A stretch of DNA of 46,090 nt from a virus. The DNA lies in IMG/VR virus record IMGVR_UViG_3300008450_000069, positions 1 through 46,090 of that record, one strand, 5' to 3'. Positions 1 to 46,090 of the stretch are shown here, piece by piece. Positions within the stretch are counted from its first letter, which is position 1; the number at the start of each line of letters is the position of its first letter. Below the pieces are notes generated by a model that saw only the letters and a program-made list of their open reading frames with translations, had not been told where the DNA came from and ran no database searches. The position numbers and the translations under genes are program-made.

Positions 1-114
1 GCACAACAGAGTTAACTCGATTGTACAAGCTTGTGAACTCGTCTAAATCTTCTACTGCGCCGTTTTCTACGAACACTTTCTCAGAGTTCGCCATCAACGC
101 AATAGATATAACTG
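1..114. repeat. terminal direct repeat (left copy), assembly overlap
   Basis: These 114 bases are identical to the last 114 bases of the window (45977-46090). Joining the copies keeps the portal reading frame open across the cut, so this is most simply the overlap left when a circular or circularly permuted phage genome was linearised. The unique length is then 45,976 bp. A real short terminal repeat inside a coding gene is the less likely alternative. Confidence 0.93.
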
Positions 115-1000
115 CGTTGTTGATAGCTTTCTGCGATTCTACTACTTCACGGAAAATGCCGTAGTACTCAGGAGAATCAGTAGTATGAATACGTTGTACT
201 CTGTACGGCCAGCGTGCTTTTTTGTACGTAATCTCGTCTTTACGAATAATTACATCGTCATGCCAATATATAGACCAGCGCTTACCTGCGTCGTCTTCCA
301 TTACTGAGTGCACAACTAAGTACGCGTTGTGCTGGCGGAACTCGCCATTAAAACGGTCGTTAAAGCTTTCTTCAAAGTCTGCCTGGCTGTCAGGAGTAAA
401 GTTATAGTACTCTTGTAGCTTAGCACTTGTGCCTGCGCCAAACAGCTTATCTAGCGTGTCCTGCGTAATCCACTTATACCGGTGCAGAAAGCGAGCGTCA
501 CTATAATCATCTTCAGTGCTCGCAGGGTCCAGGATAAGCTGAGAGTCTGGCACATAGCTAATATCAATACCGTTAACAGCTCTGCCGAATTCGTCTTTGC
601 GGCCAGTGTCAAACACATTGGTAAAGCTACAAATAACGCCAGAGATTAAGCCAGACAGTTTTAGCTTATCGCCAAGCACGTCCATGCGGTTACGTGCAAA
701 AGTATGGCTGATAATATCAGTAATCACTGAAGCTGTGTCAACGTCACGCGGATTATTAGGCAAGGCTACAGCAGTGTTAACTACAGTAGCGTAATAGCCT
801 AATAGCATACGCGAAAACTTCTTAACTATGTTAAAAGTCTCTGCTGGCTGCCCGCGATTAGCCAGGGTGTTTAACTGGTCTTGAGTGAATTGCCGATTGT
901 GGTACAGTTCCCACACATTCTTAGCTTCGAGGCGAGACGGTTCGAATTCCTCAAGTCCTATCTTAAAAGTATCTTTTAAGTCATTAATTGTTGCTTTCAT
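1..1000 (-). CDS. portal protein, N-terminal part (continues at 45144-46090)
   Basis: This is the first part of a 610-aa portal protein cut by the window ends. The dodecameric portal sits at one capsid vertex, lets terminase pump DNA in, and carries the tail. The ATG at 1000-998 begins MKATINDLKDTFKIG. The frame runs to base 1 and, across the 114-bp overlap, continues to the stop at 45144 (1833 nt in total, one frame). The YGIFREVVESQKAINNAV region and the following helix-rich stretch fit the P22-type portal family. The start overlaps the end of the upstream internal-protein gene by 17 bp, suggesting translational coupling. The placement is odd: portals normally precede scaffold and capsid genes, but this one follows the tail and internal-protein genes. 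Confidence 0.85.
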   Translation of the reverse strand, partial: MKATINDLKDTFKIGLEEFEPSRLEAKNVWELYHNRQFTQDQLNTLANRGQPAETFNIVKKFSRMLLGYYATVVNTAVALPNNPRDVDTASVITDIISHTFARNRMDVLGDKLKLSGLISGVICSFTNVFDTGRKDEFGRAVNGIDISYVPDSQLILDPASTEDDYSDARFLHRYKWITQDTLDKLFGAGTSAKLQEYYNFTPDSQADFEESFNDRFNGEFRQHNAYLVVHSVMEDDAGKRWSIYWHDDVIIRKDEITYKKARWPYRVQRIHTTDSPEYYGIFREVVESQKAINNAVISIALMANSEKVFVENGAVEDLDEFTSLYNRVNSVV

Positions 1001-2594
1001 TAGGCGCTCCGAAAATTTCACTCAGCGGCTTTTTAGGACCTTTGGTAGCCGGCACCTGAGGAACAGTTTTATTGCTGTTGCTAGCACGCTGTTGCAACAA
1101 GCCAATGCGTTGGTCTAACGCCCCTATGATGTCGTCAACTTTCTCCAAGTCTGCGCCTAAATAATAATGAGATAAGTGCTCATCATTGATATTATAAATA
1201 CCAGACAAGTTGTCTTTAATCAGCTTTAACTGTTCTTGTAGTTTAGCTAACACTGGGCCTTGCTGCTGTCCTAGTGTGCCTGCAGCTTTGTTGAAAGCTG
1301 AGATTTCCGCGCCTGTAAGAGCTGAACCAAATAAGGCGTTACGAACTACGTTGCGGAAAGACTCGTACGCGGCAACGCCTTTCTTGCCGTCAGTAACTTC
1401 GTCGCTAATGTAGCTGTTAACACTGCTAAGCAGACTATCTACTAGGCCGGTCTCTTCTGGGGTAATAGCTTCACCTGCTCTAGAGCCGAGGCCAACAAGC
1501 TGACGCATCTGCCGCGCAACTTTGCGGTCTTCGTTAGACAGTTTTATGCCTGTAGTAGCTTCCAGCTCGCGAATGTACGGCTGAGCTAAACGCCGAGCAG
1601 CAGGTTCTCCAAAGTTTGTATCGAAAAATTTACCGCCAAACGTCTCATCCAAGCCACTAGCTGCTTTGTTAGCTGCTTCGGCTTCTCTTACTGAAGCAGG
1701 AGCTTGCTTCTCTTTCTGCAAGCCCCGCAAAGTTTGCGTGTAGTCCGCGCCAGTCTGCGCTGCTAACCGCTCAGCTGTACGCTCTGTTTCTGAACCCTGG
1801 GCTTTCATCTGGATAGCTTGGTCCATGGCAGTTATGTAGTCCATGCCAGGATTTTGCGCCATGAGCTCTTTGGCAATGCGCTCATTCTCAGTACCTTGCG
1901 CAGACTGCTGGCCTTTCTGGAGCATCTGAAAAGCTTCCCACTCAGGAATACCCATATCAGCTGCCATCTGCTTAGCTACACGCTCAGTCGCAGTAAGCTT
2001 TTCCACCGTGGAACCTTGGCGTAACCGTTGCAAAGCTAAGGCACGCTTGCCAAACATGTCCAGTTCTTCAGTAGCCATTTGCTGTGAAAAACCTGTGCCC
2101 GCGTAGACCTTCTCCATGTCTATAAGCTGTTGAGAACCATCGGCCATGGTAGCCACTACCATGCCTTTAGAGTACTCAGGATTCGCCATTAGGCCTTTAG
2201 CATCGCGCACACCGGCGCGTTCGAGCAGTGCAGTAGCTTCTGGAGATGAAGCAAGACGGTCGACACGTGTTACATCCTGGAATAACGAACCGCCAACTGG
2301 AGACTGTTTGGCTTGCGACAGAAAGTTATTTAGGTGTTTAGTGTCGCCGTCTGCTTCAAACAGGCGAAACGCGTCGTAAGTATCGCGTTTAAACATTTGA
2401 GCCGCCATCTGCTTATTTTGCATCTCTAACTGCTTTAACTGTTCTTCAGTCTGAGATACCTGCATTGGCGCAAGTTTTTGAGCAGTCTGCAACTGAAGCT
2501 TAGCCTGCTCTAGCTGCAAGTTCCGCATTTCACGGCCTCGCTCATACTCCGCGACGTTAGCGGCTCCTTGAGTCAATCCTAAGCCTATGCTCAT
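984..2594 (-). CDS. internal virion (ejection) protein, 536 aa, with 33-34-residue repeats
   Basis: The protein is Gln/Ala/Glu-rich, almost wholly alpha-helical and coiled-coil forming, with no signal peptide. An N-terminal heptad-rich segment (about residues 15-70) is followed by three imperfect tandem repeats beginning with ERVAKQM (about residue 204), ERIAKEL (238) and ERTAERL (271), spaced 34 and 33 residues. Its position between the 200-aa internal protein and the portal, its size and its composition match the internal core or ejection proteins of short-tailed phages (T7 gp15-like or P22 gp20-like in role). That role is inferred from context and composition, not from a recognised domain. 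It starts 4 bases inside the end of the upstream gene. Confidence 0.7.
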   Translation of the reverse strand: MSIGLGLTQGAANVAEYERGREMRNLQLEQAKLQLQTAQKLAPMQVSQTEEQLKQLEMQNKQMAAQMFKRDTYDAFRLFEADGDTKHLNNFLSQAKQSPVGGSLFQDVTRVDRLASSPEATALLERAGVRDAKGLMANPEYSKGMVVATMADGSQQLIDMEKVYAGTGFSQQMATEELDMFGKRALALQRLRQGSTVEKLTATERVAKQMAADMGIPEWEAFQMLQKGQQSAQGTENERIAKELMAQNPGMDYITAMDQAIQMKAQGSETERTAERLAAQTGADYTQTLRGLQKEKQAPASVREAEAANKAASGLDETFGGKFFDTNFGEPAARRLAQPYIRELEATTGIKLSNEDRKVARQMRQLVGLGSRAGEAITPEETGLVDSLLSSVNSYISDEVTDGKKGVAAYESFRNVVRNALFGSALTGAEISAFNKAAGTLGQQQGPVLAKLQEQLKLIKDNLSGIYNINDEHLSHYYLGADLEKVDDIIGALDQRIGLLQQRASNSNKTVPQVPATKGPKKPLSEIFGAPNESNN

Positions 2595-3193
2595 TTTTTC
2601 TGGTCTCCAAAGTAGTCACCTAACGCAGTGCCAACGGTTGTAACAGCGTTGCCGATTGCAGCACCTGCATCTTTGTTTGCATTAATAGCTAAGCTATGTT
2701 TCATGCCTGACCGATTGCTAAGCACTTGTTGCAGGGTACCAGACGGGTTTTGATTGTACCCTAAAGACAAAAAACCTAGTTGCTGTTGCGCAACTTTTTC
2801 AGGCGCAGTAGCACGCGCTTCTGCTTTTTTCAGAGCCGTAGCTTTTTCTACGTCAGCAGTTGCAAAAGCTTCCATGGCTGAGTCACCTAAGCCACGCTGC
2901 TGGAATGTCTCATCGATGCGATTAAGCCAATCAGAACGCTCAAGCTCTATTGCTTCACGACCCTGGGCTTCGATGCGACCTGGCGACAAGTTTTGGTAGT
3001 AGTTTGACAAGTTGTCTTGTAGTGGTCCAAACACTTGTTTCCAGTCGCCGTACTGCTGCTTTGCAAAGTCCAAAGACTCTCGGTCTGCCGCGTTGGCCGC
3101 GTTGGCCGCGCGTTTAGCGTCTTTATTAGCTTTATTGGCGCCAATAGCACTTACGGCTGCAACACCTACTTGCGCGACTACTGGGTTCGGCAT
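2591..3193 (-). CDS. internal virion protein, 200 aa
   Basis: This start (MPNPVVAQVG) was chosen because AAGGAG lies 8 bases upstream; the longer frame to 3259 has no such site. The N-terminus is an Ala/Gly-rich, membrane-compatible helix (VAQVGVAAVSAIGANKANKD), then Ala-rich helices, and it ends with a second small hydrophobic region (AAIGNAVTTVGTALGDYFG). Small Ala/Gly-rich proteins at this place in short-tailed phages are usually ejected core proteins (T7 gp14-like in role) that help build the DNA channel through the cell envelope. The role is inferred from composition and neighbours. Its start overlaps the end of the 154-aa gene upstream by 16 bp. Confidence 0.68.
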   Translation of the reverse strand: MPNPVVAQVGVAAVSAIGANKANKDAKRAANAANAADRESLDFAKQQYGDWKQVFGPLQDNLSNYYQNLSPGRIEAQGREAIELERSDWLNRIDETFQQRGLGDSAMEAFATADVEKATALKKAEARATAPEKVAQQQLGFLSLGYNQNPSGTLQQVLSNRSGMKHSLAINANKDAGAAIGNAVTTVGTALGDYFGDQKK

Positions 3194-3642
3194 TTTTTCA
3201 TCTCCTTGAGAAAGTCTTTTAGCGTTTCTCCGTAGTACTTGCGAATAGTCACCCCGCACTGTTCAGCCCAACCTAAGCCGTGCAGTTGGAAAGCTAGGAA
3301 TTCAAATAAGTCGAATACGCTAGCGCGCAGCATCCAGGCCTGAGACAAGTCATTTTCAGTAGAAGCAGGGTCTCTTTCTATGTCTGTAGCTGTGCGCCAG
3401 CGCAAATACACAGAGGTAAGCAAAGTGCTTAGGCCAGTATTCCACAAAGGATGCAAAGGAATCATTTGAATAGCGCAAAAAAATGCCCTGTTTATGTCCA
3501 TGTCGCTAACAGGCTTATCTCTGTCTACTAAGTCGTCCCATACGTGCATAACATCTAAAAGCATGAAAGACAGCTCTATGGCTGCCGTATTATTCTTATA
3601 GATATGTGTAAACAGAGGTAAAAAGTTTGCCTTATGGCTCAT
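3178..3642 (-). CDS. conserved-type tail-region protein, 154 aa, unknown function
   Basis: The protein is helical and rich in Leu, Trp and Phe, without a signal peptide. An aspartate-rich segment, MHVWDDLVDRD (about residues 31-41), sits in a predicted helix and superficially recalls the acidic motif of class I isoprenoid synthases. The second acidic motif of those enzymes is not visible, so no enzyme function is claimed. The gene lies between a 43-codon coiled-coil gene and an internal virion protein, with overlaps on both sides (11 and 16 bp), so it belongs to the virion operon. It may be a structural accessory or assembly factor. Confidence 0.6.
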   Translation of the reverse strand: MSHKANFLPLFTHIYKNNTAAIELSFMLLDVMHVWDDLVDRDKPVSDMDINRAFFCAIQMIPLHPLWNTGLSTLLTSVYLRWRTATDIERDPASTENDLSQAWMLRASVFDLFEFLAFQLHGLGWAEQCGVTIRKYYGETLKDFLKEMKKCRTQ

Positions 3643-3763
3643 TCTTTAGCTCCGCTATTTCGAGTTCAAGCTGTGCTATTCGCTCTATTAAGAGTCGTAG
3701 CGTAGGCATGAGCTCCTGCACTGTAGTTGCCTGCGTTGGCAAGGCGATTATATTATCAAGCAT
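3632..3763 (-). CDS. 43-aa coiled-coil protein
   Basis: The start at 3763 (MLDNIIALPT) overlaps the stop of the upstream tail gene by 8 bases (ATGCTTGA), a typical coupled start. A longer frame exists but its first 41 codons run through the coding end of that tail gene. The C-terminal half (LLIERIAQLELEIAELK) is a regular leucine heptad, so it is probably a small oligomeric or spanin-like accessory, although no signal peptide or lipobox is visible. Its stop overlaps the next start by 11 bp. Function is unknown. Confidence 0.5.
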   Translation of the reverse strand: MLDNIIALPTQATTVQELMPTLRLLIERIAQLELEIAELKNEP

Positions 3764-5651
3764 CTCTACGCTCTGCTGTGTATTCGTATTCCAGGAGTTC
3801 GCCCGTACCACGGATGCGAAACTGGATGAAGTTACCACGTTGTTGCTCTTGTGGAGGTTGCACTTGAGTGGCAATGCCAGAATCAAGCTTCCTGTCCGCT
3901 AACACAACAACATCGTCAATAATTACATCAATAATTATATCACCTTTTGCGTAAAAGTACAATTTTTTGTACGTCTTCGCTTCTGTCGCTCTACCTTCTA
4001 TGAATCTAGGAGACAGATACTCAAACTCTAGGTCTGCAGCGCTAGCAAAAAGGCGATGCAACTTGCCACCGCTCCAGCCGTACAGCACGTCATTACCACT
4101 CACGACTGTAGTAATGCCTAGCGCTAAGCGCTTAAACACTTGACCATACGCTAGCCCAAGAACCAGTACCGTGTTGTCAGCAAGCGTTAGATAGTATGAG
4201 TCGTCGTAAATGGCTGAACTAATAGGCGTCACAGACAGCTTGCCTAGCTTGTCGCGAGACACGACTACGGCAGGACCGCCGTTGGATGTGCATAGACCGT
4301 CAGTCGACAACCAGATGGCAGCGCTAGCTAGCTTCTGAATAGACTCCGGAGCAACGCACCCTTGGTTTGAGTCCACTAGTTGCCGCGCTAATGTAGAAGG
4401 TCCGGTACCAGTTATCAAGTACGTCTTAGTTCTTGTGAACACCAGCAGGCCATTAGCTACTTCGGCTAACCCTGTAATTTTGCTTTCAAAAGCTATCGAG
4501 TACGACAACGGCCAGGCGTCTGGCTTACCTACGGGCGTGAACCGCAGTGTAGAGCCTACAGCGCCAAAGAGCATGCCAGCGCTATGCTCTATATAGCTAA
4601 GTCCGGCGGGCGCTGGAAAAAAATCGGCAGAAGTCAGAATGCGGCCATCAATGTTAGTGTCTTTGGTGCGGTCTGTGTAAGTAGTCACAGCATTATCTAG
4701 CTCTGCGACCAAAGCGAAGTTAGATAAGTCGCCGCCTAGTCTGTACAGTCGTTTTTTAGGCGCTTGCGTAGACACAGGCAGGCCTGTAAAGCTAGCACCG
4801 CCTCCGTTAGGTAACAGTACTTCTGGGCTAACAGCAGAAGCGGCAGATTCAACACCGGTAAGATTGTTGTAGAAAGTCAGCACGTACTGGTAAGTGCCTT
4901 TGAGCTTAGCAAAGTCTTCTTCTACTAGCTTACGGGCTGTGCTAGGAACTATAAAAGTAGAGTCTACAAAAGTACTACTGGTAGATGGCAGCACGCCTAC
5001 TAAGCGATAAGCGCCTTGATACAGTCTGTATACTTCAAAACCGACGTTACCAATATCGGCTGCAGGCAAACTAAACGTTATCGTCATATGACCAGACGCA
5101 GCTAAAGTAACATACGATGGAGGTACTGCAGTAGCTACGTTTGTGCTAATAACTTTTGCTGCACCGGCAGAGTCAACTTGAAGGCGAAGACCTTCTGACC
5201 GGCCAGTAGAGCTAGCGTTTATGACCAGATACTCGTACATCTGTTTTGGTAGTGCAGTGCTACCGGCATTGCCGTCATGAGTAACAGTAACACTTACAGG
5301 GGTTGCAGGTACTGGAACTGCCATAACCGGCCCAACACTAACAGGAGGTTGTAAACCTAAAGGATAGGCTACGCCGCCAACTATACGCCCGGCTGCAGCA
5401 CTGTTACAGTATACCAGGCTTTCGTTGTACGGCACAAAAGTTGTAAAAGTAGGGAATGACACCCAGCGGTTTTCAAGAGTGAAGAAATGCGAGTACGCTT
5501 CAACAGCAATATCTGTAGCAACTTTGTCTTTGGCAGATTTTAGTGTGCCGCTAGTTTCGTCGATGTTAGTGAAAACAACGCCTTCGGTCAAACCCAGCAT
5601 GTGTGGAGCTAACCGCGTGCTTAAACCGCCGTTGAATACGTTAACTAGCAT
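3756..5651 (-). CDS. tail nozzle/hub-like protein, 631 aa
   Basis: This is a large, beta-rich protein with few long helices. The N-terminus (MLVNVFNGGLSTRLAPHMLG) is typical of podovirus tail hub proteins. Fibronectin-III-like beta segments follow (about residues 110-340), then a region with repeating aromatic and glycine blades (TYTDRTKD, GMLFGAVGSTLRFTPVG, GLLVFTRTKTYLITG, AAIWLSTDGLC) that suggests a beta-propeller. T7 gp12 nozzle and P22 gp10 have such propellers. It follows the 281-aa adaptor gene, overlapping by 11 bp, as in adaptor-nozzle pairs. The assignment to the nozzle is inference from order and fold cues. Confidence 0.65.
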   Translation of the reverse strand: MLVNVFNGGLSTRLAPHMLGLTEGVVFTNIDETSGTLKSAKDKVATDIAVEAYSHFFTLENRWVSFPTFTTFVPYNESLVYCNSAAAGRIVGGVAYPLGLQPPVSVGPVMAVPVPATPVSVTVTHDGNAGSTALPKQMYEYLVINASSTGRSEGLRLQVDSAGAAKVISTNVATAVPPSYVTLAASGHMTITFSLPAADIGNVGFEVYRLYQGAYRLVGVLPSTSSTFVDSTFIVPSTARKLVEEDFAKLKGTYQYVLTFYNNLTGVESAASAVSPEVLLPNGGGASFTGLPVSTQAPKKRLYRLGGDLSNFALVAELDNAVTTYTDRTKDTNIDGRILTSADFFPAPAGLSYIEHSAGMLFGAVGSTLRFTPVGKPDAWPLSYSIAFESKITGLAEVANGLLVFTRTKTYLITGTGPSTLARQLVDSNQGCVAPESIQKLASAAIWLSTDGLCTSNGGPAVVVSRDKLGKLSVTPISSAIYDDSYYLTLADNTVLVLGLAYGQVFKRLALGITTVVSGNDVLYGWSGGKLHRLFASAADLEFEYLSPRFIEGRATEAKTYKKLYFYAKGDIIIDVIIDDVVVLADRKLDSGIATQVQPPQEQQRGNFIQFRIRGTGELLEYEYTAERRDA

Positions 5652-6486
5652 AAATGTTCCGGGATATTGTGCGAGCGTTATTGCCTTTAACTTGATTGTG
5701 CGCTTTGTTAGATTTCAACCGGTCAAGCTGCACCTGGTACAACTGGTAGTGCTTGTTAGCTAGTGCATCTGACTTTGTGTCAATGTCTGCTGTGAAAGCC
5801 ATAGACACGGTAAGATGCAGCATGGCCTGCCGAAAAGACTCAGACAACTCTAACTCGGAATTTTCATTTAGCAGTTCAGCAGGTCTTTTAGCGTACTGCA
5901 GCATCAACGAACCCACAGACTCTGAAATACTGGTAATAACGCCAAATGGAGAGCTAAAAGATGTCTCGGTGCCTGGCTCAATGATGTTAGTTACAGCGCC
6001 TAATGGTGCTGATAAAGAGTAGTTACCAATACTGGTAACAACACCAAGGCGTTCTCCGCCAACAAAATCAATGCTATTGCCAGCTTCGAACGGGTACGCC
6101 GTAGCATCTGAGCTAGCAACTGGTGTCGGATAAACGATAATACGGTTTGGCGAGAGCAAATCATAGACAATCTTCTCTACAGTAGCACCAGTGTCTAACT
6201 CCCAAGCAGGCTTGTAGTCGTCCATTTCGAAGTGCGACAGCAACTCTACGGGCCCAGTTGGTGTGAGCACGCGCAACAGACTATCCGCAGTATCATCAAT
6301 GAAGTATTCAGACTGCCCCGCTATGATAGGTATAGCTTTTCTGGCAATTAACACTCGAGTAGCGTGCGCAATTTCTGTTTGCGCTTGCGACAGTAAAGAC
6401 AAGAGACGCCGGTCAGACCAGCGTTCTTTTTCGGGGTCCGCTAATTCGGCACGAATATCGGTCAAAAGTTTTGATACCCTGCTCAT
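5641..6486 (-). CDS. head-to-tail adaptor (connector) protein, 281 aa
   Basis: The N-terminal helical part (MSRVSKLLTDIRAELADPEK, then RWSDRRLLSLLSQAQTEIA) and a helical C-terminal part (SFRQAMLHLTVSMAFTADID, then KHYQLYQVQLDRL) flank a beta-rich insertion. This arrangement matches adaptor proteins that bind under the portal in short-tailed phages. The ATG has GAGGT a few bases upstream. It lies between the head protein at 6537 and the nozzle-like gene. An insertion of about 85 residues (residues 120-205) carries repeated VVTSIG / VTNI / VITSI beta segments, unusual for this short family. Confidence 0.68.
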   Translation of the reverse strand: MSRVSKLLTDIRAELADPEKERWSDRRLLSLLSQAQTEIAHATRVLIARKAIPIIAGQSEYFIDDTADSLLRVLTPTGPVELLSHFEMDDYKPAWELDTGATVEKIVYDLLSPNRIIVYPTPVASSDATAYPFEAGNSIDFVGGERLGVVTSIGNYSLSAPLGAVTNIIEPGTETSFSSPFGVITSISESVGSLMLQYAKRPAELLNENSELELSESFRQAMLHLTVSMAFTADIDTKSDALANKHYQLYQVQLDRLKSNKAHNQVKGNNARTISRNIYAS

Positions 6487-6536
6487 ACCGACCTCAGTAA
6501 AAAGTGGCTACATCCTTGTAGCCGAAATTGGAGTTG

Positions 6537-6953
6537 TTACGTTGGAGTGTATTCGCCGTTGGTCTTATCGAGTTCTAAGTACTCGACAACCGCAACAGTT
6601 TCACCGGCAGTTTTAGCGCCAGTGACTGTGTGCTTGACCCACACGTCTACGCCAGTACCAGTGCTGAACATAGCAGCAGCAGTACCAGTTTTACCCGCAG
6701 CTTTCGCATCACCGGCAGATACTAACTGCGTACCGCTTTCTGCTGTACCCATGGTGAGCACGTCAGTAGTGGCTGCGTTAGACTGCACTAAGTTGAAAAA
6801 GTATGCGTTAGTCACTAAGCAGTTTGCAGGCAGCGCGGCAACACGGAAAGTTTCCGTAACAGCGCCAGCCACAGCAAACGGCAGTCGAACAACCATCTGG
6901 CGTGGTTCACGCTTCTGGTTGTATGTGCCTTCACGGCGTAAGTCTTTAGGCAT
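6537..6953 (-). CDS. beta-rich head-associated protein, 138 aa (decoration or head fibre candidate)
   Basis: A basic N-terminus (MPKDLRREGTYNQKREPRQM) is followed by alternating beta strands rich in Ala, Thr and Val. AAGGAG lies 6 bases before the ATG. The gene is 10 bp downstream of the major capsid gene, where capsid stabilising or decoration proteins are commonly encoded. No family is recognised from sequence alone. The role is inferred from position and composition. Confidence 0.6.
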   Translation of the reverse strand: MPKDLRREGTYNQKREPRQMVVRLPFAVAGAVTETFRVAALPANCLVTNAYFFNLVQSNAATTDVLTMGTAESGTQLVSAGDAKAAGKTGTAAAMFSTGTGVDVWVKHTVTGAKTAGETVAVVEYLELDKTNGEYTPT

Positions 6954-6963
6954 GGTCTACTCC

Positions 6964-8124
6964 TTATGCCGAAACTTGGATGTCAACAGCGATAATACCG
7001 AAGTCTTGTTCGGCAATCTTCGCTTGTGCGTAATCCGGGCCAGCTTCAACTTTCAGGCGAGACTTCTGAGCTTCCATCCAGAACTCTACACACGACTCTG
7101 ACTTGATAGCAAAGTCTTGCGACGGCTGCCATTTGTAGTCAGGTTGCTTACCGAAAGCAATTTGTAACGCGCCTGCGCCCATCAGCAAACCACGAGAGTG
7201 GATTGTAGTGCCAGCAGGGTTAAAACCGGCTTGACCAGACCACACCGCGGTGTTAGGGTTAGCACCTTGGTACTGGCGCAGACCGGCAATTTCAACACCA
7301 GAAGCGTTTAAGCCCCAGCCTAAGGTAGAACCGGCAGTTTCACCGAAGAACGTTGGTGCTTCGACGATATACAGGTGACCGATTTTGCCGATAATGCCTT
7401 TGATAAGGCGGTTATCGTTACCGCGTACATCAGCTTGCGCCATGATGTTCTGGTAGCCAGAGGTATCTTTCTTCAACAGCGTTGCTGTAGCGGAGTCAAC
7501 CAGGTATAACCAGATAGCGCGGCCATCAGAAGTCATATAAGGCTTCAGAGGAGCGCGAGAGTTACCAGTAGTAAAGCCACGGCCCATTTTCAGGGTGTTT
7601 TCAATGTCCAGTAACACGTTGTAGTTCAACGTTGCGCCCAGGTCAATAACATGCGTAGCTGGCTGAGTAGCGGCGCGTGTAACGCTGGCCAAAGTGCCTT
7701 GCGCGGCATCAAACAATGACTGGTCTTTGAAACGCACGAATAAATCGCCCAGTTTAGAGCGCGAATCGGCATGCGTAGTTAAGTTGATGTTGCCAATGTT
7801 GACACCGTCAAACTCATCACCATTGTCTACTACTAAGCGGTAACGCTCAACAGTAATTTTGTCGGAGAACAGGCGTTTCTGCTCACCTTTACCAGTCGCC
7901 GAATCTTTGCCTTTAATGGCACGGCCTGATAAGTTACCTTCAAAGTCAAACACAACGGTATGACCGTCGCTTGCTGACTCATTCTTCGCCTGGAATACGA
8001 CCGCATCCTTAGTATTCCCAGTCATAGGTGACCAGAAAGACTTCGCGGAAGCTTGTACCAGGCCTTCGCGCATCCACTTTTTGCGCTCTACGTCGGACCC
8101 GTAAGGGACAACTGCTGTTGTCAT
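6964..8124 (-). CDS. major capsid protein, 386 aa (N4 gp56-like type)
   Basis: This protein forms the icosahedral shell. Its opening (MTTAVVPYGSDVERKKWMRE) and the phrase SFWSPMTG look like the N4 gp56-type capsid family (formerly DUF4043). Later segments (TVVFDFEGNLSGRAIKGK; DGRAIWLYLVDSATATLLKK; GMGAGALQIAFG-like around residue 325) fit an HK97-fold shell protein. Position after the scaffold gene supports this. It is the only virion gene here with its own promoter-like element and a hairpin upstream (8234-8277), as expected for the most abundant product. AGGAG precedes the ATG. Family assignment is from memory of the motif, not a search. Confidence 0.85.
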   Translation of the reverse strand: MTTAVVPYGSDVERKKWMREGLVQASAKSFWSPMTGNTKDAVVFQAKNESASDGHTVVFDFEGNLSGRAIKGKDSATGKGEQKRLFSDKITVERYRLVVDNGDEFDGVNIGNINLTTHADSRSKLGDLFVRFKDQSLFDAAQGTLASVTRAATQPATHVIDLGATLNYNVLLDIENTLKMGRGFTTGNSRAPLKPYMTSDGRAIWLYLVDSATATLLKKDTSGYQNIMAQADVRGNDNRLIKGIIGKIGHLYIVEAPTFFGETAGSTLGWGLNASGVEIAGLRQYQGANPNTAVWSGQAGFNPAGTTIHSRGLLMGAGALQIAFGKQPDYKWQPSQDFAIKSESCVEFWMEAQKSRLKVEAGPDYAQAKIAEQDFGIIAVDIQVSA

Positions 8125-8233
8125 GGTATTGCTCCTAAAATTAAGGGAAGTTTTTTGCCAGGAATCCTAGTTGGAGCTGGTTATACTAAGGGATGCTGAT
8201 GCGTGTCGAAGTCGAGAACGCTGCACTTCCTTA

Positions 8234-8239
8234 ATTATA
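8234..8239 (-). promoter_or_regulatory. -10 element of a candidate capsid-gene promoter
   Basis: On the minus strand a perfect TATAAT lies about 110 bases upstream of the capsid ATG and just downstream of the hairpin at 8246-8277. The -35 position holds only AT-rich, non-consensus bases, so it may be a weak or extended-type promoter. It would let capsid be made at a different level from the scaffold. Confidence 0.45.
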
Positions 8240-8245
8240 ACGCGT

Positions 8246-8277
8246 ACGCATGCAAAATAAATAGCTTTTGCATGCGT
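8246..8277. terminator. perfect 12-bp inverted repeat between capsid and upstream gene
   Basis: ACGCATGCAAAA (8246-8257) and TTTTGCATGCGT (8266-8277) are perfectly complementary around an 8-nt loop. The A/T ends of the stem give a U-rich tail in either direction. It lies 16 bases beyond the stop of the 133-aa gene and before the capsid promoter-like TATAAT, as expected for an intra-operon terminator/attenuator. It could also be an RNA-processing or operator site. Confidence 0.6.
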
Positions 8278-8292
8278 CAGCGCTAATTTTGC

Positions 8293-8694
8293 TTACGCTG
8301 GCTTAGTAGCTGCTGGTGCAGGCTTAGCTTCAAGCTGCTTTTTCAGCCCGTCGGCAAGCTTTTCAGCCTTATCTGCGCGCTCTTCAGCTGCTTTAACTTG
8401 AGCCAATGCCTCGGCTAATGCCGCACCTGTGTCTACAACGTCATCAGCAGCTTGAAAACGGTTAATAAACTCGTGCTCTTTGCACACTGTTAAGCTACCA
8501 TCTTCGCTTTCAACAACGTAATCTGAAGGCTGCGCGACTAATAAGCCGTTTGGCGTATCCAGTAACACTGCTAAGTCTTGGCCTTCATACGGACGCACGT
8601 CACCGCGGGTACCGATGAAGCTCTGCATATCTTCCGCAGTAGCGTACGACAGTTGCATAGCTGCTACAATTACCAATTTAGTCTGGAATTTCAT
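8293..8694 (-). CDS. small capsid-region protein, 133 aa, unknown
   Basis: The ATG at 8694 was chosen because it starts one base after the scaffold stop; a GTG at 8709 would give five more residues. A globular N-terminal part (residues 1-75) is followed by an Ala/Glu/Lys coiled coil (ALAEALAQVKAAEERADKAE) and a Pro/Ala/Lys tail. It sits between scaffold and capsid genes. Such a layout suggests an assembly chaperone, minor scaffold or capsid accessory, but no family is recognised. Confidence 0.6.
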   Translation of the reverse strand: MKFQTKLVIVAAMQLSYATAEDMQSFIGTRGDVRPYEGQDLAVLLDTPNGLLVAQPSDYVVESEDGSLTVCKEHEFINRFQAADDVVDTGAALAEALAQVKAAEERADKAEKLADGLKKQLEAKPAPAATKPA

Positions 8695-8695
8695 G

Positions 8696-9403
8696 TTAGT
8701 AAATCTCACTGTTATAACCGCTGTTTTTAGCAGCTTTGCTATCGGCGTCTAACGGGGCGCCACCACCGCTAACTTTACCTAAATCAGGCAAGTTAGGAGC
8801 TTTGTCGGCTGGTGCGATATGCACATTGCCGGTTAAAAATTTATGCGACTTAGCTAAGAACTCGTCAAAGGTGATTTTACCCGCTTCCAGGTCTTTCACA
8901 ATGCGTGGAGGCAGCTCAGACGCAATAACTTCGTCAGTCAAATCAAAACCTGGATTAGCTTCCTTGAAAGCTCGCAGTTTTTCTGCACGTTCCTGCACAA
9001 CGTCTTCCAGAGTTGCTTCTGCACGCACTTTATTAATGCGCTCTTTTGCAGTACCACGAGCAGAGTTTTCCAGTTTAGTTAACTCTTCGCGCCAAGCATC
9101 AGGATTTGAGTGTTTAAGCTCTTCCAAACGAGCCTGTTCGCTCAACGGAGCAGTTTTGATAATCTCCGCTTCTAATTCTGTGCTCATTACCTGCACTTGT
9201 TTCTCAAGCGACTTCTTTTCTTGCGCAACGCGTGTGTACTGCGCTTGTGTATCGCGACGGCGAATCTCTGCGCGAGCAGCGAATGCAGTTGCCTCATCCA
9301 CACCTTCAGGAAAAACAAGCTTGCCGTCTTCTGATTTTGTAGTTTGCTGAATCACAGAATTCACTTTCGCTTCAAAAGTGTCAGCAGTAGCTGGAGTACT
9401 CAT
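8696..9403 (-). CDS. scaffolding protein, 235 aa
   Basis: This is the first gene of the leftward unit. It is highly charged and mostly helical (EKKSLEKQVQVMSTELEAE; ERINKVRAEATLEDVVQERA), with a short globular/C-terminal region rich in Gly, Asp and Lys. Acidic helical proteins directly upstream of the capsid gene are scaffolds that guide procapsid assembly and then leave. The pattern FPEGVDEATAFAARAE near the N-terminus recurs in many phage scaffolds. No protease domain is visible. Its leader region carries the divergent control elements at 9404-9512. Confidence 0.75.
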   Translation of the reverse strand: MSTPATADTFEAKVNSVIQQTTKSEDGKLVFPEGVDEATAFAARAEIRRRDTQAQYTRVAQEKKSLEKQVQVMSTELEAEIIKTAPLSEQARLEELKHSNPDAWREELTKLENSARGTAKERINKVRAEATLEDVVQERAEKLRAFKEANPGFDLTDEVIASELPPRIVKDLEAGKITFDEFLAKSHKFLTGNVHIAPADKAPNLPDLGKVSGGGAPLDADSKAAKNSGYNSEIY

Positions 9404-9420
9404 ATAATAGTTCCTATTGG

Positions 9421-9457
9421 TTGTAAATCTTTTTTATTGTACCGCGACTATTTACAA
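9421..9457. promoter_or_regulatory. 8-bp perfect inverted repeat in the divergent control region
   Basis: TTGTAAAT (9421-9428) and ATTTACAA (9450-9457) are exact reverse complements, 21 bases apart. They flank or touch the -10 of the leftward promoter and the -35 of the rightward one. A repressor or switch protein bound here could control both arms. The ribbon-helix-helix-like gene product starting at 9513 is the nearest candidate; that link is inference. Confidence 0.5.
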
Positions 9458-9464
9458 TTGTACA
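9436..9464 (-). promoter_or_regulatory. candidate leftward (virion arm) promoter
   Basis: On the minus strand TGTACA (9464-9459) and TACAAT (9441-9436) are separated by 17 bases, a moderate sigma-70 match. It would transcribe scaffold and the whole virion/lysis arm. Late control by an activator is possible, as the -35 is poor. Confidence 0.5.
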
Positions 9465-9479
9465 CAACGGCAATATAAT
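9451..9479 (+). promoter_or_regulatory. rightward sigma-70-type promoter
   Basis: TTTACA (9451-9456) and TATAAT (9474-9479) are separated by exactly 17 bases: one mismatch to the consensus -35 and a perfect -10. It drives the 67-aa regulator-like gene and the two terminase genes. Its -35 overlaps the right arm of the inverted repeat at 9421-9457, so it is probably repressible. Confidence 0.75.
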
Positions 9480-9512
9480 TAAATTTAATAAATCTACACG
9501 GAAAAGATACCG

Positions 9513-9716
9513 ATGAGCAAAGTGTACAGCTTTTCAGTAAAGACGGCCGAAGCCGAAGAGCTAATAGATAACTTGAAAGCCGAATGTGACCGTAAAAAAT
9601 TAAATTTCAGCGCAGTGCTTGTAGGCATTATCCAGGAGAATATCGATGCAAAAAACAGAAAATCAGCTGCGCGCAGAAATAGTCAACGAGCTGCAACTGG
9701 ACAAACTAACAGCTAA
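9513..9716 (+). CDS. small ribbon-helix-helix-like DNA-binding protein, 67 aa
   Basis: An N-terminal strand (VYSFSV) is followed by a helix (EAEELIDNLKAECDRKK) and a second helix after a turn (NFSAVLVGIIQENI), the order seen in Arc/MetJ-type ribbon-helix-helix repressors that bind DNA as dimers. The C-terminus is basic (KNRKSAARRNSQR). It is the first rightward gene, just after a divergent promoter with an inverted repeat, which suits autoregulation. Its last 71 bases overlap the small terminase gene in another frame. DNA binding is inferred from secondary-structure pattern only. Confidence 0.6.
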   Translation: MSKVYSFSVKTAEAEELIDNLKAECDRKKLNFSAVLVGIIQENIDAKNRKSAARRNSQRAATGQTNS

Positions 9717-10170
9717 AGAAATTGCTGAACAGTTTGAAGTGCCATACTCTAAAGTTATACGCATCCAGGCTCAGTACAAAGAAGCCGTGCTCAATAACAC
9801 TATAACCGAGTTTTTGCAGTCTGAGCGTTTGGTACTTGACAGAGCAACTGAGCTCCTGGCTTCCGAGCTGCCTAGCATACAGCAAGAAATTGACGCTGCT
9901 AAAGCTAGTATAAGCAAGAAAATGACCATTATGGAGCAGCTAAATGACGACTTAGCTACAACAGCTGCCATAGCTAATACTAAGTTGCGTGTGTTTATAG
10001 CTGGCGCAGAGACCGCTGGCGAACTGTCTACGCTTGTAGACAGTTTATGTACTCTGCGTAACGCGTTCTTTAATAAAAATATCACCCAAGTAAATATCCA
10101 GAACAATACCGGTGGTACCGGAGGATATAATTGGGGTAGCGACATACCTGGAGCCGTAGATGCGAATTAG
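9646..10170 (+). CDS. terS: terminase small subunit, 174 aa
   Basis: This is the DNA-recognition subunit of the packaging motor. An N-terminal helix-turn-helix (TAKEIAEQFEVPYSKVIRIQ, about residues 22-41) is followed by a central coiled-coil oligomerisation region (residues 55-110) and a C-terminal tail that would contact the large subunit. It overlaps the start of terL by 11 bp. It begins inside the upstream 67-aa gene; TCCAGGAGAATATCG gives a good ribosome site at this ATG. It is transcribed with the early arm, opposite in direction to the portal and capsid genes. Confidence 0.8.
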   Translation: MQKTENQLRAEIVNELQLDKLTAKEIAEQFEVPYSKVIRIQAQYKEAVLNNTITEFLQSERLVLDRATELLASELPSIQQEIDAAKASISKKMTIMEQLNDDLATTAAIANTKLRVFIAGAETAGELSTLVDSLCTLRNAFFNKNITQVNIQNNTGGTGGYNWGSDIPGAVDAN

Positions 10171-11755
10171 TGAACCTGTTTTCGACATGCTGTACCCGAA
10201 TTTAAAGGGCATGTACACGCACTTCACAACTCCACCTCCTGCGGGAATCTCTGATGAAGATTTTGAGCGTCAGTACTTGTCATCCAAGCTGTGGCGGTTG
10301 AACAACTGCTACACAGTAATCAACAAGCACGGCGAGAAAGTGCCCTTTGTAATGAACTTAGCTCAGCACATCGTGTACGCGGCGTCACGCGCGCACTCAC
10401 GTCTCATTATACTGAAGTCACGGCAGCAAGGCATCTCTACGTTCTGGCTTATCTGCTTCTTCGACGATGCCGTGTTTGTACCTAACATGAGCATCGGTCT
10501 TATGGCCCAGGGCACCGACGAAGCAGCAACGCTCCTTGAACGTGCGAAGCTGCTATGGGATGAGTTACATCCGCGCATTAAAGAGCGGCAAGACCGCATG
10601 CTGGATAAAGACAACCTAAAGGAGTTTAGCTTCAACAATAACTCTAAAATCTTCATCCGCGTATCTTTCCGCTCGACAACGCTACAGCGCTTACATATTT
10701 CTGAGTTCGGCAAGATAGCTAATAACAACCCTCAGCGCGCTAAGGAAACTAAAACTGGTACCCTTCAAGCGCTAGCACGCGGCATGACTGGCGTCATAGA
10801 GAGTACAGCCGAAGGCCGTAACATGTTTAAGCTAATGTGGGACGACTCAGTACGCATAGAAGCTCTCGGCCGCGGGTTCGCCGCCAAGGACTTCAAGCCT
10901 GTGTTCTTGTCCTGGCTCGACGACCCAGACTGCGTAGAGCCGTTGCACCAGCACGTGGACGAGTCCGCGGCTAAATACTTTGCCGAGCTAGAGAACAAGC
11001 TAAAAAGAACAATATCGCTGGAGCAACGCAACTTCTGGATAGTTCAACGGCGTGAGCTGGGCGACGAGATATTCCAGGAATATCCTGCTACGCCAGAAGA
11101 AGCCTTTACTGCGACCCGCGACGGCACATTCTACAACAAGTTGTATCTGAGTAAAGTGGTACAGCGTGGGCGTGTAACACCTGGCCTGTATGATACCAAC
11201 TTAGCAACCGACGTGTTCTTTGACTTAGGTGTGGATGACTACTTCGTAATAGGTTTTGTGCAGCATCATGCTGGCAGTATTCGTGTTGTTAAAGAGTACC
11301 ACAACCAGGGCAAGAACCTAGCACACTATCTTGACTTCGTGATAGACAGCGGTATACCTATACGCTACTGGGTATTCCCGCACGACATCAGTGCACGTGA
11401 GTTAGGCTACGGTAAAGGTGGTGCTGCTACGACCCGTCGACAAATCGTAGCTAATCATCTGTCGGACCGCGGAGTAAAAGCTGCTATAATGGTAGGTAAT
11501 AAGGACTCTATTGCTGACGGTATAGAGTCGACACGCGAGCTAATAGAGGACTTGTGGATTGACCCGGCTTGCGAGTACATTATCAGCTGCTTGCAAGAGT
11601 ACAGTAAAGAGTACGACGCCAAGCTAGAAGTCTGGCGGGACACCCCGGTGCATGATGTGTACAGCCACGGTGCTGATATGCTTAGACTTTTGTCGCAACA
11701 GCGGAAAAAGTTATATCCGGCCGCTCGTGCCCAGTATAAAGGAGCTGCGGTATAG
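10160..11755 (+). CDS. terL: terminase large subunit, 531 aa
   Basis: This is the ATPase/nuclease that translocates and cuts DNA at the portal. The N-terminal ATPase has a variant Walker A, LKSRQQGIST (about residues 85-94), as in many terminases that lack the usual GKT; a Walker B LHISEFGKI (about 178-186); and a coupling motif ESTAEG (about 213-218). The C-terminal RNase H-like nuclease shows FFDLGVDDYF (about 353-362), a central HDIS segment, and DVYSHGADMLRLL near the end. Length is normal. A GC-rich hairpin begins at the last codons. Confidence 0.93.
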   Translation: MRISEPVFDMLYPNLKGMYTHFTTPPPAGISDEDFERQYLSSKLWRLNNCYTVINKHGEKVPFVMNLAQHIVYAASRAHSRLIILKSRQQGISTFWLICFFDDAVFVPNMSIGLMAQGTDEAATLLERAKLLWDELHPRIKERQDRMLDKDNLKEFSFNNNSKIFIRVSFRSTTLQRLHISEFGKIANNNPQRAKETKTGTLQALARGMTGVIESTAEGRNMFKLMWDDSVRIEALGRGFAAKDFKPVFLSWLDDPDCVEPLHQHVDESAAKYFAELENKLKRTISLEQRNFWIVQRRELGDEIFQEYPATPEEAFTATRDGTFYNKLYLSKVVQRGRVTPGLYDTNLATDVFFDLGVDDYFVIGFVQHHAGSIRVVKEYHNQGKNLAHYLDFVIDSGIPIRYWVFPHDISARELGYGKGGAATTRRQIVANHLSDRGVKAAIMVGNKDSIADGIESTRELIEDLWIDPACEYIISCLQEYSKEYDAKLEVWRDTPVHDVYSHGADMLRLLSQQRKKLYPAARAQYKGAAV

Positions 11756-11762
11756 CCGCAGC
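11744..11762 (+). terminator. GC-rich hairpin at the terL stop
   Basis: GCTGCGG (11744-11750) pairs perfectly with CCGCAGC (11756-11762) around a 5-nt loop that contains the terL stop codon. It is followed by GTTCTT rather than a long T run, so it is a moderate terminator candidate for the regulator-terminase transcript. Confidence 0.5.
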
Positions 11763-11816
11763 GTTCTTAATAAATTTATTAAGCATGCGAGTAAGTTTAT
11801 TAAATTTATTAAGAAC
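11763..11816. repeat. perfect 16-bp inverted repeat, AT-rich
   Basis: GTTCTTAATAAATTTA (11763-11778) is the exact reverse complement of 11801-11816, with a 22-bp spacer that contains GCATGC. It directly follows the terL hairpin and precedes the repeat array. Possible roles are a bidirectional terminator, a protein-binding site at the origin or packaging region, or a boundary element. Confidence 0.7.
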
Positions 11817-11899
11817 ACTACCACGCATATTCTAAACAGCGTTTCCCGTTTGCAACAGGCTGGGCCGACTGACCCCCGGGGCCCTAAAATGCACGCCTG

Positions 11900-12297
11900 G
11901 ACATCTAAACACCCGGACATCTGCACATTCAGACATCTAAACGCCTGGAAATCTGCACATTCAGACATCTAAACGCCTGGACATCTAAGCACCTGGACAT
12001 CTAAACACCCGGAAATCTAAATGCTTAGACGTCTAAACGCCCGGACACCTGGATGTGCAGGCACCTATACGCCTGGAAGCTAAGGCATCTGCCGCTTATA
12101 CCTCTATAGCTATGGACGTCTAGAAGCTAATACGCCCGGACATCTATACGCTTAGAAGCTAATACGCCTGGAGCTGCGGACATCTGTATGCCTGGATGTA
12201 AAGACGCGTGGAAGCTAATACGCCTGGAGCTGCGGACATCTGTATGCCTGGATGTAAAGACGCGTGGAAGCTAATACGCCTGGAGCTGCGGACATCT
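11900..12297. repeat. iteron-like array with 16-bp period (about 20 units)
   Basis: Degenerate copies of GACATCTAAACGCCTG start at 11900, 11916, 11932 and so on to 12076: twelve units in perfect 16-bp register. After an irregular stretch (12092-12122) more units begin at 12123 and 12139 and then pass into the 56-bp tandem repeat. There are no unique spacers, so it is not CRISPR. No gene is seen here. Iterons beside AT-rich DNA are typical of replication origins bound by an initiator; next to terL, a packaging (pac-like) site is the main alternative. Confidence 0.85.
12155..12297. repeat. 56-bp tandem repeat, 2.55 copies
   Basis: Identical copies occupy 12155-12210 and 12211-12266, and a partial third copy (31 bases) 12267-12297. 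Each 56-bp unit equals 16 + 8 + 16 + 16, i.e. three of the 16-bp iterons plus an 8-base insert (GAGCTGCG). It is therefore a recent, higher-order amplification of the iteron array, and its perfect identity implies recent unequal recombination or slippage. Confidence 0.9.
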
Positions 12298-12326
12298 TCA
12301 CCAAACGAGCCATATTGAGTTATAAT
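12297..12326 (+). promoter_or_regulatory. candidate promoter at the right edge of the array
   Basis: TTCACC (12297-12302) and a perfect TATAAT (12321-12326) are 18 bases apart. GCCAT and ATGGC form a short inverted repeat around the -10. No ORF starts within 300 bases, so a transcript from here would be a leader or origin RNA, or would read on to 12658. Confidence 0.4.
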
Positions 12327-12576
12327 GGCAAACTAATACTAATAGCAAGGCCTACCTATAGAGTTGACCTAAACGCGATATAGGAGCCTTAAAATCAATT
12401 GGTGTTTTTATTTCTATATATAATTATTTATTTTAATTCAAATAACTAAAAAATACACTATAATGTTATAGTATAACATACCGTATATAAATATGCGTGA
12501 ACTTAAATAAATAATTGGCCATATAAATGGAGACACCATTATAGTTTAAACGAATAGGCTATATAGTTTAAATAAA
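12327..12576. other. gene-free AT-rich stretch beside the array (candidate unwinding element)
   Basis: No credible ORF is seen. The sequence is strikingly A+T rich around 12400-12520, with runs such as TATATATAATTATTTATT. It includes a 7-bp palindrome (12463-12479), a small hairpin (AATGG/CCATT near 12526-12543) and a direct repeat ATAGTTTAAA. The combination of iterons, then AT-rich DNA, then early promoters resembles a replication origin. Origin function is inference. Confidence 0.55.
12463..12479. repeat. palindrome ATGTTAT-AGT-ATAACAT
   Basis: Perfect 7-bp arms with a 3-bp centre, within the AT-rich stretch. The size and dyad symmetry suit a dimeric protein-binding site near the putative origin or upstream of the first early promoter. 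Confidence 0.6.
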
Positions 12577-12605
12577 TTGTACAGCCTTTCAAATTGGCTT
12601 ATAAT
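12577..12605 (+). promoter_or_regulatory. early promoter 1 of a homologous promoter family
   Basis: TTGTAC (12577-12582), 17-bp spacer, perfect TATAAT (12600-12605). An upstream CGAATAG...TATAG box (from 12551) aligns with the same box at the promoters near 12861, 13147 and 13465, so these are diverged copies of one cassette. The spacer holds only a short AGCC/GGCT symmetry. It drives the 68-aa gene at 12658. Confidence 0.7.
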
Positions 12606-12657
12606 AAATATATCAAGGCCACTTACACTAAGTGTCCAACAACAGCGAGCCAAAATA

Positions 12658-12864
12658 ATGTTAAGATTCTTAGTATGTTCAACTGACGAACAAACATTCG
12701 ACAACCATATTGTCGGCCAATTTCCAGCGGTCGGTATTGCCGAACGATTCGTCATGCCCGAATATGTTTTCATCTTCGACAAAACTATGGCACCAATTAT
12801 GGACGACGAAATGTTAGTTGAAGAGTTGGCCGAATTAGGCATAACATTACTATCAATTGTGTGA
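12658..12864 (+). CDS. small early protein, 68 aa, unknown
   Basis: The start at 12658 (MLRFLVCSTD) was chosen because it follows an AGCGAG ribosome-site-like sequence shared with the next gene's leader and lies downstream of promoter 1. The longer frame would start inside the promoter. The protein is acidic, with a strand-rich first half and a helical end (MLVEELAELGI). It resembles no family I know. It is the first gene after the putative origin, a place where short-tailed phages often put host-takeover or anti-defence genes. Confidence 0.6.
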   Translation: MLRFLVCSTDEQTFDNHIVGQFPAVGIAERFVMPEYVFIFDKTMAPIMDDEMLVEELAELGITLLSIV

Positions 12865-12880
12865 ATAGTTGTTATAGGTA

Positions 12881-12917
12881 CAAACTATTGTCTAATTGCA
12901 GTAGTTTGCCCTATAAT
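12881..12917 (+). promoter_or_regulatory. early promoter 2 with inverted-repeat operator
   Basis: TTGTCT (12888-12893) and TATAAT (12912-12917) are 18 bases apart. CAAACTA (12881-12887) and TAGTTTG (12902-12908) form a perfect 7-bp inverted repeat flanking the -35 and spacer. The position is the same as in promoters 3 and 4, but the operator sequence differs. It drives the 66-aa gene at 12941. Confidence 0.65.
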
Positions 12918-12940
12918 ATCTACCAACAGCGAGGAACAGT

Positions 12941-13141
12941 ATGTTAGAAGCTAGCACTTTATCCGGTATGGACTTAGTTGTCTACCGCTACGTAGTACCC
13001 GGCAGTGGAACTGAAACTTGTCCGGAAGGCGAGTTCATTCAAGACGTTGTATACGACAATCAAATCACTGAAGCGGACCTTCGCGAGTGGATTGCGTACC
13101 GTCACGGCCACAAACCGGGCAAAATTGAAATAGCTCGCTAG
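12941..13141 (+). CDS. small early protein, 66 aa, unknown
   Basis: A monocistronic-looking gene with its own promoter, GAGGAACAGT ribosome site and ATG. It is acidic, with strands around LVVYRYVVPG and a C-terminal helix (ITEADLREWIAYRHGHKPG). No known family. Each of the first four early genes has a separate, related promoter, suggesting independent strong early expression. Confidence 0.65.
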   Translation: MLEASTLSGMDLVVYRYVVPGSGTETCPEGEFIQDVVYDNQITEADLREWIAYRHGHKPGKIEIAR

Positions 13142-13146
13142 CTATG

Positions 13147-13203
13147 CGAATAGTCGGTATAGACACAACGAATTGTACATTTGAATTCGTTGCACTATAA
13201 TGA
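13147..13203 (+). promoter_or_regulatory. early promoter 3, first copy of an exact 57-bp repeat
   Basis: This segment is identical to 13465-13521. It has TTGTAC (13173-13178), a 17-bp spacer and TATAAT (13196-13201). Inside it CAACGAATT (13166-13174) and AATTCGTTG (13184-13192) are a perfect 9-bp inverted repeat with a 9-bp centre, covering the -35 and spacer: a clear operator layout. It drives the 79-aa gene at 13224. Confidence 0.82.
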
Positions 13204-13223
13204 CTACACACGAGGACTACGTT

Positions 13224-13463
13224 ATGAACGAACTACAGCCATTAGTTGACGCTCTAGACTTGTTTTATCAACAAGACCGCTTGGCTGCAGCTTTAGAAGC
13301 ATTGCATGCAATAGGCAAGCTGTGGCATTTAGATGATGACCCGTACGAATGTGGCTTTAGCGATGAAGAAGCTGCTATACTCACTGAGTTTCAAGAACGT
13401 GTATGGGCGTTTGCTAAAGCCGAAGACGTCAGCCCATTTAGCTTCTACCCTAACATAGATTGA
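13224..13463 (+). CDS. small acidic early protein, 79 aa, unknown
   Basis: The start at 13224 (MNELQPLVDA) follows ACGAGGACTACGTT. The ATG at 13200 lies within the -10 box and cannot be on the transcript. The protein is all-helical and acidic (LVDALDLFYQQDRLAAALEA, then FSDEEAAILTEFQERVWAFA), suggestive of a small protein-binding inhibitor or DNA mimic. That is only a composition-based guess. No family is recognised. Confidence 0.65.
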   Translation: MNELQPLVDALDLFYQQDRLAAALEALHAIGKLWHLDDDPYECGFSDEEAAILTEFQERVWAFAKAEDVSPFSFYPNID

Positions 13464-13464
13464 A

Positions 13465-13521
13465 CGAATAGTCGGTATAGACACAACGAATTGTACATTT
13501 GAATTCGTTGCACTATAATGA
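13465..13521 (+). promoter_or_regulatory. early promoter 4, second copy of the exact 57-bp repeat
   Basis: Identical over 57 bases to 13147-13203. TTGTAC is at 13491-13496 and TATAAT at 13514-13519; operator arms are at 13484-13492 and 13502-13510. It drives the 169-aa gene at 13552. Two identical promoters 318 bp apart imply coordinated control and could recombine to delete the 79-aa gene. Confidence 0.82.
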
Positions 13522-13551
13522 TTATACCAAACGTGCTGAGGAGCATACAAT

Positions 13552-14061
13552 ATGAAGACCATCAAAAAAGACTACGCTGCAGTGATGTCACTGTTCACAC
13601 AAGCCATCACCGTACTAGAAGAAAACAAAGTCAAAAAGTCCGTGTTAGAGGCGGTACGTAGCCTACACAACGATGCGGTTGACTTAACTGCGAATAAGAA
13701 CTCCAATGGCAGTGGCTCAAAGACTACTGCACACTACGAGGACGGTAAATTAGTTGCCGTATTCTGCTACTACCACAAGCGTTGGGAATTAGTTGACCAT
13801 ATCGAATATGGCAATAAATCGGGCACTAAAACCGGCCTAAATACCATGTGTAAAGAAGGCGTGTCCGCTTGGACGAAAGCCAATAGAGCACACAACAAGT
13901 TGAAAGACGAATTGTTGCAGAAACTCTTCAAAGGCGAGCTGACAAGCGAAGAAGTTCAAGAGCAACTTGGTGCTGACCCAACAATCGAGCCGCACAGCGA
14001 TGAAGAGCACTCTTTTGCGACTTTGGACGACTTACATGCATTCTTCAATACTGAAGAGTAA
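13552..14061 (+). CDS. early protein, 169 aa, paralogue of the 164-aa protein at 16739
   Basis: GAGGAG precedes the ATG. The middle and C-terminal parts share a clear block with the protein at 16739-17233: TGLNTMCKEGVSAWTKA against TGLNTMCKAGVSVWTQA, followed in both by a helical stretch and a (T/S)(E/D)E-rich turn. The N-terminal helix (VLEENKVKKSVLEAVRS) and an acidic C-terminus flank a beta-rich core with aromatic residues. No biochemical function is known to me. Each copy has its own strong operator-bearing promoter, so both are probably abundant early products. Confidence 0.72.
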   Translation: MKTIKKDYAAVMSLFTQAITVLEENKVKKSVLEAVRSLHNDAVDLTANKNSNGSGSKTTAHYEDGKLVAVFCYYHKRWELVDHIEYGNKSGTKTGLNTMCKEGVSAWTKANRAHNKLKDELLQKLFKGELTSEEVQEQLGADPTIEPHSDEEHSFATLDDLHAFFNTEE

Positions 14062-14215
14062 TGTAGACCGTGCACACGAGCAGTTTCGTGTGCACCCTTC
14101 GCTACACAATTTGAAAGTGCTGCGGGCACATATAGCTAAGTGCCCGATACAACTAAAACCGTACCCAATTTGCCAAGAGGTTAGGCCATGCCCAATATGC
14201 TCGCAGTCGAATTAG
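14036..14215 (+). CDS. doubtful small ORF, up to 59 aa
   Basis: The frame is open from within the end of the 169-aa gene to 14215 and is the only coding explanation for 14062-14187. It ends with Cys-containing text (YPICQEVRPCPICSQSN) that could be a zinc knuckle. No good ribosome site precedes the ATG at 14036; a GTG at 14090 is another possible start. It may be a degraded gene or plain intergenic sequence. Confidence 0.3.
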   Translation: MHSSILKSNVDRAHEQFRVHPSLHNLKVLRAHIAKCPIQLKPYPICQEVRPCPICSQSN

Positions 14216-14382
14216 CTAAAATCGAGCAGTGGTATGCCTCGGTTGTCACGGACGTCGCAGTATACCGCGACAATCCACCGCTTGCAGCTTTAGCTATTAT
14301 ACAGCGTGCACGTGACACACGTGAGGCATTAATAACCGAGGCTTGGGTATCACACATCACGGGAGAACACTCATGCAAGTAA
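14188..14382 (+). CDS. small protein, 64 aa, unknown
   Basis: AGAGGT lies before the ATG. The protein is helical (MLAVELAKIEQWYASVVTDV, then ALAIIQRARDTREALITEAW), with a Trp/Tyr pair that suggests a small soluble helical hairpin. It overlaps the next gene by 10 bp, opening a run of tightly packed small genes to 15342. Confidence 0.6.
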   Translation: MPNMLAVELAKIEQWYASVVTDVAVYRDNPPLAALAIIQRARDTREALITEAWVSHITGEHSCK

Positions 14383-14618
14383 TAGGCAAACCAGCAATGG
14401 CGTTTAAAGTGGTCAATTGGCACGGTATTGAACTGCACATACCAAGCGACCATGTAGCAGTAGCTGCGGACAGTGACGGTTGGGTCTACAGCTATCCAAC
14501 GGTGCCTAAGCCGGCAGGATTTATGGACGCCTGGATGAGCGGCGGGTATTTTGACTTGTGCCAGGTAGACCTGGAAGGCATGCCATGGCGAGAAACAGTT
14601 GTGGAGTACCCGCTATGA
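14373..14618 (+). CDS. small protein, 81 aa, unknown
   Basis: The start at 14373 (MQVIGKPAMA) has GGGAG 8 bases upstream; an in-frame upstream codon at 14343 lacks one. Beta-rich and aromatic (WHGIELHIPSDH; GWVYSYPTVPKPAGF). No known family. The stop overlaps the next ATG (ATGA). Confidence 0.58.
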   Translation: MQVIGKPAMAFKVVNWHGIELHIPSDHVAVAADSDGWVYSYPTVPKPAGFMDAWMSGGYFDLCQVDLEGMPWRETVVEYPL

Positions 14619-14821
14619 AGAAGCGCGTGATACTTGAGAACGGGCGCTACTGGCCACAGTATAAGTTTGTAGGCTTAAAGTGGCGTTACTACACTGAACA
14701 GGGTGACCCGTATCGGCAGCCGGAGCCAGTTAGCTTTGACGACATGCATGCCGCAATAAACTACTGTTCGGCATGCGGCATTAACAACGAACCTAAGCAG
14801 GTGGTATGGAATGGGCAATAA
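14615..14821 (+). CDS. small protein, 68 aa, unknown
   Basis: ATGA-coupled to the gene before (start 14615) with GTGGAG upstream. Basic, aromatic N-terminal half (GRYWPQYKFVGLKWRYY) and a Cys pair in CSACG. The text resembles small phage proteins that carry one beta sheet, but nothing specific is recognised. Confidence 0.58.
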   Translation: MKKRVILENGRYWPQYKFVGLKWRYYTEQGDPYRQPEPVSFDDMHAAINYCSACGINNEPKQVVWNGQ

Positions 14822-15005
14822 GCTAGGTGTGTACGCGAGTGGTCCGGGCGGCATAGGCTGTGTAGATGTTGGTTTTATTGCTATCGATAAGCATTGGACA
14901 CTTATTCCTACAGGCGAGCTTGAAGCGCTACGCCAAGAGCTTGAAGACACTAAGCTAAGGCTAGCCGCCATTAGCTTACAGCACGCACAATACTTGGAGA
15001 GCTAG
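14811..15005 (+). CDS. small protein, 64 aa, with C-terminal coiled coil
   Basis: Starts 11 bases inside the previous gene. Gly-rich N-terminal part (GVYASGPGGIGCVDVG) and a C-terminal helix with heptads (ELEALRQELEDTKLRLAAIS). Unknown function; probably oligomeric. Confidence 0.55.
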   Translation: MGNKLGVYASGPGGIGCVDVGFIAIDKHWTLIPTGELEALRQELEDTKLRLAAISLQHAQYLES

Positions 15006-15006
15006 C

Positions 15007-15342
15007 ATGAACTTAGAATACGACGACGGTCGAATAACTTGCGAGCACTGCGGTAAGCGAGACTTCCCAGAAGTAGGTATGAGCTGGTGCGACTGTCGGT
15101 ACGAACGAGGCTGTCCACAAGAACGCTCAGCGGAGCCGACGTACACGTTTGAGCGCAGCTACGCACAACCCGTAAATACGACGCTGGAGTTTGCTTTCAT
15201 TCAGCACCAAACCGATAAAGCCTGGCTGTTAGCTTTCAACACGCCGCACGGCTTAGCTGAACGCTGGGTGCCTAAGTCGCAATGTAGCATCGCGGGCAAG
15301 ACAGTTACACTGCCCGCCTGGCTGGCGCTAAAGATTGTGTAA
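15007..15342 (+). CDS. small zinc-finger-like protein, 111 aa
   Basis: The N-terminus has four or more metal-ligand cysteines in the pattern CEHCG...CDC...GC (residues 12-36), typical of a zinc ribbon. The rest is beta-rich. It ends a compact run of small genes; the following intergenic region carries a weak TATTAT promoter-like element (15361-15366). A nucleic-acid or protein contact role is likely but unproven. Confidence 0.6.
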   Translation: MNLEYDDGRITCEHCGKRDFPEVGMSWCDCRYERGCPQERSAEPTYTFERSYAQPVNTTLEFAFIQHQTDKAWLLAFNTPHGLAERWVPKSQCSIAGKTVTLPAWLALKIV

Positions 15343-15390
15343 CTAACAACCGCTTAGCGATATTATAAAATCTTTAAACGGGAGGTGATA

Positions 15391-16344
15391 ATGATAAGCC
15401 AGCAAATAAACTTAGTTAAAGGCGAAGAAGTGCTACGTTACACGCCTTTAGTAAACCTTAGAGCTATACAGGAGTTACTGCAATTCAAAGGCTATAAACT
15501 GTTATGTCAAGGTATTTCAGGCAAAGTAGTATATTTATCCGTAGTAGACGGCAAATTCTGGATACGCTCTGGTAACGCATCAGACGTAGAACCTACAGTG
15601 CGAACTGACCATCGAACAAATCGCATTACTTTATCAGTGCCTAAAAAGTGGTTGCAGCTTGATAAAGCAAAGCCGAGTACAAAAACCAAAGTGCTGAAGC
15701 TACAAGCAAGTGGTTTTGAACCCACGTTCCATACCGTAGGTACAACAGCTAAGGAACTGCAATACCAACTGAACCTGGGTAATACCTGCTTAATACTGCA
15801 CGACTTTGACTTAACAACTGTGCGCGGCATATATGTGCACTTTAAAGTCGATTGCTTTGAAATAAAAACCGGCGGAAGCTCTGAGCTGACGCCGCATGTT
15901 TACCACAATAACGGCAGCCTTTGGGTGCCAAAAGATTTTATAACCAACGAGGAAACAACGATGGACTTAGTATCAGTAGTTATGGCAGCAGAGCTGTACG
16001 CAGTAGAAGTAGAATTCGCTAAAGGAGGTGCACGCTACACCTACAAATCTGCCTCGGCACACAACGTAGGCGACAAAGTTGTAGTGGATAGCCCAGCCAA
16101 TGGCCTGGTAGTAGTGACTGTTACTGGCTGCTCTAAAGGCCTGGACACTAACACTGATAAGTTCCCTGCTTATAAGTGGGTAGTAAGCGCAATCGACTTA
16201 AGCGAATACAACAGGCTGCGCGACATGGAGCGTAACATGCTTGAAAAAGCTAAAGCTAAAAAGCGCCTGGAGCAAGCTCGTGCGCAGTTAGAAGAGCTGG
16301 GTGTTACTCCTGAAGAACTGATTGCAATGGTTAAAGGAGAGTAA
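15391..16344 (+). CDS. hypothetical protein, 317 aa, possibly with an internal restart
   Basis: The ATG at 15391 follows a strong GGGAGGTGATA. The N-terminal 190 residues are beta-rich, with two similar halves (SVPKKWLQL near residue 85 and WVPKDFITN near 185 end each half). The C-terminal part (residues 191-317) has a compact beta domain (HNVGDKVVVDSPANGLVVVT; PAYKWVVSAIDLSEY) then a coiled coil. GAGGAAACAACG precedes an in-frame ATG at 15961, so a 127-aa C-terminal product could also be made. The function is unknown. Confidence 0.62.
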   Translation: MISQQINLVKGEEVLRYTPLVNLRAIQELLQFKGYKLLCQGISGKVVYLSVVDGKFWIRSGNASDVEPTVRTDHRTNRITLSVPKKWLQLDKAKPSTKTKVLKLQASGFEPTFHTVGTTAKELQYQLNLGNTCLILHDFDLTTVRGIYVHFKVDCFEIKTGGSSELTPHVYHNNGSLWVPKDFITNEETTMDLVSVVMAAELYAVEVEFAKGGARYTYKSASAHNVGDKVVVDSPANGLVVVTVTGCSKGLDTNTDKFPAYKWVVSAIDLSEYNRLRDMERNMLEKAKAKKRLEQARAQLEELGVTPEELIAMVKGE

Positions 16345-16345
16345 C

Positions 16346-16669
16346 ATGGATTTATTCGTTGTAATAGGACTTAGCGCCCTTACCATTTTACTTATTATGC
16401 GGCACACTAAAATGCTACGCATCACTAAGTTGCTGGACAAGTACCAGGACTGGTACACTTACGACCAGTCCGCATCGCTGCACGGCAATATTAAGATGGC
16501 TGAACAAGCTATGGAAGTCTTAAAGATGTGTCAAGCCCGTAAGCCGGACCGTGTGTTATATGCCGACGTGCATCGCTTGTATGAGCTCGGGTTCACTTAC
16601 GACATCGATATTAGCTTAGGAGCTAATATTACACGGCTTCACGCAATTATTGCGGTATTAAAAAGTTAG
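16346..16669 (+). CDS. membrane-anchored small protein, 107 aa
   Basis: The start at 16346 has AAAGGAG upstream. One transmembrane helix (LFVVIGLSALTILLIMR, residues 2-18) is followed by a soluble helical domain. It is probably an inner-membrane protein facing the cytoplasm. Unknown function; superinfection exclusion or membrane takeover are possibilities only. Confidence 0.6.
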   Translation: MDLFVVIGLSALTILLIMRHTKMLRITKLLDKYQDWYTYDQSASLHGNIKMAEQAMEVLKMCQARKPDRVLYADVHRLYELGFTYDIDISLGANITRLHAIIAVLKS

Positions 16670-16678
16670 TTTGCTGTA

Positions 16679-16714
16679 TTTACACATGAATCTAAACGAC
16701 ATAAAATTAGATTC
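16679..16714 (+). promoter_or_regulatory. early promoter with perfect inverted-repeat operator
   Basis: TTTACA (16679-16684), 17-bp spacer, TAAAAT (16702-16707). GAATCTAA (16688-16695) and TTAGATTC (16707-16714) are a perfect 8-bp inverted repeat that overlaps the -10. It drives the 164-aa gene, which ends at a strong terminator: an isolated, regulated transcription unit. Confidence 0.75.
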
Positions 16715-16738
16715 TCAACCCAACTGGAGATATAAATC

Positions 16739-17233
16739 ATGGCTATCAAAAAAGTGTTCGCCCCAATCCTGGCAATCATGGAATCAAACCTGTCTGCTTC
16801 TGTTGCTGACATTATTGACCAAGTTCGTGCTGTTACCAGCGCTAAAACTGGTGGCGGTGGTGGTAAAGCGACTAACTTCTTCCGCAATGAAGAAGGTGTT
16901 GTTACTGCCGTTAAGTGTTACGCTTTCAATAAATGGATGGACCCACGCTTAGTGCCGTTTGGTACTAAAGCCAACACGCCTACTGGTCTGAACACCATGT
17001 GTAAAGCCGGCGTAAGCGTATGGACTCAAGCCCAGGCTGCCTTTAAGAAAGGTAAAGATGCTGTTGTTGCCGACCTGCTGGCCAACAAAATCACCAGCGA
17101 CGAAGCGCAAGCTAAGATTGCTGACCTGGAAGCTGCCCGTGTACTGGTGCCTGAACTGCCAGCCGATATTCAGGGCTTTGACACCCTGGAAGACTGTCAG
17201 AACAACAGCCTGGTTAACGGCTTATCTGCGTAA
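16739..17233 (+). CDS. early protein, 164 aa, paralogue of the 169-aa protein at 13552
   Basis: Own promoter, GGAGAT ribosome site and own terminator make this a monocistronic, probably highly expressed gene. N-terminal helices, a flexible GGGGG linker (about residue 38), a beta-rich core (VVTAVKCYAFNKWMDP), then the shared block TGLNTMCKAGVSVWTQA and a helical acidic C-terminus. It differs from the paralogue in the N-terminal third. Codon choice is visibly more uniform (many GCT/CTG) than in neighbours, consistent with high expression. Function unknown. Confidence 0.75.
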   Translation: MAIKKVFAPILAIMESNLSASVADIIDQVRAVTSAKTGGGGGKATNFFRNEEGVVTAVKCYAFNKWMDPRLVPFGTKANTPTGLNTMCKAGVSVWTQAQAAFKKGKDAVVADLLANKITSDEAQAKIADLEAARVLVPELPADIQGFDTLEDCQNNSLVNGLSA

Positions 17234-17239
17234 CCGACT

Positions 17240-17270
17240 AGCCGGTGCTTAACAGCATCGGCTTTTCTTT
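17240..17270 (+). terminator. strong rho-independent terminator
   Basis: AGCCGGTGCT (17240-17249) pairs with AGCATCGGCT (17254-17263) with one G-U pair and a TAAC loop, followed by TTTCTTT. It lies 6 bases after the stop of the 164-aa gene. Confidence 0.88.
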
Positions 17271-17288
17271 ACATACAGGTGTAACATT

Positions 17289-17840
17289 ATGGAGCTCCGA
17301 GAAGCCCTTAAGTTCTACCCGTCTTTCACACAGGAAGACATAGCCGTGCTCACAGGGCTACCTATCCACGCAGTACGCCGCAGCCTGGCTGAAGCCGGTC
17401 ACGAGTTAACTCAGCGGCTGACACCGCCATGGCGTACTGAGATATTAGTTACGACCGAAGGACTGGCTTTGCCACAAGCAGCTAAGATGCACAGTACTTT
17501 ACCTTCAGTCATTCACTACGCTCGCTATCACGGTGTGCATAAAACAGTAGAGCGTGGCGTAGTTGACCATGCCGAAGTTAAAGCGTTTATTATAGCTAAC
17601 CACAAGCGCATGACACAGGAAGAAATGGCTGCAGAGCTTGGCGTAAGCCAGTCATTAGTTAGCCAACTTAACCCGTACAGACGGCCTGCCGGTAAAGTGC
17701 TGCGCAAGACTCCAGGCGAGTGGGTAGTCATATTGGACTACGCAAAAAAGCACAGCATATTGCAAGCTGCAAAACGTTATAATGTATCACGCACTGCGAT
17801 TCACAAAAGGATAAACAAAGATGCGGCTAAGAGTGATTGA
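17289..17840 (+). CDS. multi-HTH DNA-binding regulator, 183 aa
   Basis: Three helix-turn-helix-like segments are visible: FTQEDIAVLTGLPIHAVRRS (about residues 13-32), MTQEEMAAELGVSQSLVSQL (about 108-127) and SILQAAKRYNVSRTAIHKRI (about 156-175). The middle and last match resolvase/Fis-type recognition helices. It is therefore a good candidate for the protein that reads the inverted-repeat operators or the iteron array. It follows a terminator and has no obvious promoter of its own, so it probably depends on readthrough. DNA binding is well supported; its target is inference. Confidence 0.72.
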   Translation: MELREALKFYPSFTQEDIAVLTGLPIHAVRRSLAEAGHELTQRLTPPWRTEILVTTEGLALPQAAKMHSTLPSVIHYARYHGVHKTVERGVVDHAEVKAFIIANHKRMTQEEMAAELGVSQSLVSQLNPYRRPAGKVLRKTPGEWVVILDYAKKHSILQAAKRYNVSRTAIHKRINKDAAKSD

Positions 17841-18048
17841 CGGCAGCTACAAAGGAAGAGTCTTTGACGTGCCTGACCAATGCTTTAGGTCTGGAGTGTA
17901 CGAAAGGTGCGCGGACTTGCAACCAATGGTACTGTCGGACAAAGATGCACCACTACACTTAGGAACTATAGAAATTAAAAGATTTTGCCTCGTGCTGTCA
18001 AGTAAACATACTTACGTGCTAACGGAGAACCGCAATGTTGAAGGGTAA
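17821..18048 (+). CDS. small basic-strand protein, 75 aa, unknown
   Basis: Starts 20 bases inside the regulator gene. It opens with a short strand pattern (LRVIDGSYKGRVFDV) that resembles the beginning of small KOW/SH3-like proteins; the C-terminus overlaps the next gene by 14 bp. First of three small genes that overlap one another. Function unknown. Confidence 0.55.
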   Translation: MRLRVIDGSYKGRVFDVPDQCFRSGVYERCADLQPMVLSDKDAPLHLGTIEIKRFCLVLSSKHTYVLTENRNVEG

Positions 18049-18259
18049 ATACATTGGACTAATACCGCAGTTACGTGGTAAAACTGCGCTTCTACGAGCT
18101 GACAGGTACGCTTTTCTGCATAAAAACAATTCTATCTTTATAGAAGCGCAATTTGATGACTTAGACTTAGAACTGCATGGCGTCAATCTAGCGCACAACT
18201 GGCGTACTTTTGAAAAAGAAGACTTTGAAATTATGGAGGGCGAAGATGTTGAAGGGTGA
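18035..18259 (+). CDS. small protein, 74 aa, unknown
   Basis: Starts at 18035 with CGGAG upstream. MLKGKYIGLIPQLRGKTALL is a short beta-type opening, followed by an acidic helix. Its start overlaps the previous gene at the string ATGTTGAAGGGT, and its own end overlaps the next gene at the same string, which suggests duplication of a gene junction. Function unknown. Confidence 0.57.
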   Translation: MLKGKYIGLIPQLRGKTALLRADRYAFLHKNNSIFIEAQFDDLDLELHGVNLAHNWRTFEKEDFEIMEGEDVEG

Positions 18260-18431
18260 AGCAAATACAGTAAGGCTGCTTAGAGACGGCATGTTTCACA
18301 GGCCTTATACCAGTCTACTGACTGAAGAACAAGTGCAGGCTCTGGCTAAAAAGCTCGGCGTTAAAGTAGATACAACAGCATACGCAAGCCTGGAATCAGA
18401 CATCCGTTGCGTTTTCGAGGTAAAACCATGA
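18246..18431 (+). CDS. small protein, 61 aa, unknown
   Basis: Chosen start 18246 has TGGAGGG upstream. MLKGEANTVRLLRDGMF then a helix LLTEEQVQALAKKLGVKVD. Same MLKG opening as the preceding gene but otherwise different. ATGA overlap with the next gene. Confidence 0.55.
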   Translation: MLKGEANTVRLLRDGMFHRPYTSLLTEEQVQALAKKLGVKVDTTAYASLESDIRCVFEVKP

Positions 18432-18604
18432 AAACAGTAGTAATTTGGCCAGTGCCTAAAGTAGACAAAACTCTTGTAGCCAGCACGCCAACAAGCAAAA
18501 GTTCTGAACAGCTACTGCGCGAGTTTGTCAATTACGTAATTGACAACGACTTAAGCAACACGCTTGAAGCAGCGGTACACCAGTTCATCGAGGAAGAGCT
18601 ATGA
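18428..18604 (+). CDS. small protein, 58 aa, unknown
   Basis: The start at 18428 follows CGAGGTAAAACC and is ATGA-coupled to the upstream gene. The C-terminal half is an amphipathic helix (SEQLLREFVNYVIDN, then LEAAVHQFIEEEL). Its stop is again ATGA-coupled to the next gene. Unknown. Confidence 0.55.
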   Translation: MKTVVIWPVPKVDKTLVASTPTSKSSEQLLREFVNYVIDNDLSNTLEAAVHQFIEEEL

Positions 18605-18792
18605 TTGCAGCCTACTTATACTGCGCTGTCTGCGTGGCAGTTTGGCTAGCGCTATCTTACTTCTGGATAGAGCAGATTTGCAAAGGCTACCACCAGATAA
18701 GCCGTAAAATATTTTTTGTGGGCCTGTTATGGCCGCTTGTGCTGGTAGAGCTTACTTTTAAGCTCGCGTTTAAAAAAGGTAGACAACTATGA
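18601..18792 (+). CDS. small membrane protein with two TM helices, 63 aa
   Basis: MIAAYLYCAVCVAVWLALSY (residues 1-20) and IFFVGLLWPLVLVELTFKLA (about residues 38-57) are hydrophobic helices joined by a polar loop; the tail is basic. This hairpin topology is compatible with an inner-membrane protein. Located directly before the replication helicase-primase, ATGA-coupled on both sides. Holin-like size, but lysis genes are elsewhere. Confidence 0.6.
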   Translation: MIAAYLYCAVCVAVWLALSYFWIEQICKGYHQISRKIFFVGLLWPLVLVELTFKLAFKKGRQL

Positions 18793-20990
18793 ATCTACAG
18801 CCGTTTATAGACTTAGGCTGGTACACTGTTCCGCTTGCTGGGTCACTTACCCGCATGGAAAATGGCAAGAAGACATTACCACAGTTTGAGCCTGGTTGGC
18901 AGATTAAGTACGCTGAGCATCGCAACACTAATCCAGCTGCTTTAGGTGGTGTGTTGACCGGCAAGAAGAGTAACATTGTAGCTATTGACTGCGACAATCC
19001 GGCTACTTATGAGCTGTTCCGTTCGCTTGACCCTGACTACGCTGGTGTAGCCATTAGCTTAGGTAAATACGATTTACCTACAGGCACGCTTATCTACGAA
19101 TATGACGAAGAACTGCCAGATGGCTTTAAGCTACACCAGGATAACGGTTTTAGCTTAGACTTTTACAGCAACAGCGGTTTTATATACTTGCCTACAACAG
19201 CTAACAAGAGCAAGCTGATGTGGGAAACTGTTCCTGTTATTAAACCTATGCCAGTGGCTACAAAGCTGCTTATTAAAGAGCTTAGCAAGAAGCAAGTCAC
19301 TAAAGACATGCCTGCTACTCGCAACGTCATTACTGCGCGGTGCTTACAGCCGCTTGTGAAACAATTCGTCGATAGCAAAGAATTCATGCCAGGCTTATTC
19401 AAGATTATAACGCCGCGTGACTTCCGTGAGCTTGACCAATATGTGAAAGACGGCTACTTGCACCCTGACAATGTTCCTGACGGTCGTGGCAGCGAGTATA
19501 TGTCTAAGGTATCTGCAATCCTGGGCGCCGATATTAGCATTGACCACGAGCTGTACACTATGGCAATGTTCCAGATTAATGGTTTGTGGTCTTCGCCTAT
19601 GAATGAAGACATTTTCGACAAAACTATTATGACGCCAATGTTGGAAGGCAAAGCTTCAATCAACGGTACCGCTATTTGGCAGTACAATTCTGACTGGTCT
19701 AAGTACTCATTAGTGCTGAGCTCCAAGCGACAGTCCAGCCTTGAATTAGGTTTTGACGATAAGCGCGGTGCCTACTATGTAGTAGACGTAGCTAACTCGC
19801 ACTACAGAGTGTTTGATAGAGACAGCGAGTTAATGGCGCACATCGAAGCAGCAGCTATCAACGTGCCGAAGCGCAACGAAGTAAAGCAAATGCTGCCGGT
19901 GATTAACGTTATAAGCAAGCCTAACGAAGAATTTGGCTTTGTCGCTGGTACCGACCCAACAGCCAAAGACTTAAACTTGTTCAGACAAACGCCAGAGCTA
20001 AGCGTATTCAATAATCCGGACAGCTACAAGCATTTGTATAACAGGCCTGACACTACTATCAAGTTCCTGGAAACGCTTATACCTGAAGATGCTATGCGCA
20101 ATTATACGCTAAGCTTTGTGAAGCACAAGCTGCGCACGTTTAGTTATTCGCCCGTCATTCTGTACTTCCTGGGTGTGCATGGCTCTGGTAAAGATACGTT
20201 CGTGCAGCTGCTGGAGCAAATCATCGGCTCAGTAGCGCGTCCGACTGTTAAAGAGTTCCTGGAAGTATTCAACAGCTATATGCTAGATAGCTACTTCGTG
20301 CAGCTCGATGAATACGGTAACCAATTGACTCGCCAAGACGAGAAAGAAGAGGCGCTAGGCAAGCTGAAAGCCTATAGCGGTAAGCGTCAAATTCGCGTGC
20401 GGTCTATGCGCACTAACGGCTTTGACTACGAGCACAACGTCACGTTCATAGCTACAGCTAACAAGAACCCGTTGGTGCTTGAAGACGGTGACCGGCGTAT
20501 GGCTATGTTAGCTACTCCTAACAAGCTTGGTGACCAGCAGTGGGTACTTGACGCAGGTGGCGTGTCCAAGGTATACGACCAGATTATGTCTGAAGTTAAA
20601 GACTTCTGTTACTACTTAGCTACTGAAGTACCTGATATAACTAACGCGCAGTACGTGCAACCACCTGAGTCCGCATTCAAGCGCAAAATCATTGCGGACT
20701 CTATGTACGCGGCTCAAAAATTGGCGTATATTCTCAAATGCGGCATGTTTGACTATCTGAAGCAGTTAGCGTTAGAGCACGGCGTTATGAAGATAGAGAA
20801 CGCTATAAACGCCAGGGTTATTTATACTCACGAGCTTGAAGACTTGTACGACGCCATGACAGAATATAAAGGCAACTTTAAAGCTGTTATGCGCGAGCTA
20901 AAAGTATCAGGCGTGGAATTACAAGCAACAACACACAACGGCGAACGCACATACAAGCTAGTCGTTGAAATACCGGAGGAAGTGAAATGA
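18789..20990 (+). CDS. primase-polymerase / SF3 helicase fusion, 733 aa
   Basis: Replication primase and helicase in one chain. The N-terminal archaeo-eukaryotic primase (prim-pol) shows NIVAIDCDNP, with the catalytic Asp pair D67/D69. The C-terminal superfamily 3 (D5/DUF5906-like) helicase has Walker A GVHGSGKDTF (about residues 459-468), Walker B VQLDEYG (about 503-509), motif C TFIATANKNP (about 554-563) and an arginine finger in DRRM. It would prime and unwind at the origin. It heads the replication block, ATGA-overlapped by the 63-aa gene before and the 130-aa gene after. Replaces the T7 gp4-type primase-helicase. Confidence 0.88.
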   Translation: MNLQPFIDLGWYTVPLAGSLTRMENGKKTLPQFEPGWQIKYAEHRNTNPAALGGVLTGKKSNIVAIDCDNPATYELFRSLDPDYAGVAISLGKYDLPTGTLIYEYDEELPDGFKLHQDNGFSLDFYSNSGFIYLPTTANKSKLMWETVPVIKPMPVATKLLIKELSKKQVTKDMPATRNVITARCLQPLVKQFVDSKEFMPGLFKIITPRDFRELDQYVKDGYLHPDNVPDGRGSEYMSKVSAILGADISIDHELYTMAMFQINGLWSSPMNEDIFDKTIMTPMLEGKASINGTAIWQYNSDWSKYSLVLSSKRQSSLELGFDDKRGAYYVVDVANSHYRVFDRDSELMAHIEAAAINVPKRNEVKQMLPVINVISKPNEEFGFVAGTDPTAKDLNLFRQTPELSVFNNPDSYKHLYNRPDTTIKFLETLIPEDAMRNYTLSFVKHKLRTFSYSPVILYFLGVHGSGKDTFVQLLEQIIGSVARPTVKEFLEVFNSYMLDSYFVQLDEYGNQLTRQDEKEEALGKLKAYSGKRQIRVRSMRTNGFDYEHNVTFIATANKNPLVLEDGDRRMAMLATPNKLGDQQWVLDAGGVSKVYDQIMSEVKDFCYYLATEVPDITNAQYVQPPESAFKRKIIADSMYAAQKLAYILKCGMFDYLKQLALEHGVMKIENAINARVIYTHELEDLYDAMTEYKGNFKAVMRELKVSGVELQATTHNGERTYKLVVEIPEEVK

Positions 20991-21379
20991 AGATTATACA
21001 ACTAGTAGTAGAAGACAATTACATTAAAGGTCTAGGCGACGACGGCAAGATGTATGCTTTAGTAAAACAGGCAGCTTCTTTTGGTCGCCACAATAAGTAC
21101 TGGGAGTTAGCAGAAGGACTACCAACTTTAGCAGAGCACGCTAAGGCTTGGTTAGCAAATGAGCCGGCCTCAAAAATAGCAGAGCGTTTACACTACTTTG
21201 CTAACCGCAACAACGCAGCTTTAGCAAAAGACGAGCACATTGGAATAGACACTACTCGCTACACTGTAAAACTAGGCGACGAATATGTTTATGTATTTGT
21301 AAGAACAGACAGTGTAACTATTACAGGAAGTGACGATAGTCAAGCCGAATTACGTCTTATAGGTGACCAATATGTCTAG
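20987..21379 (+). CDS. hypothetical protein, 130 aa
   Basis: ATGA-coupled to the helicase-primase. N-terminal strands (IIQLVVEDNYIKGLGDDGKM), a helical middle (LAEHAKAWLANEPASKIAER) and a beta C-terminus (RYTVKLGDEYVYVFVRTDSV). No family is recognised. Its 8-bp overlap with the Dda-like helicase gene suggests it belongs to the replication unit. Confidence 0.6.
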   Translation: MKIIQLVVEDNYIKGLGDDGKMYALVKQAASFGRHNKYWELAEGLPTLAEHAKAWLANEPASKIAERLHYFANRNNAALAKDEHIGIDTTRYTVKLGDEYVYVFVRTDSVTITGSDDSQAELRLIGDQYV

Positions 21380-22700
21380 CCTTGAAATGTTCAAAGCCTT
21401 TATGGCGGATGCAGAAGCCTGGGATATGTACATCACCGGGCCTGCTGGTACTGGTAAGACTACAGAGTGCGGTGATATATTGCGCTATTGTCATGAAGCT
21501 GGCTTAGAAGCTATTGTGTGCGCCTATACTCACAAAGCCTGTGGTATTCTGCGCAGCAAGCTACCTGCGGGTACTGAAGTGACTACGCTGCACTCGTATC
21601 TAAAGAAGCGGCCGACTATCAACGTCAATGCTAGCAGTAAGAACCATCTTACAAGTAGTGCACAAGCTGGTGAGCCTGATAAAATCAAGCTAATAATCAT
21701 CGATGAGTATTCAATGATTGGCGAGAAAGACTACCTGGACTTGCGCGCACTGCAAGATGAAGACTACGACGGTAATGCTGAAGTTAAAATCTTGTGGTTA
21801 GGTGACCCGTTCCAGTTACCGCCTGTGCAAGACCAGCAAGCAGTTATTCCAAGCGGCGAGTACTGCCTGCGACTGACTGTACAGCGTCGCCGTACTGAAG
21901 ATAACCCGTTGGGTGTAGCGATACAGCAACTAATTAGCTATATCGACAACCCAAAAGCTCAGTGGTCTGCTTTGCCGCAGAGCGCGCAGTTCGTACGCGG
22001 CCAGGACATAGCCAAAGCTTATGCGGAAGACACAGAGACAGACAAAGTCATTTTGTGTTATACGAACAAGGCCGTCCAGGCCAACAATATTTTTGCAGAA
22101 GGTCGGGCCTTTCCTGTCCACAACGACAAACTGTTTTGTCCTAGCACGCAGAAGTATTACACGTTCCTGGGCAATATTGGACGCAATGAGCTTGCCATGA
22201 TTGACAAGCCATTTGGTGAGCCTCTAATGTTTGGAACTAAGTATAAAACTTTGGAATACTTAGTTAAGATGCCAGACATTGAGTTTGCTGAGTTTGAAGA
22301 CGAAGATGGCAATGTGGTTACGCTGGCGTATATCTTTGGGCACTACGACTACAAGCTAATGAAAGACTCGTACTCTGACCAGGCAGCTAAAAGCAACAGC
22401 GCAATTGAGCGTGAGTTCAAAGGCTATAAGCCTGCAGCCTGGGCCAAAGCTAACGACAAGCATCCATTAGCTCGTGCTCGCTCAAAAGCCTGGCGCGACT
22501 TCTTAACGTTTGACGAGTGTGTGCATTGTATTGACTTTAGTCATGCTATGACCGTGCACAAGAGTCAAGGCAGCACGTTCAAACATGTGTACGTAGACAC
22601 GCAAGACTTAGGTCAGCTGGTAAACCAGAACCCTAAGATGTACCTGCGCCTTATGTACGTTGCGCTGTCACGCGCATCTGGCAAAGTAATTACAAACTGA
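21372..22700 (+). CDS. Dda/RecD2-like SF1B helicase, 442 aa
   Basis: ATP-driven 5'-3' type helicase. The ATG at 21372 follows AGGTGACCAAT. Motif I GPAGTGKT (residues 23-30), Ia AYTHKACGILR, II LIIIDEYSMIG, III LWLGDPFQLPPV, IV TVQRRRT, V MTVHKSQGSTF and VI LMYVALSRAS are all present. The T4 Dda homologue helps early replication and strips proteins from DNA. It completes the first replication block before the hairpin-bearing promoter at 22740. Confidence 0.9.
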   Translation: MSSLEMFKAFMADAEAWDMYITGPAGTGKTTECGDILRYCHEAGLEAIVCAYTHKACGILRSKLPAGTEVTTLHSYLKKRPTINVNASSKNHLTSSAQAGEPDKIKLIIIDEYSMIGEKDYLDLRALQDEDYDGNAEVKILWLGDPFQLPPVQDQQAVIPSGEYCLRLTVQRRRTEDNPLGVAIQQLISYIDNPKAQWSALPQSAQFVRGQDIAKAYAEDTETDKVILCYTNKAVQANNIFAEGRAFPVHNDKLFCPSTQKYYTFLGNIGRNELAMIDKPFGEPLMFGTKYKTLEYLVKMPDIEFAEFEDEDGNVVTLAYIFGHYDYKLMKDSYSDQAAKSNSAIEREFKGYKPAAWAKANDKHPLARARSKAWRDFLTFDECVHCIDFSHAMTVHKSQGSTFKHVYVDTQDLGQLVNQNPKMYLRLMYVALSRASGKVITN

Positions 22701-22739
22701 GGTAACGTAAGCCAAGCTTTGACCGGGTAACAAAAGTAG

Positions 22740-22788
22740 TGTACACTCCGTGTTGTTTGGGATATAATAAATCAACATCAACACGGAG
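22740..22788 (+). promoter_or_regulatory. early promoter inside a 10-bp inverted repeat
   Basis: TGTACA (22740-22745), 17-bp spacer, perfect TATAAT (22763-22768). CTCCGTGTTG (22746-22755) and CAACACGGAG (22779-22788) are perfect reverse complements that enclose the -10 and the start point. The right arm ends just before the ribosome site (CGGTAAGC), so the repeat could act as operator or as leader RNA hairpin. It drives the repair genes. Confidence 0.72.
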
Positions 22789-22796
22789 CGGTAAGC

Positions 22797-23228
22797 ATGA
22801 CCCGTATTAATACTATCGACCCTAAGCACTTGTTAGACCAGCACCTGTTTATTGAGTACCGCGAAATCACTCGCGTGGCCAAGTTGGCACGTGGTCCTAA
22901 GCCTGGTGAGAAGTTTCCTCAGCAATACACACTAGGCACAGGCCACGTTACTTTTTTCTACGACAAAGGCACGTTTCTGCAAAATCGCATTGCTTTGCTG
23001 TACAACGAGCTAATTGCCCGCGGCTACAAGCCAACGTTAAAAGTTTATCCTGACCATGCACCTGGCTTACATAAAGACTGGTTCCCATCGCGCGCCGACC
23101 ATGTTATTAACTTGACTCGGCTACAAAGCAAGCAGTGTGAACGTCCTGGCTTCTACAAGCTAAACAGCAAGCCTGCACCTGAAATGCACTATCACACTAT
23201 GTTTGAGGAGCACTACAATGCTTATTGA
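22797..23228 (+). CDS. denV: pyrimidine dimer DNA glycosylase (T4 endonuclease V type), 143 aa
   Basis: It removes UV cyclobutane pyrimidine dimers and nicks the abasic site. The opening MTRIN, the DQHL...EYREITRV string and GTGHVTFFYDKGTFLQNR match T4 DenV. Thr2 (the N-terminal nucleophile after Met removal), Glu23 (catalytic) and Arg22/Arg26-equivalents are present. A late segment with Trp/Tyr (RPGFYKLNSKP) is also kept. Length is close to T4's 138 aa. It is unusual in a 46-kb phage and suggests exposure to sunlight; it is expressed from its own operator-bearing promoter. Confidence 0.9.
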   Translation: MTRINTIDPKHLLDQHLFIEYREITRVAKLARGPKPGEKFPQQYTLGTGHVTFFYDKGTFLQNRIALLYNELIARGYKPTLKVYPDHAPGLHKDWFPSRADHVINLTRLQSKQCERPGFYKLNSKPAPEMHYHTMFEEHYNAY

Positions 23229-24267
23229 ATACCCAATCACAGCAAACTACATGAGTCACTGGACTATCCGGCAAGCTACACGTGAGCTGCTGCAGAACGC
23301 CATTGACTCCGGCGAATACCTTATCCAAGACGGCACTTGCGGTGAATACTGCATAACTAACCGCCTGTACAAGCCTGTCACGCTGGACGAACTAACGCTA
23401 CTGGGCGAGACAGATAAGCACGACAACTCAAGCATCGGTCGTTTTGGCGAAGGCTTCAAATTAGCTATGCTTGTATACGCCCGCTGCGAAAGCCAGTTAG
23501 ACGTTGTTGTGCGCATTGGCGATTGCTATATTATGCCTCGTATAATCAACAACCGGTTTTGCTTAGAAATTGAAAAAGCTGAAGCACTGCCGGATGCCGC
23601 GTACTTCTCAGTGTCTCTGCGGTACTTAGGTGTTGAAGAAGATATTAACGCGCTGTTGTTACGCCGGCACAAGCTAACTGAAGTGTTTGACAATGGCTCA
23701 GGCTGCGCGGCGTACACACCAGGCGGCAAGCTGTTTGTAGGTGGTATGTTCGTGTGCGATACTCAACTAGAGTACAGCTACAACTTTCATCCGTCAAAGC
23801 TAAAGCTTGACCGCGACCGTAATAGCGCGCCTGAGTTCGAATTGACTTGGGAAACTACAAAGCTGTGGGCCCAATATGGTGAGCCAAGCAAAGTAGCAGA
23901 ATTGGCGCACAGGCAATGCAAAGATGTGCAATACATGAACTCGCATGCTAACGTAGCTGTGCGCGCTGCTATAGCTGCACACTTTGCTGAACATTACGGC
24001 TCTAAAACTATGCTTGCTCAAACACCTCAAGAGCTACAAGTGCTGCAGCTGCTATACCCAAAAGAAACTGTTGTGTACACTGGCGGTGGCTGCTACGCTA
24101 GCATCATCGGTACTACTGTTAGCCATAAAGGCGTAGTTCGTAAAGGAGCACCAAGCGTAGACTTTGCGACGGCCATGCGACAGTTCTACGAGCGCAACAA
24201 AAAGCACATGCGAGCTAAGCCGCGTAAAGAATTTGAACTGCTACTTATAGCTAGCGTCAAAACCTAG
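23218..24267 (+). CDS. GHKL-fold ATP-binding protein, 349 aa
   Basis: Contains an N box (ATRELLQNAIDSG, about residues 20-32, with E23, N27, D30) and a glycine-rich lid (SSIGRFGEGFKLA, about 71-83) of the Hsp90/MutL/histidine-kinase ATPase fold. The usual DxGxG (G1) motif between them is not obvious. No kinase, topoisomerase or MutL C-terminal domain is recognisable; the C-terminal part is novel to me. Its start at 23218 lies within the end of denV (GAGGAG upstream; 11-bp overlap), so the two are co-translated. ATPase and DNA-repair or DNA-remodelling roles are plausible. Confidence 0.75.
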   Translation: MLIEYPITANYMSHWTIRQATRELLQNAIDSGEYLIQDGTCGEYCITNRLYKPVTLDELTLLGETDKHDNSSIGRFGEGFKLAMLVYARCESQLDVVVRIGDCYIMPRIINNRFCLEIEKAEALPDAAYFSVSLRYLGVEEDINALLLRRHKLTEVFDNGSGCAAYTPGGKLFVGGMFVCDTQLEYSYNFHPSKLKLDRDRNSAPEFELTWETTKLWAQYGEPSKVAELAHRQCKDVQYMNSHANVAVRAAIAAHFAEHYGSKTMLAQTPQELQVLQLLYPKETVVYTGGGCYASIIGTTVSHKGVVRKGAPSVDFATAMRQFYERNKKHMRAKPRKEFELLLIASVKT

Positions 24268-24305
24268 CACGCTATATTTACAAAGCGTGTTTAATTTAGT
24301 ATTAT
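24268..24305 (+). promoter_or_regulatory. promoter of the ssDNA-binding gene with overlapping inverted repeat
   Basis: TTTACA (24277-24282), 17-bp spacer, TATTAT (24300-24305). CACGCT (24268-24273) and AGCGTG (24284-24289) form an inverted repeat around the -35. The same repeat followed by TTTAATTTA could also act as a weak terminator for the upstream gene. The promoter would give extra expression of the SSB. Confidence 0.65.
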
Positions 24306-24349
24306 TAACATGCTCAATCGAGCTTTCATCAACATACAGGACTACAAAC

Positions 24350-25015
24350 ATGTCTAAAACAATGACTATCGAATCGCCAAAAGGCACACTGGAATGGGTA
24401 TTAATCTCTGGCGAAGGTAAAGAAAACCTGAGCGGCAAGTTCCAGTACAAAGCGGACTTGATTTTAGAAGGCGAAGCTGCAGAAGCTTTAAAAACTTCTA
24501 TCGACGAGTACTTCCAGGAAAACAAACCTAAGGGCTTTAGCAAAGCGCCTAAGTCTACTGGCTACTATCCGCACAAAGCACCACAGCTTGACGCTAACGG
24601 TAATCCGGTACTGGACGAAGCCGGTAAGAAAGTATTGGTTGAGACTGGTAAAACAGTGTTCTCATTCAAGACTGACACCACCTGGCCTAAAGACGGCTCG
24701 CAGAAAATTATCAAGGTGTTCAACTCCAAAGGCAATCCTGTTGTATTGGGCGAAACTAAAATCGGCAACGGTTCTATCGGTCGCGTCCTTGGCGCAGCTG
24801 GTATGTACGAAGTTAAAGCTCCTGGCAAGTCTGCGGCAATCATCGACGCCGGTGTAACGCTGTACCTCAACGCTATCAAGCTGTTAAAGCTGGAAGAATA
24901 CGTTGGTGGTGCGCAGTTCAGTCACAATGATGAAGACGCTGAGTACGATGCAGTTGGCGAAGAATTCGTCGGTAACGAAGAAACGCCGGCAGAACCAGCT
25001 CGTTCACGCCTGTAA
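24350..25015 (+). CDS. single-stranded DNA-binding protein, T7 gp2.5 type, 221 aa
   Basis: OB-fold-type ssDNA-binding protein that protects unwound strands. The start at 24350 (MSKTMTIESPKGTLEW) follows AGGACTACAAAC. FQYKADLILEGEAAE, YFQENKPKGFSK and GGSIGRVLGAAGMYEV-like strands recall the T7 gp2.5/DUF2815 family. It ends in a long acidic tail (about residues 190-215) that usually recruits polymerase and helicase; the last residues are basic (ARSRL), not the terminal Phe seen in T7. Flanked by its own promoter and terminator. Confidence 0.8.
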   Translation: MSKTMTIESPKGTLEWVLISGEGKENLSGKFQYKADLILEGEAAEALKTSIDEYFQENKPKGFSKAPKSTGYYPHKAPQLDANGNPVLDEAGKKVLVETGKTVFSFKTDTTWPKDGSQKIIKVFNSKGNPVVLGETKIGNGSIGRVLGAAGMYEVKAPGKSAAIIDAGVTLYLNAIKLLKLEEYVGGAQFSHNDEDAEYDAVGEEFVGNEETPAEPARSRL

Positions 25016-25023
25016 TACTCTTT

Positions 25024-25045
25024 AGCCCAGTTCGCTGGGCTTTTT
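25024..25045 (+). terminator. rho-independent terminator after the SSB gene
   Basis: AGCCCAG and CTGGGCT pair perfectly around a TTCG loop (a stable tetraloop), followed by TTTT. A textbook intrinsic terminator; DNA polymerase downstream must rely on readthrough. Confidence 0.92.
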
Positions 25046-25066
25046 CACGCCTACTGGAGCAACATT

Positions 25067-25270
25067 ATGAATTCAAATACCGCACGCCAAATTATTAAGC
25101 AGAATACGTTCTTAGACCGCTATTCGCATAAAAGCAAACTTGGCGACAAGTCTACCAGCATTGATATATTATCTTTAGACTTTGCTGCGCTCGAGCAACG
25201 CGTACTCGCAACAATGTCTAGCGACGAAACTGTAAAACTTACAGCAAATGCTGACCTGTACGCGGAGTAG
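25067..25270 (+). CDS. 67-aa ORF resembling motif A of family A DNA polymerase
   Basis: CTGGAGCAACATT gives a good start site. Residues about 32-52 read SIDILSLDFAALEQRVLATM, closely like the catalytic motif A (D-x-x-x-x-E-x-R) of pol I-type enzymes; the real polymerase here has YADYAQLELRTICAITD. No other polymerase motif is present. It may be the relic of a displaced polymerase gene, or a small protein that kept this fold piece. It lies between the SSB terminator and the polymerase start (8-bp gap). Confidence 0.6.
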   Translation: MNSNTARQIIKQNTFLDRYSHKSKLGDKSTSIDILSLDFAALEQRVLATMSSDETVKLTANADLYAE

Positions 25271-25277
25271 CCACATC

Positions 25278-27035
25278 ATGAAACGAATATGCGTCCCGTT
25301 TGCCACGATGCTGGCGAACATACTACCTAACACAGAATACTTTGCTGATACTGAAACTATTGGCTTCTATGGCAAAATCCGTCTTCTACAGCTGTATCAT
25401 CGCGACTGGGATGCTGTGCAATACTGCGAGCGCCCTAGCGGCCTTGACTTTATTACTTTAGTTACTGCTATTGAGCGCGCCGGTAGCACGCTAGTTATGC
25501 AGAATGCTCACTACGACTTAACGACTGCGCAGCAGCAAGGCAGCACTTCCTGGGTGCCTAACGTCGAGTTTATCCAAGACACGTTGCTTTTAGGCCGCTT
25601 AGCATTGCCTAGACTGGAGAGCCACTCGTTAGATTCTCTGATGGACAAAGTGCTGGGCTTTGACCCGTACAAGAAGTTAGGTCTGGATAAGAAAACACTT
25701 CAGAAAAGTAACTGGGCAGGCGAGCTAACCGAAGACCAATTAAACTACGCTTGCGTTGACGTGTACTACCTACCGGCCGTGTACGACGCAGTAAAGCACC
25801 TGCGCGATTCTGAGAGCTACAAGTTAGACATGCTGACTATGCGCTATTGCCTGGACTTCCAATGGAACGGCATGCCTGTCGCTCAAGCACGGCTTGATGC
25901 GCTGTACCATAAAACTGCGCGCATTGTAGCAGATAACCCTCTTCCTATCAATGTCAACAGCTGGCAACAAGTGCGACCTTACATTGGCCAGGATGAGTCG
26001 GACGATTTAGCTTTAGCTAAGTTTGCGCACAACGGCTGCACCAAGTCAGCCACTATCAGAAAAGTCCGGAAAGCTAAAAAGCTTCTTAGCTTCTTAGACA
26101 AATTTGATACGGCCGCAGGAGTCATTCTAGGCAAGTTTAAACCGGCTGCAAAATCAGGTCGATTAACGTCAGACGACCAGAATCTTCAGCAATTGCCGCG
26201 AGCGTCTAAAGAAGCATTCGGTGTTGACGAAGACGAAGTATTAATCTACGCCGACTACGCGCAGCTAGAGCTTCGTACAATTTGCGCTATCACCGACTGT
26301 CAAGCTATGGCAGCGCTATTCCGTGCGGGTGTTGACTTGCACACGTACACTTCTGATATGCTATTTGGCACCGAAGAAGAGCTAGCTTTGCAGTACGCAG
26401 ACCAAGAAGAACTGCGCAAAATCCGTAAGCGTAACCGCCAGGTGACAAAGACCGCAAACTTTAGCTTTTTGTACGCTGGCGGCATTGGCATGTTTATTGA
26501 CATTCTGGTAAAAACTACAGACATCTGGTTAGACGAAACTACTGCCGGTGTGACTAAGCGTCGCTGGGCTAATCTGTGGACTGAGATTACTGCCTGGCAG
26601 CAAAAAGGTATTTCTAAGCAGCAGCGCAAACAGACCGGTAAAACGCCACTAGGCCGCGAGTACATGGCCGAACGTGTTACTGACTATTTAAATATTGAGA
26701 ACCAGGGCGCAGGCTCTGAAGTAGCTAAGTTAGCTCTGCATTACTTGTACAAAGCTGGCTTCAAAGAAAAGCATCCTGATTACAAGCTGTGCAACTTCAT
26801 CCATGACAGTTTTATTATCCGTGGTCCTAACCGCGACGAGTACAAGCAAGTTGCAGAGCTTTTAGCTACCTGTATGCAGCGTGCTTGGTTTGCTATGGCT
26901 GAGCTAATGAAAATCAAAGACCTGCCGATGCCTGTGCAAGTAGCTGTAGGTCATAACTGGGGCGACATCGAGAATGACGAAATTGAGAACCTCTACAACT
27001 ACGAACTCGAAGGCACTGCAACCTTCGGATTATGA
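25278..27035 (+). CDS. family A DNA polymerase with 3'-5' exonuclease, 585 aa
   Basis: The start at 25278 lies 8 bases after the preceding ORF. The DnaQ-like exonuclease has YFADTETIGF (ExoI Asp/Glu, about residue 23), QNAHYDLT (ExoII, about 78) and YACVDVYYL (ExoIII, about 157). The polymerase domain has motif A IYADYAQLELR (about 324-334), motif B RQVTKTANFSFLYAGG (about 386-401) and motif C FIHDSF (about 512-517). It lacks the 5'-nuclease domain and is short (T7 gp5 is 704 aa), resembling compact podovirus polymerases. No thioredoxin-binding loop is evident. Confidence 0.93.
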   Translation: MKRICVPFATMLANILPNTEYFADTETIGFYGKIRLLQLYHRDWDAVQYCERPSGLDFITLVTAIERAGSTLVMQNAHYDLTTAQQQGSTSWVPNVEFIQDTLLLGRLALPRLESHSLDSLMDKVLGFDPYKKLGLDKKTLQKSNWAGELTEDQLNYACVDVYYLPAVYDAVKHLRDSESYKLDMLTMRYCLDFQWNGMPVAQARLDALYHKTARIVADNPLPINVNSWQQVRPYIGQDESDDLALAKFAHNGCTKSATIRKVRKAKKLLSFLDKFDTAAGVILGKFKPAAKSGRLTSDDQNLQQLPRASKEAFGVDEDEVLIYADYAQLELRTICAITDCQAMAALFRAGVDLHTYTSDMLFGTEEELALQYADQEELRKIRKRNRQVTKTANFSFLYAGGIGMFIDILVKTTDIWLDETTAGVTKRRWANLWTEITAWQQKGISKQQRKQTGKTPLGREYMAERVTDYLNIENQGAGSEVAKLALHYLYKAGFKEKHPDYKLCNFIHDSFIIRGPNRDEYKQVAELLATCMQRAWFAMAELMKIKDLPMPVQVAVGHNWGDIENDEIENLYNYELEGTATFGL

Positions 27036-27042
27036 GACAGAA

Positions 27043-27246
27043 GTGGGCTTGTTAATAACTATTGGTATTGCTGCCTACATTGGTAACGTCGATATAGCTA
27101 TAGCTAATTGCTACAAAGCTGCTGCTGACAACTACGTGCGCAGAGGCATAGCTACGCTGGCGGCACTACCTAAAGCTGACCGACCTATCGCTGTTAAGCG
27201 AATGGTTGCTGGTTTTGCAGCACAAAATGTATTATCTACTGCTTAG
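27043..27246 (+). CDS. small helical protein, 67 aa (start uncertain)
   Basis: A GTG at 27043 just after the polymerase stop is preferred; an ATG at 26974 would add 23 low-complexity residues from the polymerase frame and lacks a ribosome site. It has a hydrophobic first helix (VGLLITIGIAAYIGNVDIA) then RRGIATLAALPKADRPIAVK. It may be membrane-associated or a compact helical bundle. Function unknown. Confidence 0.5.
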   Translation: MGLLITIGIAAYIGNVDIAIANCYKAAADNYVRRGIATLAALPKADRPIAVKRMVAGFAAQNVLSTA

Positions 27247-27255
27247 ATATTGCGA

Positions 27256-27261
27256 TATAAT
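27256..27261 (+). promoter_or_regulatory. -10 element of a candidate nucleotide-cassette promoter
   Basis: A perfect TATAAT precedes the thymidylate-synthase-family gene by 26 bases, in the string TTGCGATATAATAAA; a TTGCGATAATAT string occurs at 29349. The -35 region is not consensus. It could drive the three-gene nucleotide cassette. Confidence 0.5.
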
Positions 27262-27286
27262 AAATTTTTAAACCTGGAGAATAAAC

Positions 27287-28078
27287 ATGTCTTTCGAATC
27301 CCAATATGCCGCGCTAGTCAGTCATGTTTTACGCTGCGCTGAGCGCCGTAAAACACGTAATGGCTATACGCTGTCTATGTTTAACCACACGCTGTCGTTC
27401 GACTTAGAGAATGAGTTTCCAATGATTCTCGGCCGTAAGATGTACCCTAAGGGTATTTTTGGCGAGCTTGCGGCTATGCTGCGCCAGCCTAAGCATATTA
27501 ACGACTTCAAAGCTTGGGGCTGTAACTACTGGGAAAAGTGGGCTGACGCTGACGGCAGTATTCGCGTCGACTATGGTAATGCCTGGTTTGACTTCAATGG
27601 CGTAAATCAGATTGCACAGCTCAAAGAAGCACTGATTGACTCGCCTGAAAGCCGTCGCATGGTTATTAGCGGCTGGCGACCAGGTGCAGACCTTAGCTTG
27701 CCGTGCTGTCACTACGCTTACCAGTTCTATGTCCGCGACGGTAAGTACCTGGATATGCAGTGGATTCAGCGTAGCGCTGATGTGATGATTGGCATTCCAT
27801 CTGACGCAGTGTTTGCAGCTGCGTGGATGATTGCAATTTGCCAAGAGTTCACCTGGTTAACTCCTGGTCGTTGTATGATGGTGTTCGGTGATACTCATAT
27901 CTATGAAGAACATATTCCAGGCGCTGTTCAGTATATCCGCCAAGCACAGCGTGTTGATACTGCTACCTGGAATACTGCTACAAATATCAAAGGCAGCGAC
28001 TTTTGTACTTTCACTCCAGACTGGGTTTATGTTTACGGTCAGTCTGGCCCAGCCATTAAATTTGAACTGAAGGATTAA
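27287..28078 (+). CDS. thymidylate-synthase-family dCMP (hydroxy)methylase candidate, 263 aa
   Basis: ThyA fold: catalytic LPCCHYAYQFYV (nucleophile Cys141 by alignment to E. coli Cys146), phosphate-binding QRSAD (Arg162, Ser163, Asp165) and GDTHIY (His204, Tyr206). The key position Asn177 of E. coli TS, in GLPFN, reads GIPSD here (Asp173). Asn selects dUMP; Asp at this site is known from dCMP hydroxymethylase of T4 (Asp179) and from engineered TS variants that use dCMP. I therefore infer a dCMP methylase or hydroxymethylase, not ordinary TS. Length is TS-like. First gene of a cassette with NTP pyrophosphatase and deaminase genes. Confidence 0.8.
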   Translation: MSFESQYAALVSHVLRCAERRKTRNGYTLSMFNHTLSFDLENEFPMILGRKMYPKGIFGELAAMLRQPKHINDFKAWGCNYWEKWADADGSIRVDYGNAWFDFNGVNQIAQLKEALIDSPESRRMVISGWRPGADLSLPCCHYAYQFYVRDGKYLDMQWIQRSADVMIGIPSDAVFAAAWMIAICQEFTWLTPGRCMMVFGDTHIYEEHIPGAVQYIRQAQRVDTATWNTATNIKGSDFCTFTPDWVYVYGQSGPAIKFELKD

Positions 28079-28081
28079 ACT

Positions 28082-28660
28082 ATGCTTTTTCAAAGAGTTG
28101 CCAACTGGAATGCTCGCCGTTACGAGCAAGAACTCTGCGTGCCATTGCAGCTAGGCCTACAACGCGAAGAGTTTGACGAAACTGTTAATGCTGCAAATGA
28201 AGTAGAGCGCTTAGATGGTCATATTGACCAGATTTTTGTAGCTCTTGGCGGTATCTGGAAAGCAGGTGCAGACAACCGCGATGCCTGTACTGCTTTAGAA
28301 GCTGCAGACAATTACTGGCAATTAATGTGCGTGGACGATAACTATGACATGGTTATGGACAGGCTTAAAAGTCATTTGGACATGCTGGCTTACACGTTAA
28401 TTCAGCCGGCCACTACGCCAACTTTAGTAATGATTTTTGCCGGTATTGCTGCGCTTAACTATGTTGCTTTGCGCGTATACGGTTACGAAGATACGGAGCC
28501 CTTCCAAGCCGCTGAAATTGTATGCGACAGCAATGATTCTAAAACGGTTCAGAAAACCGCCACAGACGTTAAAGCTAACATAGACAAAGGCGCGCTGTTC
28601 ATTGCACCTGAGCCGCGCTTGCAAATTATCGTCGACGCAATGCTAGCTCGGAGGCAGTAA
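28082..28660 (+). CDS. all-alpha NTP pyrophosphatase (MazG-like), 192 aa
   Basis: Hydrolyses nucleoside triphosphates to monophosphates. The metal-binding pattern REEFDE (E29, E30, E33) followed by LDGHIDQIF (D45, D49) is the EExxE...ExxD signature of the MazG/HisE superfamily. The C-terminal string EIVCDSNDSKT then NIDKGALFIAPEPRLQIIVD is usual for phage members. In this context it is a candidate dCTPase (T4 gp56-like in role), making dCMP for the neighbouring enzyme and depleting dCTP. Substrate is inferred from context. It lies 3 bp after that gene and abuts the next. Confidence 0.75.
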   Translation: MLFQRVANWNARRYEQELCVPLQLGLQREEFDETVNAANEVERLDGHIDQIFVALGGIWKAGADNRDACTALEAADNYWQLMCVDDNYDMVMDRLKSHLDMLAYTLIQPATTPTLVMIFAGIAALNYVALRVYGYEDTEPFQAAEIVCDSNDSKTVQKTATDVKANIDKGALFIAPEPRLQIIVDAMLARRQ

Positions 28661-29337
28661 TGACTAAAGATGAAGTATTTGCTCTGGCTTTAGAAGCCGC
28701 AACTAAAAGCACAGCCAGAAAGCGTAAAGTTGGTGCTGTACTTGCTGTATTTGAACACGAGAACTTCCGAGTGCTGAGTGTTGGCAATAACTACAATTTT
28801 GAGAACCCAAATGGGTCGTGCGAAGACAACGAAGGCAATACACTGTCAACAGTGCTGCACGCTGAAATAAACGCCATAAACTCGCTGCCTACGGACGTTG
28901 GCTTATTCAGTAATCTGCATCTTTTTGTAACGCATGAGCCTTGTGCTAACTGCGTCGCAGAATTTGCAGATTTGATGGCTACTGGAGTAGACGTCAAGTC
29001 GCGCATCCACGTTGTTAGCTCTGGCATGAAGTTTGACGACGGCAAAATGCGCTATGACTTAATTCCAGCTATTGCTACCGAAGGCCTGGCTGCCGTACTA
29101 ACCTACGGAGCTAAAAAGTACAAGCCGAACAATTGGCGTTCTGTAGACCCGCAGCGCTATGTCGGTGCTTTTGAGCGTCATTGGCAGGCTTATATTTGTG
29201 GCGAGCTAATTGACAGTGAATCTGGCTTGCCACATTTAGCTCACTGTATGACCAATTTAGCTTTCTTACTTGAGCTTGGCCATGCGCCTGCGTGTCAGCA
29301 GACTATCGCTGACTACCTCAAAAACTCTGTAAAATAA
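28660..29337 (+). CDS. cytidine/dCMP deaminase-like and DUF5664 pyrophosphohydrolase fusion, 225 aa
   Basis: N-terminal deaminase domain (residues 1-118): zinc ligands in LHAEINAINS (H67, with E69 as proton shuttle) and HEPCANC (C95, C98). C-terminal domain (about 122-212): KFDDGKMRYDLIPAIA, YGAKKYKPNNW, RHWQAYICGELID and SGLPHLAHCMTNL, the DUF5664 dATP/dGTP diphosphohydrolase N-domain signature (MazZ type). The two activities act on deoxynucleotides and are fused here. The deaminase part is short for a phage dCMP deaminase, so whether it is active, and on which base, is uncertain. Confidence 0.8.
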   Translation: MTKDEVFALALEAATKSTARKRKVGAVLAVFEHENFRVLSVGNNYNFENPNGSCEDNEGNTLSTVLHAEINAINSLPTDVGLFSNLHLFVTHEPCANCVAEFADLMATGVDVKSRIHVVSSGMKFDDGKMRYDLIPAIATEGLAAVLTYGAKKYKPNNWRSVDPQRYVGAFERHWQAYICGELIDSESGLPHLAHCMTNLAFLLELGHAPACQQTIADYLKNSVK

Positions 29338-29340
29338 GAC

Positions 29341-29371
29341 TAGGCCCTTGCGATAATATCAACAGGGCCTA
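29341..29371. promoter_or_regulatory. 8-bp inverted repeat enclosing a -10-like sequence
   Basis: TAGGCCCT (29341-29348) and AGGGCCTA (29364-29371) are perfect complements; the loop contains TTGCGATAATATC, like the promoter string near 27250. No T run follows, so a terminator is less likely. Operator-promoter for the recombination genes is the preferred reading; -35 is poor. Confidence 0.5.
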
Positions 29372-29408
29372 AATAACAAAACCTGGCTTCAATCTGGAGA
29401 CATAACAA

Positions 29409-30221
29409 ATGTCCATACAAATTAACGTTCAAGAAATTATCATTCGGCCATCGTCAATCGACACTTTCTACAACTGCAGCTACCAGTGGGCTAAAACCTT
29501 TCTGGAAGGCGTGCCTAGTATTCCAGGTAACCGCGCTGCTATGGGCACGGCCATCCATAAAGCCGCCCAGGTAACCTGGGAAAGCTCTATTAAGGCGCAA
29601 AAGAAAGACTTAAACGCGACTCAAGCTAAAGATGCAGCAGTCGCAGAATATGAAGAAGAACTTAAGAAAGGAGTGCAGTTTGATGACGGCGAAACAAAAG
29701 ATAGCTCGATTAAAGAAATTCTTCTCGGAACTGAAGCCTATCTTAGCGACATTGCTGTATATGTTCCTATTCCTGTGGCTGTTGAGCAGCGCTTCACAAT
29801 TGATATTGACCACTCACTCGTTAAGGCTATCAGCGGGACAGTAGACTATATCACTAAAGACACTATCAGCGATATTAAGACCGGTAAACGCAAAGCTACC
29901 ACATCAAACTACACAACTCAGCAGTCTGTGTACAAAATGCTGGCTATGGCTAACGGCGTTGATGTGAAGCACAACACAATTCAAAACGTGGTGCTCAAAG
30001 CGTCGCCAGAAGGTTCAGTACTTCCTATGGAAACTGACGTAGAGCAAGGCAAAGCTTTAGTTAATACGCTGCTGGACACTTTGGATGTAGCAATGCAGGA
30101 CAAGATTCCACTTGAAGTGCTGTTCCGAGGTAATCCACGCTACATGCTGTGCAGTAACAAGTATTGCAACCTGTATAGCGTGTGTCCTTACGTTAACGGC
30201 GAGTTGCGAGCTGCGCTATGA
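29409..30221 (+). CDS. RecB/Cas4-like PD-(D/E)XK nuclease with iron-sulphur cysteines, 270 aa
   Basis: Exonuclease of the RecB family. Motifs: GTAIHKAA (His, about residue 50), GTVDYI (D, about 139), ISDIKTGK (D-x-K, about 155-162), QQSVYKMLA (Q/Y, about 173). Cys in FYNCSYQW near the N-terminus and three near the C-terminus (CSNKYCNLYSVCPY, about 247-260) match the Fe-S cluster layout of Cas4/AddB nucleases. Likely used in phage recombination or host DNA degradation. It heads a block of nuclease, helicase and ligase genes. Confidence 0.82.
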   Translation: MSIQINVQEIIIRPSSIDTFYNCSYQWAKTFLEGVPSIPGNRAAMGTAIHKAAQVTWESSIKAQKKDLNATQAKDAAVAEYEEELKKGVQFDDGETKDSSIKEILLGTEAYLSDIAVYVPIPVAVEQRFTIDIDHSLVKAISGTVDYITKDTISDIKTGKRKATTSNYTTQQSVYKMLAMANGVDVKHNTIQNVVLKASPEGSVLPMETDVEQGKALVNTLLDTLDVAMQDKIPLEVLFRGNPRYMLCSNKYCNLYSVCPYVNGELRAAL

Positions 30222-30445
30222 CACGACGTATGACAACAGCTTCTGCTGTTGCCACAGTACTTGCTGAGCGCGCACCGCTTAGCAAGTACCGCTTAGGCCT
30301 TATGATGGCCAGCTCGGCAACAAGCGTAAATCAGTGGCTTAACGGAACTAAAATGGGTCCCGATAATGCTAAGCTATTCAAAGAGCAGTTTGATATTGAG
30401 GTAACAGATGCAGCCAAGACCGCACCAACTAAGTCTAGCAGCTAG
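30218..30445 (+). CDS. Cro/CI-like helix-turn-helix protein, 75 aa
   Basis: ATGA-coupled start at 30218. The segment LSKYRLGLMMASSATSVNQW with LNGTKMGPDNAKL looks like a lambda-type HTH (recognition helix after SATS). The C-terminus is Ala/Thr/Ser-rich and overlaps the next gene by 38 bp. It may regulate the early promoters, but its position in the middle of a replication operon also permits a role as a helicase accessory. DNA binding is moderately supported. Confidence 0.6.
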   Translation: MTRRMTTASAVATVLAERAPLSKYRLGLMMASSATSVNQWLNGTKMGPDNAKLFKEQFDIEVTDAAKTAPTKSSS

Positions 30446-31616
30446 CTGCGTTGAGCGCTTGCTAGACCACGGCCTTGTATACTTAGCAGCAGAAGAACGC
30501 ACAGGCAAGACGCTGGCCAGTCTAGTAGCAGCGCGCGACTACCTAGCAGCAGTTCAAAAGCGAATGTCCGTGTTAGTCGTAACTAAAGCTAAGGCTCAAG
30601 CAGGCTGGGCAGACACGCTGGAAAAATACCATCCTGGCATGCAAGTGGCTATTACAAGCTATCACAGCGCTTACAAGCATGATGGCGGCGATTTTGAGCT
30701 TGTTATACTCGACGAGTCGCATTCCACGCTATCTGCATATCCTAAGCCTGGTAAGATTCAGCAGCAGTTGCGTAAGCTGTGCAAAGGCAAGCCTATCATT
30801 TATCTTAGCGCTACACCTTATGCACAAGGCTACGCGCAGTTGTACCATCAGTTGCAAGTTAGCTCGTACTCTCCATTTCGCTCGTACTCAAACTTCTACT
30901 CCTGGCACCATTCTTACGGCAAGCCCTACACTATAAAGATTATGGGCAACGACGTATGCCAGTATGACCGCGTGCGTGAAGCTGAAGTAGCAGCAGCTGT
31001 AGAACACCTGTTCATAACAGCAACCCGAGCTGAACTTGGCTTTGAGCATGAGCCTACAGACAATGTGCACTACGTAGAGCTAGACGAAGACACTAAGTAC
31101 GCTTACAACGAGCTGTTGCAACACAAACTAATTGAGTTCAGCAGCGCTGGCATGGTAGTATGCGATAACGTGTCAAGGCTTCGTACTGTGCTACACCAGC
31201 TTGAAGGCGGCACAGTCAAGAATGGCGATATTGGCTACGTATTAGCCAACCGTGAAAAAGCTGACTACATCCTTAAGCACTTTGGCGACACCAAAGATTT
31301 AGTTATCATGTACAACTACAAAGCAGAGCTGACCAAGCTGGAGGCTATATTCGAGCGCGCGCTTCTGTTGCAAGCCACGAGCTACGCAGAAGGCGTAGAC
31401 TTAAGCATGTATAAGCATTTAGTTATATACAGCCAAGACTTCAGCACTGCCCGCCATACCCAACGCCGAGCTCGGCAAGCTAACATGGACAGAACTGAAG
31501 CTATAACTGTGCACTTCTTGCTGGTCAAGAAAGCACTGTCTGAACAAGTGTATAAAACAGTTAGCGTCAATAAGCGTAACTACGTCGATTCGTTATTTGA
31601 GAAGGTAAAACTATGA
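30408..31616 (+). CDS. SNF2/SF2-type helicase, 402 aa
   Basis: SF2 ATPase with AEERTGKTLAS (motif I, about residues 27-37), VILDESHS (DEAH-like motif II, about 98-105), YLSATPYA (motif III, about 130-137) and a C-terminal RecA-like lobe with ATSYAEGVDLS and QRRARQ (motif V/VI, about 325-367). Phages use such enzymes for replication restart or recombination. The ATG at 30408 follows GAGGTAACAG. It overlaps the following ligase gene by 4 bp. Confidence 0.85.
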   Translation: MQPRPHQLSLAASCVERLLDHGLVYLAAEERTGKTLASLVAARDYLAAVQKRMSVLVVTKAKAQAGWADTLEKYHPGMQVAITSYHSAYKHDGGDFELVILDESHSTLSAYPKPGKIQQQLRKLCKGKPIIYLSATPYAQGYAQLYHQLQVSSYSPFRSYSNFYSWHHSYGKPYTIKIMGNDVCQYDRVREAEVAAAVEHLFITATRAELGFEHEPTDNVHYVELDEDTKYAYNELLQHKLIEFSSAGMVVCDNVSRLRTVLHQLEGGTVKNGDIGYVLANREKADYILKHFGDTKDLVIMYNYKAELTKLEAIFERALLLQATSYAEGVDLSMYKHLVIYSQDFSTARHTQRRARQANMDRTEAITVHFLLVKKALSEQVYKTVSVNKRNYVDSLFEKVKL

Positions 31617-32437
31617 AAGACTTAATGAAGCCGTATCAGAAAACTCCGCAACTTAACACGCTGCGCTACCCGGTAATCGCTACGCCTAAGCTTGACGGTA
31701 TTCGTTGTGCTATTGAGAACGGCAAGCCTAGAACGTTCAACAAAAAGCCAATACCAAACACCTGGGTAAACGACGTGCTAGGCATGTACGCACATTTGAC
31801 TGAAGGCTTTGATGGCGAACTAATGTTAGTTGATGGGGACTTCAACAGTGTGCAATCTGGCATAATGAGCCAAGACGGTCGACCGCGTTTCAGATTCGTA
31901 GTGTTTGACTTGCACAACAGCCTACTGCCGTACAAAGCGCGCATCGAGCAGGTGCACAAACGCGTGGCTGAAGTACGCAAGACTGAAGACTTAGAAGCGC
32001 TTGTGTTTGAAGCTGTGACTGCGAAACTGTGCCGCAATGAAATGGAGCTGCAAGGCTACTGGAATGAATGTGTCGAGTTGGGTTATGAAGGCGTTATAGT
32101 TAACGCACCTGAAGGTTTTTATAAAAACGGTCGGTCTGGTCTAAAAGAGCAACTATCTATCAAGCTAAAAATATGGCATGACGATGAAGCAGTCGTTATC
32201 GGCTTTGAAGAAGAAATTGCAGCAGATGGTACGCCTAAAGGCCGTGTAGGTCGAGTCACTCTGCGTCACAATAGCGGTGTGGAGTTTGGAGCTGGCGGTA
32301 TAACTGATGATGAAAAAGCTCGGATGTGGAATAAGCCAGAGCAGTACCTAGGTAAGACTGGCACGTTTAAATATCAAGATTGGCCTACAGGAGGCAAACC
32401 GCGCTTCCCAGGTTGGAAAGGTGTGCGCCATGACTGA
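31613..32437 (+). CDS. ATP-dependent DNA ligase, 274 aa
   Basis: Seals nicks with ATP. Nucleotidyltransferase motifs: I TPKLDGIR (adenylated Lys26), III GFDGELM, IIIa FVVFDL, IV YEGVIVN, V SIKLKIWHDDEAV, followed by an OB-fold with a G-K-F-type motif (GTFKYQDWPTGGKPRFP). Compact size as in T7-type ligases without the N-terminal DNA-binding domain. ATGA-coupled to the helicase gene; 8-bp overlap with the next gene. Confidence 0.9.
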   Translation: MKDLMKPYQKTPQLNTLRYPVIATPKLDGIRCAIENGKPRTFNKKPIPNTWVNDVLGMYAHLTEGFDGELMLVDGDFNSVQSGIMSQDGRPRFRFVVFDLHNSLLPYKARIEQVHKRVAEVRKTEDLEALVFEAVTAKLCRNEMELQGYWNECVELGYEGVIVNAPEGFYKNGRSGLKEQLSIKLKIWHDDEAVVIGFEEEIAADGTPKGRVGRVTLRHNSGVEFGAGGITDDEKARMWNKPEQYLGKTGTFKYQDWPTGGKPRFPGWKGVRHD

Positions 32438-32726
32438 AGAAGGCAAGCTGCAAGCTAAAATTATTGACGGGTTGGAAAAGCGGTTTAACGCGCTTGTTAT
32501 TAAGATAATGAGAGCTAATAAGTCAGGCATACCAGATTTGTTCGCGCTGTTTCCCAACGGCTACAGCATGTTTCTGGAAGTAAAGTCTTTGACAGGTAGA
32601 CCGAGCAAACTGCAACTGCACTACATAGCGGAAATACAAAAGCGCAATTGCTGCGCTTTTGTGTGTAACAACTTTGAGGACGCAATGGCTACGGCGGAGG
32701 TGTTGAGCCGTAAGACTCTGCGTTAG
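32430..32726 (+). CDS. VRR-NUC endonuclease, 98 aa
   Basis: Start at 32430 (MTEEGKLQAK) follows AAAGGTGTGCG. PD-(D/E)XK VRR-NUC signature: SGIPDLFALF (Asp), MFLEVKS (E-x-K), GRPSKLQLHYIAEIQK (Gln). Single-domain phage versions act on branched DNA intermediates, a role that fits a Holliday-junction or T7 gp3-like function. Last gene of the plus-strand arm; its 3' end overlaps the opposite-strand gene by 38 bp. Confidence 0.82.
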   Translation: MTEEGKLQAKIIDGLEKRFNALVIKIMRANKSGIPDLFALFPNGYSMFLEVKSLTGRPSKLQLHYIAEIQKRNCCAFVCNNFEDAMATAEVLSRKTLR

Positions 32727-33291
32727 CTAAAAAGTCCACGACACCGCTGACTAGCTCGGCGGTGTCTAGGATTTTGCGAATCTGCACTGTTACCTTAGCT
32801 GTTTGTTGCGCAAAACTACTGCTAGGACCTGCTGATACTAGCAGCTCTATACGCCGTTCAGTATTCACTTGCGACCACGCGACCATCAAATTTGCCGTAA
32901 GCGCGCCTGTAGTAACCGTAGCTATAATTTCGTACAGCGTAGGGTCTATATTAGGCGCCAACCAACGGCCCACTCCATAGTTGTGTTCGAAAGTGCCGTC
33001 CGGCTTAAACTTCAGAAACGCTTTAGCTGTTACCGTAGCCTGTCCAGCTGCGGAGTCTGTGTACGTGCCAGCCCACGAATTTGACAAACGCTGGGTAGAA
33101 CCTACCGCAGCAAATAGCTGCCCCAGGTCTACGCCGGCTGCGCTAAAACCAGTAGTTATGCCAGAAGCTACGCCAGCTGAAGCAGGTGCGTACTTCATAG
33201 CAATGTCAATGCCGGCTTCTGTAAAACCTGTGGCAGCTCCAGGCGTGTTAGCACCTAAGGGCTCGAATGGTAACGCGTTCAATGACGTCAT
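32689..33291 (-). CDS. hypothetical virion/lysis-arm protein, 200 aa
   Basis: Last gene of the leftward arm, AAGGATT before the ATG. The N-terminal half is Ala/Gly/Thr-rich (GFTEAGIDIAMKYAPASAG then a similar GFSAAGVDLGQLFAA), an internal repeat. The C-terminal half is beta-rich (KAFLKFKPDGTFEHNYGVGR). Its neighbours are fibre-like genes; it is probably a fibre accessory or tip protein. No family recognised. Confidence 0.6.
   Translation of the reverse strand: MTSLNALPFEPLGANTPGAATGFTEAGIDIAMKYAPASAGVASGITTGFSAAGVDLGQLFAAVGSTQRLSNSWAGTYTDSAAGQATVTAKAFLKFKPDGTFEHNYGVGRWLAPNIDPTLYEIIATVTTGALTANLMVAWSQVNTERRIELLVSAGPSSSFAQQTAKVTVQIRKILDTAELVSGVVDFLANAESYGSTPPP
32740..32766. terminator. 8-bp perfect hairpin at the convergent end of both arms
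   Basis: GACACCGC (32740-32747) and GCGGTGTC (32759-32766) around an 11-nt loop. It lies 14 bases past the end of the plus-strand arm and within the last codons of the minus-strand gene; on the minus strand it is followed by GTGGACTTTTT. A bidirectional terminator for the converging units is a reasonable reading. Confidence 0.5.
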
Positions 33292-33293
33292 AG

Positions 33294-33902
33294 CTAATCC
33301 TTAGGCGTACCCACAGAGTCGGCACGTACGCTAGTAGCTTTAACTGCGGCAAAGTCTACAGAAGCTCCAGTTAATGCCACTTTGGCCCAAGTCGCACCGA
33401 CACGGCGAACAAACAGTGCGCCTGAAGCGCTTATAGCTAGTTGTGCGGCATTAGACGTAGTGCCTGGCAAAGTGAGAATCGCGCACTCTTCGTCTACAGG
33501 GCCACCTTCGGCCGTAGAAAGCGCCACAGAAGCCTGCAAGCCGAGAGTCAGACCAGTAGCGCCACTACCGGCAGCACCGCCAATGCCGGCAAAGCCTTTG
33601 TGCAACACGTCACCCGGCCCTGTTGCATTTCTTGACGCCGCAGACCCCAGTGCAGCAAATGCAGTCAGCGGTATAGGGTCTACTACCCAACCAGCCAAGG
33701 TTTTTTTGTAGTTAACTAATCCAACTCTGGCCCGCTCGTACCCTTCTATGTACGGCAAGTCTGCCACGGAATCCACCGAAGGCACTAGGTCTACGCGGTT
33801 CAGCGTGTACGTGACTCCTCCGCGCACTTGCGAAATTGCGCCTGCGCCTAGCGCAATGTCTTCCAGGCATACCAACTGTTTTTGTACTACTGTTTCGCTC
33901 AT
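33294..33902 (-). CDS. second fibre-like protein, 202 aa, sharing the N-terminal domain of the main fibre
   Basis: The N-terminal ~72 residues (QLVCLEDIALGAGAISQVRG; YTLNRVDL) align with the N-terminus of the 614-aa fibre at 38652 (QLATAEDLAHGVGTVEQLRD; YTLHRLDI). The remainder is Gly/Ala-rich beta repeats (GFAGIGGAAGSGATGLTLGL) ending with short strands. Shared N-termini with different ends point to a common virion attachment domain for two fibres or adaptors. ATGA overlap with the gene upstream. Confidence 0.65.
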   Translation of the reverse strand: MSETVVQKQLVCLEDIALGAGAISQVRGGVTYTLNRVDLVPSVDSVADLPYIEGYERARVGLVNYKKTLAGWVVDPIPLTAFAALGSAASRNATGPGDVLHKGFAGIGGAAGSGATGLTLGLQASVALSTAEGGPVDEECAILTLPGTTSNAAQLAISASGALFVRRVGATWAKVALTGASVDFAAVKATSVRADSVGTPKD

Positions 33903-34381
33903 TTTGCGCTCCTTTTTGCCATTAGCTCAGATATTAATGGTGCTACGTTTTGAATAGCCCGCTCACCAAACAAGAAGCCAAGCACAAGTATATTGATAAT
34001 CCATAGAGCAGACTCTTGCTGCTCTTGTAGTTGCCACTTCCCGCTGAACCAGTAGAAGTCGGCCATAAAAGTGCCATAGCCCCATAGCATTCTTTGCATG
34101 CCGCGAAAGAATATAACTATAGGGCCTACGATAGGAATAGCACGCAAGTCTTGAGCGGTACCTTCTAACTGCGAAATGCGATTAGTTATAGCGCTTTCAG
34201 ACTCCGCCAGGGCCGCACTAAGCTGCACTTGCTTTGTAAGTTCAAGCTCCATCAGCTTTATTTCAAGCTGCGCTTTTTGCTCGGCAGTCATGTCTGGCGG
34301 GAAATAAGTCTTAACTAAGTCTTTCACTTCGCCAAAAAGACTGCCGGACAAAACATTAGCTATTTTGTCCAGCATGCCCAT
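33899..34381 (-). CDS. holin-like membrane protein (3-TM / GTA-type holin), 160 aa
   Basis: Start at 34381 has CGGAG 9 bases upstream; two alternative Met lie close by. N-terminal helix (LSGSLFGEVKDLVKTYFPPD), charged coiled coil (AEQKAQLEIKLMELELTKQV), then hydrophobic segments IPIVGPIVIFFRGMQRMLWG, TFMADFYWFSGKW and WIINILVLGFLFGERA. This order matches the 3-TM holin family found in gene transfer agents and phages. The genome also has a separate 106-aa holin at 40486; which one times lysis is unclear. Confidence 0.7.
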   Translation of the reverse strand: MGMLDKIANVLSGSLFGEVKDLVKTYFPPDMTAEQKAQLEIKLMELELTKQVQLSAALAESESAITNRISQLEGTAQDLRAIPIVGPIVIFFRGMQRMLWGYGTFMADFYWFSGKWQLQEQQESALWIINILVLGFLFGERAIQNVAPLISELMAKRSAK

Positions 34382-34382
34382 A

Positions 34383-34619
34383 CTAGTTCTCCGTAATTCG
34401 GAAAACCGCGCCGCCGGTAACCGCAATTTGCACACGGTCATCGTCCACCAGCAGCTCATAACTGCCGTTTGCTGTGATAGCCGCTGCCGCCGCTACCCAG
34501 GTGCCTGCGATGTAGCGTGACACTGTAACGCTACCGCCGTTGGCTTGAACTGACAGGTTTACACGCTTGCCTGCGCGATTAAGGTTTTTAAACTCTGTTG
34601 TTACGTTATACTCGGCCAT
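34383..34619 (-). CDS. small beta-rich virion-arm protein, 78 aa
   Basis: MAEYNVTTEFKNLNRAGKRV and following strands (GSYELLVDDDRVQIAVTGGA) give a single small beta domain. It sits between fibre genes and the holin-like gene. It might be a fibre chaperone, decoration or connector; nothing more specific is visible. Confidence 0.55.
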   Translation of the reverse strand: MAEYNVTTEFKNLNRAGKRVNLSVQANGGSVTVSRYIAGTWVAAAAAITANGSYELLVDDDRVQIAVTGGAVFRITEN

Positions 34620-34908
34620 TCTCTAGCTCCTCGAAAAAAATTAATGCCTGTTCGTGCGTCAAAAGTGTTACTAATCCTGAGCCAGTAGTGAAGGTAAATT
34701 CAATCCCGCTACCTATTGATTCTACATATTCTACTAGTCCAGCAAGCTCGGTAGACTCTATGCTTAATACGCAGTACTCTGCGGCTCCGACGATGAACTT
34801 TCTTGGCACAACCGCGAGTTTTGCTGCCACAGGGTCTTGCTGCCACATAGCTACAGAGATAAGGGCGTACTTATCTACAGGCAGCGCTATAAAATCATTA
34901 ATAGTCAT
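34606..34908 (-). CDS. small protein between fibre and beta-rich gene, 100 aa
   Basis: Start at 34908 is ATGA-coupled to the lectin-like fibre and has TGGAG 8 bases upstream; the Met at 34920 lacks that. MTINDFIALPVDKYALISVA opens a mixed alpha/beta protein ending in an acidic helix (THEQALIFFEELEN). Its position just after a fibre suggests a fibre-assembly chaperone. Unproven. Confidence 0.55.
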   Translation of the reverse strand: MTINDFIALPVDKYALISVAMWQQDPVAAKLAVVPRKFIVGAAEYCVLSIESTELAGLVEYVESIGSGIEFTFTTGSGLVTLLTHEQALIFFEELENGRV

Positions 34909-36506
34909 AGCGGACTCCATCTGGAAGCTACTGTGTTCTGCATACTCATAATAGGCGCAGTTTGAATAGGGCGTATGCTTATGTCACTTATCACACAACG
35001 TAGTGGTGAACCCACGCCGCCATTCACCGCAAAGTACTGCTGTGTTGTAGCTACCGTAGTCACTGCTACTTTTCTACCTGCAAAACTGACTGCTGTGTCG
35101 CCAGTACCACCTGATGGTATTGCCCTAAGTGTAGTAGCGTCTAGCTTGTACTCTATATTGTAGGTAAGCACGTAGCCTGTGGCCAGCGCTGGTAGCAAGC
35201 AAAGTCTAGCATTAGTGTTGTCTGACGTCGCAGTGTTAATAAACTGCCACCGACCATTACCTAAGTAAGACCAGCCTTCACCCACTGAATTTGGGCTAGC
35301 GTGTACACCCGCAGTAATTAGTTCTTGACCTAGTCCTGTATCTGGTAACTGTAAATTATGGCGATGCTCAAATGGCACAAACTGAAACGGTGTTAGCGAA
35401 CCTTGTTCTACTGACCAACCTGCGCAGTAGAAAGCTGGCGCAGATGCGTCGCCCACGTAAGATATTGGCGAGCTAAATGGTAGACCTACCGTACCGTAGA
35501 CAATAAAAAACAGGTTAGTCGTTGAGTCTGTAACACTGCGGCGAACCCACACTCTCCACCAGCCGTTGCCCGCGTCTACTGCCCCTGCCGCGAATGTTCC
35601 TAGGTGGCCAGTAGTACTACCTAGTTCTACCGCACCCGTAGTTAAGTCTACGTTTACCGCATTGTCTTGGCTACTACTAGTACAAGCAACGCGGCAGAAA
35701 TTACGGAGGCCTGCCTTGACGTACACGGAGCACGTCACCTGGCCGCTGACAGGCGGGATAAACATTATATTGGCTGAATGTCCAGCGTTAGTAGCTGTTT
35801 CAGTAACCGCGGCACTCGGCACACCGCCTACGCTATGCGTGTAGCTATAATCCATAGTTACTGAGTTAGGTTGTAACTTGGCTACAGTGCCTAAATCGCT
35901 TACGACATTTTTAACAGGCTCAGTACCTCTGTTCATAGGCCATTTTGTGCCATTTATTTTTAAGTTCTTTATTACACCACCACAGTAATCCGTGTAACTA
36001 CCAAGACTCCCGTTTGTCCGTGCGCCGACTATGGTTGGAGCACTCGGCTCTATTACTGCACCGCGGTTAAGCGTAGTACTGTTAGTAACTACGCCGTCTT
36101 TATACAGCGTAAGCGCATTGCCTATTAGCGAAACTCTGTATACTCCATTAGCTGTAGCGTCGAAGGACAACGTAGTCACTGCACCACGACATTCAAACTG
36201 TAGCATACCGCCGCTAGTCACAACTAGCACGAGCTCTCTACTACCTATAGACGCTGCAACATTCTGAGACACTATACAACGGTTAGTACCACCAGTGTGT
36301 CCAGTAGTTTCCCACTCAATATCTATGTCGCCAGCTGTGTCTATAAACCTTAAGCTGTTTAAAAACGTTACAAAGTCGTCTACCGCATCAAAGTTGTACT
36401 GGTGCAGTGGAAATGTCGGCACTGGGTTTGGTGGCAGCACTGACGTATCGCCGTATAAACCTACCAAAATGCCGCGCACTATAGGTCTTAAGATAGGCCT
36501 TAACAT
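34905..36506 (-). CDS. lectin-like fibre protein, 533 aa
   Basis: A short N-terminal attachment segment (MLRPILRPIVRGILVGLYGD) is followed by a concanavalin/laminin-G-like beta sandwich (about residues 45-180: FIDTAGDIDIEWETTG; YRVSLIGNALTLYKDGVVT) and a second carbohydrate-binding-type domain (about 245-400: VTCSVYVKAGLRNFCRVACT; NGWWRVWVRRSVTDST). The end (residues 430-530) is a further beta region. These modules suit binding to host surface sugars. No hydrolase motif is seen, so it probably attaches rather than degrades. Confidence 0.72.
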   Translation of the reverse strand: MLRPILRPIVRGILVGLYGDTSVLPPNPVPTFPLHQYNFDAVDDFVTFLNSLRFIDTAGDIDIEWETTGHTGGTNRCIVSQNVAASIGSRELVLVVTSGGMLQFECRGAVTTLSFDATANGVYRVSLIGNALTLYKDGVVTNSTTLNRGAVIEPSAPTIVGARTNGSLGSYTDYCGGVIKNLKINGTKWPMNRGTEPVKNVVSDLGTVAKLQPNSVTMDYSYTHSVGGVPSAAVTETATNAGHSANIMFIPPVSGQVTCSVYVKAGLRNFCRVACTSSSQDNAVNVDLTTGAVELGSTTGHLGTFAAGAVDAGNGWWRVWVRRSVTDSTTNLFFIVYGTVGLPFSSPISYVGDASAPAFYCAGWSVEQGSLTPFQFVPFEHRHNLQLPDTGLGQELITAGVHASPNSVGEGWSYLGNGRWQFINTATSDNTNARLCLLPALATGYVLTYNIEYKLDATTLRAIPSGGTGDTAVSFAGRKVAVTTVATTQQYFAVNGGVGSPLRCVISDISIRPIQTAPIMSMQNTVASRWSPL

Positions 36507-36883
36507 ATGGTCACCTCGAACTCGTCTGGCAGCATAGCTAACAGTGTGTCTAGCGTGTTACGACTGTTAGCTACGTCGGGCACTGAGTCGCTATTCAAAA
36601 ACCGAATAGAGTCGCCGTGCAAAATACAGCCTTCTATATCGGACGTATAGTTTCCTGCATGGCCTTGTATAAAAGACCGTCCTGGAACACCACGGAGCTC
36701 ATAAACAAGGCCATTTTTAGGACTTTTGCGTTTAAAAGCACTGTAGACACCTCGTGGAATACAGCTAATGCCTGGCTTGTTGCCCTTGTCGGGCAACTCC
36801 AAAGTAAAACACTGAAAGCCGTTGGGCAGCACAAGCCGCCCTAACGTGCAGTCTGGTAAGTACCATCTTCTTATCGTTACCAT
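36500..36883 (-). CDS. DUF5675-family protein, 127 aa; candidate lysis enzyme
   Basis: Start at 36883 overlaps the tailspike stop (TAATG). The text CTLGRLVLPNGFQCFTLELP, ISCIPRGVYSAFKRKSPKNG and FIQGHAGNYTSDIEGCILHG is typical of DUF5675. The H...(S/T)DxEGC part looks like the His/Cys pair of YkuD-type L,D-transpeptidases, which act on peptidoglycan. No standard endolysin is found in the genome, and two holin-like genes are present, so this is a plausible endolysin or virion wall enzyme. Activity is not established. Confidence 0.7.
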   Translation of the reverse strand: MVTIRRWYLPDCTLGRLVLPNGFQCFTLELPDKGNKPGISCIPRGVYSAFKRKSPKNGLVYELRGVPGRSFIQGHAGNYTSDIEGCILHGDSIRFLNSDSVPDVANSRNTLDTLLAMLPDEFEVTIC

Positions 36884-38640
36884 TAGTTCCTCACTGTCCA
36901 AGTACCAGGCGAACCTGCGGTTGTGCATTCCCAGTAGTCTGTAGGACCTGTGCCTGTGTTGATAACACGACTGCCCAACGCCCAGGTGCCAGTAGTTGGC
37001 GCTGCGGTGCCATAGACGTGCGTTTGAGCAGCGAAGTTAGTGCTAGGGTGCTGATAGCACTGCGCAGTACCGCCAGACACGTTAGACACCCGGCCAGACG
37101 TGTAGTTATTGTAACCTACAGCTGTGCCAAAGTGGTTAGTCTTCAGAGCAATAGCGTTGTTACCAGCTGCTGAAGTTATAACATTGTTTTGTACGATGTT
37201 GCCTGTACCAGTGTACGAAGCTTGCTCCAAGTACACGACACCTTGAGTTGTGCCAGTACCGTTGAAATAGTTGCCTTCTACTCGGCAGAAACTGGATGAA
37301 CCGTACATAGATACTATCGGGGTACCACTAGGGTCCACTGTGTCTCTGCCATTGATTAAGCTGTCGAGCAAGCGGAAAAAGTTAGTGCTTATGACTTGAA
37401 AGTATTCTACGTTAGTTTTAGCATCCTGAGGTCGGATAGTGTGCTTTTCAAAGCTAACATTGCTACAAGAGTCGAGCCGTACGCCACGGTAGTAGGCGTC
37501 AGACGTACCGCCTGAGTAATCCAGGTTACTTACCGCTTTGACATCTCTTGCGCTGTTAGCTTCTAAGAACAGACCAAACTGCGCACTGTTGGCCACCAAG
37601 CCACTGTTATAGTACGAGTTGCCGTCTATGACTACTCCTGTTGTGTTTGGGCTAGTCAGCGATACAAATACTGCGCCGCTTACTACGTTGCTAGCGATAA
37701 CGAGGTCTCGAATAAAGTCCCCGTTAAGCAGAGCACCTGCCGAAGTTGCGGCTACTACTCCAGACGGGCCACACGAAATAGTATTACCAGTAATGAACGT
37801 GCTAATACAGTTCTGTGCCACGTTATTATTTGGCTCTAGCAGTACTGCAGTAGTGTAGCCTGTGAACTTCTCACAATAGTTATCAGTGAACCGTAAACCC
37901 GTGTGATGAACAGAGCTAACGCAGCCGCGGAATGGATTGCGAATATCGTTGCTGCGGATTGTGATGTTCTTGTTAGCTATAGCGCCAGTGCCTAAGTAAC
38001 CGCCAGAGGTTACCCAGAAAGCGTCGCCCCAGACGTTTACAATTTCGCAGTTCTCTACTAAAATGTCTTCAGACTGCACGATACTGATGCCGTGACCGTC
38101 TTCGCCGCGTCCATTTGTCTGCGAGTTTGACCAGTACGTAGTGTTAATACCAGGAGTCTGCGGAGAAGCTGGATTGTAACCGCCTCGGATGCGCAAACCT
38201 GTTACTTTAACATTCTTACAGCTGAGCAGAACTAAAATGTGCTGGTCTACGCCAGGGTTAACGTAACCTGTGTTAGGGTTAGTAGCTTGTCCAGGGTACA
38301 TACCATCTGTTTGATTGCGCAGAATGCGTGCGCCATTACCTAGCAATTCAAGGTCTTGCTTGTTAGCTAAGTTTAAGCGGCCGGTAACTAAGTACGTGGC
38401 ACCTGGTCTCAGCACTATAACCTTATTTGCTGCCGCAAATGCCGCTGCTAAGGCTTGGGTGTCATCGGTGGACCCATTACCTACCGCGCCGAACATTTCT
38501 GGAGACACAAAGTAGTTCTGAGTGTTGAAGGCCAGCGGTTCCCAATAGACAGGGTTTACTGCACGGCAGCGCCAAGTGATACTGTTTGCAGTAAACAACT
38601 GACCAACTGTTGGTGTAGCCGGAAAATCAGGTAAAGCCAT
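36883..38640 (-). CDS. tailspike with pectate-lyase-like beta-helix, 585 aa
   Basis: Start at 38640 has AAGGAG 7 bases upstream; a longer frame (to 38769) runs through the preceding gene's end. After a short N-terminal domain (TPTVGQLFTANSITWRCRAV) the FGAVGNGSTDDTQALAAAF motif marks the start of a right-handed beta-helix (pectate lyase superfamily), with repeated N-rich turns (NVKVTGLRIRGG; NITIRSNDIRNP; DLVIASNVVSGA). Such spikes bind or cleave capsule or O-antigen. It likely defines host range. The last ~60 residues include a Gly/Thr-rich C-terminal strand set. Confidence 0.85.
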   Translation of the reverse strand: MALPDFPATPTVGQLFTANSITWRCRAVNPVYWEPLAFNTQNYFVSPEMFGAVGNGSTDDTQALAAAFAAANKVIVLRPGATYLVTGRLNLANKQDLELLGNGARILRNQTDGMYPGQATNPNTGYVNPGVDQHILVLLSCKNVKVTGLRIRGGYNPASPQTPGINTTYWSNSQTNGRGEDGHGISIVQSEDILVENCEIVNVWGDAFWVTSGGYLGTGAIANKNITIRSNDIRNPFRGCVSSVHHTGLRFTDNYCEKFTGYTTAVLLEPNNNVAQNCISTFITGNTISCGPSGVVAATSAGALLNGDFIRDLVIASNVVSGAVFVSLTSPNTTGVVIDGNSYYNSGLVANSAQFGLFLEANSARDVKAVSNLDYSGGTSDAYYRGVRLDSCSNVSFEKHTIRPQDAKTNVEYFQVISTNFFRLLDSLINGRDTVDPSGTPIVSMYGSSSFCRVEGNYFNGTGTTQGVVYLEQASYTGTGNIVQNNVITSAAGNNAIALKTNHFGTAVGYNNYTSGRVSNVSGGTAQCYQHPSTNFAAQTHVYGTAAPTTGTWALGSRVINTGTGPTDYWECTTAGSPGTWTVRN

Positions 38641-38651
38641 TATAAATCTCC

Positions 38652-40496
38652 TTAGTAAATACCTATTGCAATAACTGATACTGCCGCATTGCCGCTGCTG
38701 TTTATAAACGACAGTTGACGAAACGTGGCTGCAGACTGAGAGTTGCCAGACGGTCCACAAGATACCCAAGCGTTAATACCGTCTTGCACAGTGCCACTGA
38801 CAGAAGGCGTGCCGTTAAACGCCTGTGGGTACGTCCATGTTTTCTGCGGTCCTACAAATCCTCCGCCTAGCGCGGCATTAGTAGAGTCGCATACTATTGT
38901 GTTCCAGCAGATTTGCACACCTGCGTCGCCTCCTGTTGCAATACGCAACCATCCGCCGTTAGCGTTGCTGCCAGAAGTTACGCCCAAGCCTGACAGAGCA
39001 GAAGGTTTGCCTGTAGCGGCCAATATGCTGACCATGAAAGGCGTCAACGTAGCTAAGGTTGCTCCAGATGGGCCAGTAAACATTGGGATAGTGTTAGCTA
39101 CAGGACCTAGCCCCATCATGGCTCTGGTGGCCGCAGTAGTTATAAACTGCGATACGCCTGCAGCAGTCCACACCATAACGTTGTTATTCTCTGGCGTTAA
39201 CGTGTTAATGCGAGTTAAGGCATCGCCTAGCGCAGCGCCACCGCCACCGCTGGCTGCAATAGTAATACCATCAGCAGCTTCAGTAAGGGTTATATTTGCA
39301 CCTTGAACTAGCCGCTTAACACCTATAGTATTGCCTACTTTAGCTTTTAACAGCGTGGCACCTACTGTACCAGCGTTTGCGTAAATGGTGGGTTCTAGAA
39401 TAACAGAGTTTCCAGAAGCTGTTATGGCAATATTTGCAGCGTCACTGGCTTTTAACCTGCGGAAGTAATACGTGTCTACTGCCGTAAACATTAATGGCGA
39501 ACCATCTGTATCAGGCCCGGCGTTATTTATAGCCGTAAACGAGCCGCCTCCACCGCTGCCGCCGTTAACGGCTGCTGCGCCACTACCAACCATAGGTATA
39601 GGCAAGTACTGTGTTGTATTGCCGTCGTTAAACGTGAATACAAGCTCCATTGTTTCAAAGTTAGCGTAGGTAGTGCCAGGTACTAGCGTAGCCGGCAAGC
39701 TGTTAGAGTACACAATGCCGTTGCCAGAACCACCGCCGCCTGTTGCGTTTATAGTTATGGCTGAACCAGTTACGTCAAAAGTAACGTTAGTGCCGGGCAG
39801 TAGACCTTTGATGCGATGGTCTTGATTAGTAGACCCTAAGGCCACTAAAGAATTAGTTGGGTCTGCTGTATTAAATGTGCTATAGCCGCCACTGCCGCCG
39901 GCAGAAGCTCCTGAAGCTCCGCCACCATACATCGGTATAGCTAGATATTGAGAAGAGTCAACATCTGCGAAACTATACACCAGCTCCATTGTTTCGAAGT
40001 TAGCATAAGTATCTTCCGGCTTTATAACGGCTGGCAGTGTATTACTGTAGATAATGCCGCCAGAAGTAGGAGTAGGGTCAACACCGCCGCCACCGCCGCC
40101 ACCCGCAAGGATGTCCCACTTACCCGTGTTGCTGATGTCATCAGTGCTGCTAATTATGTATGGAGTTACGCCTTTGTACCGCGCTATGGTATTACCTTGA
40201 ATTACATAACGATTAGTTTCAGTAAGCGTTACACCTGGCACAAAACTATAAGGCCTGATGTCTACTGCTTCTTGCCACGTTCCATTAACATAATCGTACT
40301 GCACGCTGCCTGCACGCACTCTAGGGTACTTTGTAGGGTCAACAGAAGCTAACTCAGCCGCCGTAGCTATACCTAAGGGAATGTCTAAACGATGAAGTGT
40401 ATACACCTCACCATCGCGCAACTGCTCTACCGTGCCCACTCCATGGGCTAAGTCTTCGGCTGTAGCAAGCTGCTTTATTACGTTTTTAGCTACCAT
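38652..40496 (-). CDS. main tail fibre, 614 aa, with duplicated module
   Basis: GGGAG precedes the ATG. N-terminal ~75-residue domain shared with the 202-aa protein at 33294. A duplicated module occurs: residues about 148-193 (IIYSNTLPAVIKPEDTYANF) and about 264-310 (IVYSNSLPATLVPGTTYANF), both continuing ETMELV(Y/F). Gly-rich linkers join them. The C-terminal ~130 residues (WLRIATGGDAGVQICWNTIV; TWTYPQAFNGTPSVSG) match a common phage fibre tip. Role: host recognition. Confidence 0.78.
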   Translation of the reverse strand: MVAKNVIKQLATAEDLAHGVGTVEQLRDGEVYTLHRLDIPLGIATAAELASVDPTKYPRVRAGSVQYDYVNGTWQEAVDIRPYSFVPGVTLTETNRYVIQGNTIARYKGVTPYIISSTDDISNTGKWDILAGGGGGGGVDPTPTSGGIIYSNTLPAVIKPEDTYANFETMELVYSFADVDSSQYLAIPMYGGGASGASAGGSGGYSTFNTADPTNSLVALGSTNQDHRIKGLLPGTNVTFDVTGSAITINATGGGGSGNGIVYSNSLPATLVPGTTYANFETMELVFTFNDGNTTQYLPIPMVGSGAAAVNGGSGGGGSFTAINNAGPDTDGSPLMFTAVDTYYFRRLKASDAANIAITASGNSVILEPTIYANAGTVGATLLKAKVGNTIGVKRLVQGANITLTEAADGITIAASGGGGAALGDALTRINTLTPENNNVMVWTAAGVSQFITTAATRAMMGLGPVANTIPMFTGPSGATLATLTPFMVSILAATGKPSALSGLGVTSGSNANGGWLRIATGGDAGVQICWNTIVCDSTNAALGGGFVGPQKTWTYPQAFNGTPSVSGTVQDGINAWVSCGPSGNSQSAATFRQLSFINSSGNAAVSVIAIGIY

Positions 40497-40806
40497 TATT
40501 ACCGTCTCCCTTACCGAAGAATCTTGTTTCTAGGATGTATATTGCTCGGCCACCCATGTGACCGGCAATGCCCGTAAGCGCGGCCGTCAACGGATATGAT
40601 ACATCATTTGCAGCGCAGGCGTAAGCAGTTATTAGTCCTGCAAAACCGCTAATTGCCCATTCACCCAATAGTTCTACAAAACTGAAAGTCATTTTATAGC
40701 GCTTAAGTCTTGATAGATAGTTCACAGTGCCTCCCCAGGCGGCTAAAGCTACAAACCAGAATAGACTTGCAACTTCAGCTAAAGCCTTTGTAAAGTCGTC
40801 AAACAT
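40486..40806 (-). CDS. holin (LydA / superfamily III-like), 106 aa
   Basis: AGGAG lies before the ATG. Three hydrophobic helices: VASLFWFVALAAWGGTVNYL (residues 12-31), WAISGFAGLITAYACA (about 50-65) and LTAALTGIAGHMGGRAIYIL (about 73-92); charged C-terminus. The topology and the WG...YL pattern fit LydA-type holins that open the inner membrane at lysis. It lies between the ejection-type protein and the fibre genes. Confidence 0.75.
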   Translation of the reverse strand: MFDDFTKALAEVASLFWFVALAAWGGTVNYLSRLKRYKMTFSFVELLGEWAISGFAGLITAYACAANDVSYPLTAALTGIAGHMGGRAIYILETRFFGKGDGNNGS

Positions 40807-40815
40807 GCAATACTC

Positions 40816-43800
40816 CTATTTCAATAAGCGTACTTTGTCACTTCCGTATTGTACTGCTTTAAAGCCGTAACGCTTCAACGCGATGTCCAAAGCCGCTTTG
40901 CTGTCTACCGTAAGGCCTTCTGCGTCCGCGACACTCTTAACCACGGCTGGACTAGCAATCCGGTGAGCCGGTATTTCCATTGCAGCATCACCTGTGCCAG
41001 TCGAGCTAAGGATATTGCCGTTACCGTAAACCGGAATCTTTGTACCTGAGCTATCCATGCCACGCGCGATGGCTTCTGCTTGCTCGCGTTGGACAGACAG
41101 TATAGCTTCATCAACACCTACAGTGTCTTTAGCCGCTTCTTTAAGCGCGCCTACAGTTTTGGCGTTAAGCGGCTTTTCCAGAAAGTCGGCTGTCAATTTG
41201 ATAAGCGCAATCTCGCGGCTAGCTTTTGACCCTGGAATGCTCTGCTTAACTTTGTTGAACACAGTTGAAGCAATCTCGTACTTGGCCCGCACTACTGGGT
41301 CCGCAGTCAGGTAACTCTGGAATTGCGGTACTTGCATCATGCCACTGTGCTTAGACAGCATGACATCATTTTTAAACGTGTCTGCTAACTGAGTTATAGC
41401 TTCTTTCATCTGGCGACCGTGGTCTGACACAAAGCTACGCGCAGCTAAGTCTTCCGCAAACATAGGGAATTGCACCGCGTTCATGCCGCCAGAGTCTCCT
41501 GCCGTGTACTTCTTAGCCAACGTATTAAGCATATCAGCTTCAGCTAATTCGCGCATTGGCTTAGGTAGAACAGCCATGACGTTTTCATATGTGCCGTCAA
41601 TAGAGACACTGTGCTTAAGTAGCGCGCTGCTGACTAAGTTAGGCGTAACGCCAGGGCGGTTAAGTAGTTTTACTAAGCCGTTCTTCTCCAGCCCTTTCAT
41701 TTGGCTATACTTAGCTCTAGCTAATGAGTAATTGTCGAGCCACTCTTGTGGCTTTGGCATTACAAAGCGCGCGCCAGACTCAATGCGCGCATCGATGCTC
41801 TGAATAACGTTGTCCACCGCTTTGAAGTCTTTAGCGTTAACAATTCGGTTGTTGAACCGGAAGTCGTTCACCACCTGGCGTAACTCTAGCAAATCAGCAA
41901 AAGTACGACCGTCTGCGTACTTGCGTGCCTGGTTTAGGCGCAGTAAGAATTTTTCGCGCACCGCAGGGCTAGCAATATTGTCAGTAAGGCTTTCTAGAAC
42001 TGGCATAACCGCAGTCTTGTCAAAGTTAAACTTATAGTATTTAGCGCGAGGTGCCGAAGCAGCCTGCATCTTGACATCGCCGTAGAACTTCTTAACCTCG
42101 TTAGTGTACGCCGTAAAATCTTCTTTCAGCACGCGCGCAGTGTTGTCCGTGCCTGCGCTGTTAATTTCTGTCTGCAGCTGTTTAGCTCTGCTATCGATAC
42201 CGCGAACAACCGACCGGCTAGCGGTTGAGTCAATCGACGACGCGGCTCTAACTAAGTCTTCTGCGCCTGGTAGCGTAGTAGCAACTGCAGTAATTTCTTT
42301 CTGCGCGCGCGTCATGCCTTTTGTGTCGACCAGCTGTTCAAAGCGCTCTACAACTTCGTTAATCTCATCATCAGTAAGAAACATGGTTTCACGCAATGCT
42401 TTGCGCGCGCCTTCGCTATTACCGTCCAGGATAAAATCTTTAGCTCGCACAGCGCCTTTCCACAACGCTCCACCAGCTTTGTACAAGCCTGCACCTACTA
42501 CTTCACCGTAAGCTGCAGCTTCAGCCGCGGTTAGAGCTTTATGCGCCGCAATCTCAGCACTCATTTCTTCTTGCAGCTGCATAGAACTGTAGATATAGTC
42601 TAGCTGTGTGCCAGCGGCAGCGCCTACAACACCGCCGGCCAGTGCGCCAGCTGCCGTGCCTATAGCTTTATTTAACGGAGAAACGCCACCTGCTGCAGAA
42701 CCAGCGCGCGCACCAGCGATAGCTCCACCGATGCCGCCAATAGTTTCACCTTTAGCAGCTGCAATTTCACGTAAGAAGCCTGGTGTAACAACCTGAGGAC
42801 CGCTCTCAGTCATCATTGTCCATTCTTCACCATCAAAGTCGAACTGTAAGCCACGTTCTGCGCCAAGCGCTTTAATATTTGCAATTGCTGCTTCTTCAGT
42901 AGCCGCAGCAGAATTAACTGCTTCTTGACTACCAAAGAATGACGCTATTCTAGTAGTGACAGAAGACATGTCAGGGCGAATAACTTGTAAGTTAGCTAAT
43001 AACTCGTCGGCAGGCAGCGTATTGCCGCTAGTTATAGCTTCTACAGCTTGCTGTTTTTCTGGCGTAGGCATACCTGTATCAGCTTTACGCGGAGTGCCAT
43101 CAGCTTTAACTAAGTTCTCGGCTTCTTGCACAGGTTTAGCTTGCCGAGTCTCTAGAAACGCTTTAATCTCTTCGTCCGTATAGCCTGCGTCTTTTGCGGC
43201 TTTAATCTGCGCTTGCTGCGCATTAGCTTCAGCAATCTCGTCTTCGCCAAAACCCTGCTCGCGCATGTAAGACGAGACTTCGTCTTGAGAGTAGCCTTGC
43301 TCATACGCCATGTACGCAGCTAAGCCGCCGCCAGCAGAATACAGTTTAAAGTCAGCTTTTGTTTCAGGGCCGAACTTGATAACGGCGTACTCAATACCGT
43401 CTTTGTTTTCAACCTTGAATTCGCTGTTAGTTTGCTTAGCTAACTTTTGCGCCAACGGACTGACGTAAGTTTCATACCACTTCTGCACGCCGTTACCGCG
43501 AACCATGTCGTCAATTGAGGCTCTCTGCGTGCCTTGCACCTGCTGAATGAACTCATTACCTGTGCGCATTGCTTCAATAGATTCTTGCACGTAATTGCCA
43601 AACTCGCCGGTGTCGAAGTTCCCGTCTAGCAGGTCCACCAGCTCTTCGTAAGATTCTTCGCTTTGGTTGCTAGCCACATCGTCAAATAGCAAAGCAGCAC
43701 GCTGTGGATTGCTAAACCTGTACGTCACTTCTTCAGCTAGCGCTTGGCCATTTGCATCTAAGTTGTGGCGCACATAGTAGTCGTTAATGCTACGCATTAA

Positions 43801-45144
43801 ACTAATTGGAGACGCGTCGCCTACATCTTGAGCATTCTCAATAGCTAGTCGTACTGCTTCTTGCTCAACACCTGGAAACATCCGCTCAACATTTTGGCTT
43901 AGCACAAGGCGTTCTGCGTACGGCATTCTTCCCGCGTTGACTACAGCGTCCAGCGCTGTGGCCAACTGCGCTCTGCCCGCGTCGTCAAATTCGGGTAGCC
44001 GGGCGCCTACTTTGCGGCCTTCAACAACTGCGTTTTTAATAGGAATAGCAATCTGCTGTTTGCCTTCGGCTATAGCAGTCATAATCTCGTTCTCTAAGCC
44101 TTTACGAGTCCATGAGGTTTCCCAGGGCGCAACTTTGTCTTTAACGTACTCTGACACAATAGCGGTACCAGAAAGGCCGCTTCGCTTGGCTGCAATAGCG
44201 TCGTCTGCAAAAGTTTCTGGTATAGGGCCTAGTGAACTTCTAGCCGCGTTATAAAGGTTTTTTCGCATAGTAGCGCGAGCTTGCTCAGAAAACTGTTCTT
44301 CATGCTCTAGCATGTACTGAGGCATAGAGTCTAGCACTTCCGCGAAAGACCGTGCAGCAGTAGGCAATTTAGCAAACGCTACAATTTCATCAGCCTGCGC
44401 GCCTGCTTTAAGCCGGTCTTTAAGCCACCGCTTATCCTCTTTGTTGTTTATAGCTAAAGTGTGAGCAATTTCATGAACTCTGTCCTCAAGTCCAGCAATC
44501 GCAATGTAGTCTGACTGGGCGTCTGCCGGTACGTTGCGACTCGCGAACTCTTCGGCGTAGTCCGCCAGTCTAGCTTCTTTAGGCTTATTAAGCCAGGCTA
44601 CGCTGTCTGCCACTTTTTGCGCAGCTTCTGCTGCTATAGGGCGTAGCATAATGTTTTTCTTATGCTGGTGTAAGTCTGACTGAATTTCAGCGACTACGCG
44701 TGTGTCCTGATTGCCGATTAAATCGTCGTATACACGTGTGTGCATCAGGTAATCAGCTTCAGGAAAGTGCGTAGAACCGCTTAGCACACCTTCGGGGTGC
44801 GAAAACTGGTAAACGCGCTCACGATACTGACTTTCTTGCTTGTCGATAGTTCTAGGCAAAATGCGACCAAACTTAGTAGGGAAGTCAGCAAACTCGCCAC
44901 CTTTGTACTCTTTAAGGCTAAACTCGTCTAACCGTGCCATTGAGTCAATAGCCTGCAAGTCGCGCTTAGACACTTTGCCTTCCTTGTTGATTAGACGAGG
45001 TTGCAATACGCCAATACCTGACAACTCAATTTCTTCGTCTTTTACACCTGCTTTCTTAAGCGCAGGACGCAGCTGGGCAGGTTTAATCGCGTCTGGCAAA
45101 GCATCGACAGCTTCGGATAATGCTGACTTAAGTAAAATGCTCAT
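40816..45144 (-). CDS. large internal virion / polyvalent-type ejection protein, 1442 aa
   Basis: Probably ejected with the DNA (T7 gp16-like in role). N-terminal ~400 residues carry RERVYQFSHPEGV, THFPEADYLMHTRVYDD and VVAEIQSDLHQHKK (about residues 107-163), a module found in large polyvalent proteins of phages and plasmids; W-ETSWTRKGLENEIMTAI (about 345-365) is a partner motif. The middle holds an acidic helical region (about 620-690) and Gly/Ala-rich membrane-type helices (ETIGGIGGAIAGARAGSAAG; about 795-850). The C-terminal 550 residues are helical. No lytic transglycosylase motif is evident. TAATG overlap with the portal stop. Confidence 0.75.
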   Translation of the reverse strand: MSILLKSALSEAVDALPDAIKPAQLRPALKKAGVKDEEIELSGIGVLQPRLINKEGKVSKRDLQAIDSMARLDEFSLKEYKGGEFADFPTKFGRILPRTIDKQESQYRERVYQFSHPEGVLSGSTHFPEADYLMHTRVYDDLIGNQDTRVVAEIQSDLHQHKKNIMLRPIAAEAAQKVADSVAWLNKPKEARLADYAEEFASRNVPADAQSDYIAIAGLEDRVHEIAHTLAINNKEDKRWLKDRLKAGAQADEIVAFAKLPTAARSFAEVLDSMPQYMLEHEEQFSEQARATMRKNLYNAARSSLGPIPETFADDAIAAKRSGLSGTAIVSEYVKDKVAPWETSWTRKGLENEIMTAIAEGKQQIAIPIKNAVVEGRKVGARLPEFDDAGRAQLATALDAVVNAGRMPYAERLVLSQNVERMFPGVEQEAVRLAIENAQDVGDASPISLMRSINDYYVRHNLDANGQALAEEVTYRFSNPQRAALLFDDVASNQSEESYEELVDLLDGNFDTGEFGNYVQESIEAMRTGNEFIQQVQGTQRASIDDMVRGNGVQKWYETYVSPLAQKLAKQTNSEFKVENKDGIEYAVIKFGPETKADFKLYSAGGGLAAYMAYEQGYSQDEVSSYMREQGFGEDEIAEANAQQAQIKAAKDAGYTDEEIKAFLETRQAKPVQEAENLVKADGTPRKADTGMPTPEKQQAVEAITSGNTLPADELLANLQVIRPDMSSVTTRIASFFGSQEAVNSAAATEEAAIANIKALGAERGLQFDFDGEEWTMMTESGPQVVTPGFLREIAAAKGETIGGIGGAIAGARAGSAAGGVSPLNKAIGTAAGALAGGVVGAAAGTQLDYIYSSMQLQEEMSAEIAAHKALTAAEAAAYGEVVGAGLYKAGGALWKGAVRAKDFILDGNSEGARKALRETMFLTDDEINEVVERFEQLVDTKGMTRAQKEITAVATTLPGAEDLVRAASSIDSTASRSVVRGIDSRAKQLQTEINSAGTDNTARVLKEDFTAYTNEVKKFYGDVKMQAASAPRAKYYKFNFDKTAVMPVLESLTDNIASPAVREKFLLRLNQARKYADGRTFADLLELRQVVNDFRFNNRIVNAKDFKAVDNVIQSIDARIESGARFVMPKPQEWLDNYSLARAKYSQMKGLEKNGLVKLLNRPGVTPNLVSSALLKHSVSIDGTYENVMAVLPKPMRELAEADMLNTLAKKYTAGDSGGMNAVQFPMFAEDLAARSFVSDHGRQMKEAITQLADTFKNDVMLSKHSGMMQVPQFQSYLTADPVVRAKYEIASTVFNKVKQSIPGSKASREIALIKLTADFLEKPLNAKTVGALKEAAKDTVGVDEAILSVQREQAEAIARGMDSSGTKIPVYGNGNILSSTGTGDAAMEIPAHRIASPAVVKSVADAEGLTVDSKAALDIALKRYGFKAVQYGSDKVRLLK

Positions 45145-46090
45145 TATTCAACCCCTTCGTTTGTATTTGTTGGTAGCTTTAAGCCACGGCTTTTTGGAGT
45201 TGCTCCGCCACCGCCTTGTGCCATCACTGATGCTTGCTCTTGAGCCTGGGGATTACCACCAAGCATTGCAGCAGTCTCAGCTAACACGCGAGCAATGTCA
45301 GGGCTGTACTTAGTTTTCATAGACTTCATGGTGAGCTCACCCATCTTAAAGAAGCCCGCAGGATTAACCTGAGCCATCATTTGACCAATCTGTCCAGACA
45401 TCATAGTTTCAAGCAGTAGCTGCGCTTTCTCGTCTTCGTCGTTATACGGAGCAGCAGTGACGTCAATTTCAAATTCCGTATAGCTAATATCAGTACCTTC
45501 AGTAGACACTGGCGCAAAGATATAATCGCCTTGCTCGTTAGTTACCGGCTCCATAGTTGCCGGGTCCAGCTGTGGAACCAGTATAGGCTTCATCTGCGGC
45601 GTGCCGTCGGGATTCACGCCTACCTGGCGCATCATAGGCTGGTGTAGCTCAATCCAACGCTGACCTACTACCTCGTCCGCAATGCGCATGACATGGTGCG
45701 CTGTATAGTACTGCTGAGCTAAACCTGCAATATCTTCGCCGAGCAGCGTGTAAAAATGCTTAATGCGGTTAGACACATAGTGCAGCGCCATTACAGCGGC
45801 GTTCTGCTGTAATTTAACTTTACGACCTGAATCAGACGCAAAAGCCATGCCTAAGAAGCTATCATTAATGCCTAACACTTGTTGCACGCGGTCCAAAGCT
45901 CGGTCAATAATCGTGTACTGGTCTTGTAGCTCTCGACTAAACTTTTCCACTTGTATGCCGCTAAGTGTCAACACAGGCACAACAGAGTTAACTCGATTGT
46001 ACAAGCTTGTGAACTCGTCTAAATCTTCTACTGCGCCGTTTTCTACGAACACTTTCTCAGAGTTCGCCATCAACGCAATAGATATAACTG
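45144..46090 (-). CDS. portal protein, C-terminal part (continues from 1-1000)
   Basis: Second part of the 610-aa portal. From the right end the frame reads on through VPVLTLSGIQVEKFSRELQD, HHVMRIADEVVGQRWIELHQ and ends with a flexible, Gln/Gly-rich tail (GGGGATPKSRGLKLPTNTN). The ATG at 46073 that opens an isolated 309-codon frame is internal, as shown by the continuous frame from base 1000. The stop TAA overlaps the start of the 1442-aa gene by one base. Confidence 0.85.
   Translation of the reverse strand, partial: VISIALMANSEKVFVENGAVEDLDEFTSLYNRVNSVVPVLTLSGIQVEKFSRELQDQYTIIDRALDRVQQVLGINDSFLGMAFASDSGRKVKLQQNAAVMALHYVSNRIKHFYTLLGEDIAGLAQQYYTAHHVMRIADEVVGQRWIELHQPMMRQVGVNPDGTPQMKPILVPQLDPATMEPVTNEQGDYIFAPVSTEGTDISYTEFEIDVTAAPYNDEDEKAQLLLETMMSGQIGQMMAQVNPAGFFKMGELTMKSMKTKYSPDIARVLAETAAMLGGNPQAQEQASVMAQGGGGATPKSRGLKLPTNTNEGVE
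45977..46090. repeat. terminal direct repeat (right copy), assembly overlap
   Basis: Exact copy of bases 1-114, within the portal gene. It indicates a closed circle of 45,976 bp. Confidence 0.93.

What the first reader, a model, noticed from the sequence alone, without database searches (positions are those of the whole stretch)
27287..28078. Thymidylate-synthase-family enzyme with Asp at the dUMP/dCMP selector: likely dCMP methylase or hydroxymethylase
Seen: the catalytic LPCCH, QRSAD and GDTHIY motifs of ThyA are intact, but the GLPFN motif reads GIPSD, placing Asp173 where E. coli TS has Asn177. Known: Asn recognises dUMP, while T4 dCMP hydroxymethylase has Asp (Asp179) and the Asn-to-Asp change in Lactobacillus TS shifts it to dCMP. 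Inferred: this phage makes 5-methyl- or 5-hydroxymethyl-dCMP and may carry modified cytosine. This would be unusual for a 46-kb podovirus-type phage. Against it: no obvious monophosphate kinase or glucosyltransferase is encoded.
Basis: partly seen in the sequence, partly recalled or inferred. Interest (0 to 1): 0.82.

Follow-up and report, generated by a model that had tools for sequence, protein, structure and literature searches.

The report
Phage thymidylate-synthase relative that uses dCMP
A small virus of bacteria carries a relative of the thymidine-making enzyme with one key residue changed so that it most likely methylates cytosine nucleotides instead, next to two partner genes that would supply and recycle those nucleotides, so the virus may carry altered cytosine in its DNA.

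Summary
The ORF at 27287-28078 (263 aa) is a full-length thymidylate synthase homologue (PF00303, 6e-50) with Asp173 at the E. coli Asn177 selector. It belongs to a separate, well-supported clade of Kafunavirus-like phages (Edwardsiella KF-1, Vibrio VPMS1, Dickeya Amaethon, Pseudoalteromonas PH1, 80 IMG/VR loci); 86 of 88 aligned members have Asp.

It is probably a dCMP enzyme, but the T4-type hydroxymethylase reading fits poorly. The published hydroxymethylase signature (acid three residues before the catalytic Cys, Ser/Thr two before the Tyr, no C-terminal tail) is not met: it has Leu, Val and a full-length TS-type tail. That favours 5-methyl-dCMP, as in phage Xp12. A clade-wide Asp at the Val93 site leaves hydroxymethylation open.

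The next genes are a MazG-like NTP pyrophosphatase (probable dCTPase) and a dCMP deaminase. The two clade members with Asn instead of Asp have lost or broken the pyrophosphatase and show no deaminase, which ties the Asp to this cassette.

Whether virion DNA contains modified cytosine is untested. Asp177 enzymes in cytosine-modified phages are already published; this clade's residue combination looks like a new variant.

The parts
27287..28078 (+). Thymidylate-synthase-family enzyme, predicted dCMP methylase (263 aa)
   Evidence: PF00303 6.4e-50; Z 29.7 to E. coli TS; Asp at the Asn177 selector
27803..27805 (+). codon GAC, Asp173 = E. coli Asn177 selector
27569..27571 (+). codon GAC, Asp95 = E. 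coli Val93 position, invariant in the clade (88/88)
27698..27700 (+). codon TTG, Leu138 = E. coli Leu143 = T4 HMase Asp145 (hydroxymethylase signature not met)
   Evidence: PMC6400193
27707..27709 (+). catalytic Cys141 = E. coli Cys146
28055..28075 (+). C-terminal tail IKFELKD, aligned one to one with E. coli I258-I264
28082..28660 (+). MazG-like NTP pyrophosphohydrolase with intact EExxE motif, probable dCTPase
   Evidence: phrog_671 1.7e-12; relatives hit PF01503; E29 E30 E33 D49 invariant
28660..29337 (+). dCMP deaminase (HAE ... PCANC zinc motif) fused at its C-terminus to a PF18909 dGTP_diPhyd_N domain
   Evidence: PF00383 4e-10, PF14437 9.1e-7, PF18909 1e-29; motif
25248..27035 (+). family A DNA polymerase with 3'-5' exonuclease, upstream of the cassette
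   Evidence: PF00476 1.5e-30, PF01612 3.4e-9
31613..32437 (+). ATP-dependent DNA ligase of the PF14743/PF01068 kind that MetaGPA found enriched in cytosine-modified contigs
   Evidence: PMC8670742

Best explanation
The protein is a thymidylate-synthase-fold enzyme that takes dCMP instead of dUMP and most likely transfers a methyl group (methylene plus hydride from 5,10-methylene-THF) to make 5-methyl-dCMP. The downstream MazG-like pyrophosphatase would convert dCTP to dCMP, which both feeds the methylase and keeps plain dCTP away from the polymerase. The deaminase after it would turn dCMP into dUMP and/or 5-methyl-dCMP into dTMP. 5-methyl-dCMP would then be phosphorylated by host kinases and built into phage DNA, protecting it from restriction. 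Shown here: the residue pattern, its clade-wide conservation, the gene cassette, and joint loss in Asn revertants. Inferred: substrate, product, partner activities, and incorporation into DNA.
For: Asp177 in 86/88 clade members against Asn in 88/89 canonical TS. Asn-to-Asp at this site switches E. coli and L. casei TS to dCMP, giving 5-methyl-dCMP (cited in PMC8670742). Catalytic residues E58, W80, Y94, C146, R166, D169, H207, Y209 (E. coli numbering) are all kept. Hydride-transfer features are kept: Leu143, Trp83 (87/88), His147 and a C-terminal tail ending at the E. coli length in 87 of the 88 readable members. Same gene order (TS, NTP-PPase, deaminase, PDDEXK nuclease) in KF-1, Amaethon, PH1 and others; EExxE intact in all 52 Asp-bearing loci checked; deaminase in 34/39 records. 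The Asn members: L092 has TS followed directly by the nuclease, with neither partner gene; L050 has a pyrophosphatase with the EExxE acids replaced (D, T, K), no deaminase in its 21-kb record, and a DHFR; none of 42 Asp loci with the nuclease in view lacks both partners. Phages of the Xp12 group carry the same trio, annotated pyrophosphohydrolase, TS and dCMP deaminase, and their TS also has Asp177. TS with Asp177, dCMP deaminase, PRA-PH and PF14743 ligase are the domains enriched in cytosine-modified phage contigs (PMC8670742).
Against: No activity or DNA-composition data exist for any member that I could find. The invariant Asp at the Val93 site sits where T4 HMase Ser94 helps to place the attacking water, so hydroxymethylation is possible. 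The clade keeps His147, whereas position 147 was the other residue that differed between modified and unmodified contigs in MetaGPA, so it is not the typical modified-contig enzyme. DHFR is found in only 3 of 37 records, although a methylase makes dihydrofolate; host DHFR could cover this. Windows with plain cytosine cannot be excluded: 5-methyl-dCMP might only be an intermediate to dTMP.
Confidence: 0.6

Rival explanations
1. dCMP hydroxymethylase that reached the same chemistry as T4 gp42 by another route: the carboxylate that activates water sits at the Val93 position (Asp95 here) instead of at the Leu143 position.
For: Asp95 is invariant in 88/88 members and absent from canonical TS (V/I), Xp12-type (A) and T4-type (N) enzymes. 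PMC6400193 states that T4 Ser94, in contact with Asp145 and the substrate water, is equivalent in the structures to E. coli Val93. DHFR is rare in the clade, and a hydroxymethylase needs none.
Against: Signature acid at -3 from Cys is Leu in 88/88; the residue two before Tyr is V/L/I, not Ser/Thr; TS tail and Trp83 are kept, and T4 gp42 lacks both. No T4-type dNMP kinase in 38 clade records (T4 itself rings); no carbamoyltransferase or GT2 glycosyltransferase. The pattern used to fetch the IMG/VR members partly selected for DYG or LPCCH, although the 8 members found by plain tblastn agree.
Confidence: 0.22
2. Alternative thymidylate route without DNA modification: dCMP is methylated to 5-methyl-dCMP and the adjacent deaminase converts it to dTMP, so that the phage makes thymidylate while bypassing dUMP.
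For: Deaminase lies within two genes in most members; the phages carry no second, Asn-type TS (one PF00303 gene in 39/39 records). [quoted passage not shown] I recall but did not read its content.
Against: The pyrophosphatase (if a dCTPase) would be pointless without a need to remove dCTP. 7 of 42 loci have the pyrophosphatase and no detected deaminase. Xp12 itself does put 5-methylcytosine in its DNA.
Confidence: 0.1
3. Ordinary dUMP thymidylate synthase in which the Asp is tolerated.
For: The rest of the active site is TS-like; one member of the canonical clade (L291) also has Asp.
Against: Asp is kept in 86/88 members over deep divergence (down to 41% identity), and its loss goes with loss of the partner genes. 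Published Asn-to-Asp mutants prefer dCMP.
Confidence: 0.06

Closest known systems
Xp12-type dCMP methyltransferase (Pamexvirus/Bosavirus TS; read here from DoCa6, DLP4, PaMx74 because the Xp12 record was not in the collection)
   Same: Asp177; no acid at -3 from the catalytic Cys; C-terminal tail kept; gene lies with a pyrophosphohydrolase and a dCMP deaminase
   Different: Separate clade; Asn at -3, Pro at 147, Phe at 83, Ala at 93 and a long insertion, against Leu, His, Trp and Asp here; DHFR next to it in two of the three relatives read, rare here
T4 gp42 dCMP hydroxymethylase
   Same: TS fold, catalytic Cys, Glu and Tyr, Asp at the selector; dCTPase and deaminase in the pathway
   Different: No Asp145 equivalent (Leu), no Ser94 (Val), Trp83 instead of Val85, TS tail present, no dNMP kinase, no glucosyltransferase found
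Canonical thymidylate synthase ThyA (E. coli)
   Same: Same fold, full-length alignment, all catalytic residues, tail, Leu143, Trp83, His147
   Different: Asp for Asn177 and Asp for Val93; 26% identity over the structural alignment
Asp177 TS of cytosine-modified contigs in MetaGPA (PMC8670742)
   Same: Asp177 and the same neighbouring Pfam domains (PF00383, PF14437, PF01503-like, PF14743 ligase)
   Different: His147 kept here, although position 147 also differed in that set; no carbamoyltransferase found

Membership tests
Thymidylate synthase superfamily (PF00303) | Full-length family match and catalytic Cys/Glu/Tyr/Arg/Asp/His set | tested here: met
dUMP thymidylate synthase (ThyA) | Asn at position 177 | tested here: not met
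   Asp173
T4-type dCMP hydroxymethylase | Asp at the selector (T4 Asp179) | tested here: met
T4-type dCMP hydroxymethylase | Acid three residues before the catalytic Cys (T4 Asp145) | tested here: not met
   Leu138; Leu in 88/88 clade members, Asp in 81/81 T4-type and in SPO1
T4-type dCMP hydroxymethylase | Ser/Thr two residues before the catalytic Tyr (T4 Ser94) | tested here: not met
   Val94; V/L/I in the clade, Ser in 81/81 T4-type
T4-type dCMP hydroxymethylase | No TS-type C-terminal tail | tested here: not met
   Tail aligned to E. coli 258-264
T4-type dCMP hydroxymethylase | Groups with T4 gp42 in a tree | tested here: not met
   Separate clade, SH-aLRT 100 (quick method)
dCMP methyltransferase of the Xp12 kind (by function) | Asp at the selector with hydride-transfer features kept | tested here: met
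dCMP methyltransferase of the Xp12 kind (by function) | Gene cassette with pyrophosphohydrolase and dCMP deaminase | tested here: met
dCMP methyltransferase of the Xp12 kind (by descent) | Groups with Xp12-type TS in a tree | tested here: not met
   Separate clades; deeper branching order not resolved
dCMP methyltransferase of the Xp12 kind (by function) | dCMP to 5-methyl-dCMP activity; 5-methylcytosine in virion DNA | not testable with these tools
   needs enzyme assay and nucleoside mass spectrometry

The most novel reading that the evidence does not exclude
The Kafunavirus-like clade is a third TS-derived dCMP-modifying enzyme family, distinct from T4 gp42 and from the Xp12 type, with a re-placed active-site carboxylate (Asp at 93), and its small podophages carry fully modified cytosine, either methylated or hydroxymethylated by a different mechanism from T4.
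Probability: 0.45. Interest if true: 0.68.

Novelty: new variant of a known kind. Interest (0 to 1): 0.52.

Why it matters
If right, cytosine modification at the nucleotide level is a standard feature of a widespread group of small podophages annotated simply as having 'thymidylate synthase'. The clade includes culturable phages (KF-1, VPMS1, Amaethon, PH1), so the prediction can be tested with DNA from existing isolates. Natural Asn revertants and the Asp at the Val93 site offer a way to ask how TS-family enzymes choose substrate and product.

Tried and rejected
Xp12 itself could not be read: its accession MT664984, LR743532 (tried in the belief that it was Bosa) and NC_010356 (a guess) were not in the collection, so relatives served. 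A published HhaI digest of 'VPMS1' exists (PMC4870561): the sequenced VPMS1 has 148 HhaI sites with a largest fragment of 1.8 kb, and the text names no band peculiar to VPMS1, but the gel image is not held, so it neither supports nor refutes modification. Papers on KF-1 with restriction data: none found. Kinase, carbamoyltransferase, GT2 glycosyltransferase and cytidylate kinase searches were negative; other transferase families were not searched record-wide. PDB profile search with the pyrophosphatase gave no match at E 0.01. Atom positions of the model are not available, so where Asp95 points could not be measured. The typed E. coli TS sequence was from memory; a PDB check failed because my E-value limit was too strict, though its alignments and numbering agree with the published residues. 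Tree root and number of Asp gains could not be settled: with the selector column left out, the fewest changes counted over Asp and Asn states is 5, including the Asn revertants.

Full report
The reported ORF is real and complete: 27287-28078 on the + strand, 263 aa. It matches thymidylate synthase (PF00303 6.4e-50; phrog_160 2.7e-63) and its predicted structure aligns over its whole length, tail included, with E. coli TS (Z 29.7, 255 residues). The selector residue is Asp173 (E. coli Asn177, T4 gp42 Asp179). The window is a single virus record with one TS gene.

The nearest relatives, at about 43-53% identity, are phages annotated simply as encoding thymidylate synthase: Dickeya Amaethon, Edwardsiella KF-1/IW-1, Pseudoalteromonas PH1, Vibrio VPMS1, two spring-water podophages and Pelagibacter Kolga. 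In the first four and in ctXG1253 the gene is followed by an NTP pyrophosphohydrolase gene and, except in VPMS1, by a dCMP deaminase; ct1fd225 has both in a different order, and Kolga differs more. The window has the same order, with the deaminase fused to a PF18909 domain. IMG/VR gave over a hundred further relatives, of which 80 were read.

Residue census. The window's clade (88 readable): Asp177 in 86, Asn in 2; Asp93, Leu143, Cys146 and His147 in all; Trp83 in 87. Canonical TS (89): Asn177 in 88, Val/Ile93 in 86, Leu143, His147. T4-type (81): Asp177, Asp143, Asn93 by sequence, Thr147. Xp12-type relatives (39): Asp177, Asn at -3 from the Cys in nearly all, Ala93, Pro147. The C-terminal tail ends at the E. 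coli length in 87 of the 88 readable clade members. Caveat: IMG/VR members were fetched by patterns containing either [VL]DYGNAW or LPCCH, so conservation of these two stretches is partly built in; the selector is not in either pattern, and the eight members found by plain tblastn show the same residues.

In a maximum-likelihood tree without the selector column, the window's clade is one group with SH-aLRT 100, apart from canonical TS, Xp12-type and T4-type enzymes (quick method). The order of these groups is not resolved, so independent gain of Asp is neither shown nor excluded.

Product. The T4 hydroxymethylase ternary structure paper (PMC6400193) gives as signature an Asp (or Glu) three residues before the Cys, a Ser/Thr two before the Tyr, and no TS tail. 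All are failed here, so filing this as a T4-type hydroxymethylase is not warranted. What remains is a TS-like active site with Asp177, which in engineered TS gives 5-methyl-dCMP (as cited in PMC8670742). The one reason for doubt is the invariant Asp at the Val93 site, which the same paper equates in the structures with T4 Ser94, next to the substrate water. I put methyl at about three to one over hydroxymethyl.

Natural reversion. Two clade members have Asn: L050 and L092. In L092 the TS gene is followed directly by the PDDEXK nuclease, with no pyrophosphatase or deaminase. L050 keeps a pyrophosphatase relative in which the EExxE acids are replaced, has no deaminase in its 21-kb record, and carries a DHFR. 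Among 42 Asp loci in which the nuclease is in view, 30 have both partners, 12 have one, none has neither; EExxE is intact in 52 of 52. The two may be one event (they lie near each other in the tree), so this is support, not proof.

Whole-record searches: one TS per phage in 39/39; deaminase in 34/39; DHFR in 3/37; T4-type dNMP kinase in none of 38 clade records and none of three Xp12-type relatives, with T4 as positive control; no carbamoyltransferase or GT2 glycosyltransferase. Lack of a kinase therefore does not argue against a methylase, and no further decoration of a hydroxymethyl group is in sight.

Known ground. MetaGPA (PMC8670742) found TS with Asp177, dCMP deaminase, MafB19-like deaminase, PRA-PH and DNA ligase domains enriched in phage contigs whose cytosines resist deamination; the window has this set (PRA-PH only through its relatives). 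AXL1, a relative of Xp12, resists cutters with G/C in their sites (PMC9206674). The idea of Asp-type TS enzymes in cytosine-modified phages is thus published; I found no paper that applies it to Kafunavirus-like phages.

Noticed in passing
window 1-46090: GATC is wholly absent (0 found; 75 expected, sd 7, from dinucleotide shuffles), while all other 4-base palindromes except CTAG are near expectation. VPMS1 has 3 against 84 expected. Within the clade the avoidance is patchy: near zero in about 18 of 64 records, absent in others. GATC avoidance is known in some enterobacterial phages, but its cause here, and why it persists if cytosine is modified, is unexplained.
   Followed up: partly
L318:8001-8642 and L319:8001-8660: Two clade TS genes lie in Gracilibacteria MAG contigs and are readable only with TGA as Gly (15 in-frame TGA each); both keep VDYG, LPCCH and GVPSD. 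They may be phages of Gracilibacteria with the host's recoded genetic code.
   Followed up: partly
L050:7989-8816 and L092:1237-2022: Clade TS genes with Asn at the selector; partner genes lost or degenerate.
   Followed up: yes
L291 TS gene: A TS of the canonical clade with an isolated Asp at the selector (GVPFD), Leu143, His147; may be a fresh switch to dCMP.
   Followed up: no
28660-29337: dCMP deaminase fused at its C-terminus to a PF18909 (dGTP_diPhyd_N) domain, shared with KF-1, Amaethon and PH1.
   Followed up: partly
13552-14061 and 16739-17233: Two genes that both match phrog_10459 (unknown function), so probably a duplication.
   Followed up: no
22797-23228: T4 endonuclease V-like pyrimidine dimer glycosylase (PF03013, phrog_1183), also in VPMS1.
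   Followed up: no
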